From Phycisphaerales bacterium (GTDB lineage Bacteria > Planctomycetota > Phycisphaerae > Phycisphaerales > SM1A02): a stretch of DNA of 64,000 nucleotides. Made by a program: the position numbers and the translations under genes. The stretch is from assembly GCA_029260575.1 (NCBI GenBank), contig JAJDDB010000035.1, positions 1 to 64,000 of the forward strand. The letters run 5' to 3'. This document shows positions 1 through 64,000 of this stretch, piece by piece; the first letter of the stretch is position 1, and every line of letters starts with the position of its first letter. The notes below the pieces were generated by a model, which searched no databases, had not been told where the DNA came from, and saw nothing but the letters and a program-made list of their open reading frames with translations.

Positions 1-66
1 GCGTCCCAGCCGTCCATCGACGCCGCGTCCCGTTCGCGTCTTTTTGTTTGAAGCGTGTGTCTTCAT
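1..66 (-). CDS. 5' end of an unidentified gene running off the left edge
   Basis: Only the first 22 codons lie in the window (MKTHASNKKTRTGRG...). The start is chosen because GGAGG lies six bases before an ATG on the minus strand, and the frame stays open to the window edge. The visible peptide is basic and hydrophilic, with no signal peptide. No family can be assigned from so little sequence. Confidence 0.4.
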   Translation of the reverse strand, partial: MKTHASNKKTRTGRGVDGRLGR

Positions 67-384
67 CGTCGGCCTCCTTGCCGGAGACCAGCATCACATT
101 ACACGATCAATCGCGCAACCGTACATGCGCCGAACAAACGATCCGTCAGACAGGACCTAGGCAGGCGCGCCACTCATGAATCAGCCGAATTGGAGAATTG
201 AGTCATTCGATTTCGAAATTCAAGCAAGGTGTGCGCGCACGGCGTATTGTGCAATTATTCAGCCGAGCTGCAAGTCCTGTGTTTGCAACGGTGAACGACG
301 TGTGGATTGGCGCATATCTCGGCTGATGACATTTCGTGGCCGATGACGTTGAAACACTCACGTCAGCAAAAGGCGCACTCGATC
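67..384. other. gene-free stretch between the edge gene and the porin
   Basis: About 320 bases with no convincing reading frame. It should hold the promoter of the leftward edge gene. The downstream end of the leftward nap/porin operon also falls here, because that operon stops at 385. A short alternating GTGTGCGCGCAC tract lies near 230-241. I found no clear hairpin followed by a T-run that would end the operon. Confidence 0.4.
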
Positions 385-1827
385 CTAAAACACGTATGTC
401 AATTGCGTGTAGACAAAATCCATGCCGTCGGATGAGCCGGATTCTTCAATGAAATCCCCTGTGAAGAAGTGGCTGTACCCCAGTTCAAGTGTCGTATGGA
501 CATCAAGCTTGTATTTGATGGTGAGATCAAGTTCGGTACCGATTTCTCGTTCATCGCTCAGCGCGCCAGCTCGGACAACTCCCCCGCCTGCGTTGTACAG
601 CGCATCGCTCGTGTCGGCGCGCAACAGATAATGGCCGCTGAGGTGAACGATGGTCTTGTCGAACGGCTTAAATGTTGCGCCGAGGCTTACATCGATCGCA
701 TTTTGCCTGCCGACAAAATCCATGTAGCCGTAGTAGGCATGGCCAAGCGGGAACAACTGATTGAATGTTTCAACATCACCGCCAGCCGATTTGTCACCCG
801 ATGCATAGTCGAACCCAACGAAGAACCTCGGCGAGCCTCCCATGTCTGGCGAGGTGTATCCGAACTGGCTGGCGAACATATACGCGCTCACATCGCCGCC
901 GCCGACTTCGCCGAACTGGTATGCGCCTTCAACGTCGAAATCGAAGTTGCTGTCGCCGAACGACCCATGAATCCGCCCACCGATGGTGTGCCGTGTTTCG
1001 TTGCCGACCGTGCCGTTAAAGGCAAACATGCCATCGCGATCAAGGCCGAGGTAATAGACATCGAGACCGATACCTGTGTCAGCAAGTAGTCCGCTTGCGT
1101 AGACGCCGAAGAACTGAATATCGCTGTTGGAATCATTAAATTCGTACTTCTGCACGGGCGCAAACTGGGACCAGAATCCGGTGACTGTCCAGCCGTTGAA
1201 CTGTATGATTGCCGACACACCGTCCCATCGCCGAAGCGTATTCGCCCAGGGCAACGGGCTTACCAGCCGCTGCTTGCCGAAAAGATAAACCTGGCGCCCA
1301 CCTCGAATCGTCAATGACACATCATCATCCTTGTGAATGGTGATGTCGGCAAAGGCCTGTTCAAGATCAAAGCTGTCGACATCGAGTGCGCGTCGACCGC
1401 CGGGCAGATCACGATCAGTGGATTGCGCCGACTTGCCTTCGACGAAAACACGCACGTTTTCACCGATGTGGATATCACCGTGCAGCGTCAATCGCCACAG
1501 CAGGAACGTGTCATCAGGATCGGCCGGCGCGCCAAAGGCAAAGTCAGACCATCCCTCAAAACGGAGTCGGGTATGCCCACCGAAACTTCCCCAGATATCT
1601 CCGTTATCGCTCAATGGAACGTATTTGATCGGATCCCAGAAGTCTGCGTGCGCATCTCGAGTTGCATGTTGCAACGCCGACCAGTCCTCGGTGTATCGCA
1701 GAAACGAATACTTCGGTCGAGTAGCTTCTGAGGGAACTGCATCATCTGCTGCGTGTGCAACGATCGGTAGAATCCAAATCGACAAAACTATTGCAGCGAT
1801 CACTTCAGGTAATCCAATCTGCTTCAT
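385..1827 (-). CDS. alginate-export-family outer-membrane porin
   Basis: A 480-residue precursor with a cleavable signal peptide (residues 1-26, ending AHA). It is followed by many alternating amphipathic segments and ends in an aromatic residue (TYVF), as outer-membrane beta-barrels do. The pattern (G-x-x-R-x-R-x-E near 86-92, R-R-W-D-G-V near 201, acidic glycine-rich turns) is that of the alginate_exp barrel family. The barrel probably passes small anionic solutes across the outer membrane. It is the last gene of the leftward nap operon, 21 bases after a small unknown, so nitrate or nitrite passage is a fair guess, but only an inference. A GGAG/AGG ribosome site precedes the ATG. Confidence 0.75.
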   Translation of the reverse strand: MKQIGLPEVIAAIVLSIWILPIVAHAADDAVPSEATRPKYSFLRYTEDWSALQHATRDAHADFWDPIKYVPLSDNGDIWGSFGGHTRLRFEGWSDFAFGAPADPDDTFLLWRLTLHGDIHIGENVRVFVEGKSAQSTDRDLPGGRRALDVDSFDLEQAFADITIHKDDDVSLTIRGGRQVYLFGKQRLVSPLPWANTLRRWDGVSAIIQFNGWTVTGFWSQFAPVQKYEFNDSNSDIQFFGVYASGLLADTGIGLDVYYLGLDRDGMFAFNGTVGNETRHTIGGRIHGSFGDSNFDFDVEGAYQFGEVGGGDVSAYMFASQFGYTSPDMGGSPRFFVGFDYASGDKSAGGDVETFNQLFPLGHAYYGYMDFVGRQNAIDVSLGATFKPFDKTIVHLSGHYLLRADTSDALYNAGGGVVRAGALSDEREIGTELDLTIKYKLDVHTTLELGYSHFFTGDFIEESGSSDGMDFVYTQLTYVF

Positions 1828-1848
1828 AGAACCTACTCCGTCAATACA

Positions 1849-2163
1849 TCATGATTGCTGTGATTGCATTCGAATCATGCGGTAACCGCTGTCGACGCGC
1901 ATGATTGTGTCAGTCCAATGGATATCGTCATAGAGATAGCGAATCTGAACGGCTGACGCAGCGCCGGACAGCAACTGCTGCACTGCACTCTCGATGCCGT
2001 CGGACTGATTGACGGGCTCCGCTCGAACAGCGGCACGGGCCTGTACACTTTCAATCCGAGCGCATGATTGCAAATCACGCACCAATTCCAGAATGGTCGC
2101 GCGGTCCACATCAGCAGAGTGAACACCGGGCAACTGTGAGTCCGACTGCGGGTTCTCAATCAT
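1849..2163 (-). CDS. small unknown protein of the nap operon
   Basis: A 104-residue soluble protein (MIENPQSDS...). The frame opens further upstream, but this ATG is chosen because it overlaps the stop of the preceding ferredoxin gene by 8 bases, which suggests translational coupling. There is no signal peptide, haem motif or cysteine cluster; the protein is rich in Asp, Gln and Arg, with a probable alpha/beta C-terminus (IRYLYDDIHW). I do not recognise the family. Its place between the NapG-like ferredoxin and the porin suggests an accessory role in nitrate reduction. Confidence 0.55.
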   Translation of the reverse strand: MIENPQSDSQLPGVHSADVDRATILELVRDLQSCARIESVQARAAVRAEPVNQSDGIESAVQQLLSGAASAVQIRYLYDDIHWTDTIMRVDSGYRMIRMQSQQS

Positions 2164-2869
2164 GCTGCACCTCCCCCGGCGGTTTTGTTCGAACAGATCG
2201 TTGCAGTGCGGGCATGAGCAGAATGGCATTGTGCGGCGCAGGACACACGTATTGACACACGCCGCAACCGGTACATTTGTCTTCAATGATTCGGGGCTTG
2301 CCATCCGTCATTGTGATCGCTCCGTCGACAGGGCATTGTTCGACGCACACCGTACAGAACGAACCTGTGTATGCGAGACACGTTTCTTCCGTAATACGCG
2401 CAGTTCCCATTACGTCGTCGCGGTTGTGTTGCAAGACGCCGGGTTCGCAAGCGCCGATACATGGACGATCATCACACATCCAGCACGGTTGCCGCATTGG
2501 ATCGATCATCGGTGTACCTGCCGCTTCGCGCAGACGAAGCGGCGCATGCAGGATCGCATCATGAGGACACGCCTCGAGACAGGCATCGCAGCGGGTACAT
2601 TCGGCAAGAAATGACGGTTCGTCGATTGCGCCGGGCGGTCGCAACACGGGAATGCTCGTTCGAGACCGGGTCGGCCCGCCTGATGGAAGATCCGCCGCCT
2701 TTTCAGGATACCGACGACTTGAAATTGGTGGCGGAGAAAGGTGCGGCTCGTGCGCGTCGCGTTGGCAGTCGTGAGCCGGTGACTGCTGGCCCAACAGATT
2801 CTCGATCCATCTGCCGAGAACACCGCTGCGGATCATTTCTCTTCGGGAGAATTTCTCGTTGTCGGTCAC
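2156..2869 (-). CDS. NapG-like ferredoxin with four 4Fe-4S clusters
   Basis: A 237-residue protein. An N-terminal twin arginine (SRREMIR, residues 8-14) is followed by a Pro/Arg-rich linker and then four cysteine clusters: CTRCDACLEACP, CWMCDDRPCIGACEP, CLAYTGSFCTVCVEQCP and CTGCGVCQYVCP. The spacing of clusters two and three (CxxCxxxPC and CLxxxGxxCxxC) matches NapG rather than NapF. NapG normally passes quinol electrons with the membrane protein NapH, but no napH is present here. The segment after the twin arginine is only weakly hydrophobic, so export is uncertain. The start is GTG, overlapping the stop of napB as GTGA. Confidence 0.8.
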   Translation of the reverse strand: MTDNEKFSRREMIRSGVLGRWIENLLGQQSPAHDCQRDAHEPHLSPPPISSRRYPEKAADLPSGGPTRSRTSIPVLRPPGAIDEPSFLAECTRCDACLEACPHDAILHAPLRLREAAGTPMIDPMRQPCWMCDDRPCIGACEPGVLQHNRDDVMGTARITEETCLAYTGSFCTVCVEQCPVDGAITMTDGKPRIIEDKCTGCGVCQYVCPAPHNAILLMPALQRSVRTKPPGEVQHD

Positions 2870-3675
2870 GATCCACCTCGAATGTCGGGCATCTGGAGAA
2901 ACGGTGACGTTGACGCTGTGATGTTCTGATCAAGTTCAGCAGACGGCGCGTGACATTGCAGGCAGCTCTGTCGTTCAGGGTGTGTCGTGCGCAAACCGAC
3001 AAGGCCCGCAGGACCATGACACGCCAGACAATTGTCGCGCATATGTGTGGAATGGGGAATCATCGGCGGCGCGCCATCCCACGCACGCTGTCCTTCAAAC
3101 GGCGCGGGCAGACCTGCAAAATCATTGTGCGCAAGAACGAATTCCTCGAATGGTGATGCCTCAACCGGGGCATGACATTGCATACAGTTGGTGAGCTCCG
3201 GATGGGGAAGCAGGTTTGCAGTCTGGTTGGCAATGCGCAGCGCCTTGCCATGACAGCTCAGGCAACTGTCAGTTGACATCTGCTCGACTACATGCGGAAT
3301 GACGGGCGGCGCGCCATTGAATGCTCTGCGCTGCGAACGAATGTGTAGTGATGCCTGTTTGATCGTTGACAGAGGCGGTGATGTCGACGTGCTGAGCTCC
3401 GTTGCGCTGGGCAGCGTGGACAGCGAGCTTTTCCAGTTGCGATTCGGACCGATGTCTGTGGTTTGAAGTTCGATGTAGTTCAGAGTGGGAACAACCGCTG
3501 CAGCATCATCAACAGACTGTGTGCCGACGTTGAGAAATCCGGCTGTTTCGTCCGTCTTCGGCACACCGTAATCGATGCCGATGAAGAACCCGATGAGTGC
3601 TGCGGCAAGTACGACGACAAGCAACAGATGCACGAATCGGGTGGCGTGTCCAGCATGGGGCAATTGATGCGTCAT
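2866..3675 (-). CDS. napB: NapB-type cytochrome c with four haem sites (duplicated)
   Basis: A 269-residue cytochrome with an N-terminal membrane segment (about residues 14-33). It has four CxxCH motifs, at 138-142, 164-168, 216-220 and 238-242. The NapB hallmark G-A-P-P-x-I-P-H occurs twice, at 121-128 and 201-208, each time followed by a CL-x-CHG and a C-x-QCHA motif. The protein therefore looks like two NapB dihaem units in tandem, whereas typical NapB has two haems in about 150 residues. It should carry electrons to NapA in the periplasm. It begins 20 bases after napA, with a GAGAGG ribosome site. Confidence 0.85.
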   Translation of the reverse strand: MTHQLPHAGHATRFVHLLLVVVLAAALIGFFIGIDYGVPKTDETAGFLNVGTQSVDDAAAVVPTLNYIELQTTDIGPNRNWKSSLSTLPSATELSTSTSPPLSTIKQASLHIRSQRRAFNGAPPVIPHVVEQMSTDSCLSCHGKALRIANQTANLLPHPELTNCMQCHAPVEASPFEEFVLAHNDFAGLPAPFEGQRAWDGAPPMIPHSTHMRDNCLACHGPAGLVGLRTTHPERQSCLQCHAPSAELDQNITASTSPFLQMPDIRGGS

Positions 3676-3694
3676 GACCTCTCAGTCCTTGCGA

Positions 3695-6097
3695 CTAGCC
3701 GCTAATCTTTCGCACTCGCACGGCTGACTTCTTGTAGTCCGGCTGCTTGGAAAATGGATCGTGAGCATCCAGCGTGACGTCATTGATCAATACGGTTTCA
3801 TCGAAGAATGGCACGAAAACCGTGCCCCTTGGCGGACGCCCGCGCCCGTTGATCCATGCAGGCAATTCGATGCCGCCGCGTCTGGACTCAACCAAAACCA
3901 TGTCACCAGTCTTGATGCCCAGGGTCATTGCATCATCTGGATTGACCTCGACATAAGCACGCGGCATCGCTCGACTCAGCGGCCCAACGCGTCGAGTCAT
4001 TGTGCCGGAGTGCCAGTGTTCCAATACGCGCCCGGTTGTGAGCATGAATGGGAAGGATTCATCCGGCACCTCTGCAGGCGGTTGCCAGTCGTAAAACCAT
4101 ATCTGCGCGCGATCGTCATTGGTGGTTGAGTGATAGAACTGAATGTCGCGGCCATCCTCAACGTACGGATCATCGAAGCTGACAAATCGGAATTTTGTTT
4201 CACGCCAGGTTCCATCATCCTGCTGCACAACCGGCCAGCGCAACCCGCGCTCGCGCACATATTCTTCGTAGGGAGCAAGGTCTTTGTGTTTCAAACGTGT
4301 GAATTGCCGATATTCTTCAAACAGCGCCTTGTCGACGTTTACATCGTAATAGTGTTCCCACTCCCACGCTGGCACATCATTGCCGTTGTCATCTGCGACA
4401 TTAAAAATAAACTTGCCATCGCGATCGCGCATGCCGGAATGCCCGAGCTCCAGAAGACGATGCGCGACTGCGATCGTTTGCCAGCAATCATCACGAGCTG
4501 ATCCGGGTGGATCGACCATCTTGAACCATTGCTGGGTTCTGCGTTCACTGTTGCCGAAGATTCCGTTCTTTTCAACCCACAATGCCGCAGGCAAGATCAA
4601 ATCGGCGAGCTGCGTCGTGGCCGTTGGATATACCTCAGAGACAATCAGGAATTTCTCGGGCTGATTCTTCTTAGCGTTGAAAAGCTTGTTCAGATTCGGC
4701 AGCGTCTGCCCGGGATTCGTAACCTGCACCCACAGTGTGTCAATATCACCGCCGGCACTTGCAGGCGTGCAGAATTGCTCCCACATCTTCACCGTGTGAT
4801 AACCGGGTTGTGGGTTGATCCGTCCTTCAGGAACATTCCAGTATTGCTCCGCCTGTTTACGATGCTCAGCATTTGCGACAACACGGCCGCCGGGCAATGC
4901 ATGGGCGAGCGTGCCGACTTCGCGTACCGTGCCGCACGCCGACGGCTGGCCGGTCAGGCTTGTCGGTGCATCGCCAGGCTTTCCGAAATGCCCACTGAGC
5001 AGATGCACACCATGCACAAGACAGTTGATCGCCGTACCCGCAGTGTGCTGATTCATACCCATGCACCACAGGCTGGTGATGCGTACATCGCGTCGTCCAA
5101 ACAGATCCGCAAGCATCCGTATCTTGTCAGCTGGTACGCCGGAACAATCTTCGACGTACTCCGGTGTATATTTCTCCATGCGTTTTCGATACTCATCGAA
5201 CGAGATCGCTTCACCGAAGAGGTTCGGCGTGTCACCCTGCGCCCGGAAGTTGCAATATTGTTCAACGAACTGCTTGTCGTATGTGTCGTTCTTCAAGAGC
5301 AGATGGGCGATACCGTTGGCAATCGCAAGATCGCCGTGGCCTTTCATTTCGAGATAATGCTGACAATGTTCCGTCGTGCGTGTGCGCCGCGTGGAAATGT
5401 CAATGAGCGTGATCTCATCGCCACGTGAACGACGATCTATGACTCGCGAAAAGAGAACCGGATGCATCTCCGCTGGATTGTTTCCCCACATGATGAGTAC
5501 ATCACAATTGTCAAGATCTGCGTAACAACCTGCAGGTTCATCAACGCCGTAGGTTGCCAAGAATCCCGTCACCGCCGAAGCCATGCACAGGCGCGCATTC
5601 GGATCGATGTGATTATTCCCAAGCCCGCCCTTCATGAATTTCTGCGCAGCGAAGCCTTCGGGGATGGTCCATTGTCCCGAACCGTAAAATGCAAATCGCT
5701 CAGGTGCGTTCATAATGCGCTGCGCAACCGTGTCAATTGCCTGTTCCCATGAGATAGGGACGTATTCATTGCCTTGGCGCAGCAGCGGAGTTGTCAGTCG
5801 ATCCTGGCCGTAGAGAATCATGCCGACGTGATACCCCTTGACACAGAGCAGACCTTTGTTGACATCCGCACGTTGATCGCCGGCTATAGCAACGACCTTT
5901 CCATCCTCCACACCGACCTGCACGTGGCAACCTGTGCCACAGAATCGGCACGGAGCTTTGTGCCACTGCACACTGCTGGCCGCGTCGTTGTTCAACACAG
6001 GAAGACCAAATGCGCGTTCGCCAGCTATGGCTGCGGTGGCGCTGGCCAAAGCTGCGGTTTTCAGGAACGTGCGTCGATCGGTTGTTGCAGTACTCAT
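3695..6097 (-). CDS. napA: periplasmic nitrate reductase catalytic subunit NapA
   Basis: An 800-residue molybdopterin oxidoreductase that reduces nitrate to nitrite. A Tat signal is present (DRRTFLKTAAL near residue 8). The 4Fe-4S ligands are C50, C53, C57 and C85 in a CxxCxxxC...C arrangement. C169, in ARLCMASAV, is the expected molybdenum ligand. Later blocks typical of NapA include MWGNNPAEMHPV, MGMNQHTAGTAINCLVHG and the C-terminal HWHSGTMTRR. The length fits the family. Its ATG overlaps the stop of napD by four bases (ATGA), and napB follows. Confidence 0.95.
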   Translation of the reverse strand: MSTATTDRRTFLKTAALASATAAIAGERAFGLPVLNNDAASSVQWHKAPCRFCGTGCHVQVGVEDGKVVAIAGDQRADVNKGLLCVKGYHVGMILYGQDRLTTPLLRQGNEYVPISWEQAIDTVAQRIMNAPERFAFYGSGQWTIPEGFAAQKFMKGGLGNNHIDPNARLCMASAVTGFLATYGVDEPAGCYADLDNCDVLIMWGNNPAEMHPVLFSRVIDRRSRGDEITLIDISTRRTRTTEHCQHYLEMKGHGDLAIANGIAHLLLKNDTYDKQFVEQYCNFRAQGDTPNLFGEAISFDEYRKRMEKYTPEYVEDCSGVPADKIRMLADLFGRRDVRITSLWCMGMNQHTAGTAINCLVHGVHLLSGHFGKPGDAPTSLTGQPSACGTVREVGTLAHALPGGRVVANAEHRKQAEQYWNVPEGRINPQPGYHTVKMWEQFCTPASAGGDIDTLWVQVTNPGQTLPNLNKLFNAKKNQPEKFLIVSEVYPTATTQLADLILPAALWVEKNGIFGNSERRTQQWFKMVDPPGSARDDCWQTIAVAHRLLELGHSGMRDRDGKFIFNVADDNGNDVPAWEWEHYYDVNVDKALFEEYRQFTRLKHKDLAPYEEYVRERGLRWPVVQQDDGTWRETKFRFVSFDDPYVEDGRDIQFYHSTTNDDRAQIWFYDWQPPAEVPDESFPFMLTTGRVLEHWHSGTMTRRVGPLSRAMPRAYVEVNPDDAMTLGIKTGDMVLVESRRGGIELPAWINGRGRPPRGTVFVPFFDETVLINDVTLDAHDPFSKQPDYKKSAVRVRKISG

Positions 6098-6372
6098 GGC
6101 GCAACTCCAATGTGCGATTCGACAGCAACGCCTTGCGTATTATCGTCGAATGCGATAAACGTGATGTCAACGAACGAAACGCCGGCCAGCGCATTGATCC
6201 AATTCAAGAGTTTCTGGTCGTCCGCAGAAGACGCGGTCTCGGTCACGATCGCAATCTTGTTGCCCAGCTGCTCGCCAATCTCAATAGACGGGTGTGCAGC
6301 CAGCTCGGCAATTGTGAGCCGGGCCTGTACACATTCATCGCAGAGTGTGATGGCCAAACCGCTGATAGGCAT
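6094..6372 (-). CDS. napD: NapD chaperone for NapA maturation
   Basis: A 92-residue cytoplasmic protein of the NapD family, which binds the NapA Tat signal peptide during cofactor loading. The start MPISGLAITLC and the ferredoxin-like alpha/beta pattern, with a conserved-looking IAIVTE strand, fit the family, as does the length. It is the first gene of the leftward operon, and its stop overlaps the napA start. GGGAG precedes the ATG by about eight bases. The 148-bp gap to the rightward operon must hold both divergent promoters. Confidence 0.85.
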   Translation of the reverse strand: MPISGLAITLCDECVQARLTIAELAAHPSIEIGEQLGNKIAIVTETASSADDQKLLNWINALAGVSFVDITFIAFDDNTQGVAVESHIGVAP

Positions 6373-6520
6373 CTCTAAGTCTCCCAGGCGCGAAGGCCGC
6401 TGCCAATTGCGGACATTTTACTCCAAATTTCTGTTTTGCAATGCTTGTCGGACACTGATTTCCGAATTATGCTTCAAAGCGCTCGAAGATCACCTACTGC
6501 CCAACAGGAACTGACTTGAA
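6373..6520. promoter_or_regulatory. divergent promoter region of the two nitrate operons
   Basis: This 148-bp gap separates the starts of the leftward napDAB operon and the rightward cytochrome/NrfCD operon, so it must hold both promoters. A short AT-rich inverted repeat (ATTT, six bases, AAAT) lies within about 6415-6435 and could be an operator. I see no canonical FNR palindrome (TTGAT-N4-ATCAA). The Rrf2 protein encoded at 9786 is the obvious candidate regulator, but no binding site can be assigned with confidence. Confidence 0.5.
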
Positions 6521-7180
6521 ATGACGGTCGCAATTCGATCAATTGCAGTGGCATCGATCGTCCTGATCATCAGCTTTATCGCTGTAGTGCAGTGGTATGG
6601 GCAGGAGCAATCGACCGACAATCAATTGCTCAGCCAAGCTGACGACGCAGTCTGGCCTGTGCAGACCAACGACAGCACGAACCAGTTTTCGGTGCTGATT
6701 CACAAGCCAATCGGCCCACCGACTGTGCAGACCGGTTTAATGAACCCGTTCGGAAAACCCGTATCCGTATCGTGTTCGAACTGCCACTCGATTCGCGAGC
6801 CGGTCCACGGAGTGCGTGATGCATCGAAACTGGATGAATTTCATCAGGGCCTGACATACGTACACGGATCACTGACCTGTCTGGCCTGCCACAATCCCGA
6901 CAACTACGACGAACTGCGACTGGCTGATCAGACATCGCTGCCATACGCCGAGGTGATGACATTATGCGGTCAATGTCACGGTCCGCAGTTTCGTGATTAC
7001 ACGCACGGTGCACACGGCGGGATGACCGGGTACTGGGATCTGTCGCGCGGCCCACGCTCGCGGAACAACTGTATTGATTGTCACGATCCGCACGCCCCAG
7101 CGTTTCCGATGATGCGGCCGACGTTCAAGCCGAAAGATCGATTCCTGACAGGGCATTCCGGAGATGACGGGCATGACTGA
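6521..7180 (+). CDS. membrane-anchored tetrahaem cytochrome c
   Basis: A 219-residue protein with one N-terminal membrane helix (about 5-25) and four CxxCH haem sites at 85-89, 120-124, 149-153 and 184-188. Extra histidines (H61, H161, H165, H191) may serve as axial ligands. The cytoplasm-to-periplasm topology and the following NrfC-like and NrfD-like genes resemble the Nrf/Qrc type of quinone-linked complex. It probably accepts quinol electrons and passes them to the tetrahaem NapB. It is not a NapC/NirT cytochrome by sequence pattern. AGGA lies about ten bases before the ATG. Confidence 0.75.
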   Translation: MTVAIRSIAVASIVLIISFIAVVQWYGQEQSTDNQLLSQADDAVWPVQTNDSTNQFSVLIHKPIGPPTVQTGLMNPFGKPVSVSCSNCHSIREPVHGVRDASKLDEFHQGLTYVHGSLTCLACHNPDNYDELRLADQTSLPYAEVMTLCGQCHGPQFRDYTHGAHGGMTGYWDLSRGPRSRNNCIDCHDPHAPAFPMMRPTFKPKDRFLTGHSGDDGHD

Positions 7181-8099
7181 TACAAAAGACGTTTCATTGC
7201 CTGTGATCACTCGCCGCACAGCAATCAAGGGTGCCGGCGCGACGCTTGGCGTGGCTGCCTTTCTGACCGCTGTATCGCCACTACGTCACCGTCTCGACGA
7301 CATTTCTGCTGAAGAGTTCATGCAGAAGCACTACAAGGAACTTTCCGCCAAGGAAAAAGTGGAAGTTATTGCTCGACTGGAAGAAGAAACGTTCGACGAG
7401 TACGGCGCGAAAGTGCACATCGACGACCCGGCACCAATCCCCGGGACCAAATTCGTTTATGCAATTAACCTGAGCGTATGTAACGGCAACGGTAAATGCG
7501 TTGAAGCCTGCCACCGCGAGAACAACCACGATCGTGCGACGAATCAGTCGTACATCCGAGTGCTTGAACTCGACAAGGGTTCAATGGGGCTCGGCAGCGC
7601 CGACTCAACATATGATCATCCGGTTCCTGCAAAAGATAAATTCTACATGCCAGTGCAGTGTCAGCAGTGCGACGAGCCGCCATGCACTGATGTCTGCCCC
7701 GTAGAGGCGACGTGGAAGGAAGAAGACGGCATCGTTGTCGTCGATTACAACTGGTGTATTGGCTGCCGATATTGTGAAGCTGCATGTCCGTACCACGCCC
7801 GTCGCTTCAATTGGAAGAAACCTGAAATCCCGGCTGCCGAAGTCAATCCCGATCAGGGATATCTCTCGAATCGTATTCGTCCGCAAGGTGTTGTCGAGAA
7901 ATGTCACTACTGCTTGCATCGCACACGTAAGGGTCGACTGCCCGCGTGTCTTGAAGCGTGCCCGACCGGTGCACGCGTCTTCGGCAATATCCTCGATCCG
8001 GATTCAGAGATCCGCTGGCTGCTCGACAACAAACGTGTCTTCGTATTGAAAGAAGAGCTCGGCACGAAGCCGGCGTTTTTCTACTTCTTCGACAAGTGA
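7173..8099 (+). CDS. NrfC-like Tat-exported Fe-S electron-transfer subunit
   Basis: A 308-residue protein with a Tat signal (TRRTAIKGAGATLG, near residue 13) and four cysteine groups of the DMSO-reductase B-subunit type. Groups two to four are canonical (CQQCDEPPCTDVCP, CIGCRYCEAACP, CHYCLHR...CLEACP). The first reads CNGNGKCVEAC, so the second expected cysteine is asparagine, and that cluster may be 3Fe-4S or altered. GGAG lies nine bases before this ATG and abuts the earlier ATG at 7164, so 7173 is preferred. It overlaps the cytochrome gene and should link it to the NrfD-like subunit. Confidence 0.85.
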   Translation: MTDTKDVSLPVITRRTAIKGAGATLGVAAFLTAVSPLRHRLDDISAEEFMQKHYKELSAKEKVEVIARLEEETFDEYGAKVHIDDPAPIPGTKFVYAINLSVCNGNGKCVEACHRENNHDRATNQSYIRVLELDKGSMGLGSADSTYDHPVPAKDKFYMPVQCQQCDEPPCTDVCPVEATWKEEDGIVVVDYNWCIGCRYCEAACPYHARRFNWKKPEIPAAEVNPDQGYLSNRIRPQGVVEKCHYCLHRTRKGRLPACLEACPTGARVFGNILDPDSEIRWLLDNKRVFVLKEELGTKPAFFYFFDK

Positions 8100-8122
8100 T
8101 ATTGAATTGGATCATTCTCGCC

Positions 8123-8479
8123 ATGGCACGCCCGCTGTTTGACATACTTCACTCGCATTTCGCCCGATTGGACGAGATCTGTCCGGTCGTGCCGGGCGCG
8201 ATTGTGAGCAAACCGCTGTTGAATGAACCATCGATTCGCCAGGTTGTGTTCGCAATGGACTCCGGCCAGGAGTTGAACGAACACCGTGCACCGTTTGTCG
8301 CTGTCGTGCAGATGATCGACGGCGAGGTCGACTTCACAGTGGAAGGTCAAACGCACACTCTTGCTGCAGGCGCATGGCTTTCGATGCCCGCCGACGCACC
8401 ACATTCGCTCGTGGCTAACAAGCCGAGCCGATTCACACTGACGTTGGTAAAGACATCATCGAATGGAAATGCATCGTGA
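8123..8479 (+). CDS. small single-domain cupin protein
   Basis: A 118-residue protein with a cupin beta-barrel pattern: a first motif around GQELNEHRAP, an inter-motif turn DGEVDFTVEGQTHTL, then AGAWLSMPADAPHSL. The usual paired metal histidines of motif 1 are reduced to a single His (E-H-R), while the motif 2 His is kept. It sits between the NrfC-like and NrfD-like genes and its TGA overlaps the next ATG (TGATG). It may be a sensor or assembly factor of the complex, but the sequence gives no direct function. The frame opens upstream inside the previous gene; this ATG is the first one after that gene's stop. Confidence 0.75.
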   Translation: MARPLFDILHSHFARLDEICPVVPGAIVSKPLLNEPSIRQVVFAMDSGQELNEHRAPFVAVVQMIDGEVDFTVEGQTHTLAAGAWLSMPADAPHSLVANKPSRFTLTLVKTSSNGNAS

Positions 8480-9741
8480 TGACGACGCAGACCAAGGCAC
8501 CGATAAATCCTGCGCAGGCCGCGCATGGCCCGGGAAGTCTGACGAGCTATCCGCGATTCATTTGGCGATCGCTCGTGCTGGCTACGGATGGTTCGTTCAT
8601 GTTCTACGCATGGATGACGTTGCTCACTGCAATCTTTCTTGTTGGGGCGAACGCCTGGGCGAATCAGGTTGCTCATGGAATGATCGTCACCAACATGACA
8701 GACCATGTGAGTTGGGGATTGTACATCGCAAACTTCACGTTCCTGGTCGGCGTTGCGGCTGGCGGTGTGATGATGGTGATCCCCGCGTACCTCTACAAGA
8801 ACAAGCCGATGCATGATGTGGTCATTCTCGGCGAGTTGCTCGCTGTGGCTGCCATTGTGATGTGCCTCATGTTTGTGACCGTTGACCTCGGCCGGCCGGA
8901 TCGTTTCTGGCATCTGATTCCATTGATCGGCAGATTCAATTTTCCGATCTCAATGCTGACGTGGGATGTGATTGTGCTCAACGGATATCTGCTGTTGAAC
9001 CTGCACATCTGCGGATATCTGCTGTACATGCGATTTCTTGGCCGAACGCCTCGGCCGCAATGGTACATCCCGTTTGTGATGCTCTCGATCGTCTGGGCGA
9101 TTTCGATTCACACGGTGACAGCGTTCTTGTACAGCGGGCTGGGCGGCCGGCCGTTCTGGAATTCAGCGCTGCTCGTGCCGCGATTTCTTGCCTCGGCGTT
9201 CGTGGCAGGGCCGGCGTTCATCATCGTGACGATGTTCATCCTGCGCGCGATCGCAAAGGTTCAGATCTCCGGCGAACCAATTCGACTTCTCGTCAAGATT
9301 GTCCGTATCACGATTCTGATTAATCTGCTGATGCTTGCCAGCGAAGTCTTCACCGAGTTTTACACCGGCGGATCGCATGGCCAATCAGCGCAGTATCTGT
9401 ATTTCGGACTCCATGGCCATTCCGGACTTGTCCCGTGGATCTGGACAGCACTCGTCATGAACATCGTCGCAGCGATTCTGTTCCTGCTTCCCGCAGCGAC
9501 GAGAAACGCGGGCGTTGTCATCGTCGCGTGTGTGCTGTCATTTCTCGGAATCTGGATCGAAAAAGGAATGGGCTTGATCATTCCCGGATTCATTCCAAGT
9601 ACGCTACACGAGATTGTTGAATACAGTCCGAGTCTGACGGAGTGGAAGATTACTGCCGGAATCTGGGCATTCGGCCTTATGATCTATACGATTGCGATGA
9701 AGATCGCGATTCCGATTCTGCAGGGACGAATTCGGATGTAG
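8479..9741 (+). CDS. NrfD/PsrC-like membrane quinol dehydrogenase subunit
   Basis: A 420-residue polytopic protein with about ten hydrophobic helices. It belongs to the NrfD/PsrC/DsrP superfamily, whose members bind quinones and pass electrons to a NrfC-type Fe-S partner. Features of the family include SWGLYIANFTFLVGVAAGG near residue 80, the DLGRPDRFWHL loop near 140, and WKI...A in the last helix. An alternative GTG start lies one codon earlier. With the tetrahaem cytochrome and Fe-S protein upstream it completes a three-part quinol-oxidising unit that could replace NapC for the nearby nitrate reductase. Confidence 0.85.
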   Translation: MTTQTKAPINPAQAAHGPGSLTSYPRFIWRSLVLATDGSFMFYAWMTLLTAIFLVGANAWANQVAHGMIVTNMTDHVSWGLYIANFTFLVGVAAGGVMMVIPAYLYKNKPMHDVVILGELLAVAAIVMCLMFVTVDLGRPDRFWHLIPLIGRFNFPISMLTWDVIVLNGYLLLNLHICGYLLYMRFLGRTPRPQWYIPFVMLSIVWAISIHTVTAFLYSGLGGRPFWNSALLVPRFLASAFVAGPAFIIVTMFILRAIAKVQISGEPIRLLVKIVRITILINLLMLASEVFTEFYTGGSHGQSAQYLYFGLHGHSGLVPWIWTALVMNIVAAILFLLPAATRNAGVVIVACVLSFLGIWIEKGMGLIIPGFIPSTLHEIVEYSPSLTEWKITAGIWAFGLMIYTIAMKIAIPILQGRIRM

Positions 9742-9785
9742 CGCCACGTTGTGATCCCTTTTCTTGAGAGTCGTTGAATATCCCC

Positions 9786-10208
9786 ATGTATGGCAAAGCC
9801 ACTGAGACAGCGATTGCCGCGGTAGGCCGCCTTGCGGAGGTCTACGACGATGCCGAGACACGACTGTCCGCCATGGAAATCGCCAAGTCACGAAAATTGC
9901 AACAGCCGTTTGTCGCCAAAGTTCTGACGCGGCTGTCGCAGGAGGGCATTGTTCACGGCTCACGCGGCCCCGGCGGCGGGTTCACGCTCGCTATGCACCC
10001 GCGTGACATCACATTGTATGACGTTTTTTGTCTCTTCGAACGCGAAGACAAATCCGATCAATGTCCCTTTGGCGGCGGTCGATGTGGCGTGGGTGAAAAG
10101 TGTCCACTACATGACAAACTCACCGATGTTGAGCGAGCCATTGACAAGGTTCTGCTCAATACAACTTTTGATGTGTTTCGACGAGCTTACCAAAGCAAAC
10201 ATCGGTAA
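9786..10208 (+). CDS. Rrf2-family regulator with three Fe-S cysteines
   Basis: A 140-residue winged-helix protein of the Rrf2/IscR/NsrR family. The helix-turn-helix spans about residues 25-55 (LSAMEIAKSRKLQQPFVAKVL), and the wing is GPGGGFTLA. A loop CPFGGGRCGVGEKC supplies three cysteines (C-x6-C-x5-C), as in the cluster-binding members that sense NO, iron or redox state. Being the last gene of the rightward nitrate operon, it is a good candidate for local control of nap expression. An in-frame TTG at 9774 is an alternative start; ATG 9786 gives the usual N-terminal length. Confidence 0.8.
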   Translation: MYGKATETAIAAVGRLAEVYDDAETRLSAMEIAKSRKLQQPFVAKVLTRLSQEGIVHGSRGPGGGFTLAMHPRDITLYDVFCLFEREDKSDQCPFGGGRCGVGEKCPLHDKLTDVERAIDKVLLNTTFDVFRRAYQSKHR

Positions 10209-10287
10209 GACATCTGTTGGCACGCATGAATCGATCCAGGGAGCAGGCCGGTTCTCTTTGGGCATGCGCTTCGATGTATTGAACGGA

Positions 10288-12078
10288 TCACTCCGGGCAT
10301 TCGCCCCAGTCGCGCAGCAGATCGAGAAGATCAAACACATTTACAGTGCAGTTTCCATCCAGATCGGCTGGGCATCGAGGCAGGCACGGCGATGCACAAT
10401 TCCCCCACGCCGAAATCAGTTCTTCAAGATCCTCACTATCGACAATCTGATCCGCAACACCCGAAGGTCCCGAAAAATCCGCACGACAACCGACGCCGAC
10501 AGTTGCACGGTAAATTGCTTCACCACCACCAACCAGGCGCGCCCAGAATGTCAGTTGATCGGCATCGTTAAACGTGCGCGGCTTGCTGTCCTGCCCGCCG
10601 GAGCCGCCGGCACCGACTGTCACCATCATTCGAAAGTCAGTTCCAACATCGTCGAGCAGGTCTTCTGATTCATCCACGACACGTCGCAGTTCAAACCCGT
10701 CATGGATGTACACGCCTTCGTTCCCAATGCCATCGATGTACTGTGCGGTCAAAGCGACATGGCCGGCTGAATTGACGATTCTATGTCCGACGCCGGTGAA
10801 ACGTGCGTCCGGTTGCCCGGGAGCCGGATCACCCAGCTTCAGAATTGTTTCGATCGTGCCGCCGTTGCGAACAATGAAGACGCCGCCGCTGTTGGCGCCG
10901 CCTGCGGAGACGAAGGTCGCTGCAAAGACAACATCACCGCCAGCATTCAAAACCGGCTCGCCGACGTTTGTCCACAGCGCGCCCGGCTGGCCGGGAACGG
11001 CAAATGCTCCGGAAGTGTCAACAATTGTTGTTGTGCCGCGGGCAGGGTGGAAGAGATACACGCCGGCTGCGCCTGCGCCAAGAACATAGGAACCTGCAAA
11101 TGCCACCTCGCCAGCGTCATTCGTGCTGAAGACCGGATCAAAACTCGTAAAGCGCGCCCCCGGGGCCTGTCCCGGGGGTGTTGAACGATCGTCGACCACT
11201 CGAGTGAGCTGCATCGTCGTTTTGTCAAGCTGAAACAGGCCGGTTGTACTTGTTCCTTGCGCGATCGAGGCAAGGAAAACCACATCACCGTCGCCATTCA
11301 TCACGGTTCGCGTGAACACATCAAGATCACTGAAGCGCGCACTGCCTGCATCTCCTGGTGGCGAGAGCGTGGTGTCGGTGACGCGCTGCAGGGTTGCCCC
11401 GCTGGCTCCAACGTACATGCCGTTGTGCTCATTCAAGTCATCGTCGCGAAACTGTGCTGTCGTCACTGCGGTTCCGTTGTCCGCAAGCAGCGGCAGTATG
11501 GACGCGCCGAATGGAAACGTGGTGAAACCCGGGCCGCCGGGCGGAAATGGCGGTGTTGGTTTGACCTGGCCGGGCACCGCCTGCAGCGGATTGTCATCAA
11601 AGATGCGCACTACCGCAGCGCCGTCGTAAACATACAGCCCATGCTCGTTGTCACCGAAGCTGAAGTTTGCGTGAAACAACGTTACATCAGAGTTGTTCAG
11701 CACCGGTGGTCCAAAACCGGTCCACGTCGCCGAACCGCCCTGCCCCGGCGGCTGGAACGCAAAACTGTCATCAACGAGACGTTGCAACCCTGCAGCATCT
11801 GTGTACAGATAGATACCTTCGTTTCCCGAAGCCGGCCCGTCGAAGTCGCCTTTGAACGCAACTGCTCCGTTGTTGTTGATGCAAGGATTGCTGAACGCAG
11901 TAAACAGTTCACCCGGTCGGTTGGGCGGCGTATCGCCAGAACGAACAAGTCGAATGATTTCGACGGTATCACTCTGTGCGATAGCGCACAGCCCCGACGC
12001 GACCGCAACAGCCAGCCACAATCGTCGTGGACGGCGCCAACCGTGATCATTCCCCCAAATGGAACGCACATCCCTCAC
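10288..12078 (-). CDS. secreted repeat protein with dockerin-like tail (1)
   Basis: A 596-residue secreted protein. After a basic, hydrophobic signal sequence (ending near AIAQS) come roughly seven repeats of about 70 residues containing N-x-x-G-x-V-A-F-x-A and G-x-Y-x-x-D/N-G blocks, often with P-G-Q-P-G-A-x-F/W-T. This is a beta-propeller-like arrangement. The C-terminus has two EF-hand/dockerin-like units, VDSEDLEELISAWGNC and VNVFDLLDLLRDWGEC. The start is GTG at 12078, overlapping the preceding gene's stop as GTGA. The ligand is unknown. The tail is shared with the next four genes upstream. Confidence 0.65.
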   Translation of the reverse strand: MRDVRSIWGNDHGWRRPRRLWLAVAVASGLCAIAQSDTVEIIRLVRSGDTPPNRPGELFTAFSNPCINNNGAVAFKGDFDGPASGNEGIYLYTDAAGLQRLVDDSFAFQPPGQGGSATWTGFGPPVLNNSDVTLFHANFSFGDNEHGLYVYDGAAVVRIFDDNPLQAVPGQVKPTPPFPPGGPGFTTFPFGASILPLLADNGTAVTTAQFRDDDLNEHNGMYVGASGATLQRVTDTTLSPPGDAGSARFSDLDVFTRTVMNGDGDVVFLASIAQGTSTTGLFQLDKTTMQLTRVVDDRSTPPGQAPGARFTSFDPVFSTNDAGEVAFAGSYVLGAGAAGVYLFHPARGTTTIVDTSGAFAVPGQPGALWTNVGEPVLNAGGDVVFAATFVSAGGANSGGVFIVRNGGTIETILKLGDPAPGQPDARFTGVGHRIVNSAGHVALTAQYIDGIGNEGVYIHDGFELRRVVDESEDLLDDVGTDFRMMVTVGAGGSGGQDSKPRTFNDADQLTFWARLVGGGEAIYRATVGVGCRADFSGPSGVADQIVDSEDLEELISAWGNCASPCLPRCPADLDGNCTVNVFDLLDLLRDWGECPE

Positions 12079-12743
12079 CCGCACGCTCCCCACTCTTCAA
12101 GCAACTGCAGAAGGTCAAAGACATCAACGACATTCAGTGGTGCAGCGATCGCAGCGCCGGGATTGCTCGTACCCCAATTCTCAAGCAGAAGCAGCAGGTC
12201 AAACACGTCCACTGCGCCGTTTTCAGTTATGTCCGAAGCGCACGTATTGTCATCTGGACCGGTGACTTGCAGGGTGTACGGCAGGTTCGGCGCGCCCCAC
12301 GGCGCCTGATCGCGCCAGGTGCCAACTTCAATCCAATACGATTCGCCGGCACTCAGTTCGATGGTCAACACCGGATCAGCATTCGGCGGAGATCCCGGGC
12401 ATTCGTCATCCGCGACTGCAAGTTCATCTCCATCGCTCCAGCCACAGCCGTTTTCGTAAATCCGAATATACGTATCGCCGTCACTATCGCACATCGCAAA
12501 CGTGTACGCAGCGGTCGTGTCGCAATCAAACCTGTAGAACACATCCCAGTACGGCTTGTCGACCTCATCATTCACACACCCGAGAATCGAACTGCGTGTG
12601 AACGGCAAATTGACGTTGGAAAAGACAATCGCGCTGTCGCAATCTTCGTTGGCAGGCACAACACACGTTCCAGCAGAAACGGCCGTTGCCGCTCCAAACA
12701 TGACCAGACACGCAATAGTTGATAGCAGAAGTACACGCATCAT
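12075..12743 (-). CDS. secreted protein with dockerin-like tail (2)
   Basis: A 222-residue protein with a signal peptide (MMRVLLLSTIACL...AVSA). A beta-sandwich-like domain follows (residues about 25-160) with D/E-rich calcium-type turns such as CDSDGDTYIRIYENGC, of the kind seen in bacterial pre-peptidase C-terminal-like domains. Two tail units follow, VDVFDLLLLLENWG and VDVFDLLQLLEEWGAC. AGAGAGG lies about seven bases before the ATG, which rules out the longer frame. Six cysteines suggest disulfides outside the cytoplasm. No catalytic residues are apparent. Confidence 0.65.
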   Translation of the reverse strand: MMRVLLLSTIACLVMFGAATAVSAGTCVVPANEDCDSAIVFSNVNLPFTRSSILGCVNDEVDKPYWDVFYRFDCDTTAAYTFAMCDSDGDTYIRIYENGCGWSDGDELAVADDECPGSPPNADPVLTIELSAGESYWIEVGTWRDQAPWGAPNLPYTLQVTGPDDNTCASDITENGAVDVFDLLLLLENWGTSNPGAAIAAPLNVVDVFDLLQLLEEWGACG

Positions 12744-12756
12744 CACCCGTCCTCTC

Positions 12757-14280
12757 TTAACGACTGGAGCCTTCAGAGCACGCGCCCCAACGCTCAAGGA
12801 GTTCAATCAGATCAGCTTCATCCACAATGCGATTTGCATCGACATCGCCAGCGCATGCGCCCGGCTGCGAACTGCATGAGCCCCACCCAGCTAACATGGC
12901 AAGCAAATCAAAGATGTCTATCGCAGCATTGCCATCAAAATCGCCCCGGCAATGCGGTGCAAGGAAAACGAACACCCGACCGGTGTCTTCTGCCGATCCG
13001 TCAACATCTCGAGCACCGACAAGAATGTCCGGTCGTCCATCGCCGTTTATATCTCCGCCATGTACCGGCCGACCGAGATGATCCTTCGGCGCATCGCCAG
13101 TGAATGTATGCAGCACGTCACCCGTGCAGCCGGAGAATATATACGCCCGACCACGGTTGTCGTTGGGTATGCCGTTGAAGTCATACCACCACGCGCCGCT
13201 GAGAATGTCATCACACCCGTCCTCATTGACATCGCCGGCAGACGCGACAGACAGGCCGAGCTTATCCACCGCAAACTCACCGGTAAGCACATGCAGAAGG
13301 CTGCCGGTCGCGCCGTTGTAAACGTAGACGCGCCCCGTGTTCGAGCCACGGGCATCATTCAGCGGCGCGCCGATGACGATATCCGGCCGATCGTCGTTGT
13401 TAATATCGCCAGCCGGTGCGACCGCCCAACCGAAATTGTCTCCGGGCGATTCGCCGGTCCAGTCGTACAGAATGTCACCGTCTTTCCCGGAAAATACAAT
13501 TGCACGCCCGGTATTCTCCTGCGGATCGGCTGTGATATCATACAGATGCGAGCCCACAAGTACATCGTCAAAGCCGTCCATGTTGAGATCGCCAACGCCA
13601 CAGACATCAACACCAAGGCGCATGTTGATCTGCGTTCCGTCGAAGATGTGCAGCGTGGTCCAATCGGCACCGGAAACTACGTATACACGTCCCGTGTTTG
13701 AGCCCCCAGAATCGTGCGTCGGCGCGCCAACGATGATGTCGTTGGTTCCGTCGTTGTTCACATCGCCTGCGCCGCACACTGCATCGCCGAAGTTGTCACC
13801 GGCCGATGCGCCCGTCAACGTACGGAGTAGCGCGCCATCCGCACCCGAAAAAACATAGGCCCGCCCTGCGGCTGCGCCGCCGGCACTGTTGCCCCAGGCT
13901 CCAACAACGAAATCAGGATAGGTATCGCCGTCGATGTCATCTGTACGCCCAATCGCTTCGCTGAAGCTGTCTCCGGATGCTTCACCATGCACGGAATACA
14001 GAAATGCACCAGTAGCACCGTCGAAAACATCCACCCGACCAGCATTTGAAACCGGATCAGCAATACCGCGTGAACCGACTGCGTATTCCGCAGCGCCGTC
14101 GCCTGTCACATCACCGATGACCAGAACACTTCTGCCGAATTGATCACCCAATCCGGCTCCATCTGCAACACGATCCGCTTCGATCGCGATCATGTTCTCC
14201 GCTCGCGCAGGTACACAAATGCTGCCGAGGACTGCGGCACACATCAACTCTGTGAAGTATCGCTGAAGAATCTTCATCAT
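12757..14280 (-). CDS. FG-GAP (integrin-alpha-like) repeat protein with dockerin-like tail (3)
   Basis: A 507-residue secreted protein with a signal peptide ending near ARAE. It carries about seven FG-GAP repeats, each with a pattern like G-D-x-x-x-D-G-x-D-D-I-x-V-G-A-x followed by G-R-V/A-Y-V-F-S-G, which form a seven-bladed propeller with a calcium-binding DxDxDG loop in each blade. The tail has IDIFDLLAMLAGWGSC and VDEADLIELLERWGAC. Such propellers usually bind ligands or carbohydrates. The start ATG is followed by a second Met; the ribosome site is weak, so a start at 14310 inside the previous gene is possible. Confidence 0.75.
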   Translation of the reverse strand: MMKILQRYFTELMCAAVLGSICVPARAENMIAIEADRVADGAGLGDQFGRSVLVIGDVTGDGAAEYAVGSRGIADPVSNAGRVDVFDGATGAFLYSVHGEASGDSFSEAIGRTDDIDGDTYPDFVVGAWGNSAGGAAAGRAYVFSGADGALLRTLTGASAGDNFGDAVCGAGDVNNDGTNDIIVGAPTHDSGGSNTGRVYVVSGADWTTLHIFDGTQINMRLGVDVCGVGDLNMDGFDDVLVGSHLYDITADPQENTGRAIVFSGKDGDILYDWTGESPGDNFGWAVAPAGDINNDDRPDIVIGAPLNDARGSNTGRVYVYNGATGSLLHVLTGEFAVDKLGLSVASAGDVNEDGCDDILSGAWWYDFNGIPNDNRGRAYIFSGCTGDVLHTFTGDAPKDHLGRPVHGGDINGDGRPDILVGARDVDGSAEDTGRVFVFLAPHCRGDFDGNAAIDIFDLLAMLAGWGSCSSQPGACAGDVDANRIVDEADLIELLERWGACSEGSSR

Positions 14281-14300
14281 TGGGTATTCAAAAAAACTTT

Positions 14301-15467
14301 TCAGCTCCAATTGCTCAGCAGCAGCAGCAGATCAAACACATCGACTGTGCAGTCCGGATTCCCATCGCTTGCATCAGTCAGATCGGATTCGCACAACGGC
14401 GGGCACGGCGAATCGCACGCGCCCCACGAATCCAGCAGCATCAAGAGATCGAAGACGTTTACGCCGCCATCCTCGTTGATATCAGCCACCATCGCATGCG
14501 GTCTCGCGACACGAAATCCTATGTTCATGCCGGCAGCAACCATATTGAGGTCCGAGGCCAACCAATCGGGGCTTGCCATCAGCAGGCCGGTGTTGGAAAA
14601 GTCGCCCCCACGAAGGATGCGCGTCGGTCGCGGTGCAGGATGCTCGGGCGGCGATGGGGGAATCGGCAAACCTAAGGTTTCGGTGTGTTCATTCATATTG
14701 CCGCCTAAATCCAGAACACCCCATGCGCTGATTGCTATACATCCGCCGACGGTTGTGACGTTTCCGTTTTCGCCGTTCCAGTCTGCGCCCTTGGTGTGGT
14801 TGGCAATATTCGCGCCGGGGTTGACGACGTTGCCGTTTGCATCAGCTGTCGCCTGTGCCGGCTGCGTATCTGACTGCGTGGGATACCGCCAGTAGTCCGG
14901 CGTGCCGCGGGCATCTGCCGCAGAATTAAATGGATCGTAGTATGCAGCTTTGTACCACTCATCGTGCGTTGGCAGGAACCATTTTGCGCCTGTCTTGCGC
15001 GCAATCTGATCCAGAGGAAGCGAAATATCGTACGCGCCGTCTTCCGTCGTAGCACCCGACTGTGGGCCGATCGGCTGACCGTTGTGCAGCCAGTTGCAGA
15101 ATCGTGCGGCATCGCGCCAATCAGTGCCGCCGACCGGCTTGTTCGCAAAGTCCGCTTTCAGTGTGTAGAAGTAGTTGCCGGGCGTACCGGCGCGCACGAT
15201 GCCGCCGCGGTCGCTTGATGTCATCAACGTGTCGTACAAACCGTTGGGATCATTCACTGCAACCGCATTGAGAAATGCGACATACTCAGCGTTTGTCACC
15301 TCGAATCGCCCGATGCGGAAATCTGCATCGACCTGACCAAGTCCGTTGGTATCCGCTGCATTGCCTGCATCAACGATTCGAACCGTCTCGCCTGTCACAT
15401 TACCTGCCTGCACGATGCACACGCACCCTCCAGCACAGACGAACGCCAGTATTTTCACGTAATTCAT
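14301..15467 (-). CDS. SUMF1/FGE-fold secreted protein with dockerin-like tail (4)
   Basis: A 388-residue secreted protein (signal to about residue 21, ending VQA). Residues about 40-330 have the formylglycine-generating-enzyme (SUMF1) fold: FEVTNAEYVAFLNAV, GGTDWRDAARFCNWL, KWFLPTHDEWYKAAYY, then the late LDLGGNMNEHTET and RILRGGDF and FRVARP blocks. The active-site cysteine pair of true FGE is not evident, so it is probably a structural or binding member rather than a sulfatase activator. Two tail units follow (VNVFDLLMLLDSWGAC, VDVFDLLLLLSNWS). Confidence 0.75.
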   Translation of the reverse strand: MNYVKILAFVCAGGCVCIVQAGNVTGETVRIVDAGNAADTNGLGQVDADFRIGRFEVTNAEYVAFLNAVAVNDPNGLYDTLMTSSDRGGIVRAGTPGNYFYTLKADFANKPVGGTDWRDAARFCNWLHNGQPIGPQSGATTEDGAYDISLPLDQIARKTGAKWFLPTHDEWYKAAYYDPFNSAADARGTPDYWRYPTQSDTQPAQATADANGNVVNPGANIANHTKGADWNGENGNVTTVGGCIAISAWGVLDLGGNMNEHTETLGLPIPPSPPEHPAPRPTRILRGGDFSNTGLLMASPDWLASDLNMVAAGMNIGFRVARPHAMVADINEDGGVNVFDLLMLLDSWGACDSPCPPLCESDLTDASDGNPDCTVDVFDLLLLLSNWS

Positions 15468-15485
15468 ACTGATTGATCCCTGGAT

Positions 15486-16814
15486 TTACGGGCAAACGCC
15501 CCACAGACTCAGCAGTTCCAGCAGGTCGAAGACGTCTACAATGTTATCCGGTGCAGCAAAGGCAGCGCCGCAGTTTCCGGTGCCCCAGTTGGCAAGCAAC
15601 TCGAGCAGATCGAAAACGTCGATTGTACCAAGCGGCGCAACACATTCACCAGGACAACCTGCATCGGGAGCATGCGCGGAGAGGGCAATGCCTGCTGGCG
15701 ACTTCGCGCCCACTGCAGCGATCAATGCAGCAAGTTCGGCCTGCGTATCGATAATGTCGTGGTCCAGAATTTCTGCATCACCTGTGTGCGGCGTCGGGAA
15801 GAACAGACTCCCCGCATACAACACCGATGCAGTGCGCCGTTGATACGTGTTGAGCGCGCCATTGTTGTAATCCGGCAGATAGAGAATATCGCCCTTCTGG
15901 CCGGTCGGCGTCGATTCAACACCAGTCGCAAGTGCTTCAGCTTGTGCATCCGACAACCCATCAATCGGGCCTGAGAATTCCGTATTCTTCCAGTCCCCTG
16001 AAGTTCCGAACGTCACGGTGCCATCATCGAGGATGTCTGCGCCGCGCAACTGTCCGACAAAGATCGACGGACAAAAAATGACGGGGCAATTTGCCGCACT
16101 GGCTTCGAAGAACACGTTGGGGCCGAGATTGACAGGTGAAGAGCCGGTGATGCCGTCAACGTGCAGCAAGGAACTCGAACCTGCGCTGACAACGCCCGGC
16201 ACATCTGTCACGATGTTCTGCGAACCTCCGGACCCGAAGAAAAACGTGCTGTCGCCGAGCAGGCAAAGCGAGTTGATGTCTTCGGTTCCAAGGCAGCCTG
16301 CTGTGCCGTTGGCACACTCGTTGTAAAGACGAGTCAGCGTGAACTGCGTGATCAAACCATTGGTCACGGTATCGGGCGTCACGCGCATGAGATCGCCATC
16401 GAGAATGTTTCCGAACGCGAATCCCGTCGTCGTTGTGTCTTCGTAACTGATGAGGAATGTGCCGGTGGACTGATCAAAATCCATACCGCGCATGCCGTTG
16501 GCCGGATCATCATTGAAGTCTGCGGGATTGTCTACAGCATTGCCGCTGTCCCAGATTTTGAAGAACTGGCCGGTTGCGCCGAGGTCAACCATGCCCAAAC
16601 CATCAAGAGCCGGTGCCCAGAGCCAGATGTCATCACCAACCACAGTCTGGCCGTCAAGCAGTGTTTCGTCACCGGGATCAGCTCCTTCTGCAGCGGTAAA
16701 AAGAACCGGTGCCTCGCCAAGCAGCAGATCAGTTGGGTCGCCGGCGCGAGCCAAAGAAACGCAAGCCATTGCGGCTGCAGACATCACAAAAAAGCACTGT
16801 TTCTGAGTCGACAT
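15486..16814 (-). CDS. secreted protein of unknown fold with dockerin-like tail (5)
   Basis: A 442-residue protein with a signal peptide (ending LARAG) and a strong AGGAGGT ribosome site six bases before the ATG. The middle is acidic and glycine-rich, with repeated short strands (LLGEAPVLFTAAEG, GVDPG-like turns, GDSTFFFGSGGSQN), suggesting a beta-propeller. The tail has IDVFDLLELLANWG and VDVFDLLELLSLWGVCP. First gene of the five-gene leftward run. No family beyond the tail was recognised. Confidence 0.65.
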   Translation of the reverse strand: MSTQKQCFFVMSAAAMACVSLARAGDPTDLLLGEAPVLFTAAEGADPGDETLLDGQTVVGDDIWLWAPALDGLGMVDLGATGQFFKIWDSGNAVDNPADFNDDPANGMRGMDFDQSTGTFLISYEDTTTTGFAFGNILDGDLMRVTPDTVTNGLITQFTLTRLYNECANGTAGCLGTEDINSLCLLGDSTFFFGSGGSQNIVTDVPGVVSAGSSSLLHVDGITGSSPVNLGPNVFFEASAANCPVIFCPSIFVGQLRGADILDDGTVTFGTSGDWKNTEFSGPIDGLSDAQAEALATGVESTPTGQKGDILYLPDYNNGALNTYQRRTASVLYAGSLFFPTPHTGDAEILDHDIIDTQAELAALIAAVGAKSPAGIALSAHAPDAGCPGECVAPLGTIDVFDLLELLANWGTGNCGAAFAAPDNIVDVFDLLELLSLWGVCP

Positions 16815-16975
16815 CTTCGCTACCTCCTGGGTGTCAAAGTGGATTTGGCACTATCTTCCATCTCTTCCAACAAACTGTCAAGTGAATATGCATTGCATAT
16901 TTTCTATTCCAATAAATCCACAGATTCGCTAGGATGCAGGTTGTTGGGGATTCGTTCGTTGGGGGTCTGATCACT

Positions 16976-18211
16976 ATGAGCCAGAATATTGCCGGCATCA
17001 CGACCACAACGGGCCTGCCGGCTAACGGATCCCTTACGGACACAGCCGATCAACTTCGGACGGCCTGGGAGTTGGTACTCGGGTCTGACGATGGTGGTCG
17101 AATATCACGTCCAACGCACCTCTCTCGGCGGTGGAATCTTGAACAAACGCTCTGCATCAGGCTATTCCAAGCGTTTAATCAACAACAGCCGCATGCCCTG
17201 CTGGCCCGGCTTCCGGCGATATCCGGACTGCGGACACTCGCCGCCGCAGCGCGCACTGCCAAAGTCGCAGAAGAGCATGTTCGGCAGTTCGAGGCTGCTG
17301 TAGATTCGCTCGACGCGGTCATTGAGGGTATTGGCGGTTCGAAATCTGATCTGGACACAATTCTGTCCCGCCATGTGGATCATTCGCGCGCCAGGATTGA
17401 ACATACTGCCAAACAACAGATCTTCAGAGGCATGTCCAAGCTCTTCGGTGCACGAGCGGCAGCTTCGGTCGTGTCGGTCTTTATCTTCCCCAGCGCCGAT
17501 CCCGAATTCTGCGACGAGCTTGCAGTGCATGGATTTCACAAGCTGATTCGGTTGCGCCCGGAATTGCCTCTGCTGCTGGGTGTGCGCGAGACCATGCATC
17601 CGGACAACGAATTGGATCAGGTGGTGCTGCAAACGCTTCGAGGCGATGAAATCCCGGACAATGGTTACGCCACCGCGCTCGATTCGTTTACAACGATTGA
17701 TCTACAGAACATCGAACTGCGGAATGAACACGGCCGGCTGCTCTACGTCTTGAAACCGCAGCATGATGAATTGCCAACAGAACGCGATCTGTTTTTTGCG
17801 TCAATTGAGCGTCGATCCGAACCACGAGTCGTGCGTGAAGGACATCTACGAGCACGTTCGGCGTTCGTGGCTAACACCCCTTCTGCCGATGTGCTGTTTG
17901 ATGTATACGTACACAACGACCTGTGGAAGCAGGTCGAACCTGAATTTGTGATGTTGCGCACGGGCAATCCGGCAATTCCCGATCTCTCTGCGCACAGCCT
18001 CGATCGCCTTGATCTGGTTGAATCAATGCAACGCCTGGAAGCGACACCTTCCGCCATCGCGAACAATGTGTATCCGAAACACGCTGCGATGCTTCGGCAT
18101 GTCTACTCGCAAATGAACTGGAGTGATGACGCATTTCGGGTGTACCGATGTGCAATTCGATATCCCGTGGTCGGTCTCTGGTATTCCATCCAATTCGCAT
18201 TGCCAACATGA
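16976..18211 (+). CDS. unknown protein, possible regulator
   Basis: A 411-residue soluble protein with no signal peptide. The N-terminal part (about residues 35-90) is helical, with a pattern L-S-R-R-W-x-L...L-F-Q-A-F...L-L-A-R-L-P-x-x-x-G-L-R that could be a DNA-binding helical domain. A mixed alpha/beta C-terminal part follows. I do not recognise the family. GGGGGT lies about nine bases before this ATG; an earlier ATG at 16934 has no proper spacing. It is divergent from the secreted-protein run across a 119-bp gap, so it might control those genes, but this is only positional inference. Confidence 0.6.
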   Translation: MSQNIAGITTTTGLPANGSLTDTADQLRTAWELVLGSDDGGRISRPTHLSRRWNLEQTLCIRLFQAFNQQQPHALLARLPAISGLRTLAAAARTAKVAEEHVRQFEAAVDSLDAVIEGIGGSKSDLDTILSRHVDHSRARIEHTAKQQIFRGMSKLFGARAAASVVSVFIFPSADPEFCDELAVHGFHKLIRLRPELPLLLGVRETMHPDNELDQVVLQTLRGDEIPDNGYATALDSFTTIDLQNIELRNEHGRLLYVLKPQHDELPTERDLFFASIERRSEPRVVREGHLRARSAFVANTPSADVLFDVYVHNDLWKQVEPEFVMLRTGNPAIPDLSAHSLDRLDLVESMQRLEATPSAIANNVYPKHAAMLRHVYSQMNWSDDAFRVYRCAIRYPVVGLWYSIQFALPT

Positions 18212-18377
18212 CGTCGGTACACGAATGCCTCGTTCGGCAACGACGGACTGCTCGACTGGAAGTTCACGCAAGCGCGAACGCTGACGATATCTCCCCTCTA
18301 AATCTGATCTGCTCAGCACACACAACGTGTGGATCGTTTGCACACCACGCACGTCTTGAGACGGCGGTTCCTGCGGC

Positions 18378-19019
18378 TTAGTGGTGGTAATCTGCTGGCG
18401 TATCCAGATCAAGCGTGGCTGCGGCATCATCAACCTGCACGCGCTGCACCTTCATCGGATGCTGCTCCCAGTACGCCCGCAGGCCCCCTTCGCCCTGCCA
18501 CGTCACAATGCCGTGAATCAGCGATGCGGGTATCACAACAGGGTGCCCGCCGCTGCCGTTGTGTTCAGGCAATACGGCCTTGCCGGTCGATGCCGCTGCG
18601 TTGACGATGCACCGAATTGTGTGTGGCGAAACTGCAGGCATATCTGCCGGGTGCAGCAGGACAGCGCTGCCGAGACTCTGCCGCTGGGCTTCGACCAGAC
18701 CCAGGCGAATCGAATGCATCATTTCGGAATCGGGATCGCTGATGACAGCAGTGAACGTGCGCGGCTGCAGCACTTCAACAATTGCAACAGCATCGTGGCC
18801 GAACACGACGATCATCTGCGCGCAGTGCGGCGCGATGAGATCAAACGACGTTTCGACAACAGTCGCCGGTTGCGAAGTAGCAGAAATTGACGACTCACCG
18901 ATGTGTTTTTTTTCATCGCCATTCGGCGGCCACGGCATCAACTGCTTCGTCCGCCCCATGCGCGAACCGCGCCCGGCAGCGAGCAGGACTCCAATGTGTC
19001 GCGCGGTTGTGGAACTCAA
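18378..19019 (-). CDS. mocA: MocA-type molybdopterin cytidylyltransferase
   Basis: A 213-residue nucleotidyltransferase. The N-terminal loop VLLAAGRGSRMGRTKQLMPW is the MobA/MocA nucleotide-binding motif. LLHPADMPAVSP holds the metal-binding aspartate region, and the GSGGHPVVIP and LDLDTPADY blocks are family-typical. It should add CMP to molybdopterin to make the MCD cofactor used by xanthine-oxidase-family enzymes, which fits the operon it ends. A TTG at 19019, preceded by AAGAAGAG at seven bases, is preferred as the start; a longer TTG start at 19082 adds an unlikely Cys-rich leader. Confidence 0.8.
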   Translation of the reverse strand: MSSTTARHIGVLLAAGRGSRMGRTKQLMPWPPNGDEKKHIGESSISATSQPATVVETSFDLIAPHCAQMIVVFGHDAVAIVEVLQPRTFTAVISDPDSEMMHSIRLGLVEAQRQSLGSAVLLHPADMPAVSPHTIRCIVNAAASTGKAVLPEHNGSGGHPVVIPASLIHGIVTWQGEGGLRAYWEQHPMKVQRVQVDDAAATLDLDTPADYHH

Positions 19020-19038
19020 GGCGTCACTCTTCTTGCGG

Positions 19039-19155
19039 TTAGATGTACGTCGATAAGCAGAATGCAATAAGCAACAGAGCAATTATATTGATCAGCAGCC
19101 AGCCGCGCCCGCATTCCTGCATTGAAAACGCTATCCAAGAGAATGCGATGGCCAT
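19039..19155 (-). CDS. possible 38-residue single-helix membrane protein
   Basis: A short frame in the gap between xdhC and mocA, encoding MAIAFSWIAFSM... followed by one strong hydrophobic segment (WLLINIIALLLIAFCLSTYI). No good Shine-Dalgarno sequence is visible, and part of it overlaps the longer possible start of mocA. The composition is that of a real transmembrane helix, but chance cannot be excluded. Confidence 0.3.
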   Translation of the reverse strand: MAIAFSWIAFSMQECGRGWLLINIIALLLIAFCLSTYI

Positions 19156-19199
19156 GAGACAATGATAGTGAACTAAAATACTCGCAGCACAAACTCGTA

Positions 19200-20162
19200 C
19201 TATTGCTTTCGCAACGCTGTCAGCGTAGTGCGAGTCGAATAAACCGGCGCACGCACGGCCTCTAGCTTTGTCGTTCGCCGCACTTCCACAAGCTGCGCTG
19301 CGATCGCAAGTGCGATTTCCTGCACAGTGACCGCGCCGATTCCCAGACCGATCGGCGCGAAGACCTTCTGCAGTTCCGCAGGATCACTGCCGCACTCTGC
19401 AAGATCATCAAAGATCAACTTCACCTTCCGCCTGCTGCCGATCATGCCGACGTAGGCTGCATCCCTGCCAAGACACGCTTCAAGCGCCTGTTCGTCATGC
19501 CGATGACCGCGCGTCACGATTACGCAAAATGTCTGGTCATCCACAGGCAACGCGCGAATCGTCTCAGCGATATCACCAGTTGCAATCTTGATCGGCTCTG
19601 CAAAGAACTTCCGCAACAGATCTTCACGATCGTCAACGACGATCACTTCAAATTCCAGATCTACTGCAAGTCGGGCCAGTGCCTGACCGACGTGTCCCCC
19701 GCCGGCAATGATCAGCCGCGGCCGCAAGGGCAGATCCAGCATAAACGACTTCAGCTCACCATTAACAGCGCTGTCTACACTTAAAACCGTTGCGCGCCGC
19801 GCTTCAATGTCTGCTGCAATGTTGCGCAATGCAGCAGCGTCAGGAAGCTCGCCGATAGCAACATGAATTGTCCCGCCGCAGATCAATCCATCATCCCAAC
19901 CGTAGTCGTGATCGAGTTTGAGCTGCAGAACATCGTAGGTTCCAGACTGCATCATCCGGTGTGCAGCCCTGCGGACTTCTGCTTCAACGCATCCGCCACC
20001 GATCGTGCCGAATGTCTGGGCCGAATCATCAACAAGCATGATCGCCCCGGCACTGGCCGGTGTCGATCCGCGGGCCTTGACCAGAAGACATGCGGCGACA
20101 CTGCGGTTTTCCTCTTTCAGATGCGCCGCGCGAACAAGAAGTTGTGCAATCGGCTCATTCAT
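19200..20162 (-). CDS. xdhC: XdhC-family chaperone for molybdenum hydroxylase
   Basis: A 320-residue protein with the two XdhC/CoxI domains. The N-terminal domain has KARGSTPASAGAIMLV and GTIGGGCVEAEV. A C-terminal Rossmann domain has LIIAGGGHVGQALARLAV, VDDRED and YVGMIGSRRK. Members bind the sulfurated molybdopterin cofactor and insert it into the partner enzyme (PaoD and XdhC are characterised examples). GAAGG lies about seven bases before this ATG, so the upstream 28 codons of open frame are rejected. It lies downstream of the three hydroxylase subunits. Confidence 0.9.
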   Translation of the reverse strand: MNEPIAQLLVRAAHLKEENRSVAACLLVKARGSTPASAGAIMLVDDSAQTFGTIGGGCVEAEVRRAAHRMMQSGTYDVLQLKLDHDYGWDDGLICGGTIHVAIGELPDAAALRNIAADIEARRATVLSVDSAVNGELKSFMLDLPLRPRLIIAGGGHVGQALARLAVDLEFEVIVVDDREDLLRKFFAEPIKIATGDIAETIRALPVDDQTFCVIVTRGHRHDEQALEACLGRDAAYVGMIGSRRKVKLIFDDLAECGSDPAELQKVFAPIGLGIGAVTVQEIALAIAAQLVEVRRTTKLEAVRAPVYSTRTTLTALRKQ

Positions 20163-20184
20163 ACATGACCTTCGAAGAACCCGT

Positions 20185-20406
20185 TTACCCCTTGCAATAA
20201 CACGACCGCTGCGGTGAACAGGACTTTGCATCGACACTGTCACCATCCGGGCCGAGCGCGTCCTGGGTTCTCATGCACCAGAACACGCGCGTGTCGCTGC
20301 TGTCATCGACAAGGCCGACAGACTGCTGGCGTTCGTCGACATACATCATCTTGTGTCGAAGGTTCTGACAGGCGATCTTCAATTTGACCGGATCAATTTC
20401 GTTCAT
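20185..20406 (-). CDS. small Cys-rich protein in the molybdenum hydroxylase operon
   Basis: A 73-residue protein with a near-perfect GGAGGT ribosome site five to six bases before its ATG, lying 14 bases after the FAD-subunit gene and 22 bases before xdhC. These signals make it a real gene despite its size. It contains C13, and C44 in a VFWCMRT stretch, and ends in a cluster CSPQRSCYCKG with three cysteines. The ending could hold a metal or an Fe-S cluster. I do not recognise the family. An accessory or electron-transfer role for the adjacent oxidoreductase is inferred from position only. Confidence 0.65.
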   Translation of the reverse strand: MNEIDPVKLKIACQNLRHKMMYVDERQQSVGLVDDSSDTRVFWCMRTQDALGPDGDSVDAKSCSPQRSCYCKG

Positions 20407-20420
20407 GTTTCACCTCCGAA

Positions 20421-21410
20421 TCACCACTGCCTCGCGCCGTCTGCCGCAGCCTGCTGCACAGCCCTGCGAATAGCAATCGGCAGCAGTTTCAACTTGTATG
20501 CGTTGTCACTCATCGGCGAAGCGCCTCGCGCCGCCTGGGCACATGCATCGTCGATTTGATTTTCATGTAACGCATGCACGCCCTCAAGCGCCTTGGCAAC
20601 ATTCGGTAATTCCCATGGCACGGGCGCGACTGCACCTGCAACAACCCGGGCATTGTGAATTTCGGCATGAATGACATCAACCGAAACAACCGCAAACACC
20701 ATGGGCCAGTCAAACGACTGTTTTTCTTTGATCGCGCTGAAACCGCTGCGCGGGATTTTGTTCATCGTGATGTGCGTGACGACTTCTTCGGGCCTGAGGT
20801 TGTGTTCACTCTTCACGCCTGTCTCCGGAAGATGGAACAGGTCGCTGATGGCAATCGAATCCCGATCACCACCTTTCAGATGCAACTGCGCATCGCCGAG
20901 CATGAGCGCGGGCGCGATATTGGATGGGTGTACGATGTGGCAGGGCCCGCCGCCGAAGATTGCGTGATATTTGTTTTCACCTTCGACCGCATAACATCGT
21001 GCCCCGCCTTTTTTCAGGCAGTCGAACTGTGACTGGCGGTAATACCAGCAGCGCGGTCGTTGCAACAGATTGCCCGCCGCAGTCGCAACATTGCGCACTT
21101 GCGGCGTGGCGGCGCTTTCCGCTGCCTGCGCAAGCGCCGGTGCGTGTTCACGAACAATTGATGATTCCGCAAGCTGGGCAAGTGTGACCGACGCATCCAA
21201 CGCAATGCGGTCACCATCGATGCGAACAGGAGTCCGACTGCCAAGCCCGCGAACATCGATCAACAGATCAGGAGACGAAAGGCCTTCCTTCATGTGATCG
21301 ATAATGTCCATACCGCCGCCCTTCAGTTGTGGCAGGCTGTAGGAATCATCACGCAACAATGCAGCCGCTTCATCGTGACTTCTCGGATGTGCGATTGAAA
21401 CAGAATTCAC
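20421..21410 (-). CDS. FAD-binding subunit of PaoABC-type aldehyde oxidoreductase
   Basis: A 329-residue subunit of the xanthine dehydrogenase FAD family (CoxM/PaoB). The FAD-binding region has QLKGGGMDIIDHMKEG and ATAAGNLLQRPRC. Four cysteines around residues 110-155 (PRCWYY, FDCLKK, ARCYAV, GGPCHI) match the additional 4Fe-4S insertion known in PaoB. The C-terminal CO-dehydrogenase flavoprotein domain is present. Start GTG, with AAGGAGGTG before it, overlapping the large subunit's stop as GTGA. Confidence 0.85.
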   Translation of the reverse strand: MNSVSIAHPRSHDEAAALLRDDSYSLPQLKGGGMDIIDHMKEGLSSPDLLIDVRGLGSRTPVRIDGDRIALDASVTLAQLAESSIVREHAPALAQAAESAATPQVRNVATAAGNLLQRPRCWYYRQSQFDCLKKGGARCYAVEGENKYHAIFGGGPCHIVHPSNIAPALMLGDAQLHLKGGDRDSIAISDLFHLPETGVKSEHNLRPEEVVTHITMNKIPRSGFSAIKEKQSFDWPMVFAVVSVDVIHAEIHNARVVAGAVAPVPWELPNVAKALEGVHALHENQIDDACAQAARGASPMSDNAYKLKLLPIAIRRAVQQAAADGARQW

Positions 21411-23530
21411 GCTGCACCTCCTTGCAGCGCCGCAAGCACTTTGTCAGGCGTCAGCGGCAAGTGTCGCACGGGACGGCCGATTGCGTTGAACACCGCGCAC
21501 GCCGTCGCACCAGCAGTGGGAATCGTCGGCGGCTCGCCGAGCGGACGCACGCCTGTCTGTCCTTTTGTCCACAGCACAGGCTGAATGTGCGGCATATCTG
21601 AAGTGCCGAGGATTTTGTACTGCTCCAGATTCGGATTGATCATCGCCCCCAGACTTGGGTCCATGATCTTGTCTTCAAACAGCGCGTAACTGAGGCCCTG
21701 AATCACGCCGCCGATGATCTGGCTCTCAGCAGTCTTGCGGCAGACGACCTGCCCGCACGCCTGGATTGCGATGACATTCTTGAGATGCACAACACCGGTG
21801 TCAGCATCAACAGCGACTTCGACGAACTGCACGCCCTGACTGTGTCCTTCGCCGCCGAAGCGTTGCCGATTGGCATCATTGTTTGCGCCTCGTCCGGTGA
21901 CTGCATCGCCATTGATTTTGGCGCAGGCTTCGGCAAAAGACATGACCGGCTCGTTGTCGCGCACAACTTCGCCGCTGTAAATTTCATATTCGCTGGCATC
22001 TCCGCCATTGCGATTGGCGACTGCGTCAAGCAGTTTCTGTTTCGCATCACTGGCAGCGGCCATCATTGCGACGCTGGTGTTCGTCGCTGTGACCGATCCG
22101 CCGGAGCCCGGACCGCTGGGCAGCATGGAATTGCCGATGCGCACTTCAACCATGTGCAGCGGTATTCCGAGTGTTTGTGCAGCGCACACTGCCATGACCG
22201 TGCGCTGTCCCGTGCCGATGTCCTGCGTTCCCGTGCGGGCCTCAACGGAACCATCACGGTGAATCACAACTTCCGCATCAGCCTGTGCGGGGAACCTTGG
22301 CCAGTCCGTTGAACCGACACCAATGCCGGTGCGCACCGAGCCGGTCTGTGAACCGGTTGGTTGGCGCCGCGACCAGCCGATGAGATCCGCTCCAAGGTCG
22401 TACATCTCCCGCCGGGCATCAGACACATCGAGCTTACGACGCAGGTCCAACGGGTCCATGTCGATACCCAGCGCCAATTCGTCGAGCAGCAGTTCCTCGG
22501 CAAACGCGCCTTGCGGGCGCCCCGGGGCACGGAACGGCCGCGGTGACCCGGCATTGGTCTGAACGTCCTGGTGGTTTTTCTTGACATCATTCAGGTTGTA
22601 TTTGCCTGACGGAATGGATACGCCGCCGCCGCCACGCCCCACGCCGACACCGCCATACGTATGCACCTCACCGCCGACGATTGATCCATCGCGGTTGATT
22701 CCGACGCGTGCAAACGTCAGACTCGACGGCCGATTGCCTGTGTCAAGGTGTTCTTCATCACGATCAACGAACAAGCTGACTGGACGTTTGTGTTTGCGCG
22801 AGACCTGCGCTGCGATCATGACTTCCTTGCCCGGCTGCAGCTTTGAACCGAAACCGCCGCCTATGTATTCACAACGGACTTCGACTTTATTCTTGCTGAG
22901 CCCGAGCGGTTCGGCTGCGCCATCGAGCGTTGCGAACGTCCCCTGCGTCGACGCATATACGACGGCCCGATCACCCTGATGGTGCGCCATCGCGCCGTGA
23001 GTTTCCAGCGAGGAATGCGTCTGCACAGGGGTGGAATACGTTGCATCAACTGAGAAGTCAGCCTCGTCGAGCGCGCTGCGGGCTGCGCTGCTGATCTCGG
23101 GCGTGTCGCGGACGGTGTCCTGGATACTGATTTTGAAGTCGCGACTCAAACGCCATTGTGGCGCTGCGGCACGCATACCCCGGCGAAGTGCGGTCTTGGA
23201 TTCCGCTGCGATATACCCGACCGGGTGGCCGTGGTATCGACCTGTTCCGGACTCAGTGGTGCGCTGTACATCTACAACGCCGGACACCTTCAGAGCAGCA
23301 TCAGTGTCAAGCGATTCAAGTTGTCCTGCGCCGTACGGACAGCGAATGAGCGCCACATACAGTTGATTTGCCTGGTAGATGTCGCGGCCGTACTTCGCGG
23401 TGCCTGTGACTTTCGCAACTGCATCAAGACGTGAAGCATCATCTGCGAGTGATGTACCTGCATTGCGCGGTCGTGTCTGTGTCGGCAAATGCGTGGGCAT
23501 ACGACGTTGTTCGTTTTGCATCGGCGTCAT
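21407..23530 (-). CDS. molybdopterin-binding subunit of PaoABC-type oxidoreductase
   Basis: A 707-residue large subunit of the xanthine oxidase family, most like PaoC/YagR. It has the hammerhead domain (DAVAKVTGTAKYGRDI at about 35), then cofactor-binding loops (ETHGAMAHHQ, GGGFGSK, PFRAPGRPQGAFA, and GTQDIGTGQRTVM). The C-terminal GEPPTIPTAG carries the glutamate expected to be the catalytic base. It should oxidise aldehydes or N-heterocycles in the periplasm. It lies in GTGA/ATGA-type overlap with the subunits on both sides, after a GGAGGTG ribosome site. Confidence 0.9.
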   Translation of the reverse strand: MTPMQNEQRRMPTHLPTQTRPRNAGTSLADDASRLDAVAKVTGTAKYGRDIYQANQLYVALIRCPYGAGQLESLDTDAALKVSGVVDVQRTTESGTGRYHGHPVGYIAAESKTALRRGMRAAAPQWRLSRDFKISIQDTVRDTPEISSAARSALDEADFSVDATYSTPVQTHSSLETHGAMAHHQGDRAVVYASTQGTFATLDGAAEPLGLSKNKVEVRCEYIGGGFGSKLQPGKEVMIAAQVSRKHKRPVSLFVDRDEEHLDTGNRPSSLTFARVGINRDGSIVGGEVHTYGGVGVGRGGGGVSIPSGKYNLNDVKKNHQDVQTNAGSPRPFRAPGRPQGAFAEELLLDELALGIDMDPLDLRRKLDVSDARREMYDLGADLIGWSRRQPTGSQTGSVRTGIGVGSTDWPRFPAQADAEVVIHRDGSVEARTGTQDIGTGQRTVMAVCAAQTLGIPLHMVEVRIGNSMLPSGPGSGGSVTATNTSVAMMAAASDAKQKLLDAVANRNGGDASEYEIYSGEVVRDNEPVMSFAEACAKINGDAVTGRGANNDANRQRFGGEGHSQGVQFVEVAVDADTGVVHLKNVIAIQACGQVVCRKTAESQIIGGVIQGLSYALFEDKIMDPSLGAMINPNLEQYKILGTSDMPHIQPVLWTKGQTGVRPLGEPPTIPTAGATACAVFNAIGRPVRHLPLTPDKVLAALQGGAA

Positions 23531-24279
23531 AACGCACCTCCGTTGGCGGACACAGCTTTGTCAACGATTGGTTTCTGCCCCGATGCATCAAGCACCGCAT
23601 TGAAAATATTGGTGTAGGTTCCGCAGCGACAGATATTGCCGCTAAGGCCGTGCTTGATCTCATCAAGTGTCGGCTTGGGTTTTTCGTTCAACAGGGCCTT
23701 CGTTGCAATGAGCAACCCCGGCGTGCAATACCCGCATTGCAAAGCATCGTGTTTGATGAACGCTTCCTGAATCGGATCGAGTGCATCTTCGGTGCCAAGC
23801 CCTTCGACAGTGGTAATCTCCGAACCGACCGCATCGACCGCCAGCATCATGCACGATGCAACGAGTTTGCCATCGACAAGTACGGAACAGCCGCCGCATG
23901 CGCCGCGATCGCAGATTTCTTTCGTGCCGGTCAGATCAAAATGCCAGCGAAGCGTTTCCATCAGCGTCGTTGCGGGATCGATCGTCGCCTGCATCGGTTT
24001 GCCGTTGATACGCAGTGTGACATCTGTCTCGCCGGGTCCGATGATATTGGGCCGATCGCCTGCGCCGTTCTGCTGCGCTTCTGCTGCGCGCTCCTGGGCT
24101 GCGTTGGTCAGCGCGCCAGCAGCCGCTGATGCGCCCAATGTCTGTATGAATGAACGACGCGACACGCCGTTGCCGTTCGCACGCGATGCTTCATTGCCTG
24201 CAGACTTGCATCCGCACGCTTCGCCGCAACAGGCTGCGGGGTCGGTGTGCTGATCATGTTTGTGATTGTGTGTGCCCAT
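23527..24279 (-). CDS. 2Fe-2S subunit of PaoABC-type oxidoreductase, Tat-exported
   Basis: A 250-residue subunit. A His/Cys-rich leader (HNHKHDQH..., CCGEACGC) precedes a Tat signal (SRRSFIQTLGASAAAG). The plant-type 2Fe-2S motif CDRGACGGC...C and the second cluster CGYCTPG...CRCGTY match PaoA/YagT. The unusual His/Cys leader before the Tat motif may bind metal. GGAGCG precedes this ATG by about nine bases; the longer frame starting at 24345 is rejected. First gene of the operon, so its promoter should lie in the 227 bases upstream. Confidence 0.9.
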   Translation of the reverse strand: MGTHNHKHDQHTDPAACCGEACGCKSAGNEASRANGNGVSRRSFIQTLGASAAAGALTNAAQERAAEAQQNGAGDRPNIIGPGETDVTLRINGKPMQATIDPATTLMETLRWHFDLTGTKEICDRGACGGCSVLVDGKLVASCMMLAVDAVGSEITTVEGLGTEDALDPIQEAFIKHDALQCGYCTPGLLIATKALLNEKPKPTLDEIKHGLSGNICRCGTYTNIFNAVLDASGQKPIVDKAVSANGGAL

Positions 24280-24506
24280 TTCTGTACGCTCCGTTGCAAG
24301 TCCTTGCGCAATGCTTCGGCCGAGCGGTTGTACCGCCCGAGGCATCAGGCGTTCAGGCTACCACTAAGGCGCGCCAAATTTACGGACACAGCCCGCACTT
24401 TCAATGATTGAGAATGCTTCGCAATTGCGCTGCGCTTCTGTGCCCACTCAAATCAACGGAGCAGATGTTCGAATTCCGTTTGCGCTACCAACGACATTTC
24501 TCCAGC

Positions 24507-24992
24507 TCAGCTTTCAGATGTGCCCTGCAGTCTGCGGACCAGCGCGGCTGTGATTTGGTGATTCGCCTGCGGGAATTCGATTGCCTGCAGTTCATCCACC
24601 GGCACCCATCGGTGGCCACCGACACATCGGACACAATCCATATCTTCAGAATTTATTTGGCAGACAAAGGCGTGAAGCTGGACCCGCCGGTCGAAGTAGT
24701 CATGTTCTACTCGGACCAGCAACTCGACAGCGACAGCTGTGAGACCAGTCTCCTCAGCCAATTCCCGCATGGCTGTAGCAGCTGCGGCTTCGCAAGCTTC
24801 GATCTTGCCGCCGGGCAACTCCCACATGCCGCCCAGGTGGCTTCCAGCAGCTCGCCGGGTCACCAGAACACTTCGCCCGGTTTCGATCTCAGACCAAGCT
24901 GCGACGACCGCAACCGGTACGATTTCGGCGGGTTCGCCCCGGCAATCAGTGCCTAAGGCGGCAGGAGTTGCGCGTGTTAAATTGTTATTCAT
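24507..24992 (-). CDS. NUDIX hydrolase, MutT-like
   Basis: A 161-residue protein with a complete NUDIX box (G-x5-E-x7-R-E-L-A-E-E-T-G-L, near residues 60-83) and the preceding GMWELPGGK, as in MutT-type enzymes that clear oxidised nucleotides or other nucleoside diphosphate derivatives. The C-terminal HRWVPVDELQAIEFPQANHQI is also typical of MutT/NUDT1-like members. Substrate not determinable from sequence. It stands alone, separated from the PfkB gene by a gap holding a plus-strand terminator. Confidence 0.85.
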   Translation of the reverse strand: MNNNLTRATPAALGTDCRGEPAEIVPVAVVAAWSEIETGRSVLVTRRAAGSHLGGMWELPGGKIEACEAAAATAMRELAEETGLTAVAVELLVRVEHDYFDRRVQLHAFVCQINSEDMDCVRCVGGHRWVPVDELQAIEFPQANHQITAALVRRLQGTSES

Positions 24993-24994
24993 AA

Positions 24995-25181
24995 CTGCTT
25001 ATATGACAACGAGTTGTAAAATTCACACGGTTCCTGATTTAAGCCCATTGACCCAACGGCCGAACCCGGGATACTGTGGACCGGCCACAATCCAGTTATT
25101 GACGCAAATCGCGGTCTTTTCAGACCGTGGCGCACCGCCGTCCGGAAGTGTCGGAGCGTTCGGGCGGCGGCTTTTCTTTTT
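24995..25181 (+). ncRNA. candidate small RNA ending in a strong intrinsic terminator
   Basis: The gap between the NUDIX and PfkB genes holds three hairpins readable on the plus strand: TGTGG/CCACA (25075-25089), CGGTCT/AGACCG (25112-25127), and a 12-bp stem with two G-U pairs (25135-25146 with 25159-25170). The last is followed by TTTTCTTTTT. No plus-strand gene lies upstream for several kilobases, so the terminator would serve an unannotated transcript. The 5' end is a guess. It matches no RNA family I know; SRP RNA and tmRNA signatures are absent. Confidence 0.35.
25135..25181 (+). terminator. intrinsic terminator, plus strand
   Basis: A GC-rich inverted repeat, CCGCCGTCCGGA paired with TTCGGGCGGCGG, encloses a 12-base loop and is followed by a T-rich run (25172-25181). 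On the minus strand the sequence after the hairpin is not U-rich, so it does not serve the PfkB gene. Confidence 0.7.
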
Positions 25182-25218
25182 GCGTTGCACATTGCGCCTA
25201 GTAACTCAACTGCACTGT

Positions 25219-26079
25219 TCACTTCGCCTGCAGCACGTCATCGGGAATGCGCGCTGCCGGTTGTTCATTCGTATAAGTCGTGACGCGTTCCATGCACCGA
25301 ACAACTTCGGGCGTGTCCCAACCCGCCAGCAATCCGTGCAGCATGGCGACAAGCGTCGCAACCCTGCCGGTTGACGGCTGATCGCTCGTGCCAACAGCGC
25401 ATTGTGCAGCAGTGTGCAGTTCAATCGGTTGTTTCGCTTGCACAAACGCAACCATTGTCAGATCACCCTCGCGCAGCAGCGCAGTCGCAGCATCACGACG
25501 ATCGTCACCGCTGCCGGGCACAATCTGGCGGATCGATGCGTCATCCACGACTGCGACTTCCGCAACGCGCAGCATCGACAGCGCAATTCCGCGATTGTCA
25601 TCACAATCGGGGTCTGTGTTTGTGCAATCACACACACGAATCGCAGCTGTACACTCGCTGAGAAATCGATCATGTACCGAACGCGCCTGACCGTCACGAC
25701 ACCCAAGCAGGCCGAAGACTGCTGCATCTGCCTGTTGCGCCACATCTTCCAGATCGAAATCCCATTGCAGATTGTCGAATGCAGCCCGGGGGTCCAGCCG
25801 ACGCAGCTGCTCGCCGCCGAGCCTGCGAATCACCAGCCGGCCGGTCTTCAGGTCGGGATCTGATTGGATGTGTGCCGGGTCAATTTCATCAGCGGTGAGC
25901 ATCGTCAGCAATTCGTTGGCCGGGGGATCCTGTCCGATGCGCGAGATCGGGACGCCGATATGCCCAGCACGATGTGCCTGCAATGCGACATCCATCGCGA
26001 TGCCGCCGACGGAAACACCCTCCGGTGTCTCGACGAGCAGCGCTTCACCAATGCCGACAATTGATCGTTGACGTGTCAT
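25219..26079 (-). CDS. PfkB-family carbohydrate/nucleoside kinase with altered GAGD motif
   Basis: A 286-residue ribokinase-fold protein. The substrate-binding N-terminus is clear (GIGEALLVETPEG, then GGIAMDVALQAHRAGHIGVPISRIGQDP). The usual second signature D-T-x-G-A-G-D-x-F reads AVGTSDQPSTGRVATLVAML, so the catalytic Asp is kept but the anion-hole glycines are changed. The protein may have reduced or altered kinase activity. Substrate unknown. It stands alone, upstream of the candidate small RNA. Confidence 0.7.
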   Translation of the reverse strand: MTRQRSIVGIGEALLVETPEGVSVGGIAMDVALQAHRAGHIGVPISRIGQDPPANELLTMLTADEIDPAHIQSDPDLKTGRLVIRRLGGEQLRRLDPRAAFDNLQWDFDLEDVAQQADAAVFGLLGCRDGQARSVHDRFLSECTAAIRVCDCTNTDPDCDDNRGIALSMLRVAEVAVVDDASIRQIVPGSGDDRRDAATALLREGDLTMVAFVQAKQPIELHTAAQCAVGTSDQPSTGRVATLVAMLHGLLAGWDTPEVVRCMERVTTYTNEQPAARIPDDVLQAK

Positions 26080-26216
26080 GTACGGGTCATACTGTAGCGT
26101 CGGAACATGGTATCGTCAGCGGCGGCGAGAGTTGTCGCACACGCACCGATGCCATACTGTCACCTCCGAATGGTCGAACGATTCATATCCGCCTGATGAT
26201 CATGGAAGGACTCAGC

Positions 26217-26915
26217 GTGAACTTCACCGATGTTCTCTTGTCATGTGCATTATCGTTGGTATTGGCATCAGCAGCGCTCGGCGTTGCGCCAAAGGATATC
26301 GATTCGATGGTGCAACGCGCGCCACTGGACTATCGATTCGAACCCGCCGATGCACCGACAACATCGCTGCGACTGGCTGCGATGCAGGATGACACAAACA
26401 CTGGCGAGATGGATCTTGAACAGCGAGCCAAATTGCGCACGCTCTTCGGCGACAAGGGAACCAGCCGGCTCGATTTCCACGTCGGCTATGGCTTTGAAGT
26501 CAAGGACTCTGACAATGCGTTGGTACTGGCCGGTGCTGGGTACAGCTACTTCATTCGCAAGGACTTTGCGATTGTCTTGGAACTCAACGGCCTGTACATC
26601 GATCAGAACGGCCCCGAAGCGGTCGGCGTGAATCTGAATCTGCTGCTGCGGTATCACTTCATCAATGAAGGCGACTTCACGGTCTATCTTGACGGCGGCG
26701 CGGGTATCGTGTTCTTTGATGATGAAGTCCCCGCCGGCGCATCGGAATTCAACTTCACCCCGCAGCTTGGCGTCGGATTCACGTATGACATCGGTGATGA
26801 CAACCGCCTTATGGCGGGCGTGCGGTGGTATCACATCTCCAACGCCAACACCGACCCGGTCAACCCCGGCCGGGACCACGCATACTTCTATGCAGGGCTG
26901 AGCCTGCCGTTCTAA
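26217..26915 (+). CDS. PagL-like acyloxyacyl hydrolase, outer membrane
   Basis: A 232-residue protein with a signal peptide (MNFTDVLLSCALSLVLASAALG). After a linker of about 50 residues comes an eight-stranded barrel pattern ending in Phe (AGLSLPF). RWYHISNANTDPVNPGRDH, near residues 201-219, matches the PagL catalytic His-x-Ser and NPG region. PagL removes an acyl chain from lipid A. The start is GTG 26217, with GGAAGGA six bases upstream; the long upstream open frame overlapping the kinase is rejected. A Gram-negative-type outer membrane is therefore implied. Confidence 0.7.
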   Translation: MNFTDVLLSCALSLVLASAALGVAPKDIDSMVQRAPLDYRFEPADAPTTSLRLAAMQDDTNTGEMDLEQRAKLRTLFGDKGTSRLDFHVGYGFEVKDSDNALVLAGAGYSYFIRKDFAIVLELNGLYIDQNGPEAVGVNLNLLLRYHFINEGDFTVYLDGGAGIVFFDDEVPAGASEFNFTPQLGVGFTYDIGDDNRLMAGVRWYHISNANTDPVNPGRDHAYFYAGLSLPF

Positions 26916-27311
26916 GTATTGCGTGCTGAGACCTGATAACTGAAAGCGCAACACATCTGTGCGCGCCAGCTGCAACGAAAAAAGACAGCGCTGCGGCGCG
27001 CGCACGTCTCGCAGCGAGCACTTTTTCAGATGGTCAACCCCGCTGGCGCGTTTCAATCGACGGGTGCAACATCGTGGCGCGCGCTACGAGCGATATTTTG
27101 CGTGCTTGGGGCGAAAAACCAAGACAAACCGAACTCTTCCACCAGGGAAACGTTCTGCCAAAAACAACAATCGAGAACAATCTGCTGTTGATCTGAGACA
27201 ATCCGCGTGACCGTTTTGAACGTTGCGCGCGCCAGCGGCTGGGTTTTTGCGTGAACGTGCGTAATTGTGCAACGGCGCGATGTGTGTTGGAATGTTGTAC
27301 TGAAACGGCGT
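26916..27311. other. gene-free stretch with several inverted repeats
   Basis: About 400 bases between a rightward and a leftward gene, with composition unlike the flanking genes. It holds CGCTGCG...CGCAGCG near 26990-27020, CTTGG...CCAAG near 27105-27122 and a short CCAG/CTGG stem followed by TTTTT near 27232-27247. These might mark a structured plus-strand RNA. I see no convincing protein frame. I looked for tmRNA and RNase P signatures and did not find them. Confidence 0.4.
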
Positions 27312-28655
27312 TTACTCTGCGAGCATTTCTTCGATCAGGCGTTCATATTCTGCGCGCATTTCATCGTGCGCTGCGCCGGTGGCCGGGCCGGTGTAGCCGG
27401 TGTGGATGCTGCGAATCGCGCCGTCACCATCAATGAAGATCGTGGTGGGGAATGATCGAACTTTGTCGAGCACAGCGAGCGACTTCGTTGCCTTTTCCTT
27501 GTCGGACAGCCCCGCAAGCAGGAGCGGGAATTCGATGCCATGCGTGGTCTTGAAGATGCGCACTTGCCCGGCATCACGTTCGAAGTCGCCTGTGAGTTCA
27601 AACGCCAGGCCAAGAATAGTCAAACCGCGCTGCTGATACTTCTGATCAAGCTCGACCAGATATTTCGCAGCATCATGGCAGTTGGGACACCACGAACCAA
27701 AGACTTTGATGAGCATCGGTCGGTCCGGCTGCTTGAATTCCGCAACGGACCGCAACTTTCCGTTCATGTCTTTGAACACCATCTGTTCGAGATCAGCAGT
27801 GGCGTCATCTGCGCTCGCGCCCGCCCATGTTGTCTGCGTAAAAGCATTCGGCAACGCGGCATCAGCATCAGGATGCGCCGTCCACGTTTCACGCCAGGCA
27901 TCGCGAGACCAGAAATCGCCAGCCAGCGTGCCGTCTTTTTGCACGCGAGCCTTAAACAGGAATGCGTGAGCACCATCAAAGACAGACAGGAATAACTGAT
28001 CCTTTTCGAGACGACCGGCCAGGTAGCGATAGTCGCCGGTTGTTGTCATGAACGTGCCATGCGCAATCCCCGTTGCGTTTTCTGTTTCATCGGGCTGCGC
28101 GCCGTGTACAACAAACACACCAACCGCAGGGTCGTCACTGCTTTCAAAATCCACCGTCCAACGTTGTTCACGAAAGGCCTTGAGATGCTCATTCTCGCCA
28201 GCCGATGCTGCGTCATCGTGGGCATTTGAGAGCAACCAATCCTGCGAGCGCGCATGAAACGCCATCTTCGTGATGGCCCCACTACTTCCGGTTTTCGTCC
28301 ATGCGCCTTGCAGACCCGATTGACTTGCTGTGAATGCTGCGGAAATTTCGGAATCGTAATGATTGAAACGCAGTAGAAGCATTTCGCCATCAGCACACAC
28401 AGTGGGAATCGCTATGCGCTCTTCACCGTTGTGAATCCATGCGCGATCGGGCTCGCCGTCCACATCAAGCTGTGTTTCGAGGACGAACCGAAGCTGCCCT
28501 CCAGGTGAATCCAGCCAAGCCCTCCAGAATGTGGATCCAGCATCCGGTTGATTGTGCTGCTGTTGTGCATCTGCACACGCGGTTGTAGCGGAGATCAACA
28601 TGGCAATGAGTGTAACAACGAGACAACGGCCAAAATGTGTATGAGAGCATCGCAT
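27312..28655 (-). CDS. TlpA-like thiol-disulfide redoxin with N-terminal extension
   Basis: A 447-residue exported protein with a signal sequence (HFGRCLVVTLIAMLISATTACA). Residues about 35-280 form an uncharacterised beta-rich domain. The C-terminal third is a TlpA/AhpC-TSA thioredoxin fold, with GSWCPNCHDAAKYLVEL (CxxC), FELTGDFERD and SFPTTIFIDGDGAIRSIHTGYTG. It probably reduces disulfides in the periplasm, for example for cytochrome maturation. The start is chosen at the Met next to the signal sequence; an upstream Met exists and no clear ribosome site settles it. Confidence 0.75.
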   Translation of the reverse strand: MRCSHTHFGRCLVVTLIAMLISATTACADAQQQHNQPDAGSTFWRAWLDSPGGQLRFVLETQLDVDGEPDRAWIHNGEERIAIPTVCADGEMLLLRFNHYDSEISAAFTASQSGLQGAWTKTGSSGAITKMAFHARSQDWLLSNAHDDAASAGENEHLKAFREQRWTVDFESSDDPAVGVFVVHGAQPDETENATGIAHGTFMTTTGDYRYLAGRLEKDQLFLSVFDGAHAFLFKARVQKDGTLAGDFWSRDAWRETWTAHPDADAALPNAFTQTTWAGASADDATADLEQMVFKDMNGKLRSVAEFKQPDRPMLIKVFGSWCPNCHDAAKYLVELDQKYQQRGLTILGLAFELTGDFERDAGQVRIFKTTHGIEFPLLLAGLSDKEKATKSLAVLDKVRSFPTTIFIDGDGAIRSIHTGYTGPATGAAHDEMRAEYERLIEEMLAE

Positions 28656-28763
28656 GGCAGGAGTATAGCTAGAGACCTTTGAGATCATTGCACACATACA
28701 TAGGCGACTGAAGTCGCCGATCCGCCAGACGCGGTACGCCGCGGTGCATCAACATGTGCGCGG

Positions 28764-30017
28764 TTATTCGAATTTTCCGAAGCACAGGCTGACATTGTGG
28801 CCGCCGAAGCCGAAGCTGTTGTTGAGCGCCGCTTTGATCGGGCGCTGCTGCGGCTGATTGGCGACAAAGTCCAGGTCAAAGCCTTCATCGGGATTGTCGA
28901 GATTAATCGTCGGCGGAAGTACGCCATGATGCACAGCAAGCACGGTCGCCAGCGATTCAATGCCGCCGGCTGCACCGAGGGTATGGCCGGTCATGCTCTT
29001 GGTGGAACTCATCGCAAGTTTCGTTGCGTGGTCGCCGAACAATTGCTTGACAGCGGTGACTTCTGCTGCATCGCCGAGCGGCGTGGAGGTGCCGTGAGCG
29101 TTGATGTAGCCGATGTCCTGTGTGTTCATGCTCGCATCACGAAGCGCCGCTTCCATTGCCTTTTGCGCGCCGCCACCTGCGGGGTCAGGTGCTGCGATGT
29201 GCTGAGCATCGCACGAACTTCCAAAGCCGAGAATTTCGCCGAAGATTTGCGCGCCGCGGGCCCTGGCCTGTTCGAGTTCTTCGAGCACGACCACGGCTGC
29301 GCCTTCTGCGAGGACGAAACCATCACGATCGCGATCGAACGGCCGGGATGCTTTTTCGGGTTCATCGTTGCGCGTGGAAAGTGCTTTCATCGCAGCGAAC
29401 GATGCAATACACAGCGGTGTGACAGCGGCTTCAGCGCCGCCTGCGAACATCAGATCCGCATCGCCGCGCTGAATCATGTGAAACGCATGACCAAGCGCGT
29501 GGGCACCAGTCGCACATGCGGTTGCCGTTGCAGAATTCGCGCCGCGCAGGTCGTACTTGATGGACACATTGCCTGCTGCTGCGTTGACCATCAGTTTGGG
29601 CACAGTGAACGGGCTCATTTTGCGCGGCCCGCGATTGTGCAACGTGTGGTGGCCTTCCTCAATGGTGCTGATCCCGCCGATACCCGAACCGATGACGACC
29701 CCCCGCCGATACGGATCACCTGTTGTGAAATCGACACCGCAATGTTCCGCCGCTTCGATTGCGGCATACAGCCCCATCGCACAGAATCGATCCATGCGTT
29801 TGGTTTCACGGTGATCGATGCGCGAGGCGGGATTGAAGTCGGGTATTTCGCCGGCGATAGTGGCGGCCCACTGCTCGTCCTGCTCGAAAACGGTAATGGT
29901 CTTGATACCGGAGCGCCCTGCAAGCAGCGCATCCCACAGGGCCGCGCCGCTGCACCCTATGTTGGTGACGGCACCGTAGCCGGTCACAACCACACGACGG
30001 TTCTGTGTATTATTCAT
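28764..30017 (-). CDS. fabF: beta-ketoacyl-ACP synthase II FabF
   Basis: A 417-residue condensing enzyme that elongates acyl-ACP with malonyl-ACP. The active-site Cys168 lies in ATATACATGAHA. The histidines lie in INAHGTSTPLGD and MTGHTLGAAGG, and FGFGGHN sits at the C-terminus, so the Cys-His-His triad is complete. The length is typical. It lies 96 bases after acpP, in the usual order. No strong ribosome site is visible. Confidence 0.95.
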   Translation of the reverse strand: MNNTQNRRVVVTGYGAVTNIGCSGAALWDALLAGRSGIKTITVFEQDEQWAATIAGEIPDFNPASRIDHRETKRMDRFCAMGLYAAIEAAEHCGVDFTTGDPYRRGVVIGSGIGGISTIEEGHHTLHNRGPRKMSPFTVPKLMVNAAAGNVSIKYDLRGANSATATACATGAHALGHAFHMIQRGDADLMFAGGAEAAVTPLCIASFAAMKALSTRNDEPEKASRPFDRDRDGFVLAEGAAVVVLEELEQARARGAQIFGEILGFGSSCDAQHIAAPDPAGGGAQKAMEAALRDASMNTQDIGYINAHGTSTPLGDAAEVTAVKQLFGDHATKLAMSSTKSMTGHTLGAAGGIESLATVLAVHHGVLPPTINLDNPDEGFDLDFVANQPQQRPIKAALNNSFGFGGHNVSLCFGKFE

Positions 30018-30113
30018 GGGTCAAAAGAAGACATGCTGCGCCGTAGGACGGCGCGAGGTGCCGAACAATCGCACTCGTGACGAACGCTGCGAGCACACCG
30101 CACGGCAGCGTCA

Positions 30114-30365
30114 TCACTTGTCTGCGTGCTTGGCGATGTAATCGATTGCCTGGCCGACCGTCTGAATCTTTTCGGCCTCTTCGTCGGGTATGGACGTTTC
30201 GAATTCGTCTTCGAATTCCATAACCAGCTCGACGGTGTCGAGGCTGTCAGCATTCAGGTCGTTGGCGAAGCTCGTGTCACGAGAAATCTCAGACTTGTCC
30301 ACGCCCATCTGCTCGGCCACGATGTCAATGACCTTGGTTTCGATCTCGGCTTGCGTCACGCTCAT
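30114..30365 (-). CDS. acpP: acyl carrier protein AcpP
   Basis: An 83-residue acidic four-helix carrier. The phosphopantetheine serine is Ser41 in [18 protein letters not shown], the canonical AcpP sequence. A GAGGAGAC ribosome site lies just before the ATG. It shuttles acyl chains among the Fab enzymes encoded alongside. The 265-base gap to fabG may hold a separate promoter, which would allow higher acpP expression. Confidence 0.95.
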
Positions 30366-30538
30366 GTCTCCTCGAGACCTCCAAAGTTAGATCGGTTCGA
30401 ATTCAAAGGTCCACTATACCCCCACCGGTCCGTCTGGTGCAATTCACCCGACAGACCTCGGGGTGTTCACTCATTATTTGGGTGGCGTCGACGTCGATTT
30501 CGCCGTCGCCACACTGCTCAAACTGGTTCAGAACGGGT

Positions 30539-31273
30539 TCAACAGGTCAGCCCGCCGTCCACCACCATAACCTGGCCGGTGTAGTAGCCGGCACCATCGG
30601 AAGTAACGTAGGCCACTGCATGGGCAATTTCTTCCGGTTCAGCCAAACGGCGGACCGGAAGCTGCTTGGAAACTTCATCCTTCATTTGCTGGGGCAGTTG
30701 CTCGATCATGGCGGTCTGCACAAATCCCGGCGCGATCACATTCGCAGTGATGCCCTTGCTGCCCAGCTCCTTGGCCAGCGTCTTGGTCATGCCGCTCAGA
30801 CCGGCCTTGGCTGCGGCATAATTTGCCTGCCCGCTGTTGCCTACGATGCCGGTCACGGAACCGATATTGACCATACGACCGAATCGCCCGCGCATCATCG
30901 GGCGAGCTGCTGCCCTGCAGGCAACGAATGCCGACCGCAGGTTTGTGGTAATGACATCGTCAAAGTCAGCATCACTCATCCGAAGGATCAGTCCATCGCG
31001 CGTGACGCCTGCATTGTTGACGAGAATGTCCAGCCGGCCGTGTGTGGACGCCACTTCTTCAATGAGCCCGGAGAGTGCTTCGCTGTCAGAAACATCACAC
31101 GGCCGAGTCTCCGCAGCGCCGCCGGCATCAGTAATTGCAGCACGCACTTCTTCGAGTGACTCCGCGGAACGACTGACCAGAACGACAAGACGACCGTCAT
31201 CGGCAAGGCGCTCTACGATCGCGCGGCCGATGCCTCGACTGGCCCCGGTCACTATGGCTACACGCTGCTCGAT
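30539..31273 (-). CDS. fabG: 3-oxoacyl-ACP reductase FabG with probable AUC start
   Basis: A short-chain dehydrogenase: TGASRGIGRAI binds NADP, NNAGVTRDG is present, and the Ser...Tyr-Ala-Ala-Ala-Lys catalytic set is complete. The first canonical start in frame is GTG at 31252, inside the TGxxxGIG loop strand, which would remove the first beta-strand. A stop lies at 31292-31294, and between the two there is no ATG, GTG or TTG. ATC at 31273 gives MEQRVAIVTGASRG, a standard FabG N-terminus of 244 residues, with AAAGGGG six bases upstream. A CTG at 31279 and an ATC at 31276 are alternatives. Confidence 0.85.
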   Translation of the reverse strand: MEQRVAIVTGASRGIGRAIVERLADDGRLVVLVSRSAESLEEVRAAITDAGGAAETRPCDVSDSEALSGLIEEVASTHGRLDILVNNAGVTRDGLILRMSDADFDDVITTNLRSAFVACRAAARPMMRGRFGRMVNIGSVTGIVGNSGQANYAAAKAGLSGMTKTLAKELGSKGITANVIAPGFVQTAMIEQLPQQMKDEVSKQLPVRRLAEPEEIAHAVAYVTSDGAGYYTGQVMVVDGGLTC

Positions 31274-31299
31274 GATCAGCCCCTTTGGTAGTCAGACAT

Positions 31300-31337
31300 G
31301 TGACAAAAGAAAACGCCCACACCAAATGGTGTGGGCG
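31300..31337 (-). terminator. intrinsic terminator between the lipoprotein gene and fabG
   Basis: A perfect inverted repeat, CGCCCACACCA/TGGTGTGGGCG (31314-31337), is followed on the minus strand by TTTTCTTTTG. It lies 33 bases after the lipoprotein gene and only about 40 bases before the fabG start. It may end the upstream transcript completely, or act as an attenuator that lowers fabG, acpP and fabF expression. Confidence 0.8.
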
Positions 31338-31370
31338 CGAATTGTACACGTATTGATGTGTCTGCCAAGA

Positions 31371-32186
31371 TCAACCCGGTCCGGGAGGCTTGCGCGGGGT
31401 CTTGGGGATCGGACGGCGCTTCTTGCCGCCACCGCCGGGTGACATCGGTCCTCCGCCCGGGTTTGCTGGGCCTTTCGAAGCTGAACTCTTGGATTCATCA
31501 TTGCCGCGAGCGATGTTCTGTTTCTCGAATTCGAGCTTTTCATCGAGGCGGTTCGCGATATCGTTCATTTCCATATCGTTGTAGGCAAACCACGCAGCGA
31601 TGAGTTGCTCGCCCGTCCCGCTGATCTTGTCAAGAATGTCTGATGGCCCGGGTACGGCTTCAAAAACGTATCCATCTCGATCAGACTCAAAAGCCCACAT
31701 CTGCGGCTGAAGATCAAACCCAACAGTGTAAATCGCCAGCACTACATCTTCGTTGAAATTCGGATCCTTGCCTGTATACAGCTCGACGGAGTAAATGTCG
31801 TTCGTCGCTTTTTCCCACTGCCCTGACGCAACCAGCGCTTCAAGCTGTTCGCGATCGGTCATCGGCAACATATCCGAAACAGTCTTCTGTTCACCGCGCA
31901 CCATGCCATCAAAGAACGTCAACAGCGCGATGCGGTCTTCGGTGTTGTCTGGCGCCTGATCTTCGGAAATACTGACGCGCTCGTCGATTCCCAGTTGCAC
32001 CATCAGGTCAGCAATCGATGTGACCTTTGGTTTGACCGGCGGTGGCGGCGGCGGCGGAGTCGTGTTGCGAACGACAGGCTCGGCCGACTCTTCTTCACCG
32101 CAGCCGACGACTGCGAAAAGAACGCAACCCGCAACCGCGCCAAGTGTCAGTGATTGTGCGATTTTCGAAAACTTACGGTTGATCAT
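31371..32186 (-). CDS. unknown lipoprotein gene inside the fatty-acid cluster
   Basis: A 271-residue protein with a lipoprotein signal (LFAVVGC, Cys about 29), a run of prolines (PPPPPPP, about 44-50), an alpha/beta middle region and a basic Pro/Gly-rich tail (GGGKKRRPIPKTPRKPPGPG). It overlaps fabD by 14 bases, which implies translational coupling, yet it encodes no fatty-acid enzyme. I do not recognise the family. It may be an envelope protein tuned to lipid synthesis, though this is inferred only from position. A terminator follows. Confidence 0.65.
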   Translation of the reverse strand: MINRKFSKIAQSLTLGAVAGCVLFAVVGCGEEESAEPVVRNTTPPPPPPPVKPKVTSIADLMVQLGIDERVSISEDQAPDNTEDRIALLTFFDGMVRGEQKTVSDMLPMTDREQLEALVASGQWEKATNDIYSVELYTGKDPNFNEDVVLAIYTVGFDLQPQMWAFESDRDGYVFEAVPGPSDILDKISGTGEQLIAAWFAYNDMEMNDIANRLDEKLEFEKQNIARGNDESKSSASKGPANPGGGPMSPGGGGKKRRPIPKTPRKPPGPG

Positions 32187-33114
32187 GACTGGTCACCTTA
32201 ATGTCTCGATCGATTCGTTTCATGAGTCCCCGAAGTGTCGTCTTCGGAGAAACCTCGATCCATTGTAGGGAATCCCCACCGCCGATCGACTGTTTCATAT
32301 CCAGACACTGCTGGTGCCAGCGGACCGGCGAGACAATCTGTTGGACCAATCGGCCCGCTAGGAGTTCCAGATTCCCGGAATCGTGGCGTTTCCCGGTTAC
32401 ATTGGACCAGACGGGCGTTTTCGGGCTCTGCAAGGCTGTTTCCGCCAGTACCTCTGCCATCTGATCAGCGGCAGACTGCATGAGCGGGCTGTGGAAGGCC
32501 CCAGCCACAGCCAGCGGCGTGGCCTTGAAACCCGCGCCATCAGCCGCTGGGACCGCCCGCAGGCAGGCATCCGCCGACCCACTGATCACGACCTGCATCG
32601 AGGAGTTGTAGTTGGCGGGTACGAGTTCACCATCGCCGCGGACTGCATCACACAACTGCACAACAGCGTCCTCGGTGACATCGCCACTGAGTGCGACCAT
32701 GCTGCCCTGGCTTGCCTCCGCTGCTGCCTGCATCAACGCGCCGCGTGCTGCGACGAGTTTCAAACCATCTGCAAACGAGAACACACCAGCCAGATGCAGC
32801 GCGGTGTATTCGCCGAGTGAAAGCCCTGCCGTTGCAGCGAGGTCCATTGCACCATCGCGCTGCTCCAGCGCGCGGAAGCATGCAACCGATGTTGTATAGA
32901 TCGCCGGCTGAGAAATATTCGTCTTATCCAGCTGTTCCTGCGGACCGTTGAAACACAATCCACTGAGCGGCCCGCCCAGTGCGTCGCCGAGCACTGCATC
33001 AGCTTCATCAAAAATTGCTTTGGCAGCGGAAAACTGTGCAGCCCAGTCTTTTCCCATGCCAGCGTATTGCGCGCCTTGGCCGGGACACAACACAACGGTC
33101 TGCGCCTCACTCAT
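32173..33114 (-). CDS. fabD: malonyl-CoA:ACP transacylase FabD
   Basis: A 313-residue acyltransferase that loads malonate onto ACP. CPGQGAQYAGMG lies near the start. The catalytic Ser99 sits in AGLSLGEY, where the family's usual GHSxG has Leu in place of His, and the catalytic His208 is in AGAFHSPLM. The start MSEAQTVVLCPGQ is preferred over a Met five codons earlier. It lies between fabH and the lipoprotein gene. Confidence 0.92.
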   Translation of the reverse strand: MSEAQTVVLCPGQGAQYAGMGKDWAAQFSAAKAIFDEADAVLGDALGGPLSGLCFNGPQEQLDKTNISQPAIYTTSVACFRALEQRDGAMDLAATAGLSLGEYTALHLAGVFSFADGLKLVAARGALMQAAAEASQGSMVALSGDVTEDAVVQLCDAVRGDGELVPANYNSSMQVVISGSADACLRAVPAADGAGFKATPLAVAGAFHSPLMQSAADQMAEVLAETALQSPKTPVWSNVTGKRHDSGNLELLAGRLVQQIVSPVRWHQQCLDMKQSIGGGDSLQWIEVSPKTTLRGLMKRIDRDIKVTSHDQP

Positions 33115-33144
33115 GCGTTGCTCCTGCATGCGGAGTTTCGTCGT

Positions 33145-34155
33145 TCACAATTGCCAGAGACTGGACGCCCACGTCAACCCACCGCCAAACGCGACGAGCA
33201 CGATAAGGTCGCCGCGTTTGATTTTGCCCGCCTGCCAGACCTGATCAAAGCACAGGCCGACAGAGCCGGCGGAGCAGTTGCCGAACTTGTCGATGTTGAC
33301 ATGCACCTTTTCATCGGGCAGGCCGAGCTTTTCCTTTGCCGATTCGATGATGCGCATGTTCGACTGGTGGCAGACAAACTGCGCCACATCATCGATCGTC
33401 AGGTTGTTCTTCTCCAGCGCATCGCGAATCACATCCCGGAATTTCGTGACTGCGAATTTGTAGACTTCGCGACCTTGCATGCGCAGATTCCCCATGCGCA
33501 CCGGATTGTTTTCATCACCGGCCGGCACTTCCTGATCACGCCTTGGAATGTACAGCGACGGCCACATTGAACCATCAGATTGCAGCGTCTGGTACCGGCA
33601 TCCGACTGTCGGATCATCATCGCGCACCATCACGACGGAGCCCGCAGAATCGCCAAAGAGAATGCTCACGGTCCGTTCTTCGTAATCAACGATCGTACTG
33701 AGGGTGTCGCAGCCGATGACGCCGATGGATTTGTAACGCCCACTGCGGATCATCGAATCTGCAACATTCACTGCGTAGACGAATCCGCTGCATGCTGCAA
33801 CCAGGTCAAACGCGCCGGCGGGTGCTGCGCCCACAGCATCTGCAACGCGGCACGCAGTCGACGGGCACGTCATCTCGGCTGTGACTGTCGCAAGAATAAT
33901 CAGGTCCAGATCCGAACCGGTCATACCTGCGTTGTCGAGTGCCTTATTCAGTGCATCGCGCGACAGCGTAAATGTTCCCTCGGTTTGGGGATTGACGATG
34001 CGGCGTTCGTGAATGCCGGTGCGCTGAACGATCCAGTCATTACTGGTGTCGACCATCTTCTCAAGATCGAAATTGCTCAGCACGCGCTCGGGATACGCAG
34101 ACCCGCTTCCAACGATGCGCACTCCACAGGCGCCTGGAATCGTGGTGGCGGTCAT
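33145..34155 (-). CDS. fabH: beta-ketoacyl-ACP synthase III FabH
   Basis: A 336-residue enzyme that starts fatty-acid synthesis from an acyl-CoA and malonyl-ACP. The catalytic triad is complete: Cys122 in VAACSGFVYAV, His263 in FVCHQSNMRII, and Asn293 in DKFGNCSAGS. The ATG overlaps the plsX stop by four bases, so plsX, fabH and fabD are probably co-transcribed. Confidence 0.95.
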   Translation of the reverse strand: MTATTIPGACGVRIVGSGSAYPERVLSNFDLEKMVDTSNDWIVQRTGIHERRIVNPQTEGTFTLSRDALNKALDNAGMTGSDLDLIILATVTAEMTCPSTACRVADAVGAAPAGAFDLVAACSGFVYAVNVADSMIRSGRYKSIGVIGCDTLSTIVDYEERTVSILFGDSAGSVVMVRDDDPTVGCRYQTLQSDGSMWPSLYIPRRDQEVPAGDENNPVRMGNLRMQGREVYKFAVTKFRDVIRDALEKNNLTIDDVAQFVCHQSNMRIIESAKEKLGLPDEKVHVNIDKFGNCSAGSVGLCFDQVWQAGKIKRGDLIVLVAFGGGLTWASSLWQL

Positions 34156-35171
34156 GCTGCCTGTTCCCGTTTCGCCATCTCACCAAGGCGAGCGCTGATA
34201 GCAGCATTGACACCGCTGTCGACATATTGCCTGGCTTTGAGAATGGCATTTGTAATTGTGCGCGGCTGGCTGGAGCCGTGGCTGATCATGCACACGCCGT
34301 TGACGCCCAGCAGCGGCGCCCCGCCGTACTCGTGGTAATCGTGATCAGCATAGATCTTCTTTACGATCGGCTGAAAACGCTGAGCCAGTTCCGAGTCAAT
34401 CGCAGCAACTTCATGGGCAATGCGTCGGAACAGACCCTCGGCGAGACCTTCTGCGAGTTTGAGTGTGACGTTACCCACCACGCCGTCGGTGATGATGACA
34501 TCCGCAACACCGTTGAAGACATCGCGCCCCTCCACGGAGCCGACAAAATTCACATCTGCATCTTCGCGAAGCATTCGGCTGGCCTGTTTGATCTCTGCGG
34601 TGCCCTTTTGTTCTTCGCCGCCGATGTTCATCAGCGCGACACGGGGATTCTGCACGCCGGTTGCCAGTTCGCTGAGCACAGCCCCCATCACGCCGTACTG
34701 GGCAAGGTGATGCGGCTTGGGTTCAATATTCGCGCCGACATCGATCAGGATGACATTGCCCGCAAGCGTCGGCACGATGACAGCGATGCCAGGCCGGTGT
34801 ACATGCTGCAATCGGCGCATGTACATCTGCGCTGCGGTGACCTGCGCGCCGGTGCTGCCTGCACTTACGATTGCATCCAGCGGATTGTCGACTTTGTGTG
34901 AGGCCAGTCGGGCCAGCACCGTGATCGAACTGTCCTGCTTGGCGCGGACAGCTTCGACGGGCGGCTCATCCATTGCAACGACTTCGGTCGTATGCACGAT
35001 CTCAATGCGCGATCTGTATTCGTGGGTATCGACACTTGAGCGAATGACCGCGGCATCACCAACCAGCACGAGCGTATCGTTCTCAGAAAGGTGACATGCA
35101 GCGTCCAGCGCTCCGGCGAGAATGGCGTCAGGCGCGTTGTCCCCGCCCATCACGTCCACACCGATGCGCAT
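34152..35171 (-). CDS. plsX: phosphate acyltransferase PlsX
   Basis: A 339-residue enzyme that makes acyl-phosphate from acyl-ACP, the entry to phospholipid synthesis. The N-terminal MRIGVDVMGGDNAP is a family signature. MNIGGEEQKGTAEIKQA, NFVGSVEGRDVFNGVADVIITDGVVGNVTLK and GAPLLGVNGVCMISHG are diagnostic later blocks. Three bases separate it from rpmF, a gene order conserved across many bacteria. Confidence 0.96.
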   Translation of the reverse strand: MRIGVDVMGGDNAPDAILAGALDAACHLSENDTLVLVGDAAVIRSSVDTHEYRSRIEIVHTTEVVAMDEPPVEAVRAKQDSSITVLARLASHKVDNPLDAIVSAGSTGAQVTAAQMYMRRLQHVHRPGIAVIVPTLAGNVILIDVGANIEPKPHHLAQYGVMGAVLSELATGVQNPRVALMNIGGEEQKGTAEIKQASRMLREDADVNFVGSVEGRDVFNGVADVIITDGVVGNVTLKLAEGLAEGLFRRIAHEVAAIDSELAQRFQPIVKKIYADHDYHEYGGAPLLGVNGVCMISHGSSQPRTITNAILKARQYVDSGVNAAISARLGEMAKREQAA

Positions 35172-35174
35172 GGA

Positions 35175-35360
35175 TCAGATGTCCTCGGAGGTTCGCACCT
35201 GGAGTCCGGGTCGGACATATCCGCACGACCGGCAGGCTCGATGGGGCAGTTTCGCTGCGCCACAGTTCGGGCACAACGAGATATTCTTGGCCTTCAAAGC
35301 CAAGTGGGAGCGGCGCTTACGCTTGCGGGATGGTGATGTACGAAAAGCTGGAAGGGGCAT
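35175..35360 (-). CDS. rpmF: 50S ribosomal protein L32
   Basis: A 61-residue basic protein, PAFRTSPSRKRKRRSHLALK, followed by a zinc ribbon CPNCG...CRSCG and YVRPGLQV. The length and motifs are those of bacterial L32. In many genomes a DUF177/YceD gene precedes rpmF. Here the upstream 141 bases hold no such gene, and the membrane-protein operon ends just before. Confidence 0.95.
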   Translation of the reverse strand: MPLPAFRTSPSRKRKRRSHLALKAKNISLCPNCGAAKLPHRACRSCGYVRPGLQVRTSEDI

Positions 35361-35501
35361 CTGTGTACCTTACATCTGGACTGCCGAAATACTCTGTCCA
35401 CACCGCTCGGGTCCGGATCCCGAGGGCACTCGGCAGGGTCGCCACTGTATGAATCCGCCCCTGCAATGTCAACGCACCCGGCTTCTGACCCGGCGTCGCC
35501 G

Positions 35502-36629
35502 TTACGCCATCCCTAACGGTGCCAGCACAATCATGCCGACCGCCTCCACAGCACGTCTGCCTGTCGGGTCGATCAGCCACAGCCAGTCGTCGAACAGGAA
35601 CTCGATGCGAATGGCAAGCAGAGCGATACGGCCCATGACTGTATATGCAAAGGCAGCACCGAAGGTGACCATCAGGAACCATATGCCCAGGCGGGCTGTA
35701 CCGCCGACGACGCCCTTGTGCTCGAAGCTGAAGAAGAAGTACACCAGGCAGGCGAGCACGCCTATGACGAGGATGAGATTCTGCACGGAGCCCCAGAAGG
35801 TGAAATCCATAATTGGAGCGCCGGCTTCGTTGAGCATGGCTGTTCCATCAGCAGCAAACTGCGGCGTCTTGGCGTAGAGCGACACGATGGTATTGCGAAT
35901 CTGCGCGAGGAAGTCGCCGTGCAGGAATGAGATCAATCGAAATCCGCAGAAGGTTCCGATGAAAAACGCCATCGGCCAGCGGCTCAGCCAGCCGGCTTTA
36001 GGTGCAAGGCGCATGAGCAGAAGAATGCTGAAGATGAGCGGGACGATATAGATCAACTCGAATTGTGCTTCGTCACGAATGCCCGGCAGTGCCCACGCAG
36101 TGGTTGGTCCCGGTGCAAGTTTGGCAAACAGGTTCGGAACGATCGTGTCCCAGAAGCCGACGACCATCCAGTACGCCGCGGAGATGCCGATGAACATCGA
36201 CTCTGCGACCTTGTAGAGCGGATTGTCCTTGATAAGAAACGACAACACGAACAGCGTCAGCAGCGCTGCGATCCAGATGCCGATCGTATGCGACAGCGAG
36301 AAAACCACATCATTGGTGCCGGCGTTCTGCGCTGCGATGTACGCAGCGTAATCCTTGGTTTCGTAGGTATCCCAGGACACGACATCATCGTCAGCAACCG
36401 CATCGACATCAAAGTCTTCGGGCAACTCGTCGATCGAAACCCATACCGTTTTCGTCTCTGCCTCGGCTTCGGCAGCTTCGGCGACATCGGCATCAAGTCC
36501 GACATACGTCTTCTCGACTGGAGTGATGTACGCCTTGCCCATGCCGTTTTCAGCAAACATAGCCCGGCCGGCCAGCAGTGCTGCGCCGATGAGAAGGACA
36601 ATCACCCACAGGAGCGTTTCGCGATTCAT
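35502..36629 (-). CDS. polytopic membrane protein of the MutL/DUF6754 cluster
   Basis: A 375-residue protein. An N-terminal helix (about 6-25) is followed by an acidic extracytoplasmic stretch of about 80 residues (Asp/Glu/Ala-rich, VDADVAEAAEAEAE-type), then about six transmembrane helices from residue 105. Notable helix-loop residues include WDTIVPNL, GFRLISFLHGDF and the C-terminal FLFDDWLWLIDPTGRRA. No transporter motif is recognised. Its ATG overlaps the stop of the preceding gene by four bases. Last gene of the ten-gene run. Confidence 0.7.
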   Translation of the reverse strand: MNRETLLWVIVLLIGAALLAGRAMFAENGMGKAYITPVEKTYVGLDADVAEAAEAEAETKTVWVSIDELPEDFDVDAVADDDVVSWDTYETKDYAAYIAAQNAGTNDVVFSLSHTIGIWIAALLTLFVLSFLIKDNPLYKVAESMFIGISAAYWMVVGFWDTIVPNLFAKLAPGPTTAWALPGIRDEAQFELIYIVPLIFSILLLMRLAPKAGWLSRWPMAFFIGTFCGFRLISFLHGDFLAQIRNTIVSLYAKTPQFAADGTAMLNEAGAPIMDFTFWGSVQNLILVIGVLACLVYFFFSFEHKGVVGGTARLGIWFLMVTFGAAFAYTVMGRIALLAIRIEFLFDDWLWLIDPTGRRAVEAVGMIVLAPLGMA

Positions 36630-37504
36630 GCTCGTGCTCCTCGCTTTCGTTCAATGAAGAAAATGATGTTGCCCGCCACAATCAGCAGCACCATCAGCAC
36701 GTGGGCAACGAGTTGCGGTCCCATTCGTCGCTGTGCTTCCATGTACTTGGCCTCCTTGCCTTCAGCGGGTGGATACGCCTTAATCACAAGCGACTCGTAT
36801 TCACTCGCACCTTTGATGGCTGCGAGCAAACCAGGCAACTGCTGCGGAATGTACGGATACAGCAGCGGTGCCTGCACACCTGTGCATCCGCCGACAAGTT
36901 TGATTTCCTTGGGATACGGCGTGACCGCGTACTGCACCCATTCTTTTGTTCCGGGATACCCGGCGGAAACATTCAGCATCAAGTCCATCTGCTGAATGCT
37001 CTTGATGCCTTCCATCATCGGAATCTGCTCGATGTTGGTGCCGCGCGCATCAGTCGTATAGAACTGTTTGATATCGGTGACGATGACTTTGATCACGCCT
37101 TCGTTGCCGGCTTTGAAACCGAGATTGACGTAATCCTCGCCGTAGACCATGTCCGGGAAGTCCGGCTCGATGACCTTTGCAATGTTGTCATCAATCATCT
37201 GCCTGCCGAGCGGCCACAAAGCCATGAAGTACAGCTTCAGACCCCTGCTCGAGCAGTGATAGGTAAACGCTGTAGCCATGGGACCGAGTTCACCTTCGCT
37301 GCCGGGGTCATAATCAAACGCAAGCAGAACCTTTTCGCCCGGCTGCAGCGCTTCAATTTCATTGAACACATTTGTCGCCAACGGAAGGGCCGTTTCAGGA
37401 AACGTCTCTTTGGTCTTTCCGATGACATAAATCGGAACTGCCACTGACAGCAGCATCAGCAGAAAGATCCAACGTCGATCGAGATTTCGGAAGTATTCAA
37501 ACAT
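36626..37504 (-). CDS. membrane-anchored extracytoplasmic alpha/beta protein
   Basis: A 292-residue protein with one transmembrane helix at each end (about 12-28 and about 266-285). The intervening alpha/beta domain is predicted to face the periplasm (VLLAFDYDPGSEGELGPMATAF, GLKLYFMALWPLGRQMIDD, LVGGCTGVQAPLLYPYIPQQLPGLL). Alternating strands and helices with Gly-rich loops suggest a Rossmann-like or binding-protein fold, but I recognise no family. It lies three bases after the preceding gene and overlaps the next, so all three are surely one unit. Confidence 0.7.
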   Translation of the reverse strand: MFEYFRNLDRRWIFLLMLLSVAVPIYVIGKTKETFPETALPLATNVFNEIEALQPGEKVLLAFDYDPGSEGELGPMATAFTYHCSSRGLKLYFMALWPLGRQMIDDNIAKVIEPDFPDMVYGEDYVNLGFKAGNEGVIKVIVTDIKQFYTTDARGTNIEQIPMMEGIKSIQQMDLMLNVSAGYPGTKEWVQYAVTPYPKEIKLVGGCTGVQAPLLYPYIPQQLPGLLAAIKGASEYESLVIKAYPPAEGKEAKYMEAQRRMGPQLVAHVLMVLLIVAGNIIFFIERKRGARA

Positions 37505-37507
37505 GGC

Positions 37508-38215
37508 TTAGTCGTCTCCCGATCCGATGTATGAGCGATCGACGCCGAGGAGAATCTTCAACGACACGGACGCGGTTCCCAGCGCGATGCCGATCATGAT
37601 CGCGCGGTTGCCTGCAGTATTGAAGATGTTCATCAGATACTGCGTCATCTCTTCCAGTCGCAGCGCTGCAAACGGGCCGTCTGCGGGAATGAAATCCGTC
37701 AGAAAGACACCCGCAGCGGTGCGGCCGAGCAACACGACAAACGCAGTAGCCAGCAGCAGCAACGCTTCGAAGTTCTTCGCGCGAAACGCCCGGAACGCAG
37801 CGGATGCGACGTAAAACGCAAGCATTGCAAAGATCGTCGCCTGCAACGGTTTGAATGTGTATTCGTACAGCCAGTAAAACGGGCTGGTCGAGTCGTTGTA
37901 TTCGCCTGCCCAGTGTCCGTAATCAGGGAACTGCGGGTTCGGATTTACGCCGAACTTCCACAGCCCGAGAAACAGCATCACCAGAAATGACACAACGGTG
38001 ATGACCGAATACATCCAGCCGGAGTTTCGATCGGAGACTTTGCGCAGGTGGATCTTCAGCAGGTTGCCGCCGCCGAGAATGAACGCGACAGCAGCAAGGA
38101 TGTTGAACCACACCGCAACTTCTTCGCCCCACGATTCTGTGTGCGGGCTGAAGTACGCCACGATCATGATGAACCCGGCGATGGAAGCCAGTAATAGTGG
38201 AATCGTTCGTTTCAT
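37508..38215 (-). CDS. polytopic membrane protein of the MutL/DUF6754 cluster
   Basis: A 235-residue protein with about six hydrophobic helices. The first may be a signal anchor. A conserved-looking loop, NPQFPDYGHWAGEYNDSTSPFYWLYEY, sits between helices three and four, with an Asp/Tyr/Trp-rich surface. ILGGGNLLKIHLRKV and RAIMIGIALGTASVSLKILLGVDRSY are other notable stretches. No known family. It lies 28 bases after the DUF6754-like gene. Confidence 0.7.
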   Translation of the reverse strand: MKRTIPLLLASIAGFIMIVAYFSPHTESWGEEVAVWFNILAAVAFILGGGNLLKIHLRKVSDRNSGWMYSVITVVSFLVMLFLGLWKFGVNPNPQFPDYGHWAGEYNDSTSPFYWLYEYTFKPLQATIFAMLAFYVASAAFRAFRAKNFEALLLLATAFVVLLGRTAAGVFLTDFIPADGPFAALRLEEMTQYLMNIFNTAGNRAIMIGIALGTASVSLKILLGVDRSYIGSGDD

Positions 38216-38243
38216 CGAAGAAATTCTCTTTGCATCAAAGAGG

Positions 38244-39485
38244 TCATGTAAGAATCACATTCTTGAGATAGTTAACTGCCATGAGCAGCCACGCACCGAT
38301 TGGCGTACCCGCACCGAAAATGTTTCCAAACGTGAACATCAACACACCGATGATTAAACCGATCGCAACGATCACTTTGCCGACGTCCTGCCCCTTCAGC
38401 GAACCAAGTTCTTCCGGCGAGCCGGACAGATACGCTGACGCTGCGAAGAACTCTTCACCAATCAATGTGTAATCACACGCAGCAACAAAGAACGGCAGCT
38501 GCGCGGGCATTGCGGTTCCTGCAATCTGAATCGCCCCGATGCCATTGCCGGTTTCTGCAAGAATCAGCGACTCCGCATAGAACGCGCCCATGTAGAAACA
38601 CGCAGCAGGTTTCTCGCGCACCATCATGCCCTGCAGATACGCGACATAACCGAACTGCTCATCGGTAACGTAATAGATCAGATCCTGGTTGTACGCTTCA
38701 GGTCTGCCTGCAGAGAGATACGCAGCCTGCACGGTTTCACGTGCCGTTGTCATCACCAACGAACGGGCGGTCGGCACTTCAACCTTGGCGTCATACTCCG
38801 CCGCTGTCTTTGCGACACGCGACAGAATTGTGATGCCTGCGATCGTTTGAATTTCGTTGATGTCCTGAATGCCGGGAACAAACAAACACGGCCGACCCAT
38901 TTCCGTCGCGCGACCGACCGCTTCGTCAACCGCCTCAAGACCTGCGATCTGTCGAACCTTAATCTCTTTGCCGCTGCGGGCGTGACGAATCCAGTACACA
39001 ACAGAACCGCAGAACACCAGCACGATAATCAGCAGGTACAGACGGCTTCCGAAGAAGAGCTGCCGCTCGGATTGAAATGCGCTCGGCAGAACTGCCGGCT
39101 GCGACAGCGTGCCATCTTCAGCCATCGATTGCACGCGGAACAGGTACTGCCTGGTGTGGTCGAGTTCCTTGGCTGTGAATGTTGTCTGCTCATCAGTCAC
39201 GAGATCGACAAATTTCCACTCCGCCTCCCCGCCGTCTTCTGCGAGTTCCTTTTTCTCAATTCGATAGCGCAGGCCCTCAGCCTCTGCGGGCGCATCCCAT
39301 GTCAGCTTTGCGCCATCGCCCTTGTCCCAGGGCACATCTTCAGCAGTCACATTGCTGGGCGGCGACGGAACCGCACCATCTGCCGAACCGGGCGTCTCCG
39401 CCTCATCCTGCGCTGCGACCGGCACAGTCAGCGACAGCAGCACTGCTGCGAGAACTGTCACAAGATTCCGTTTCAATACATTCAT
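38244..39485 (-). CDS. DUF6754-like membrane protein with fibronectin III domain
   Basis: A 413-residue protein. A signal peptide ends near VAAQD. A fibronectin type III domain (about 40-125, PPSNVTAEDVPW...LTWDAP...YLFRVQSMAEDG) is followed by one helix (about 145-163), then a cytoplasmic domain of about 210 residues with FVPGIQDINEIQTIAGITILSRV. Two further helices close the protein, ending GAGTPIGAWLLMAVNYLKNVILT. The layout fits DUF6754 as I know it. AAGGCGAG precedes the ATG by about seven bases; the longer frame is rejected. Confidence 0.75.
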   Translation of the reverse strand: MNVLKRNLVTVLAAVLLSLTVPVAAQDEAETPGSADGAVPSPPSNVTAEDVPWDKGDGAKLTWDAPAEAEGLRYRIEKKELAEDGGEAEWKFVDLVTDEQTTFTAKELDHTRQYLFRVQSMAEDGTLSQPAVLPSAFQSERQLFFGSRLYLLIIVLVFCGSVVYWIRHARSGKEIKVRQIAGLEAVDEAVGRATEMGRPCLFVPGIQDINEIQTIAGITILSRVAKTAAEYDAKVEVPTARSLVMTTARETVQAAYLSAGRPEAYNQDLIYYVTDEQFGYVAYLQGMMVREKPAACFYMGAFYAESLILAETGNGIGAIQIAGTAMPAQLPFFVAACDYTLIGEEFFAASAYLSGSPEELGSLKGQDVGKVIVAIGLIIGVLMFTFGNIFGAGTPIGAWLLMAVNYLKNVILT

Positions 39486-39563
39486 GAGCGCTCGCCTTTC
39501 GTCGCCCGTTGTTCCACACGGTAAACACGCACCGTCGCACACGCGGCGTGATCCTTGCACTGA

Positions 39564-40691
39564 CTACGCCTCAATGAGCTCCACGTTGGCGCGGGGCACG
39601 GTGACACTCTCGCCGGAAACGAGTTTGACTTCAAGCACACGTGCTCTTGATCCAGAACCGAGCACAGCTGGCTCGGCCGGAAGGTTCGACACCTCACCGA
39701 TCAACCCGAAGTACGGATCACGGATAATTCGAACAGGTCGGCCCGGCTCCAGCAGGCCCATCGTGTGCGCGGGTTCGGCTTCCAGGTCGAGCTCGTCTTT
39801 CGTCAGCGGCACCAGAACCTCAGGCCGCATCACACCTGCGCGAATCTGTGTCGCGCCGTTCACCGCAGCAATATGCCCTTCGCGCGATTTCAGCAGGTTG
39901 TACGTCCGTTCTGCCATGGCGATCTCGCCAAAGCCTTCGGTGACTATCACGGTCAGGCCGATGTCTTCGGAGCCGGTTATCGCAACTCCCAGGTCGTACC
40001 CAAGAAAATCGCGGAGGTCTTCATCATCCATCCCGCCTGAGACAACCGCAGCCGCGCCGACCTGCTTGGCTTTCTTGATCGCGTCGTTGGTCATGCGGGC
40101 GCCGCCGATGACAACCTTGTCTTTCATCTCCGGCGTAATCAGATCCGCAGTCAATTCCTGTTCATGACTCTTGCACGCCAAGATGATTGGGCCGTTGGTT
40201 TCCCCACCAACGCCGAAGATCCCCTGCACGAACGTAACTTCCGCCTGGACAATGCAGCCTTCGCCGGGAAGCACTTCTTTCACGGTGCCGGAGATGTACG
40301 CCTTGACGCGCACAGGAATCGGATCGCCGCGCAGAATCATCTGGCCGGTCACAGGCGAAATCGTTTCGATCGTGCCGGCATACTTGCTCTTGAACGTATT
40401 CTTGAACATGCCGAAGATGCCCTTGGTCTGAGCAATCGGTTCATCAATTGTGACCGTCTCGCCTTCCTTCTTCAGCATCAGTTCCGCCACGTCGCCGGGC
40501 GGCACGGACAACATGTTCGAGAGGTTGACCGGCGTGACGTCGCCGGGCATGAATGTCTCAGCAACCACATCATTGGGGCCGACGGTTTGACCCTTCTCAA
40601 CAAGTACTTTGCCTTGAATCGGCAGCACGCGCCGCACCTCGTGTGTGATGCGATTCGTGACTTTCAATCCGGGTGTATATGCCTTTGCCAT
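39564..40691 (-). CDS. soluble barrel/KOW-like protein of the MutL/DUF6754 cluster
   Basis: A 375-residue cytoplasmic protein. The N-terminal 170 residues are built of short strands and Gly-Pro turns, with VLVEKGQTVGPNDVVA and GTIETISPVTGQMILRG that look like lipoyl or barrel-sandwich hybrids. The middle has VVIGGARMTNDAIKKAKQVG and VVSGGMDDEDLRDFLG. The C-terminus (about 310-372) has PGRPVRIIRDPYFGLIGEV, a KOW-like motif, then an SH3-like barrel. It may be a scaffold or coupling protein for the membrane subunits. There is no DNA-binding evidence beyond the KOW-like segment. Confidence 0.65.
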   Translation of the reverse strand: MAKAYTPGLKVTNRITHEVRRVLPIQGKVLVEKGQTVGPNDVVAETFMPGDVTPVNLSNMLSVPPGDVAELMLKKEGETVTIDEPIAQTKGIFGMFKNTFKSKYAGTIETISPVTGQMILRGDPIPVRVKAYISGTVKEVLPGEGCIVQAEVTFVQGIFGVGGETNGPIILACKSHEQELTADLITPEMKDKVVIGGARMTNDAIKKAKQVGAAAVVSGGMDDEDLRDFLGYDLGVAITGSEDIGLTVIVTEGFGEIAMAERTYNLLKSREGHIAAVNGATQIRAGVMRPEVLVPLTKDELDLEAEPAHTMGLLEPGRPVRIIRDPYFGLIGEVSNLPAEPAVLGSGSRARVLEVKLVSGESVTVPRANVELIEA

Positions 40692-40733
40692 TCGGCTATT
40701 CCATTCCGTAACGCGCCCCTGCCGGCGCGGGGT

Positions 40734-40871
40734 TTATCCGAACTCGGAGGTCCGTGCCAGAGTGTGTACGTCCCCTGCAGCATCAATCACAAGATCAGCT
40801 CCCAGCCAAAGCGCTGCACATGCAGCAGCCAGGATCAAGATCGCAATCAGGTGTCGTGCGATGCGTTTCAT
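40734..40871 (-). CDS. 45-residue single-helix membrane protein
   Basis: A very short protein with one transmembrane helix (MKRIARHLIAILILAAACAALWLGADLV...). Its ATG overlaps the stop of the preceding gene as ATGA, the same coupling seen elsewhere in this operon, which makes it likely to be translated. A positive N-terminus and a polar tail (DAAGDVHTLARTSEFG) predict an N-in, C-out topology. Function unknown; perhaps a small subunit of the membrane complex encoded downstream. Confidence 0.55.
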   Translation of the reverse strand: MKRIARHLIAILILAAACAALWLGADLVIDAAGDVHTLARTSEFG

Positions 40872-41833
40872 GTCGTTTGCTCCTCGCCGAAGAGATCCGG
40901 CGCCCGATCGTTCCATTGTTCAAACATAGTGTTCGCAGTGCGCTGCTGCAGCGCCTGCCGAAACATGCGTTGGTGCCGGGTGGACCGGCGGGCGACAGCC
41001 AGGATAGTTGCAGACCACTGTGTACCGCTGGGAATCTTCAGCGCCAAAGCACGTTCGATCACTTCAACTATGTTGACGTGAATGCCATCCACAGATCGCG
41101 ATGGATGTTGCAGCGACTGCATCAATGTTTCCATCGCAGCTTCGAAAACAGTTTCATCGCCAAGCATGATTGCAGCCCGGGCCCGCAACGAACCGTCATA
41201 GTTCAGAAACTTTGCATGGGCGAATTCGCGGTCGCTACCTGTGTAGATATCGATCACGCCAAGCCCTGCTGCGCGCAGCATCATCGATCGATCGATCGCC
41301 AGCCGCAGCGCCGGTTCACTTATGTTCTCTACCGTTGCGTATTCCATCCCGTCGAGCATGTACCCAAGCACATTGCCGCAACCAGCAGTCCGATCGCGCG
41401 GGATCAAGTTGCGCGCCGGCACCGCATACTTGCCCGCCATATGCACCAGTCGCACCGGAAATCGCTCGCACAACTGCCTGCTCAGCGACCGCAGTTCATG
41501 CACAAGATTCATCAGATATCGATCATCATCATCGATCGGTTCGCGGTCGTAACATTGTTCGACAATGGTCTTGTCGCCCGTAGGCGCGACCATCAATTCT
41601 TCTGCCGATTCCATGAGCAACCGAGCCTTGCGACTCGTCGCCGCAGAAAGCTTGCCACTGAGCCAGATGCTAATCGTGCTCTTGTCAGTCGCCTCGGGAA
41701 GACGATCCAGAAAGGATTGATACGTATAGCTGGGATTGGCCCGCAGCCACGAGCGCAGACTGCCCCGCGCTTCGTTCTCACGAATCGCAAAGATCTCGTC
41801 TGTCAGCGTATTGTCCACACAATGCTCGTTCAT
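40868..41833 (-). CDS. unknown protein, possible HTH regulator of the cluster
   Basis: A 321-residue soluble protein. Residues about 20-75 (SLRSWLRANPSYTYQSFLDRL, then STISIWLSGKLSAATSRKARLL) resemble a small helical DNA-binding domain of the lambda-repressor type. The rest is an alpha-helical region with no recognised motif, and no membrane segment is visible. The start is chosen by a strong AAGGAAGG site just before the ATG; the longer frame by 13 codons is rejected. It sits between the MutL ATPase and the barrel protein, so local control is plausible but unproven. Confidence 0.6.
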   Translation of the reverse strand: MNEHCVDNTLTDEIFAIRENEARGSLRSWLRANPSYTYQSFLDRLPEATDKSTISIWLSGKLSAATSRKARLLMESAEELMVAPTGDKTIVEQCYDREPIDDDDRYLMNLVHELRSLSRQLCERFPVRLVHMAGKYAVPARNLIPRDRTAGCGNVLGYMLDGMEYATVENISEPALRLAIDRSMMLRAAGLGVIDIYTGSDREFAHAKFLNYDGSLRARAAIMLGDETVFEAAMETLMQSLQHPSRSVDGIHVNIVEVIERALALKIPSGTQWSATILAVARRSTRHQRMFRQALQQRTANTMFEQWNDRAPDLFGEEQTT

Positions 41834-41910
41834 ACACCTTCCTTGATACTCGACCGTCGCCTGAAGCGGCACAGAACTCCGGTCAACAGCCGTTGACTCT
41901 CGAAGAACAC

Positions 41911-43740
41911 TCAGACCGCGACCGCGTCCCGTTCAGCAGCGGGGTACAGCTCCAGCGTGTCGACCCACTGGCCGACGGTTTTCTGGCAGGTCACACGATC
42001 TTCAGGCAACTGCAACGGCCGGCCCCGGCCGTCCAGTACCAATCCAACCGTACCGCCATGCACCGTTCGTTCAATCCGCTTGCCCGAACCGGCACCACAG
42101 TCAAAACCGCGCACCGGTTCGATCACCACTTCAGCAGATTCACCAGGCCCCAGCGGCAGGAGCTTGATCTCGCCGAAATTGATCGTGCCGGATTCGTTCA
42201 ACGTCGCCCCGCGAATCTCGTAATTGAAGCATGGCTTGTTGGCTTTGCCAAGCCCCTTGGGCGCGACGTTCGTACCCAGGTAAATCAAACAATCACGCGC
42301 GAAGACTTCGACCGCTGCCCGCGTGTGTACTTCCGCAAGCACACCTAAATGCGGCATCATGAAGATGCTGTCCTTAGCCAGCCGCGTGAACCCCTCCGGC
42401 TCGAATGCATCAATAAGCATCATCGCCGTCTGGTGCATGCGCGGCGCGTGGCTGAGCACACCGCCGGACGCCACCAGCAAATTCAGCGTCATGTTGTTGA
42501 CGATCGTCTGCCCGCCGATTTCCTGGCTGAATGTGTCGCCAACCGTGCGCTGTTGCTGCACACCCTTGAGCGTCGTCGCAAATTCCTTGTGTTGAATGTA
42601 CGCCAGTCGCAGCGCTTCACGTGCAACGCCCTGCTCAAAGATCAGCGCTTCCTTGGACTGCGGAATTGTCGTCGGTCGAATCATCTTATTCTTGACGCGG
42701 TTGCGCAGTTCACGCTCATCCATGTCAAAATGCACCCACCGCAGCACGTTTGCCATGCCCGCTTCAGCGCACACATTGCTGATCGAATAGCTCATGCCGA
42801 GGTTTGCTGACACGGTTCGGTTGAACGTCTTTTCGAACACGCTGAAGACATCCGTCGTCGCTCCGCCGATGTCGACACCGACCACATTGATGTTCTGCTG
42901 GTCCGCGATGCGCTGCAGGATATTTCCCACCGCGCCGGGAGTTGGCATGATCGGCGCATCCGTCCAGCCCATTAATTTGTCGTACCCCGGCGCGTGGGCC
43001 ATAACGTGTTCGAGGAACAGATCGTGAATTGCATCGCGGGCCGGGCCGAGATTCTCTCGCTCCAACACCGGCCGGAGGTTCTCAACCTTCATCAGTTCGA
43101 TTGACTCATCAAACACATCCTCAATCAGCGGACCAGCATCAATGTTGCCCGCAAAGATCAACGGCATGCGGTATTCCTTGCCGAATCGCGGCTGCGGCTT
43201 AGCAGGTGCGATCAATTCTGCAATCTGCACGACCTGCGTGGTGTTGCCGCCGTCCGTACCGCCGGACAGCAAAATCATGTCCGGCCGCAGCGCGCGAATG
43301 CGCTGAATCTGTTCATGCGGACGACGTTTGTCGTTGGATGCAATTACATCCATCACAATTGCACCTGCGCCGAGTGCTGCGCGCTTGGCGCTGGCTGCGG
43401 TCATCTCCGCAATCACGCCCGCCACCATCATCTGCAAGCCGCCGCCTGCCGACGACGTCGAGATGTAAATGTCACACCCCTCGCTGCCGCTCGTCGGGCG
43501 AATGAGATTGCCGTCGTCGTCAACAAGTTTGCGATCAGCCAGTTCCTGTATTTCGGTCACAGCGTTGATCACGCCCATCGTGACGTCAGCGAACGGCTCT
43601 TCGACAGTCGTCGGCGCTTCGCCACGATGCGTCTGACGATACTCGCCATCAACTTTCTGAATGAGAATCGCTTTGGTCGTGGTCGAGCCACAGTCCGTTG
43701 CAAGGATTACGTTAATTGTGTCAAGGTCGATACTGGTCAT
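41911..43740 (-). CDS. MutL/GlmL-family ASKHA ATPase
   Basis: A 609-residue protein of the glutamate-mutase-accessory MutL family, with actin/Hsp70-type nucleotide-binding motifs: ATDCGSTTTKAIL near residue 14 (phosphate 1), NVVGVDIGGATTDVFS (phosphate 2) and NLLVASGGVLSHAP (adenosine). SSAGGGLQMMVAG, AGNIDAGPLIEDVF and GMSYSISNVC are family blocks. Characterised relatives are linked to adenosylcobalamin-dependent glutamate mutase, but neither mutase subunit is encoded here. It overlaps the preceding gene as ATGA. Confidence 0.85.
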   Translation of the reverse strand: MTSIDLDTINVILATDCGSTTTKAILIQKVDGEYRQTHRGEAPTTVEEPFADVTMGVINAVTEIQELADRKLVDDDGNLIRPTSGSEGCDIYISTSSAGGGLQMMVAGVIAEMTAASAKRAALGAGAIVMDVIASNDKRRPHEQIQRIRALRPDMILLSGGTDGGNTTQVVQIAELIAPAKPQPRFGKEYRMPLIFAGNIDAGPLIEDVFDESIELMKVENLRPVLERENLGPARDAIHDLFLEHVMAHAPGYDKLMGWTDAPIMPTPGAVGNILQRIADQQNINVVGVDIGGATTDVFSVFEKTFNRTVSANLGMSYSISNVCAEAGMANVLRWVHFDMDERELRNRVKNKMIRPTTIPQSKEALIFEQGVAREALRLAYIQHKEFATTLKGVQQQRTVGDTFSQEIGGQTIVNNMTLNLLVASGGVLSHAPRMHQTAMMLIDAFEPEGFTRLAKDSIFMMPHLGVLAEVHTRAAVEVFARDCLIYLGTNVAPKGLGKANKPCFNYEIRGATLNESGTINFGEIKLLPLGPGESAEVVIEPVRGFDCGAGSGKRIERTVHGGTVGLVLDGRGRPLQLPEDRVTCQKTVGQWVDTLELYPAAERDAVAV

Positions 43741-44204
43741 GCGTTTTCGTCATCACAGCGCATGCCGGTGGCTGCGCTGTCCTGCTGCAGTGTGTGTTCG
43801 CGCTGCGTGCGCAGCGTCTGAAAGTGTTCGTGAATAAAGTCGCGCACACTTCCGCCGGATTTCTCAACGCGCGTGAATTCCTGCTCGAAGTGTTCCACGC
43901 GATCAGCCAGGTATTCCATGGAGCCGCGCTGCTCAAGATAGATACTGAAGTGTTTGTATCCTTCATATGTGGGGTCAGCCGCAAGAGCCCACACGCCCGG
44001 CCGAAAGAAATGCATCACCTGCGAGCCGAGGTAATTCAACGGCCGGGACATTTCCAGAAAGATCAGCCCCGGCGTGGTCAGATGCCGCTTGGCGATCTGC
44101 ACACAGACCCAGTCCACCGCAGCTTGCTGCTCAACGGTCGGCTCCGCAGCCCCAGCCGGGTCAACCGCAAACGCATGCTTGAACCAAGTGCGAACGCTCA
44201 TCAT
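43737..44204 (-). CDS. unknown 155-residue protein coupled to MutL
   Basis: A soluble, mainly helical protein. A hydrophobic aromatic centre (LIFLEMSRPLNYLGSQVMHFFRPGVWAL, about 49-76) could be an amphipathic membrane-contacting region. The C-terminal half is charged and probably coiled (VEHFEQEFTRVEKSGG). No family recognised. It overlaps the genes on both sides by four bases, so the PH-like protein, this protein and MutL are probably made in fixed ratio. Confidence 0.65.
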   Translation of the reverse strand: MMSVRTWFKHAFAVDPAGAAEPTVEQQAAVDWVCVQIAKRHLTTPGLIFLEMSRPLNYLGSQVMHFFRPGVWALAADPTYEGYKHFSIYLEQRGSMEYLADRVEHFEQEFTRVEKSGGSVRDFIHEHFQTLRTQREHTLQQDSAATGMRCDDENA

Positions 44205-44671
44205 CCCTGCCCCCCGGCCGGGGCAAGGGTGTCAGCTCGAACAGAATCATTCGGGGTTGCAGTGATGGATTGCGATGCGACATTCTCAAGGGCTGCGTTG
44301 ATCCGGTTGACTATCAGAGCACTATTGTCACCAAACAACACATGTATCCCGCGATAGCCATCCGTCCACGAGCGCTGCGCGCGGGTCGAAAGATATCCGC
44401 CATAGTCGTCGTGCAGAAACCGGCGGATGCGATTCCACGCAAGTCGTTGTTTCTTAAGTAGATAGCTCGCTTCAACACCATCTGCATCAATGCTGAAAGT
44501 GCTTGGAAAAAGGAAACAATTCAGGCCGGCAACCATGAGAAGCACCGCCCCGAGACCCCAGAATATCGAACCGCCAAACAGGCCTGCCCCAATAGCAAGC
44601 AAGATGATCACCACGACCGCCAAACAAGCCCGCAACGGACGCTCACGAGCTGGATGCACGGACCATGTCAT
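44201..44671 (-). CDS. small two-helix membrane protein with PH-like C-terminus
   Basis: A 156-residue protein. Two hydrophobic helices (about 14-50) precede a domain beginning LFPSTFSIDADGVEASYLLKKQRLAWNRIRRFLHDDYGGYLSTR, the pattern of bacterial PH (YdbS/YcxB-like) domains. CAGGAAGCG precedes this ATG; a start at 44731 has its AAGG abutting the ATG and is less likely. First gene of the MutL/DUF6754 run. Confidence 0.6.
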   Translation of the reverse strand: MTWSVHPARERPLRACLAVVVIILLAIGAGLFGGSIFWGLGAVLLMVAGLNCFLFPSTFSIDADGVEASYLLKKQRLAWNRIRRFLHDDYGGYLSTRAQRSWTDGYRGIHVLFGDNSALIVNRINAALENVASQSITATPNDSVRADTLAPAGGQG

Positions 44672-44763
44672 CGCTTCCTGGTCCTCAGCAGCATCTGGTT
44701 GGCGCGTGGTGGAATCCACTGGCGGGTACATCCTTATACAAAAGGGCCGTCTAGCTTAGCGGA

Positions 44764-44779
44764 TCGCCTCGCGAGGCGA
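44764..44779. repeat. 16-bp perfect palindrome in divergent promoter region
   Basis: TCGCCTCGCGAGGCGA reads the same on both strands. It lies in the 260-base gap between the leftward MutL/DUF6754 operon and the rightward glycosyltransferase gene. It could be an operator or a methylation-type site. No T-run follows on either strand, so it is not an intrinsic terminator. Confidence 0.5.
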
Positions 44780-44931
44780 AACCGGTTTGCCTGTGCAGCA
44801 ACCGGGCCAAATGGCCGATGCTACGCCATACTGGTCAACAGGTGTTGACTCTTGCTCTACGTGTTGTCGCCTGATGATCTGGACCCGCCTGCTGTGCGAT
44901 AAAGTCCACTCGCCTTTCCGGAATCGCGTAC

Positions 44932-46188
44932 ATGAAAGTCATGATGATCCACGAGCACGGCCGATCGCATGGCCCCGGGGCTGTCGTGGCAATGTACCGC
45001 CTGCACAGGCAACTGCTCAATCGCGGTCACGAATCGATCATCGCCTGCCGAAACCGGGGGCTCAATGAAGACGAGATTGTGCTCCTTCCCCAAGCCGAGT
45101 TCCTGGAAGACCTGATCGGCAAGTTCACCTGGCGGCTCGGACTAAACGACATCCACTGCATAAGCAGTTTCCGCATTGCAAAAATGAAAGACTTTCAGGA
45201 TGCGGACGTCATAAACATCCACGGCTGGCACTCGAATTACTTCAATTATCTTGCGGTGCCGAAGCTGGCCCGCCGTAAGCCTGTCGTCGCAACGCTACAT
45301 GACATGTGGAACCTGACCGGGCACTGCGCCCAGAGCTTCGGCTGCGATCGCTGGAAAACCGGCTGCGGCAAGTGCCCGCATCTTGATGCCTACCCAGCTG
45401 CGCAGCGCGATGCCACCGCCATTGAATGGAAACTCAAGCGCAGTGTGTACCGTAGGTGTGCAGGCAGAATGTCTGCTGTCGCGCCAAGCAAATGGCTGTG
45501 TGACATGGTGCGCGAAAGCACAATGGGACACATGCCGGTGCATCAGGTCACCAACGCAATCGACACCGACGTTTACACGCCGATCGATCGCAACCAGGGC
45601 CGAGATCGTTTTGCGATCAGTCCCGACCGCAAAGTCATCCTCTATATTGCTGCATCATTCACCAATCCGATGAAAGGTGGCGATCTGCTGCTGGAGGCGC
45701 TGCGCCAACTGCCACCGCGCATCCGCAAGCAGGCAGTGCTGCTTCTCGTCGGCGACATTCCCGTAGCAATCGCGGACGGCATCGGCATCGATTGCATCGG
45801 CACAGGCTATCTCACCGATGATCACGACAAAGCATTGGCGTTCTCCACCGCAGATGTGATGGTCATGCCCAGTCGTGCAGAAACCCAGGGGATCGTGCTG
45901 ATGGAATCCATGGCCTGCGGGACGCCTGTCGCAGCGTTCGACACCGGTGGCATCGGCGAAGTCGTACGCAGTGGGCCCGGCGGTCTGCTTGCCGAACCCG
46001 AAAACACGCTCGAATTGGCCGCAAACATCGAGAAACTGCTCGATGATGAAACGCTCAATCGCACACTCTCAATTGATGGCCGCAAAGCGATGGAGCGGGA
46101 GTACTGCATCGAAAAATACGTCGAGGGATATCTCGATGTGTATGAGCAGACCATTGCGATGTTCAAGCAAACGCACAGCGCTGCGTAG
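44932..46188 (+). CDS. family 4 glycosyltransferase
   Basis: A 418-residue GT-B enzyme. The acceptor-side start MKVMMIHEHGRSHGPGAVVAMYRL has the usual Gly-rich loop. HDMWNLTGHCAQS and CGKCPHL follow. The donor-side E-x7-E is ETQGIVLME (about 322-330), followed by MACGTPVAAFDTGGIGEVV, as in GT4 retaining enzymes. It should transfer a sugar to a surface glycan or lipid-linked acceptor. Convergent with the ACP/FkbH genes just downstream, which suggests a shared surface-glycan role. Confidence 0.85.
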   Translation: MKVMMIHEHGRSHGPGAVVAMYRLHRQLLNRGHESIIACRNRGLNEDEIVLLPQAEFLEDLIGKFTWRLGLNDIHCISSFRIAKMKDFQDADVINIHGWHSNYFNYLAVPKLARRKPVVATLHDMWNLTGHCAQSFGCDRWKTGCGKCPHLDAYPAAQRDATAIEWKLKRSVYRRCAGRMSAVAPSKWLCDMVRESTMGHMPVHQVTNAIDTDVYTPIDRNQGRDRFAISPDRKVILYIAASFTNPMKGGDLLLEALRQLPPRIRKQAVLLLVGDIPVAIADGIGIDCIGTGYLTDDHDKALAFSTADVMVMPSRAETQGIVLMESMACGTPVAAFDTGGIGEVVRSGPGGLLAEPENTLELAANIEKLLDDETLNRTLSIDGRKAMEREYCIEKYVEGYLDVYEQTIAMFKQTHSAA

Positions 46189-46216
46189 CAATGGCTGCCC
46201 GCGATGCGCGGGGTCA

Positions 46217-46465
46217 CTACGCTGTTGCGCCGGTTTTTCGCGCAAGATAGTGTTTCAGCGCGCCGATGTTTTCGAACTCTGCAAGTTCATTGCCCGCAAA
46301 CTGAATGCTGAACCGCTCTTCAAGCGCGAACATCAGGTTGATGTGCGCCACCGAATCCCAGCCGTCGACTTCCGCTGCTGTCGTGTCATCGCGCAGCATC
46401 ATAGTGTCATCGTTGAACACGTTCTGAAACACATCTTCAAGCTGCTCATGCAACTGGTCGCTCAA
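46217..46465 (-). CDS. acyl carrier protein partner of FkbH
   Basis: An 82-residue carrier. The phosphopantetheine serine is Ser38 in DGWDSVAHINLMFALEERF. It differs from the FAS AcpP in charge and sequence, so it is a dedicated carrier. Its ATG overlaps the stop of the FkbH gene by four bases, implying paired translation. FkbH enzymes typically load a glyceryl unit from 1,3-bisphosphoglycerate on such carriers. Confidence 0.85.
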   Translation of the reverse strand: MSDQLHEQLEDVFQNVFNDDTMMLRDDTTAAEVDGWDSVAHINLMFALEERFSIQFAGNELAEFENIGALKHYLARKTGATA

Positions 46466-48507
46466 GATGACACCTCCTGTTTCACCACATCTGGCGTGCT
46501 GCGCACTTCAATGAATCCGTTTTCAATCGGTCCGTGCGCCGCCAGATCATATTCCCAGACAGTTTCGCCGCCTTCGCTGCGCGAAACCTGTTCGAATCCG
46601 AATCGGCTGAATATTTCCTGCACCATCACGTTCTTGGCCGTCGGAATATACGTCCCGCGCAATCGCGTGCAACCCATCTGTTCGGCTGTGCGGCACATCT
46701 GACTGAGAAGTTCCGCTTCAACGGTCCGGCCGATGACGCGACAGCTCATCAGCCAACTCTCGATATCAAGCACAATGCCAACTCGGCGGGCAATGAGAAG
46801 ACTCACCAGCCCGTGATCCGCAAATCGATCGGTCAGTTTCAAATACAGATGCACGTAGGCCGAATCATCCATGAACCTGCGAACCTGTTCAATGTTGTGT
46901 CTTCGCGTCGTCAAATTGAATTGATTGGTCTTGCCAATCAACTGCACAATTCGTGGCAGGTGCAACTCATCAAACGGCGCGACGACCGCGGTCATCTGCA
47001 GGCTGCGATGAAAATCTTCCAGCGAGCCGGTCTGCTGCTGCAACTCCGCAATTTCTGCCTTGGCTTTGTACTGCGCAGCACGTTGACTGTCTTCTGCGGT
47101 GTAGCTGCTGGTTTCGAACATCAGATACGAAGCGAGCGCCTGCGGGTAACCGGTCGGATCAACTGGAAGCGCGATCACATCAACTTCCGGCAGATGCTGC
47201 CGTACGATCTCGCGCTCTGCAGGGTTGTCATCCAGGAACACCAGCGAATCCAGACCGATGTTCAGTGTTTGTGCGATCCGGCGAATGTTTTCATGCTTCG
47301 GTTGCCAGTTTGCGACAAATATCGACACATCATCAAGTGACATTTGCATATCTGAATGCTTTTCGAACGGTTCGCGCGCATCAGCATCGTTGTTCTTCGA
47401 ACACACCGCCAGGATCACGCCCTTGTTCTTCAACTGCAGAATGTATTTTTGCAGCGCGACAAATGCTTCGCCGCGCGGCCCGTTGCCGAGTTCGATCCCC
47501 GTAAGACCGTCTTCGCCGATCACACCACCCCACAACGTGTTGTCCAGATCCAGTACCAGGCACTTTCGGCTCAACCCAAGATCCGCCGCCAGCACAGCAG
47601 CAGTGTGCGTCGCAAGCATCGGCAATGCATCCAGCGCCACCGCCTGTTTGGAAAGATACCAGTACCGATCGTCAAACCACTTCGTCTTGCCGAAGGTCGC
47701 GCTGATTCGATCACAATCGACAATACTGACATTCGATCCCGCTGCTTCGCCGATCGCGCGGTTCAACTGCTGCATCATGCTGTACCGCGATCCCGCAACG
47801 CGCGTGGACAGATGTCCCATTGCCGAGTCTGATCGTACCGCAAAGTTATGCATGATTACACGCGCCCCGCTGCGCTGCGCCGCTGTTTTCCACAAATTCG
47901 CCCAGCGCCCGGCTTCCAGTTCAACCGCCTTGGACGCATCATCTGCATATTCCGGCAGCGCCGCTGCACCATCATGCACAGCAAAAACAATCACCTCCGG
48001 CTTGAACGTGTACAGGCCGCTGCGTTCATCCAGCACGTCCTGCTGGTATTGATCAAAATCACTTTCGTACGCCTCGATCAACACGCCTTGGCACAGCGCC
48101 GCAAGCCGCAGCATTGGAACCCACTGCGTTGTCGTGTAACTGCCGAGCACCGCAACACGAACCGCCCGCTTCACCTGCGGCGTGTGCGTCTGCAATACTT
48201 TCTCAAGGAGCGCTGCGGCTGATTGCCATGTTGTGTACGTGTCCGCAACATCAACCACACGCGTCAGCCATGACAGCGCTTCCGCCGGCTGATTCAACTG
48301 CACATGACAACGCGCGATCTTCACACACAGATCAGCACAGGGCAGTTCGCTGGCCGTCGCAGCCTGCTGATAGTGCTGGATTGCCTCGGCGAAACTCCCC
48401 GCTTTGCGCAGCGCATTGCCAGCCGACTCCAATTCGGCTCGCTGTTCATGTGTTGTACCGCTTTGCTCAGCCATAACCAGCGCAGGTTCCTCCCATCGGG
48501 CGCGCAA
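46462..48507 (-). CDS. FkbH-like HAD-IIIC protein (glyceryl-ACP forming)
   Basis: A 681-residue protein. TPR-like helices at about 15-110 are followed by an FkbH N-terminal SGNH-like region (VRVAVLGSYTTTQWVPML). A HAD domain, CLVLDLDNTLWGGVIGEDG at about 330, carries the Asp nucleophile, then CSKNND and LVFLDDNPAEREIV. The C-terminal part is a GNAT-like acyltransferase. Family members dephosphorylate bisphosphoglycerate and attach glycerate to ACP. The start is TTG, supported by GGAGG six to seven bases upstream; an ATG eleven codons later is the alternative. Confidence 0.85.
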   Translation of the reverse strand: MRARWEEPALVMAEQSGTTHEQRAELESAGNALRKAGSFAEAIQHYQQAATASELPCADLCVKIARCHVQLNQPAEALSWLTRVVDVADTYTTWQSAAALLEKVLQTHTPQVKRAVRVAVLGSYTTTQWVPMLRLAALCQGVLIEAYESDFDQYQQDVLDERSGLYTFKPEVIVFAVHDGAAALPEYADDASKAVELEAGRWANLWKTAAQRSGARVIMHNFAVRSDSAMGHLSTRVAGSRYSMMQQLNRAIGEAAGSNVSIVDCDRISATFGKTKWFDDRYWYLSKQAVALDALPMLATHTAAVLAADLGLSRKCLVLDLDNTLWGGVIGEDGLTGIELGNGPRGEAFVALQKYILQLKNKGVILAVCSKNNDADAREPFEKHSDMQMSLDDVSIFVANWQPKHENIRRIAQTLNIGLDSLVFLDDNPAEREIVRQHLPEVDVIALPVDPTGYPQALASYLMFETSSYTAEDSQRAAQYKAKAEIAELQQQTGSLEDFHRSLQMTAVVAPFDELHLPRIVQLIGKTNQFNLTTRRHNIEQVRRFMDDSAYVHLYLKLTDRFADHGLVSLLIARRVGIVLDIESWLMSCRVIGRTVEAELLSQMCRTAEQMGCTRLRGTYIPTAKNVMVQEIFSRFGFEQVSRSEGGETVWEYDLAAHGPIENGFIEVRSTPDVVKQEVSS

Positions 48508-48547
48508 CGAAATCCTCCATCATTATCGTCATCCTAGCTGCGCAGGC

Positions 48548-49231
48548 TCAGGCAGACCCGGTTGCAGTCGGCGTCGTTTGGGTTGCCGGCGGATCTTTGA
48601 CCGTATCGGACCCGCCCACAGAATCCGCATGATCTGACGATTCAGCGTGACCCGCATCAACAGAACCGGCTGAAGCTGCATCCGCCTTCTTCTTCGAAGG
48701 TGGAATCACCCGCGCCGGCATGGCAGTAACAGTTGCCCCGTCGGGCACAGTGCTCATCACCATAGCGTTGGGCCCGATCATCACATCATCGCCAATCGTT
48801 ACCGAACCGATGATCACCGCCCCAGCGCCGACGCTCACACGATTGCCGATCACCGGCGGTTTGTGGTCCGGCCCCAGCCGCGCAGCACCAATCGTCACGC
48901 CTTGCCGAACTATGCAATCATCACCGATCACCGCATGGTCGTGAATAACAATCGCGCCCTGGTGTGCAATCTGAAGCCGCCGACCGATCCTGGCTGTGTA
49001 ATACAGCTCAATGCCGTAGTGATTGCGTACATATCGAAACAGTCTGCGGTACAGAAAGCTGTACAGCATGCGCAGCGGCGCCAACCGAACACCCATGCGC
49101 CACACACCGAACCGATAGACCGCTACCGCCCGAAAACCAGGCAGTGTCCAGTCTCGGCCGTGGGCAATCCAATCCTCGCGGATCTGTTGCCACAGCCTCG
49201 GCTTGTTCTCGGACTGTCCTTCGGTGGTCAT
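48548..49231 (-). CDS. hexapeptide-repeat (CysE/WcaB-like) acyltransferase
   Basis: A 227-residue protein. An N-terminal helical region (DWTLPGFRAVAVYRFGVWRMG) precedes a left-handed beta-helix with imperfect hexapeptides (IAHQGAIVIHDHAVIGDDCIV, VIGNRVSVGAGAVIIGSVTIGDDVMIGPNAMVM). The N-terminal helices and GIELYYTARIGRRL are typical of exopolysaccharide acetyltransferases and serine O-acetyltransferase relatives. A low-complexity Ala/Ser/Asp/Thr tail of about 50 residues is unusual. It may transfer an acyl or glyceryl group from the ACP to a glycan. Confidence 0.8.
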   Translation of the reverse strand: MTTEGQSENKPRLWQQIREDWIAHGRDWTLPGFRAVAVYRFGVWRMGVRLAPLRMLYSFLYRRLFRYVRNHYGIELYYTARIGRRLQIAHQGAIVIHDHAVIGDDCIVRQGVTIGAARLGPDHKPPVIGNRVSVGAGAVIIGSVTIGDDVMIGPNAMVMSTVPDGATVTAMPARVIPPSKKKADAASAGSVDAGHAESSDHADSVGGSDTVKDPPATQTTPTATGSA

Positions 49232-49294
49232 GAAAGAAAGCTCCGCATCACACATCGTACCGGCCAGCGGACTTCTGAAGCGCCGATGCCACTT

Positions 49295-50113
49295 TCAGAC
49301 CGCCAACGTGGTTGTTTCTGCTGGACACCAGACGGTTTCGGATTGATCATCAACACATATCTGCAGTCCTCGCAACGGATCGACACGCACCACGCGCCCC
49401 TGCAGATTGCGATCACCACTTCGAAGCTGCACGATGGTTCCGACCAGCACATCGTGCTCCGCAAACGCGCTCGCACGGGCATCTTCAGACATCGCAAGGG
49501 CCGCATCAACAGCCGGCAACACGCTCTCCAGCACAGTACGACGCGCCACATCGCAGCCGAGTTGTCGCAGACTCACTGCCCGATTGTCCAACTCGGTCGG
49601 CCAATGGGTTTGATTGACGTTGATGCCAATGCCGACGATCGCGCTATCTCCGAACTGCTCCACAAGAATCCCGCAGACCTTCTTCCACCCCAATGCGCAA
49701 AGCCCAGCATGGCCCGATGCGGGGATTGCTCCCCCCTCGCGACGCGCAAGCACATCATTGGGCCACTTAATACCCAGTCCGATCACATCGCTGCACACCG
49801 CGCGCAGCCCATGCACGACGCCAATCGCACACGAAATCGCCAGCCGCGGCGCATCAATCCACGGCAACACAATCGACATCGCAACTCCGCCGTGCGGGTC
49901 ACCATCCCACGTCCTGCCGTAGCGCCCACGACCCGCTGTTTGCGCGCCGGTCACAATCACCGTCCCAGCGGGCATGTTCTCCTGCCGAGCAACGTCTTGT
50001 GTTGAGGAAGTCTCGGCCACGATCCGGTACTGCGTGACAGACTCAGAGCAGCGAAGAAGAATTGCATCGAGCACCGTCGACCAATCTGCAATCTCATCAT
50101 GCAATTCAGTCAT
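49295..50113 (-). CDS. birA: biotin--protein ligase, catalytic type
   Basis: A 272-residue enzyme that activates biotin and attaches it to carboxylase carriers. The family motifs are all present: SSTQDVA, GAQTAGRGRYGRTWDG, LGIKWPNDVL, KVCGILVEQ and GIGINVN. There is no N-terminal DNA-binding domain, so it is a group I ligase and not a repressor. Its start overlaps the stop of the nadC gene by four bases. Confidence 0.9.
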   Translation of the reverse strand: MTELHDEIADWSTVLDAILLRCSESVTQYRIVAETSSTQDVARQENMPAGTVIVTGAQTAGRGRYGRTWDGDPHGGVAMSIVLPWIDAPRLAISCAIGVVHGLRAVCSDVIGLGIKWPNDVLARREGGAIPASGHAGLCALGWKKVCGILVEQFGDSAIVGIGINVNQTHWPTELDNRAVSLRQLGCDVARRTVLESVLPAVDAALAMSEDARASAFAEHDVLVGTIVQLRSGDRNLQGRVVRVDPLRGLQICVDDQSETVWCPAETTTLAV

Positions 50114-51042
50114 CGCATGTCCAGCCCGAGATCGAGATGCGGTCCGGAATGCGTCAGCGCGCCGACGGAAATGCGATCGACTCCCGTTTCAGCGATCGCG
50201 CGCACAGTGTGCAGATTCACGCCGCCGGATGCTTCCAGTTGCAGTTCGCGGTTGTGAAGGTTGCGCATCGCCACAGCTGTTTTCAAATCCGCAACAGCAA
50301 AGTTGTCAAGCAAGACGATATCGATCAGACCCGGCTCAATTGCCAGCGCTTGCTGCAATTGCTGCAACGAATCCACTTCAACTTCGACAAACCGAAGCGC
50401 GTGACCCGAACGCGCCCGCTGCGCTGCCTTTGTAAGCACATTGCAAAGCTCATCCAACGTAACCCCCGTAAGGTGGTTGTCCTTGTACAGCGCTGCATCA
50501 AACAGGCCAACGCGATGCAGGAATCCGCCGCCGCAGCGCACTGCATATTTATCCATCCCCCGCATGCCAGGCATCGTCTTGCGCGTGTCGCAGATCAGCG
50601 CATTCGTGCCGTCAATCGCTGAGACAAATTGAGCGGTCAATGTCGCAATCCCCGACATGCGCCCCATCAGATTCAGCGCGATCCGTTCGACTGCATGAAT
50701 CGCCCGCAACCGGCCGGTTAGCACCGCTATCGATTGTCCAGCTATACAGCGATCGCCATCCGCAGCCTTCACCTGCAAATACACAATTCCCGATTGCGGG
50801 TAACGCTCCTGCAGTTGCGCGCACAACTGACCTCCCACTGCAAGACCACAGACAACCCCATCTGCGCGTGGCACGATTGCCGCTGTTGCGGTGCGGTCCG
50901 GATCGATTATGGATTCGCTCGTCACATCACCAGCGCGGCCGAGATCTTCATCCAGCGCAGCGGACAACAACCGCTGCAATGTTGCAGTCGGGTTGAGCTC
51001 AGCAAATAATTCTGCCAGCGGCATCGCGTTGAGATCACGCAT
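50110..51042 (-). CDS. nadC: nicotinate-nucleotide pyrophosphorylase NadC
   Basis: A 310-residue quinolinate phosphoribosyltransferase for de novo NAD synthesis. ALDEDLGRAGDVTSESI, ERIALNLMGRMSGIATLT, DTRKTMPGMRGMDKYAVRCGGG, KDNHL and LEASGGVNLHTVRAIAETGVDRISVGALTHS are complete family blocks. The frame continues 42 codons upstream with a Cys-rich stretch that is not NadC-like; the Met at 51042 is used, with Met 51024 as an alternative. No strong ribosome site settles it. Confidence 0.93.
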   Translation of the reverse strand: MRDLNAMPLAELFAELNPTATLQRLLSAALDEDLGRAGDVTSESIIDPDRTATAAIVPRADGVVCGLAVGGQLCAQLQERYPQSGIVYLQVKAADGDRCIAGQSIAVLTGRLRAIHAVERIALNLMGRMSGIATLTAQFVSAIDGTNALICDTRKTMPGMRGMDKYAVRCGGGFLHRVGLFDAALYKDNHLTGVTLDELCNVLTKAAQRARSGHALRFVEVEVDSLQQLQQALAIEPGLIDIVLLDNFAVADLKTAVAMRNLHNRELQLEASGGVNLHTVRAIAETGVDRISVGALTHSGPHLDLGLDMR

Positions 51043-51089
51043 GTCATGCAGTGTACGGCCGCCCGGCATGTAACATCCAGCAACCGCGA

Positions 51090-51953
51090 ATGCGAGTATC
51101 CTGCAGCACCGTGACCAGCAACCTCCTGCCAACAAAGCACACGCGCCTGCATCCGATCGAAGCGTCACATCTGCACGCTCGGCGGGAGCGCGTTTTTCTC
51201 GTCCTGGCTGGGCTGTTCCTCGGCACGCTTGCCATGCTCAACATCCTCGGCGTGACGCGGTTTCTCAAGCTCCTCGAATTCGAACGGCCGGACAAATCCT
51301 CAATCCTCTTTGCCGTGGCGATTGGCGTGTTGCCGTATCCGATGACGTTTCTATGCACCGATTTCATCAGCGAACTCTACGGCAGGGCTCGCGCCAATGC
51401 TGTCGTCTGGGTTGGACTACTGCTGAATATCTGGGTGATGTTCATTCTCTGGATCGGCGGCGTGCTCCCCGGGTTTGAGAACATCGACCCAGCCACCGGA
51501 ACAATGGTGCGCGACGCTGCGGATCGCCTGCCGGTCTTCTATGAAGTGCGCACGCTGGCGTTCGGCGCGGTCATCGCATCCATGATCGCCTACCTTGCAG
51601 CGCAGCTCTGTGATGTCTACCTCTTCCATTTCTGGAAACGACTCACCAACGGCAAGCACCTTTGGCTGCGCAACAATGGATCGACGATTGTCAGTCAGAT
51701 CATCGACACGGCCGCGGTGATTACGATCACATTCGCCGTCGGCGGGCTGGCGGGCATCATCAACGAAGATCAACCGGTTCTTGCGCAGCTCCTGCTGTTG
51801 ATCGCTACCGGGTATGCGTTCAAGTTTGTTGTCGCGCTGCTGGACACGATCCCGTTCTACCTCGGCGTGCGCTGGTTAAGCGCGTATCTGCAAATTGACC
51901 CGAATGTCGAACACCTCGCGGACACCGAAGAACTGCAATTGGACAATTCATAG
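51090..51953 (+). CDS. queuosine-precursor transporter family (YhhQ/VUT-like)
   Basis: A membrane protein of about 287 residues with roughly six helices. PYPMTFLCTDFISELYG and the later QIIDTAAVITITFAVGG are hallmarks of the VUT/YhhQ family, which imports the 7-deazaguanine precursors of queuosine. The charged linker KRLTNGKHLWLRNNGSTIVSQ is typical too. Divergent from nadC with a very short spacer. The start is uncertain: ATG 51051, ATG 51090 and GTG 51111 are all possible, and none has a good ribosome site. Confidence 0.8.
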   Translation: MRVSCSTVTSNLLPTKHTRLHPIEASHLHARRERVFLVLAGLFLGTLAMLNILGVTRFLKLLEFERPDKSSILFAVAIGVLPYPMTFLCTDFISELYGRARANAVVWVGLLLNIWVMFILWIGGVLPGFENIDPATGTMVRDAADRLPVFYEVRTLAFGAVIASMIAYLAAQLCDVYLFHFWKRLTNGKHLWLRNNGSTIVSQIIDTAAVITITFAVGGLAGIINEDQPVLAQLLLLIATGYAFKFVVALLDTIPFYLGVRWLSAYLQIDPNVEHLADTEELQLDNS

Positions 51954-52058
51954 GACACCCAGCATAAACCATTGTCCAGTGTTTCCCCCCGGGGTGGGTT
52001 TGTAAAAGCCGAACGCTGCAATCGATGCGCGCCCCAATGATGCGGTACAATTTCACAT

Positions 52059-52493
52059 ATGACCGACACGACCGATACCATCTTCGGCAAGATCATCGAC
52101 GGTGACATTCCCTGTCACAAAGTCTATGAAGACAAACACGTGTTCGCCTTTCTCGATGTCGGCCCGCTCAGCACCGGCCATACGCTCGTCATTCCCAAGC
52201 AGCGCGTCGCGCAATTGCACGATCTTGCAGATGAAGCCGCAGCGGCGATCGGCCGAGTACTGCCGCGCCTGTGCCGGGCTGTCCTGAGCGCTACCGGCGC
52301 GACAGCCTACAACGTGCTACAGAACAACGGTAGTGCAGCGCATCAAGCTGTCTTCCACGTGCACTTTCACATCATTCCGAAATTCGAAGATGCTGGTCTC
52401 GACATCGTCTGGAACGCGGGTTCGCTCGACAACGACAGCGGGGCAAAGCTCGCTGCATTGATCCGCAGCACGCTGGATTCGGACAACGGGTAG
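52059..52493 (+). CDS. HIT-family nucleotide hydrolase
   Basis: A 144-residue histidine-triad protein with the catalytic motif HVHFHIIPKF near residue 108 and the N-terminal IFGKIIDGDIPCHKVYED typical of HinT-like members. These hydrolyse nucleoside phosphoramidates or adenylates. The length matches the family. A stand-alone gene, close to the start of the mechanosensitive channel gene. Confidence 0.9.
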   Translation: MTDTTDTIFGKIIDGDIPCHKVYEDKHVFAFLDVGPLSTGHTLVIPKQRVAQLHDLADEAAAAIGRVLPRLCRAVLSATGATAYNVLQNNGSAAHQAVFHVHFHIIPKFEDAGLDIVWNAGSLDNDSGAKLAALIRSTLDSDNG

Positions 52494-52564
52494 GCATTCA
52501 GTCGCCTGATAGAATGCCGCTCGTTATTGCCCTACGCTAACGGCTCGGCTCTCTGGCACTACGA

Positions 52565-55500
52565 ATGAAGCGCGCACCAACAACCCGTCGACCCGTTTTG
52601 CTCGGTCTGCTGACCGTGATACTGTCAGCACTTGCGCTGTGTGCGCTGCCAACGATCGCCCAAAACGACACGAACCCGCCGCAGACGGACCCGCCGGCTC
52701 AACCAGCCGAACAGACCGGCGACGAGACCCCGGCCGACCTTGAAGGCCCGCCCGTTCCGCCGGAACGCGTCGGCCCTTCCAGTGATTCACTGCCCAGCCT
52801 TGATGAACTGGACAAACGGATCGCAATTTTCGAGCAGGCCGAATCGCGCACAGATCAACAGAATATTGAGCTGCAGAATCTGAAATCTGCGCGCAGCTAT
52901 CTCGAGCTTGCTCAACAATCGTCAGCGCGATCCGCATCGCTTCAGCAGGACGCAGCCAGCGCGCCCCAGCGCCTGCAGACGGTGCAGGCCGACCGCGCTA
53001 AGGCTGCAGAGACCGCAATTCCGCCGGAGCTTGCCGCAGCAGCACTTGAAGAACTCGAAACGCGTCTGCAAGCTGCTCGTACTGATCTCGACACAGAAAA
53101 ACGATTGCAGAACGTCGTTGAATCCGAAGCGACGACCCGCGTTGAACGCAGAAACAACGGCATTCCAAACGAATTAGCTGCTGCTCGCAATCGTCTGGAA
53201 GCTATCAATGATGCGCTTGATGATGCGCCGCCGCCGGACATGCCGCCAGCTATTGTCGCCGCCCGAAGATTGGCCCTGCAGGCTGAACGTCTCGAACGCA
53301 CCACTCGTGTCACAGAACTCGAAAATGAACTCCGCAGTTACGACGCACGCAAGGATCTTCTCACCGCCCGCCGTGAACTTGCCAGCCTGCGACTGCAAAA
53401 TGCTGATCGTCTGGTCAACCGGCTCGAACAACTCGTTACCGATAAGCGTGCTGCAGCAGCCGAGCAGGCCCGCCAACAAGCAGAACAGGCCGCCCGCGCA
53501 GCCCGTGATCAACACCCTGTTCTGCAGAAAATCGCCGAACAGAATTCCGAACTTGCCTCAGAGCTGGTCGAGGTCACAGAACGCAACCGCTCGCAGACCG
53601 ATCGCAGGCAACAACTCGAAGCGGAGCTCGCCAAACAACTTGCTGATTACGACAAGCAGCGACAATTAGTCAAACGCGTTGGCCTGGATGAGGTATTCGG
53701 TTTACGTCTTCGCAATATTCGATCGCAGCTTCCGGACATTCGGCCGCAGATGCGCGCCATGGCCGAGCGCAGCAAGGAAATCAGCCGCGTTGTCCTTCGT
53801 CTCGATGCGCTCAGCGATCAGCAATCGATGCAGCTTGATCTTCAGCAGGAAGCTCGTGATCGGTTGCAGGCTGCGGAAGTGCAGACTGACAGTCCGCTGT
53901 ATGACGCACTGCTGGCTCGGACACAAGAGGCGCTTGCGGCGCAGAACAACAAGTATCTCAAAACGCTCACCAGCGCGTTCGATGATTACCTCGAGAACAC
54001 GTTGTTCGTCCTACAGGAACAACAGCGACGCCTTGTTGAACAGACTGAGCAGTACAACAACTTTATCAGCGAGCGCATTCTCTGGATTCAGAGCACGCGC
54101 CCCATTGCCGGCGAAGACTTCAGCGAAACGTGGAATGCAATTCGCTGGTTGGCAAGTGCAGACAATTGGGCTCCGCTGTTGGCAGGGCTGTGGCGCGACG
54201 CCTTGGCTAATCTTGTCCCGTTGATCGCAATCCTGCTGATCATCACACTATTGCTCGCGCTACGCCGGCGCATGGCTAAGGCACTTATTGACCTTGGCGA
54301 CAACGCACGCAGTGTATTCAAAGCCAAATTCAGCCACACAATGACTGCCATCGCACTCACGATGCTCATCAGTCTCCCTTGGCCGCTGCTGCTGCTGGTC
54401 ATCGGCTGGCGATTGAATCATGTCGCAGAAACTGTCGCTTTCGCCGGCGCGATCTCACCGGCGGTACTCAAACTCGTCGCGCCACTGTTTGTCATCCTGT
54501 TCCTCTGGCATCTACTGCGCCGAAACGGTGTCGCTTCGGCGCACTTTCGCTGGCAGCCGGCCAATCTGCGTTTGACTCGAAAAGTCTTACGCACAGTCGC
54601 GCCCGTTGCGCTGCCTTTGCTGTTTGTCGTCACCGCAGTCGAGAATCAGCCGGACGGTACATTGTCTGATTCGCTCGGCCGCTTTGCGTTTCTTGGTCTG
54701 ATGGTGTTGATGTCCATCAGCTTCGGCTGGCTGCTCAGTCCCAACCGTGGCGTGCTTCGCAACATCGTTGCCAACACTCCCAACGGCTGGTTGGCCCGCC
54801 TGCGGATGATCTGGTTCCCGATTTTGGTGCTCATTCCGATTGCGCTCGCGGTGGTGGCGGCACTGGGATACTTCTACACCGCACAGCAGCTACATGGACG
54901 CATGATCTTTATGGCACGGCTCATCATCGTCGTGCTCATCGTCTATGCATTGCTGCAGCGCTGGTTGCATCTCGTGCAGCGGCGCGTTGCCATTGCTGAA
55001 TCGGCGCGCAAAGCCGAAGCCAAGACAGGCGCAGCCGGCGAGGGCGCTCTGGAATCCGGTGGGCCGATCGAACCAGTGACGCTCGATGTGGTCGCGCTAT
55101 CAGCCCAGACCGTCAAGCTCCTGCGTACTGTCGTCTATGCCAGCATTCTCATCGGCACGCTTGTAATCTGGTCCGATGTTGTTCCTGCGTTCAACATGCT
55201 GCGGGAGGTAACGCTGTGGAGCGAAACTGGTAACACCGTCCTGACAGATTCGTCGACCGAATCTTCAGGCGTCGGATCGATTCTCAATGGCACAACCAAC
55301 GGCGGCGAAAGCGACTCGGGCGCAAACACTGCTGCTGTGCAAGAAAGTTCGTCTGAACAAACCCAGGCCGAACCCGCGCGCGTCACGCTTGCCGACCTCG
55401 TCTACGCGCTGTTCATACTCGTCATCACGATCATAATCGCCCGAGATGTGCCCGGCTTGCTTGAATTTGTCGTTCTGCAGCGCCTGCCGATTACCTACGG

Positions 55501-56248
55501 TGCGCGCTATGCGATTTCAACAATCACGCGCTACGCCATTGTCATCATCGGCGTCGTTGCATCCTTCAACGCCATCGGCATCGGGTGGTCCAAAGTTCAG
55601 TTCCTGGCTGCGGCGATCACCGTCGGCCTCGGCTTCGGCCTCCAGGAAATCTTTGCCAACTTCGTCTCCGGCCTGATCATTCTCTTTGAACGACCCATTC
55701 GCGTCGGCGACACTGTCACCGTTGGCGAAGTCAACGGCACCGTCTCTCGAATTCGCATGCGCGCAACGACAATCACCGATTGGGATCGCAAGGAACTGAT
55801 CATTCCCAACAAGGAATTCGTCACCGGCCAGATCATCAACTGGACGCTGACTGACTCTGTCATGCGCTTGCGCATCGCTGTCGGCATTGCCTATGGTTCG
55901 GACACCGCAGCAGCCCGACGAATTCTTTATGAAGTGGCAGAAAAAGATCCATACGTGCTCAGCGATCCCGAGCCGCGCGTGTTGTTTCTCGACTTCGGTG
56001 ACAATTCGTTGAATTTCGAGTTACGCGTGTTCATCTCAAGCATTGAATTCTTCATGGTCACTCGCGATTCGATGCACGAAGCGATCGACAAGGCGTTCCG
56101 CAGCGCGGGCATATCGATCGCATTCCCCCAACGGGATCTGCACATTGTCAGTTACCCGCCGGAGCTTGCTGCGAAGCCGGTGGACGCTGCGCTCAGCCCT
56201 GCCAAACAACCAAGCGCAGCGTCCGACTCGAACGGCAAGAAGGAATAA
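52565..56248 (+). CDS. large MscK-type mechanosensitive channel
   Basis: A 1227-residue protein. A signal peptide (to about 33) precedes about 450 residues of Gln/Glu/Arg-rich coiled-coil periplasmic domain. About ten hydrophobic helices follow (from about 540), then an MscS core: pore helix AAAITVGLGFGLQEIFANFVSGLIILFERPIRVGD, then the beta domain VGEVNGTVSRIRMRATTITDWDRKELIIPN. The C-terminal vestibule ends with PPELAAKP. The layout is that of MscK/KefA: a channel that opens under membrane tension to relieve osmotic stress. Confidence 0.92.
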   Translation: MKRAPTTRRPVLLGLLTVILSALALCALPTIAQNDTNPPQTDPPAQPAEQTGDETPADLEGPPVPPERVGPSSDSLPSLDELDKRIAIFEQAESRTDQQNIELQNLKSARSYLELAQQSSARSASLQQDAASAPQRLQTVQADRAKAAETAIPPELAAAALEELETRLQAARTDLDTEKRLQNVVESEATTRVERRNNGIPNELAAARNRLEAINDALDDAPPPDMPPAIVAARRLALQAERLERTTRVTELENELRSYDARKDLLTARRELASLRLQNADRLVNRLEQLVTDKRAAAAEQARQQAEQAARAARDQHPVLQKIAEQNSELASELVEVTERNRSQTDRRQQLEAELAKQLADYDKQRQLVKRVGLDEVFGLRLRNIRSQLPDIRPQMRAMAERSKEISRVVLRLDALSDQQSMQLDLQQEARDRLQAAEVQTDSPLYDALLARTQEALAAQNNKYLKTLTSAFDDYLENTLFVLQEQQRRLVEQTEQYNNFISERILWIQSTRPIAGEDFSETWNAIRWLASADNWAPLLAGLWRDALANLVPLIAILLIITLLLALRRRMAKALIDLGDNARSVFKAKFSHTMTAIALTMLISLPWPLLLLVIGWRLNHVAETVAFAGAISPAVLKLVAPLFVILFLWHLLRRNGVASAHFRWQPANLRLTRKVLRTVAPVALPLLFVVTAVENQPDGTLSDSLGRFAFLGLMVLMSISFGWLLSPNRGVLRNIVANTPNGWLARLRMIWFPILVLIPIALAVVAALGYFYTAQQLHGRMIFMARLIIVVLIVYALLQRWLHLVQRRVAIAESARKAEAKTGAAGEGALESGGPIEPVTLDVVALSAQTVKLLRTVVYASILIGTLVIWSDVVPAFNMLREVTLWSETGNTVLTDSSTESSGVGSILNGTTNGGESDSGANTAAVQESSSEQTQAEPARVTLADLVYALFILVITIIIARDVPGLLEFVVLQRLPITYGARYAISTITRYAIVIIGVVASFNAIGIGWSKVQFLAAAITVGLGFGLQEIFANFVSGLIILFERPIRVGDTVTVGEVNGTVSRIRMRATTITDWDRKELIIPNKEFVTGQIINWTLTDSVMRLRIAVGIAYGSDTAAARRILYEVAEKDPYVLSDPEPRVLFLDFGDNSLNFELRVFISSIEFFMVTRDSMHEAIDKAFRSAGISIAFPQRDLHIVSYPPELAAKPVDAALSPAKQPSAASDSNGKKE

Positions 56249-56251
56249 CAA

Positions 56252-56980
56252 TCAACCGCGTCGCCGGTGCCGCCGTGCACCTATCAACAGCGCAAACATT
56301 GGCGCGAGTGCTCCAGGTGCAGGTACTGTCGCGCCCGGCTGTGATGGTGGATCAGTAAACGAAAAGACCGGATCGAAACTGAATCCATCCCAACTCCCGC
56401 TGGCCAGCACACGATCAGAAACACCCGTCAGTGCGCTGTCCCACGCGCCGCCGTCGAATGGTTCATTCTCGCTGGTCCAGTACGTCCAGAATCCGCTGCT
56501 GAACCACCCTTCCGCGTAATGATCATCGCTATCCAGCGATACCGCGCCATCAGCGTTGGCGCTTGTCGTGACCGCAATGCCATCGACACCGAAACTGGTT
56601 GCATCGTCCAGACCGAAACCATCGCTGTCCAGATCGTATCCGAAGCCGAACGTCGAAATCCCGAATGCGCCCGGCGCGCTGATCTTGGCGTACAGATTTG
56701 CATCCGCCTCTACGACCGCCCGCAACATGTCTTCTCCCGTTGCCGCTCCGTCCCAGCGATACCCCCAGACAAGTGATTGTGGCTCGATGCCATCGTTCCA
56801 ATCCAGCACAAGCGCTGCGTGGTTGGAACCGTTGCCGATCCAGGTGTCGATGTCATCAAACGTGAATGCTGCGCTGGCTGTCTGAACACACATTGCGACT
56901 GCACCGAGTGCCACATACCGCGACACATTCAGTGCGCGTTCTTTCTTCTGCCCTCTGTCATCTGTCTTCTGTCCAGTCAT
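56252..56980 (-). CDS. B12-riboswitch-controlled secreted PEP-CTERM-like protein
   Basis: A 242-residue secreted protein. A signal peptide (to about 40, ending ASAAFTF) precedes a domain with IDTWIGNGSNHAALVLDW, SLVWGYRWDGAATGEDML and FWTYWTSENEPFDGGAWDSA. The C-terminus, TVPAPGALAPMFALLIGARRHRRRG, is a PEP-CTERM-like sorting tail. AGGAGG lies six bases before this ATG. A cobalamin riboswitch lies about 145 bases upstream, so expression should rise when B12 is scarce. The protein may capture cobalamin or serve its uptake. This is inferred from the riboswitch; the fold itself was not recognised. Confidence 0.75.
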   Translation of the reverse strand: MTGQKTDDRGQKKERALNVSRYVALGAVAMCVQTASAAFTFDDIDTWIGNGSNHAALVLDWNDGIEPQSLVWGYRWDGAATGEDMLRAVVEADANLYAKISAPGAFGISTFGFGYDLDSDGFGLDDATSFGVDGIAVTTSANADGAVSLDSDDHYAEGWFSSGFWTYWTSENEPFDGGAWDSALTGVSDRVLASGSWDGFSFDPVFSFTDPPSQPGATVPAPGALAPMFALLIGARRHRRRG

Positions 56981-57124
56981 GACTGCCTCCTGCTCCGATC
57001 GCGCGGAGCCGACCCCAAAACGCACGAATACCGGTCCGCAGGCTCAGGGCGGTTCCGGTGCGTGACTGTCCGGGGTCGCAAGACAGTGCAGCCGGGCGTC
57101 CGTTGCGCGAGGACACGACGAATG

Positions 57125-57345
57125 CAACAGGCAGGTCTTCCGGCTGTGGGCAGAGCCTTCGATCGTCTTCCCGCCGAATGCGATTCATTCAGCAGTGACA
57201 TGTGATCAAACGCTGCGAACCGATTGGTTCACGTGCCCTTCACGGCGGCGCGTCCGCGTGGGAATTGTGTTCAAAGCAATCTTGCATGCTTCAATCACGC
57301 ACCCACTTCCCTTTTCATCTGCCTCAGGCAGACACCTCTTGCAAA
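57125..57345 (-). promoter_or_regulatory. cobalamin riboswitch
   Basis: Read on the minus strand, the region starts with AGGTGTCTGCC, then GATGAAAAGGGAA and GTGGGTGCG, the 5' core of the cobalamin aptamer. It later has GTCACTGC, and ends with the B12 box AGCCGGAAGACCTGCC (57130-57145). These elements occur in the canonical order, about 200 bases apart. The riboswitch lies upstream of the secreted-protein gene at 56252-56980. I see no clear terminator hairpin before the gene, so control of translation is more likely than early termination. Confidence 0.9.
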
Positions 57346-57426
57346 GCAGAACGGTAACGGGCGTGCGATGTTGCTGCAAGCAGTGCTGCTGGGCACTCAC
57401 CAGCGGTATCGTCAGCGTCGTCCATC

Positions 57427-57744
57427 TCACTGCTCCGGCGTCAGATCCCTGCCATGCGCTGCGGCAGCGCTGATCGAGTGAATGCGTTCATAACACGTGC
57501 AGACGTCGAAATCGAATGCGACTTCCCGGGCCATCAATGCAGGCACACCCAGCCAGACGCGGTCGACATGCTCCACCGCACTGGCGGTCCCGAGCAATAC
57601 GCCTGATTCGTCAAACACTGCAAGGTGAATCGTTACATCAACATCATCAAACGTCAGCAGCCCGGCATTGACTATTGCTGTGAGGTGATTTGAATCATCA
57701 AGCGACAATTGCACCGAACCCGATGCGCGCGATGTGCAGGTCAT
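57427..57744 (-). CDS. C-terminal part of a frame-split secreted protein (possible)
   Basis: A 105-residue frame whose start (MTCTSRASGS) overlaps the end of the next gene by 47 bases. It has the beta-strand pattern of an extracytoplasmic domain (SVQLSLDDSNHLTAIVNAG, VDVTIHLAVFDESGVLLGTA), similar to FxLYD-type beta-sandwich domains. It has no signal of its own. Read together with the frame at 57698-57961 it would form one exported protein if a frameshift lies near 57700-57745. An AGGG site precedes the Met, so a separate coupled gene is also possible. Confidence 0.45.
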   Translation of the reverse strand: MTCTSRASGSVQLSLDDSNHLTAIVNAGLLTFDDVDVTIHLAVFDESGVLLGTASAVEHVDRVWLGVPALMAREVAFDFDVCTCYERIHSISAAAAHGRDLTPEQ

Positions 57745-57961
57745 TACCCTGCCATTGAATTGCGGGTGACGTGGCCGCAAGTTGCGCGATCTGTCCTTTG
57801 TCGCGGTGCGCAAACAGCGTTGCATCGACACGCACCACGCTCAGCTGATCTGGTTGTTCATCAACTGCCTGCTCAAATTCGTTGAATGCCCGCTGCTCTT
57901 GACCGATCACTACCACAGCGACGACCACGCCCGCTGCTGCCGCAGTCACATATGTTCGCAT
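57698..57961 (-). CDS. N-terminal part of a frame-split exported protein (possible)
   Basis: An 87-residue protein with an uncleaved or cleaved N-terminal helix (MRTYVTAAAAGVVVAVVVIG), then a short acidic region. GAAGGAG lies seven bases before the ATG, which supports a real start. It ends in LHIARIGFGAIVA, just where the second frame becomes beta-rich. Either the two are an overlapping pair or the gene is broken by a single-base shift. No family recognised. Confidence 0.5.
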   Translation of the reverse strand: MRTYVTAAAAGVVVAVVVIGQEQRAFNEFEQAVDEQPDQLSVVRVDATLFAHRDKGQIAQLAATSPAIQWQGNDLHIARIGFGAIVA

Positions 57962-58054
57962 CACGAAACTCCTTCGCATGGATGTCCACCCGAAAGTTTG
58001 ACGCAACCTCTCGAATCTTCTTATGCGCAGGCTCTCAATTTTGTGCTGTTGAGC

Positions 58055-59404
58055 TTACGGAAATACGCCACGAAGGTCGTACACCCTGCCGATCGCTTCC
58101 AGAGCGGCACAGTAACTTGCCGTCCGCATGTTGCACTCATATTTGTGCCTGGCCAGCTTCACCCGCCTTGCCGCCAGAACCATATGTTGATTCAACTTCT
58201 GATCCACCTCTTCGGGCGACCACGTCACCGAACACTTGTTCTGCACCCACTCGAAATACGACACAGTCACACCGCCGGCATTGCACAGAATCGCAGGCAG
58301 AATCTCCACGCCGCGCTGCAAGAGCACTTCATCACCTTCGGGCGTGGTCGGCGCGTTTGCGCCCTCAGCGACGACCTTCGCGCCGATGATCGACGCTTCG
58401 GTCGCGGTGATCATCTGCTCCAGCGCAGCCGGAACAAGCAGATCAACGTCAAGGCCGTAAAAATCTTCCTGCGTAATTGTTTCTGCACCGGCGAACCCGC
58501 CAACGCCGCCGGTCTTCTCGACATACGCCGTCAGCTTGATCGCGTTCAGTCCGTTTGCGTTGTGTATTGCGCCGGTGTGATCGAGCACCGCTGTCAGCTT
58601 TGCGCCGCGTTCAGCCAGCAGCCTGCCGGTCCATCCGCCGACGTTGCCGAAGCCGATCAACGTAAACGTCATCTTTGAAATATCGATGCCGAGTTCCGGA
58701 AGCATTTCATCAAGCACATCGACAAGCCCCTGCCCGGTCGCCTTATCTCGGCCGACCGATCCGCCCATTTCCACGGGCTTGCCGGTCACTATGCGCGCGG
58801 TGTCCTGTCGTGTGTGTTCGGGCATCATTTGTTGATACGTGTCTGCAAACCATGCCATAACTTGGGCATTCGTTCCCACATCTGGAGCAGGTATGTCGTA
58901 GTCAGGGCCGATCTGATTGCTGATCGCCGAACAGAACCGCCGGGTCACGCGCATCAGTTCATCACGGCTGAGTTCGCGCGGGTTGCACTTCACGCCGCCC
59001 TTGCCGCCGCCGAACGGCACACGCACGAGCGAACACTTACACGTCATCAACACAGCAAGTGATTTCACATCATCAAGTGAGACATGCGGGTGAAAACGAA
59101 TGCCGCCCTTGTATGGCCCCAGCGCATTGTTGTGCTGCACCCGGTAGCCTTTGAAAAGCTGGTGATGGCCGTTGTCCATCAGCACAGGAAAGTGCACCAT
59201 GATCTCGTTCTTCGGCTGGGCGAGAATGATCTGCTGATGATGTTTCAACCCAACGTGCTGCGCAGCAATCAAGACTTGCTCGATTGTCTGGTGATACAGA
59301 TTTGACGGATCGCGGACGATCTCCAGTTCCTCAAACACACGCGAGTGCAGGTGTTGAGGATTCTGTGTTGCGGTCTTGTCAGCAACAGCCGTGCTGTCAT
59401 TCAT
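58055..59404 (-). CDS. glutamate dehydrogenase (Glu/Leu/Phe/Val family)
   Basis: A 449-residue enzyme. The catalytic lysine region is VRVPFGGGKGGVKC, and KGYRVQHNNALGPYKGGIRFHP forms the substrate pocket. DIPAPDVGTN and a Rossmann GFGNVGGWTG with a Glu/Asp region for coenzyme follow. The length is that of hexameric GDH. It interconverts glutamate and 2-oxoglutarate, linking nitrogen and carbon. Start ATG with a His/Ser-rich leader of about 25 residues. Coenzyme preference not assigned. Confidence 0.9.
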   Translation of the reverse strand: MNDSTAVADKTATQNPQHLHSRVFEELEIVRDPSNLYHQTIEQVLIAAQHVGLKHHQQIILAQPKNEIMVHFPVLMDNGHHQLFKGYRVQHNNALGPYKGGIRFHPHVSLDDVKSLAVLMTCKCSLVRVPFGGGKGGVKCNPRELSRDELMRVTRRFCSAISNQIGPDYDIPAPDVGTNAQVMAWFADTYQQMMPEHTRQDTARIVTGKPVEMGGSVGRDKATGQGLVDVLDEMLPELGIDISKMTFTLIGFGNVGGWTGRLLAERGAKLTAVLDHTGAIHNANGLNAIKLTAYVEKTGGVGGFAGAETITQEDFYGLDVDLLVPAALEQMITATEASIIGAKVVAEGANAPTTPEGDEVLLQRGVEILPAILCNAGGVTVSYFEWVQNKCSVTWSPEEVDQKLNQHMVLAARRVKLARHKYECNMRTASYCAALEAIGRVYDLRGVFP

Positions 59405-59516
59405 ATCGCAGCTCCATCAAACAGCCTGACGTCCCACGAAGGCCAGGCAGGAATGAAGCCCTGATAATAGCGACCGCAATGCTGCAGTCACTGTTGCATT
59501 TCAGTGAACTGAGATG

Positions 59517-59861
59517 TTACCGGTGCCCGCCACCATGACCACCGTGGCCACCGCCATGTCCGCCGTGGCCGCCGCCATGACCACCACCATGTCCGCTATG
59601 ACCGCCGCCATGTCCACCATGACCACCGCCATGTCCACCGTGGCCACCACCATGTCCGCCGTGACCCCTATAACCGTAGTGCTTACCGTAAGAGCCGTGG
59701 TAGTACGACCGGGAGTTGTAGTTGTTGTGGTGATACCCACGACCGTACGAGCCGTAGTGACCAACTTTGTAGTAGCTGCCGCCGCAGCCGCCGAGCAGCA
59801 TGAGAGCCGCCGCCGCAAGGCCAAGACCACTGAACAATCGAATTCGCTTGGACATCATCAT
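59517..59861 (-). CDS. small lipoprotein with His/Gly heptad repeats
   Basis: A 114-residue lipoprotein: signal and lipobox LLGGC (Cys26), then a Tyr/Gly/His linker (about 30-66), then a low-complexity tail of HGGHGGG repeats to the last residue. The repeats carry a histidine at every third or fourth position (about 14 in 47 residues), so the tail should bind metal ions such as Ni, Cu or Zn. GGAG precedes the ATG triplet run by five bases. Opposite-strand frames are shadows of the repeat. Neighbours do not show which metal. Confidence 0.75.
   Translation of the reverse strand: MMMSKRIRLFSGLGLAAAALMLLGGCGGSYYKVGHYGSYGRGYHHNNYNSRSYYHGSYGKHYGYRGHGGHGGGHGGHGGGHGGHGGGHSGHGGGHGGGHGGHGGGHGGHGGGHR
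59523..59663 (-). repeat. 21-bp tandem repeat encoding HGGHGGG
   Basis: About six full units and one 12-base partial unit encode His-Gly-Gly-His-Gly-Gly-Gly at the end of the lipoprotein. One unit has Ser in place of Gly. Such in-frame 21-bp repeats can change copy number by slippage or recombination without a frameshift. Confidence 0.85.
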
Positions 59862-59920
59862 GAATCTCCGGCATAAGGGTCATGAGTCTGGACCCGCACG
59901 ACCCCGGAGGTATTCCACGA

Positions 59921-60319
59921 CTATTTGCGAGACCGACCAAACACCCACCACAGCACCGCATACGACCCAGCAATGGTGATCATTACCACAGAACCCGCCC
60001 ATGACACCGGCAAGAGGTATTCGTCATCGCTGCCGTTCGTCGCAATCAGATACACCCATTCATCCAGCGCAAGACTTAACCCCACCGCGAAAACCATTGC
60101 CGCCAGCAGATGCAGGCGCTGCCCCAATCGGCACACAGTCATCGGCAAACCGCCGAACATGATCAGCAGCACGCCGGTAAACAGATGCGGCACGTTGTAG
60201 CCGAATGGATCGAAGTTCGTGTACGGATTGAAGCTCAGCCAGATGCGATGCGCAACCGTCGGCACAATCAGACAGCCCACAATCAACGCCAGTGAAATCC
60301 AGCCGCCGTGTCGGTGCAT
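59921..60319 (-). CDS. small four-helix membrane protein
   Basis: A 132-residue protein with four hydrophobic helices. Notable residues are AHRIWLSFNPYTNFDPFGYNVPHLFTG between helices one and two, an RLGQRLHLL cytoplasmic turn, and LALDEWVYLI in helix three, which carries an acidic residue inside the membrane. The C-terminus is basic (FGRSRK). No known family; the Asp/Glu in helix three may bind a ligand or ion. Confidence 0.6.
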   Translation of the reverse strand: MHRHGGWISLALIVGCLIVPTVAHRIWLSFNPYTNFDPFGYNVPHLFTGVLLIMFGGLPMTVCRLGQRLHLLAAMVFAVGLSLALDEWVYLIATNGSDDEYLLPVSWAGSVVMITIAGSYAVLWWVFGRSRK

Positions 60320-60352
60320 GATTCACAATCTAACACAGTTCGTTCAACACAC

Positions 60353-60381
60353 AAAAAAGCCCAGCATCTCCTGATGCTGGG
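60353..60381 (-). terminator. intrinsic terminator
   Basis: A nine-base perfect stem, CCCAGCATC/GATGCTGGG (60360-60381), with a four-base loop. On the minus strand it is followed by a CTTTTTTG run (60353-60358). It ends the leftward transcript of the lipoprotein at 60426-61223. Confidence 0.9.
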
Positions 60382-60425
60382 AACACGCGTGCGGGATTCG
60401 AGTACCAATTCCGTCAGCTCAGGAC

Positions 60426-61223
60426 TCACCCGTCAACTGACACAGAGACCTTTGCAGCAGGCGGGCCATACTCTTGCACAACACCATCCCACGCGCTCAC
60501 AAATGACTGGACCATTTCATCAAAGGCCTGCGATTCCGCACGCCGCCGGGATTGATCAATCGCTGCTTTACTCGTCCACGCGTTTGCCAACTGCGCTTCA
60601 TGCGCAGTTCCCTCTGCCAGCCCGTACACATACCCGGTTCGAGTATCGACAAGAATCCCATACACACTGCTAGTGACACGGGCCTGATCTTGCGGGAACA
60701 GCCCCAGCGTGATCACAGACAACGGCTTGATCTTGTCTTCGATCTCAAACACCGTGTCGAACGTGTAAATGAACAACATGTCAGCCTGCACGGACGCAGC
60801 ACCTGTTCGCAGATCACGTTCATCATTGAATTCAGAAGGCAGAACCAGTTTGTTCAATGCCGCAACACCGCGAACCATCGGCATGCGCTCGATCCGTTCG
60901 AATGCTTCATCAGTTTCAACATCGCGAACCGATACGACGGAGTACGCGCCGACGCCGTAGCTTGCTGTTTGATATGCGCGGTAACTGCGATCCTGCACAC
61001 GAACAACCGCAAGCGATGCGGGAAAACCAGCCGTCGGTTTGCGATCCAGTCGCTCCGCAATCGAGACATCCGTCAATTCCCTGGCGTCATCCTCGGTGAT
61101 ACCCATCGCCCGAAAACTGGCCGGCCCGCCGGGCGCTGTGTATTTCGCCGCGCAGCCGCCGCCCACCAGAACAACTGTGAGTACATAACCCATTGTCATC
61201 AGCCTGGTTGGAATACATTTCAT
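60426..61223 (-). CDS. unknown lipoprotein
   Basis: A 265-residue lipoprotein with a signal and lipobox VLVGGGC (Cys24). The mature part is alpha/beta, with VSVRDVETDEAFERIERM, QADMLFIYTFDTVFE and VYGILVDTRTGYVYGLAEGTAHEAQLANAWTSKAAIDQSRRRAES. A beta-strand pair with a Gly/Leu turn suggests a periplasmic binding or sensor domain. A strong terminator follows. I do not recognise the family. Confidence 0.65.
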   Translation of the reverse strand: MKCIPTRLMTMGYVLTVVLVGGGCAAKYTAPGGPASFRAMGITEDDARELTDVSIAERLDRKPTAGFPASLAVVRVQDRSYRAYQTASYGVGAYSVVSVRDVETDEAFERIERMPMVRGVAALNKLVLPSEFNDERDLRTGAASVQADMLFIYTFDTVFEIEDKIKPLSVITLGLFPQDQARVTSSVYGILVDTRTGYVYGLAEGTAHEAQLANAWTSKAAIDQSRRRAESQAFDEMVQSFVSAWDGVVQEYGPPAAKVSVSVDG

Positions 61224-61633
61224 CAGATTACCTCATCACCGAAGTCTCAAAATCCGTTTTTCAGCGCGCGCCACAGCAGCGCCGCCGATCGTGACGAGGA
61301 CACAAACAGCAACTGCCCATTCCCCGTAGCTGAGTGCATTTCGCGAAATACGAAATGCCCGCTGCATAGCTGTCATTCACATCACTCGCGCGCAAGTTGT
61401 TGCAAACAATCTGATTAGGGCAACTTCGTCAAGAGGTTTCACCCCGTACACGAATAGAACCCTGCTCTGGCAACAACTCGAAAGTACCAAAGCAAAAGCC
61501 CGGGCTGCACTTCCATTTCAGTGATCAAAGACGCCTCGTGGCTGCGAATTTGTGATTTCAGAACATTGTCAGATGCTCCATATGTACGATGCATGTGTAC
61601 GAATCGCGTACAGAGGAATGCTTTGGGGTGGGT
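61224..61633. other. gene-poor gap between the lipoprotein and the kinase
   Basis: About 410 bases between two divergent genes, so both promoters should be here. The only frame of note is a 46-residue single-helix ORF at 61236-61376. The rest has no hairpin with a T-run and no other long frame. Near 61395-61420 there is an AT-rich segment (TTGTTGCAAACAATCTGATTA) that could hold a promoter element, but it is not a clear sigma-70 match. Confidence 0.4.
61236..61376 (-). CDS. possible 46-residue single-helix membrane protein
   Basis: A short frame reading MTAMQRAFRISRNALSYGE, then one hydrophobic helix (WAVAVCVLVTIGGAAVARA) and a basic end. It lies 12 bases upstream of the lipoprotein gene and could be its leader or partner. 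No Shine-Dalgarno sequence is visible before either Met, so it may be chance. Confidence 0.3.
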   Translation of the reverse strand: MTAMQRAFRISRNALSYGEWAVAVCVLVTIGGAAVARAEKRILRLR

Positions 61634-63949
61634 ATGGTCGACGAGCAACACACTGAGACACACGAGGACGAGACGTGGCCGGGCCAGACCGCGCCTGCGG
61701 ATCATCAGCAGGATCGCGAAACATCGATCAAGCAAATCGGACCGTTTGAGATTATTCGTGCGCTCGGTAGCGGCGGAATGGGCACCGTCTACGAAGCAGT
61801 TCGCGAACAACCAAGACAAACCGTTGCGATCAAACTTCTCAAATACGGCATCGGCTCTGACCTGCAACGCCAGCGCTTCGATCGCGAATGTGAATTTCTC
61901 GCAGCGCTTCATCATTCGAATATCGCTCAACTCTATGACGTGGGGATTCATGACGCTGACGGTGAATCTGTGCCGTACTTTGTTATGGAATTCATCGAAT
62001 CAAGCAGGGCAATTACACGCTATGCATTCGAAGAGAAGCTGCCGATTCGCGATCGGGTCAACCTGTTTTGCGATGTGTGTGATGCGATCCAGCACGGCCA
62101 TGAAAAGGGAATTCTGCACCGTGACCTGAAGCCGGACAATCTGCTAGTGAATGCGGAAGGTCAGGTCAAAGTCATTGATTTCGGCGTTGCTCGCGCGCTG
62201 ACTGACGATCTCGGCGGCCCGCAACACACCAGCACCGGTCAGATCGTCGGCACGATTTATTACATGAGTCCGGAACAAGTCGATGCGGATTCTTCGCACC
62301 TCGATGCACGCAGCGATGTGTATTCACTCGGCGTCGTGCTGTATGAACTGCTGACCGGCCGGCTCCCGTACACGTTCAAGGGAACGTCGATCGTCTCCGC
62401 TGCGCGCGTTATTCGAGACGCTGCTGTGACGCGCCCTTCCAAACACGTGCATGCGCTGAAAGGTGATCTGGATTCGATTCTGCTCAAGGCTCTTTCAAAA
62501 CGGCGTGACAATCGATACGCAACCGTCGCGGACCTCATGGCTGACCTGCGCCGCTATCTCAACAGTGAACCGCTGCTGACCCGCAGAACCGCATCGCTGT
62601 ATCTCGTGCGGCATTCCGCAGATCGATTCATGTTGCGGCACCCGATTTCCGCTGCTTTGGTGACCCTCATGCTGGCGGGTCTTCTCGCAGAATTCCTCGG
62701 TGTGCCGCTGATCTATAACTGGACAGGCGCGCACAAGCAGTACGTCAAACAGCTTAGCGCGTTGATTCCGATCGAAACAACCAGTGCAAGTTTCGATCAC
62801 GTGCGCATAGTGCGCCTTGACGATGCGTCGGTTGCAAACGCAGCAGAGCGTGCACGCCAACTTGACGCGCCGGAGGTGCGCCCGGATGAAGACTGGTACA
62901 GCATGCGCGTGCTGCACGGACGATTCATGCAACGACTTGCAGCAGCAGGCGTGCGCGTCCTTGCGTGGGATATCAACTTTGTTGATCCATATTCCTATGA
63001 CGCAGAGCTTGTAGCCGGCGTCAAAGCGATGCACGAAGCTGGCTCGCCGGTGGTCATTGCTGTGCCGACGTGGGTGCATGATGCAGAAGGCTATCCGCAG
63101 ATCACGCGCGTTCTTGTTCCGCATGTCCGCTGGGGCTGCACAAGTGCCTGGTTTGATGATGCAGCGCCATGGGAAATCGAACTTGCGATCTATCGTCAGA
63201 CCGGCCAAACCATTGCGTCACTCGGGCTGAATACTGCATCTGCATGGTGGCATCCCGACTGGAAGCCGGCATATGTCTTTGATCCAAACGAAGACAGCGT
63301 CCTTCGAATCGATTTCTACCGGTCGCTGCAGGACAACCCGTCCGTGCGTGTGCCGCTTGGTCAGGCTCGTCGCATCACACTGACTTCGAATTGGATCGCT
63401 GACACAGCTGATGCAGACTTCGGAATCTTCGAAGATGACTTCATCGGATACTTCGGATTTCCCATCCCCAGTGATGCTGTGCTGGATGCATCGAGTGTTT
63501 CCTACGATTGGGTGTTTCAGGCAACCGACAACGAATTGCGTGATACATTGCGTGGCAAGGCAGTCTTTGTTGGTGATTTTCGATCCGAAGCGGGTGATCA
63601 CTATCCTCTCTCTGACGGTCGAGACCTGCACGGTTGTTACGGCCATGCTGCGGCAGTTGAGGCAATGCTGCAGGGCAGTGTGATTCTCGATGAGCGCACA
63701 TCGCTTTCCCGGATCGGCATAGTCGTGTTCGCGCTGTTTGGTCTGCTGATCGGATGGTCCTGCGCCAACCGGCCCGTCGTGCGCTTCGTGATTCTGTCGG
63801 TGCTCGCAGTGCTGCTGGCACTGGCTGCAGTTACAAGCTATCGCAATTTTCAATACATCATGAATCCGTTTGTTCCGTTCCTGGGTGCCGTACTTGCATG
63901 CGAGATCGGCGCTCGGATTACCAGGCTCCGACGGAGCTATTTTGCCTAA
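61634..63949 (+). CDS. CHASE2-containing Ser/Thr protein kinase
   Basis: A 771-residue kinase. A short acidic leader precedes the catalytic domain (about 30-300): GSGGMGTVYEA, VAIKLLK, HRDLKPDNLL and KVIDFG are intact, with GTIYYMSPEQ in the activation segment, so it should be active. One helix at about 330 leads into a CHASE2 sensor domain (FDHVRIVRLDDASVANA, VRVLAWDINFVDPYSYD), followed by three helices at the C-terminus. It probably phosphorylates cytoplasmic proteins in response to an extracytoplasmic signal. A start at 61589 is possible; 61634 is preferred, with a weak GGGGTGGG upstream. Confidence 0.88.
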   Translation: MVDEQHTETHEDETWPGQTAPADHQQDRETSIKQIGPFEIIRALGSGGMGTVYEAVREQPRQTVAIKLLKYGIGSDLQRQRFDRECEFLAALHHSNIAQLYDVGIHDADGESVPYFVMEFIESSRAITRYAFEEKLPIRDRVNLFCDVCDAIQHGHEKGILHRDLKPDNLLVNAEGQVKVIDFGVARALTDDLGGPQHTSTGQIVGTIYYMSPEQVDADSSHLDARSDVYSLGVVLYELLTGRLPYTFKGTSIVSAARVIRDAAVTRPSKHVHALKGDLDSILLKALSKRRDNRYATVADLMADLRRYLNSEPLLTRRTASLYLVRHSADRFMLRHPISAALVTLMLAGLLAEFLGVPLIYNWTGAHKQYVKQLSALIPIETTSASFDHVRIVRLDDASVANAAERARQLDAPEVRPDEDWYSMRVLHGRFMQRLAAAGVRVLAWDINFVDPYSYDAELVAGVKAMHEAGSPVVIAVPTWVHDAEGYPQITRVLVPHVRWGCTSAWFDDAAPWEIELAIYRQTGQTIASLGLNTASAWWHPDWKPAYVFDPNEDSVLRIDFYRSLQDNPSVRVPLGQARRITLTSNWIADTADADFGIFEDDFIGYFGFPIPSDAVLDASSVSYDWVFQATDNELRDTLRGKAVFVGDFRSEAGDHYPLSDGRDLHGCYGHAAAVEAMLQGSVILDERTSLSRIGIVVFALFGLLIGWSCANRPVVRFVILSVLAVLLALAAVTSYRNFQYIMNPFVPFLGAVLACEIGARITRLRRSYFA

Positions 63950-63965
63950 TGGAGGAAAGAAAATC

Positions 63966-64000
63966 ATGACACGTAAAACACTCGCGCCAACCTTCCTGAT
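63966..64000 (+). CDS. 5' end of a gene running off the right edge
   Basis: Only eleven codons are visible (MTRKTLAPTFL...). GGAGG lies ten bases before the ATG, and the gene begins 16 bases after the kinase, so the two are probably one operon. The basic start followed by hydrophobic residues could begin a signal peptide, but too little is present to say more. Confidence 0.5.
   Translation, partial: MTRKTLAPTFL

Follow-up and report, generated by a model that had tools for sequence, protein, structure and literature searches.

The question raised by this locus is what a cobalamin riboswitch controls when the gene behind it encodes an exported protein with a sorting tail. The window, meaning the whole 64-kb stretch of DNA that was analysed (64,000 nt), carries a complete cobalamin riboswitch aptamer (RF00174) on its minus strand at positions 57354-57113, matched by cmscan at 78.6 bits (E 1.1e-17, model positions 1-189) against a gathering threshold of 31.5 bits; this was the sole match in the window when all Rfam families were searched. 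The B12-box core of the aptamer, AGCCGGAAGACCTGCC, lies at 57145-57130 (-) and was found once in 64 kb by pattern search versus 0.05 matches from shuffles. A preliminary description of this DNA had claimed a minus-strand riboswitch core containing this box, and the covariance-model match bears it out. Two details need correction: the aptamer reaches to 57354, a little past 57345, and the gene that follows starts at an ATG at 56980 rather than at a GTG at 57025. That gene, termed P1, occupies 56980-56252 (-) including the stop codon, encodes a 242-residue exported protein of a conserved family, and is monocistronic. Its neighbour, encoding a large mechanosensitive channel of the MscK/MscM type (52565-56248, +), is convergent, and the riboswitch therefore serves P1 alone. 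The 132-nt leader between aptamer and start codon (57112-56981, -) is a candidate expression platform. A search between aptamer and gene found no terminator-like site, and the predicted fold of the leader (minimum free energy -70.4 kcal/mol, not significant at z -1.25) pairs the AUG region and the Shine-Dalgarno sequence AGGAGG (56991-56986, -), 5 nt 5' of the ATG, suggesting translational control by this pairing. The host genome, a 4.1-Mb draft that is 95% complete, contains only two cobalamin riboswitches, of which this is one.

The P1 protein begins with a signal-peptide-like N-terminus (approximately residues 1-38; 56980-56867, -) that ends in ASA-A/F, includes a helix at residues 9-30 in the AlphaFold model, and aligns with the shorter, typical signal peptides of homologues. 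A predicted beta-grasp domain resembling the beta domain of transcobalamin follows (approximately residues 47-203; 56842-56372, -), as indicated by an AlphaFold core with pLDDT of at least 90, Foldseek, and hhalign. The C-terminal tail, VPAPGALAPMFALLIGARRHRRRG (56326-56255, -), combines VPAP, a variant of the VPEP-type motif, with a hydrophobic helix (modelled at residues 222-241) and a basic end, RRHRRR. The earlier recognition of an exported protein with a sorting tail is thus upheld. Its PEP-CTERM-like label holds as a resemblance of the tail, and the PEP-CTERM family PF07589 matches eight of 20 P1 homologues, but P1 of the window itself matches no PEP-CTERM model in Pfam or NCBIfam. More generally, no fitting Pfam or NCBIfam family was found for P1, and single-sequence searches of Pfam, NCBIfam, and the PDB gave nothing usable. 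A match to LPD26 (E 0.09) was rejected as noise, and an antibody, the sole PDB match of an HMM built from 20 members, was set aside as chance. In the window subtype of P1, an Asp-rich stretch of some 50 residues is also inserted between strands. Elsewhere in the window, a short lipoprotein-like ORF at 59517-59861 (-) has a long Gly-His-rich repeat tail (GGHGGHGGGHGG...) that is possibly metal binding, and a gene at 61589-63949 (+) appears to encode a Ser/Thr protein kinase joined to a sensor region that is membrane-bound and CHASE2-like.

The association of P1 with cobalamin riboswitches is conserved across the family. A total of 20 P1 members were retained from 61 genomes (60 relatives and the host) once three tail-only or unrelated matches had been discarded, and a riboswitch lies upstream of 19 of them. 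RF00174 scored above threshold just upstream of eight members, the shorter RF01482 type scored just below its own threshold at nine (E 4e-6 to 0.09), and two had weak matches (L019, E 0.16; L017, E 1.3), while a search upstream of the remaining member (L023) found none. A class-wide search of 298 genomes returned P1 matches in 145, many of them weak or tail-only. Among the 30 best-scoring of these, 20 further loci were drawn, and all 20 have a same-strand upstream riboswitch (14 above threshold, and six of the RF01482 type, with E-values no higher than 0.59). The preliminary description had proposed looking for riboswitches in front of homologues, and in planctomycetes this arrangement recurs, on the same strand, in 39 of the 40 members checked, although the scores are no more than marginal for three of the 39. 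At two loci (L089 and L091) the riboswitch lies about 1 kb from the P1 gene.

A scan of named genomes, queried with five close P1 rows rather than the diverse 20-row alignment, extended this large family from Planctomycetota to Verrucomicrobiota, Kiritimatiellota, Armatimonadota, Sumerlaeota, Marinimicrobia, Bacteroidota, and Desulfobacterota (Desulfosarcina and Desulfobulbus). An above-threshold cobalamin riboswitch is present on the gene strand at 13 of 20 P1 loci from other phyla, among them loci of the six phyla listed here from Verrucomicrobiota to Bacteroidota, and six of the seven loci without one belong to Bacteroidota. In Desulfosarcina cetonica (L123) the riboswitch lies 3' of the matched gene and 5' of a second P1-like gene. 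This locus (L123:2896-6473) and that of Desulfobulbus elongatus (L162) contain P1-like and BtuH-like genes in arrays, their products bearing tails of the VPxPxAxWLLGSGL type, and in the former a c-di-GMP-I riboswitch (4404-4488) lies directly 5' of the cobalamin riboswitch (4579-4820). In Bacteroides salyersiae (L158:2836-6585), the P1-type protein behind a cobalamin riboswitch also has Ig domains and a long run of leucine-rich repeats of the BspA type.

Cobalamin riboswitches above the cut-off occur at least once in 54 of the 61 genomes. At the 31 loci that were read, most of the genes behind the riboswitch encode secreted proteins whose tails are PEP-CTERM-like or dockerin-like and which belong to the P1 family, to a second family termed P2, or to a propeller-like group; one encodes a BtuB-type TonB receptor. 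Surface proteins under riboswitch control are the rule in Phycisphaerales, not an oddity. The propeller-like secreted proteins, most with such tails, follow cobalamin riboswitches in several other Phycisphaerales (L031, L033, L041, L046, L055, and L057); they may be planctomycete counterparts of BtuG, and the two that were tested gave weak Pfam propeller matches at most.

Gene order in other phyla ties P1 to B12 uptake. In Empedobacter (L138), the end of a btuB gene (best match BtuB1, 2e-19) is followed by btuG (5e-43 to solved BtuG structures), by btuH (matching BtuG1, a protein with a BtuH domain, at 7e-69 and BtuH2 at 6e-44), and, as fourth gene, by one whose product joins the P1 domain to a DUF5074 propeller (matched at E 6e-129) and has a T9SS (type IX) sorting tail. 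Loci in Chryseobacterium, Flavobacterium, and Porphyromonadaceae look the same, and in Verrucomicrobiota and Marinimicrobia a single riboswitch precedes P1, a P2-like protein, and a pseudopilin. These gene orders indicate that the P1 domain travels with known B12-uptake genes and, in Bacteroidota, forms one protein with a propeller like those of the BtuG-like neighbours.

The second cobalamin riboswitch of the host genome heads an operon on another contig (C27 199398-201531; L003:9399-11532) that encodes P2, a secreted, BtuH-like protein with a dockerin-like tail, and a pseudopilin (N_methyl and DUF1559 domains) whose gene overlaps that of P2 by 4 nt. A structural model of P2 (pLDDT 87.5) had one PDB match below E 0.001, chain 8blw_B (3.6e-6), which is BtuG1 of the BtuB1-BtuG1 complex and carries a BtuH domain (PMC10404256). 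A profile comparison aligned the core motif of P2 with that of Bacteroidota BtuH proteins (E 1.5e-4). Given these comparisons and those made for P1, both of these riboswitch-controlled secreted proteins point to cobalamin. The pseudopilin, one of only four DUF1559 matches in the host genome (L003:10726-11532), belongs to a subfamily found in cobalamin-riboswitch operons of several phyla (L106:4873-5688, L107:5541-6350, L113:5126-5875, L114:5134-5883, L127:5312-6034, L128:2139-2894, and L135:2738-3412), with 31-40% identity to the host member and a typical C-terminal TGFLSADNSxYDLE.

Similarity of P1 to transcobalamin was set down as a hypothesis ahead of structure prediction. The AlphaFold model, made from the 20-row alignment, has a pLDDT of 78.7 and a pTM of 0.71; in 79 of its residues the pLDDT is at least 90. 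When it was compared with the PDB by Foldseek, the top 19 matches were all transcobalamin, intrinsic factor, haptocorrin, or DUF4430 domains (E 0.014 to 0.8, probability mostly above 0.9, target-domain TM-score 0.62-0.68), led by the DUF4430 structure 3u7z (E 0.014, TM-score 0.68) and including the human transcobalamin beta domain 5no0 at 0.62. At the sequence level, hhalign aligned a profile of 40 P1 domains end to end with one of ten DUF4430/transcobalamin domains at E 3e-4 (2e-5 in the reverse direction), at probabilities of 20-77% that vary with alignment and direction. Real scores were 28-34 versus at most 22 for column shuffles, one outlier shuffle per control run aside; these outliers scored 130-133, and inspection of one showed an end artefact of 5 columns. 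An alignment of 130 P1 domains scored 26-30 and was no sharper, for which reason the sequence evidence for a transcobalamin link is weak and the link mainly fold-based. The DUF4430 family (PF14478) scored above the Pfam cut-off in none of the 20 P1 members and nowhere in the 61 genomes. A transcobalamin-type beta-grasp fold is thus predicted for P1 by modelling, and remote homology to DUF4430/transcobalamin domains is likely, if unproven by sequence.

The host itself appears to need the vitamin. Its genome encodes four above-threshold B12-binding domains and a BtuF-BtuC-BtuD-like operon. BtuB was not found, a search for TonB-receptor plug domains returned zero, and no enzyme of the cobyric-acid-synthase/cobyrinate-amidase type scored above cut-off; these absences come from single-family searches of a 95%-complete draft, and each therefore carries some risk. 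On the simplest reading, the host is a B12-dependent scavenger whose outer-membrane B12 receptor is not recognisable.

Taken together, P1 is probably a riboswitch-controlled cobalamin-capture protein, held at the surface by its PEP-CTERM-like tail and built on a transcobalamin-type beta-grasp domain; a role as a cell-surface B12 catcher is favoured because the predicted fold resembles the vitamin-binding half of transcobalamin. The capture role assigned in the preliminary description is supported in substance by the btuB-btuG-btuH context and the predicted fold, from which we infer binding itself. When cobalamin is scarce, the aptamer would be unoccupied and P1 expressed; when it is plentiful, the occupied aptamer would shut P1 off, probably by way of a hidden ribosome-binding site. 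After export, the tail would keep P1 at the cell surface or outer membrane, where its single beta-grasp domain, as a divergent relative of the transcobalamin/intrinsic factor beta domain and DUF4430, could bind cobalamin or related corrinoids extracellularly and, alone or with the BtuH-like P2, hand them on towards BtuFCD. It is conceivable, if doubtful, that planctomycetes lacking TonB receptors use a novel outer-membrane B12 route in which surface-anchored P1 and P2 capture the vitamin and the co-regulated type-II/IV pseudopilin assists in presenting it or in carrying it through the outer layers to BtuFCD.

Other explanations have to be weighed against capture of cobalamin by P1. There are many PEP-CTERM proteins, most of them with no known function, and planctomycete genomes are often fragmented assemblies, so that a genuine riboswitch might have come to lie before P1 by an accident of assembly or rearrangement, with the surface function of P1 unrelated to it. 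The probability of this is negligible: the same-strand upstream riboswitch is kept by all but one of the 40 homologues, even where identity falls to about 25%, and in complete genomes such as ZRK34 (L108/G056), and chance placement is refuted for practical purposes. A further candidate is that P1 is induced by B12 starvation and sits at the surface as a non-binder, for instance with a structural or docking role in arranging other B12 binders or in promoting the release of vesicles, a role of the sort proposed for BtuL of Bacteroides thetaiotaomicron. Operon membership alone is no proof of binding, because BtuL and BtuK2, both from B12 riboswitch operons of Bacteroides, were negative when tested for cobalamin binding (PMC12751083), and the propeller fusions of Bacteroidota would also allow P1 to be an accessory module. 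Such a role is nevertheless unlikely, since in planctomycetes P1 has a riboswitch to itself and no companion gene behind it, and the clade of its predicted fold binds B12 directly in animals, with B12 scavenging proposed in bacteria (PMC1796856).

The ligand might also differ from the one assumed here. Cobalamin riboswitches also govern cobalt and corrinoid uptake genes, and the Asp-rich insertion of the window subtype could hold a metal, so that P1 might capture cobinamide, a specific cobamide, or Co2+ for cofactor assembly. This is distinctly improbable: a host in which no cobyric-acid-synthase-type enzyme scored above cut-off could do little with cobalt by itself, and the BtuG and BtuH neighbours in Bacteroidota bind whole cobamides. 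The RNA switch, the operon partners, and the predicted fold form three largely independent lines that tie an undescribed, multi-phylum family of surface proteins to B12, and PEP-CTERM proteins, mostly without an assigned role, gain a testable ligand. If binding holds, free-living Gram-negative-type bacteria display single-domain proteins related to the B12 carrier of humans, and the question arises of how B12 crosses the outer membrane of a lineage in which no TonB receptor was found.

The transcobalamin-like beta-grasp (SLBB) clade was defined by Burroughs et al. (2007), who listed planctomycetes among its holders and proposed B12 scavenging for its secreted bacterial members in organisms unable to make the vitamin (PMC1796856). 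Like the transcobalamin/intrinsic factor beta domain and DUF4430, P1 is secreted and has a (predicted) beta-grasp topology, and it has in common with them the pattern ...G-x-D-L...FG-x-x-x-x-G-I...YW-x-Y...G-x-S-x-R-x-L-x-D-G-S...W-x-F. It differs in its PEP-CTERM-like or T9SS anchoring, in its Gram-negative-type cells, in its cobalamin riboswitches, and, in the window subtype, in the insertion of about 50 residues. In animal transcobalamin an alpha/alpha toroid completes the B12 site, whereas the P1 family has no toroid. The start of the NCBIfam model NF040672 (SCO2322, an actinobacterial exported protein) also matches the C-terminal YWHYW...DGSWDGWVF motif in 12 of 20 P1 members, over only about 50 residues and far below its 85-bit cut-off (best E 4e-4). 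In Gram-positive bacteria, DUF4430 genes adjoin nrdJ, cobalamin adenosyltransferase, or ECF genes.

Bacteroides already provides examples of surface B12 binders under riboswitch control, namely BtuG (PMC6143338), BtuH (PMC8941943), and BtuJ and BtuK (PMC12751083), and DUF4465 proteins bind B12 broadly (PMC13398666). The preliminary description's new class of cobalamin-acquisition protein is therefore new as a family, as it appears, but not as a kind of binder. No Pfam or PDB sequence match places P1 in the BtuG (DUF5074/YncE), BtuH, or BtuJ (DUF4465) families, and its predicted fold differs from the BtuG propeller, the BtuJ jelly roll, and BtuH in a comparison that covered these three proteins. 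P1 is no lipoprotein, unlike the Bacteroides binders, and has no BtuB partner found in its genome. What appears to be new is the P1 family itself, together with the way it is anchored and the TonB-less setting, and a search of the open-licence literature returned no relevant paper on cobalamin riboswitches with PEP-CTERM proteins or Planctomycetes. The two systems meet in Bacteroidota, where P1 homologues sit in BtuG/BtuH operons, fused to a DUF5074 propeller, and the BtuG-like neighbours match that same Pfam family. Like the lipoproteins BtuG, BtuH, BtuJ (DUF4465), and BtuK, P1 combines cobalamin-riboswitch control with export, the latter by sequence and model, to the surface or beyond, and its proposed role is likewise that of an accessory to uptake.
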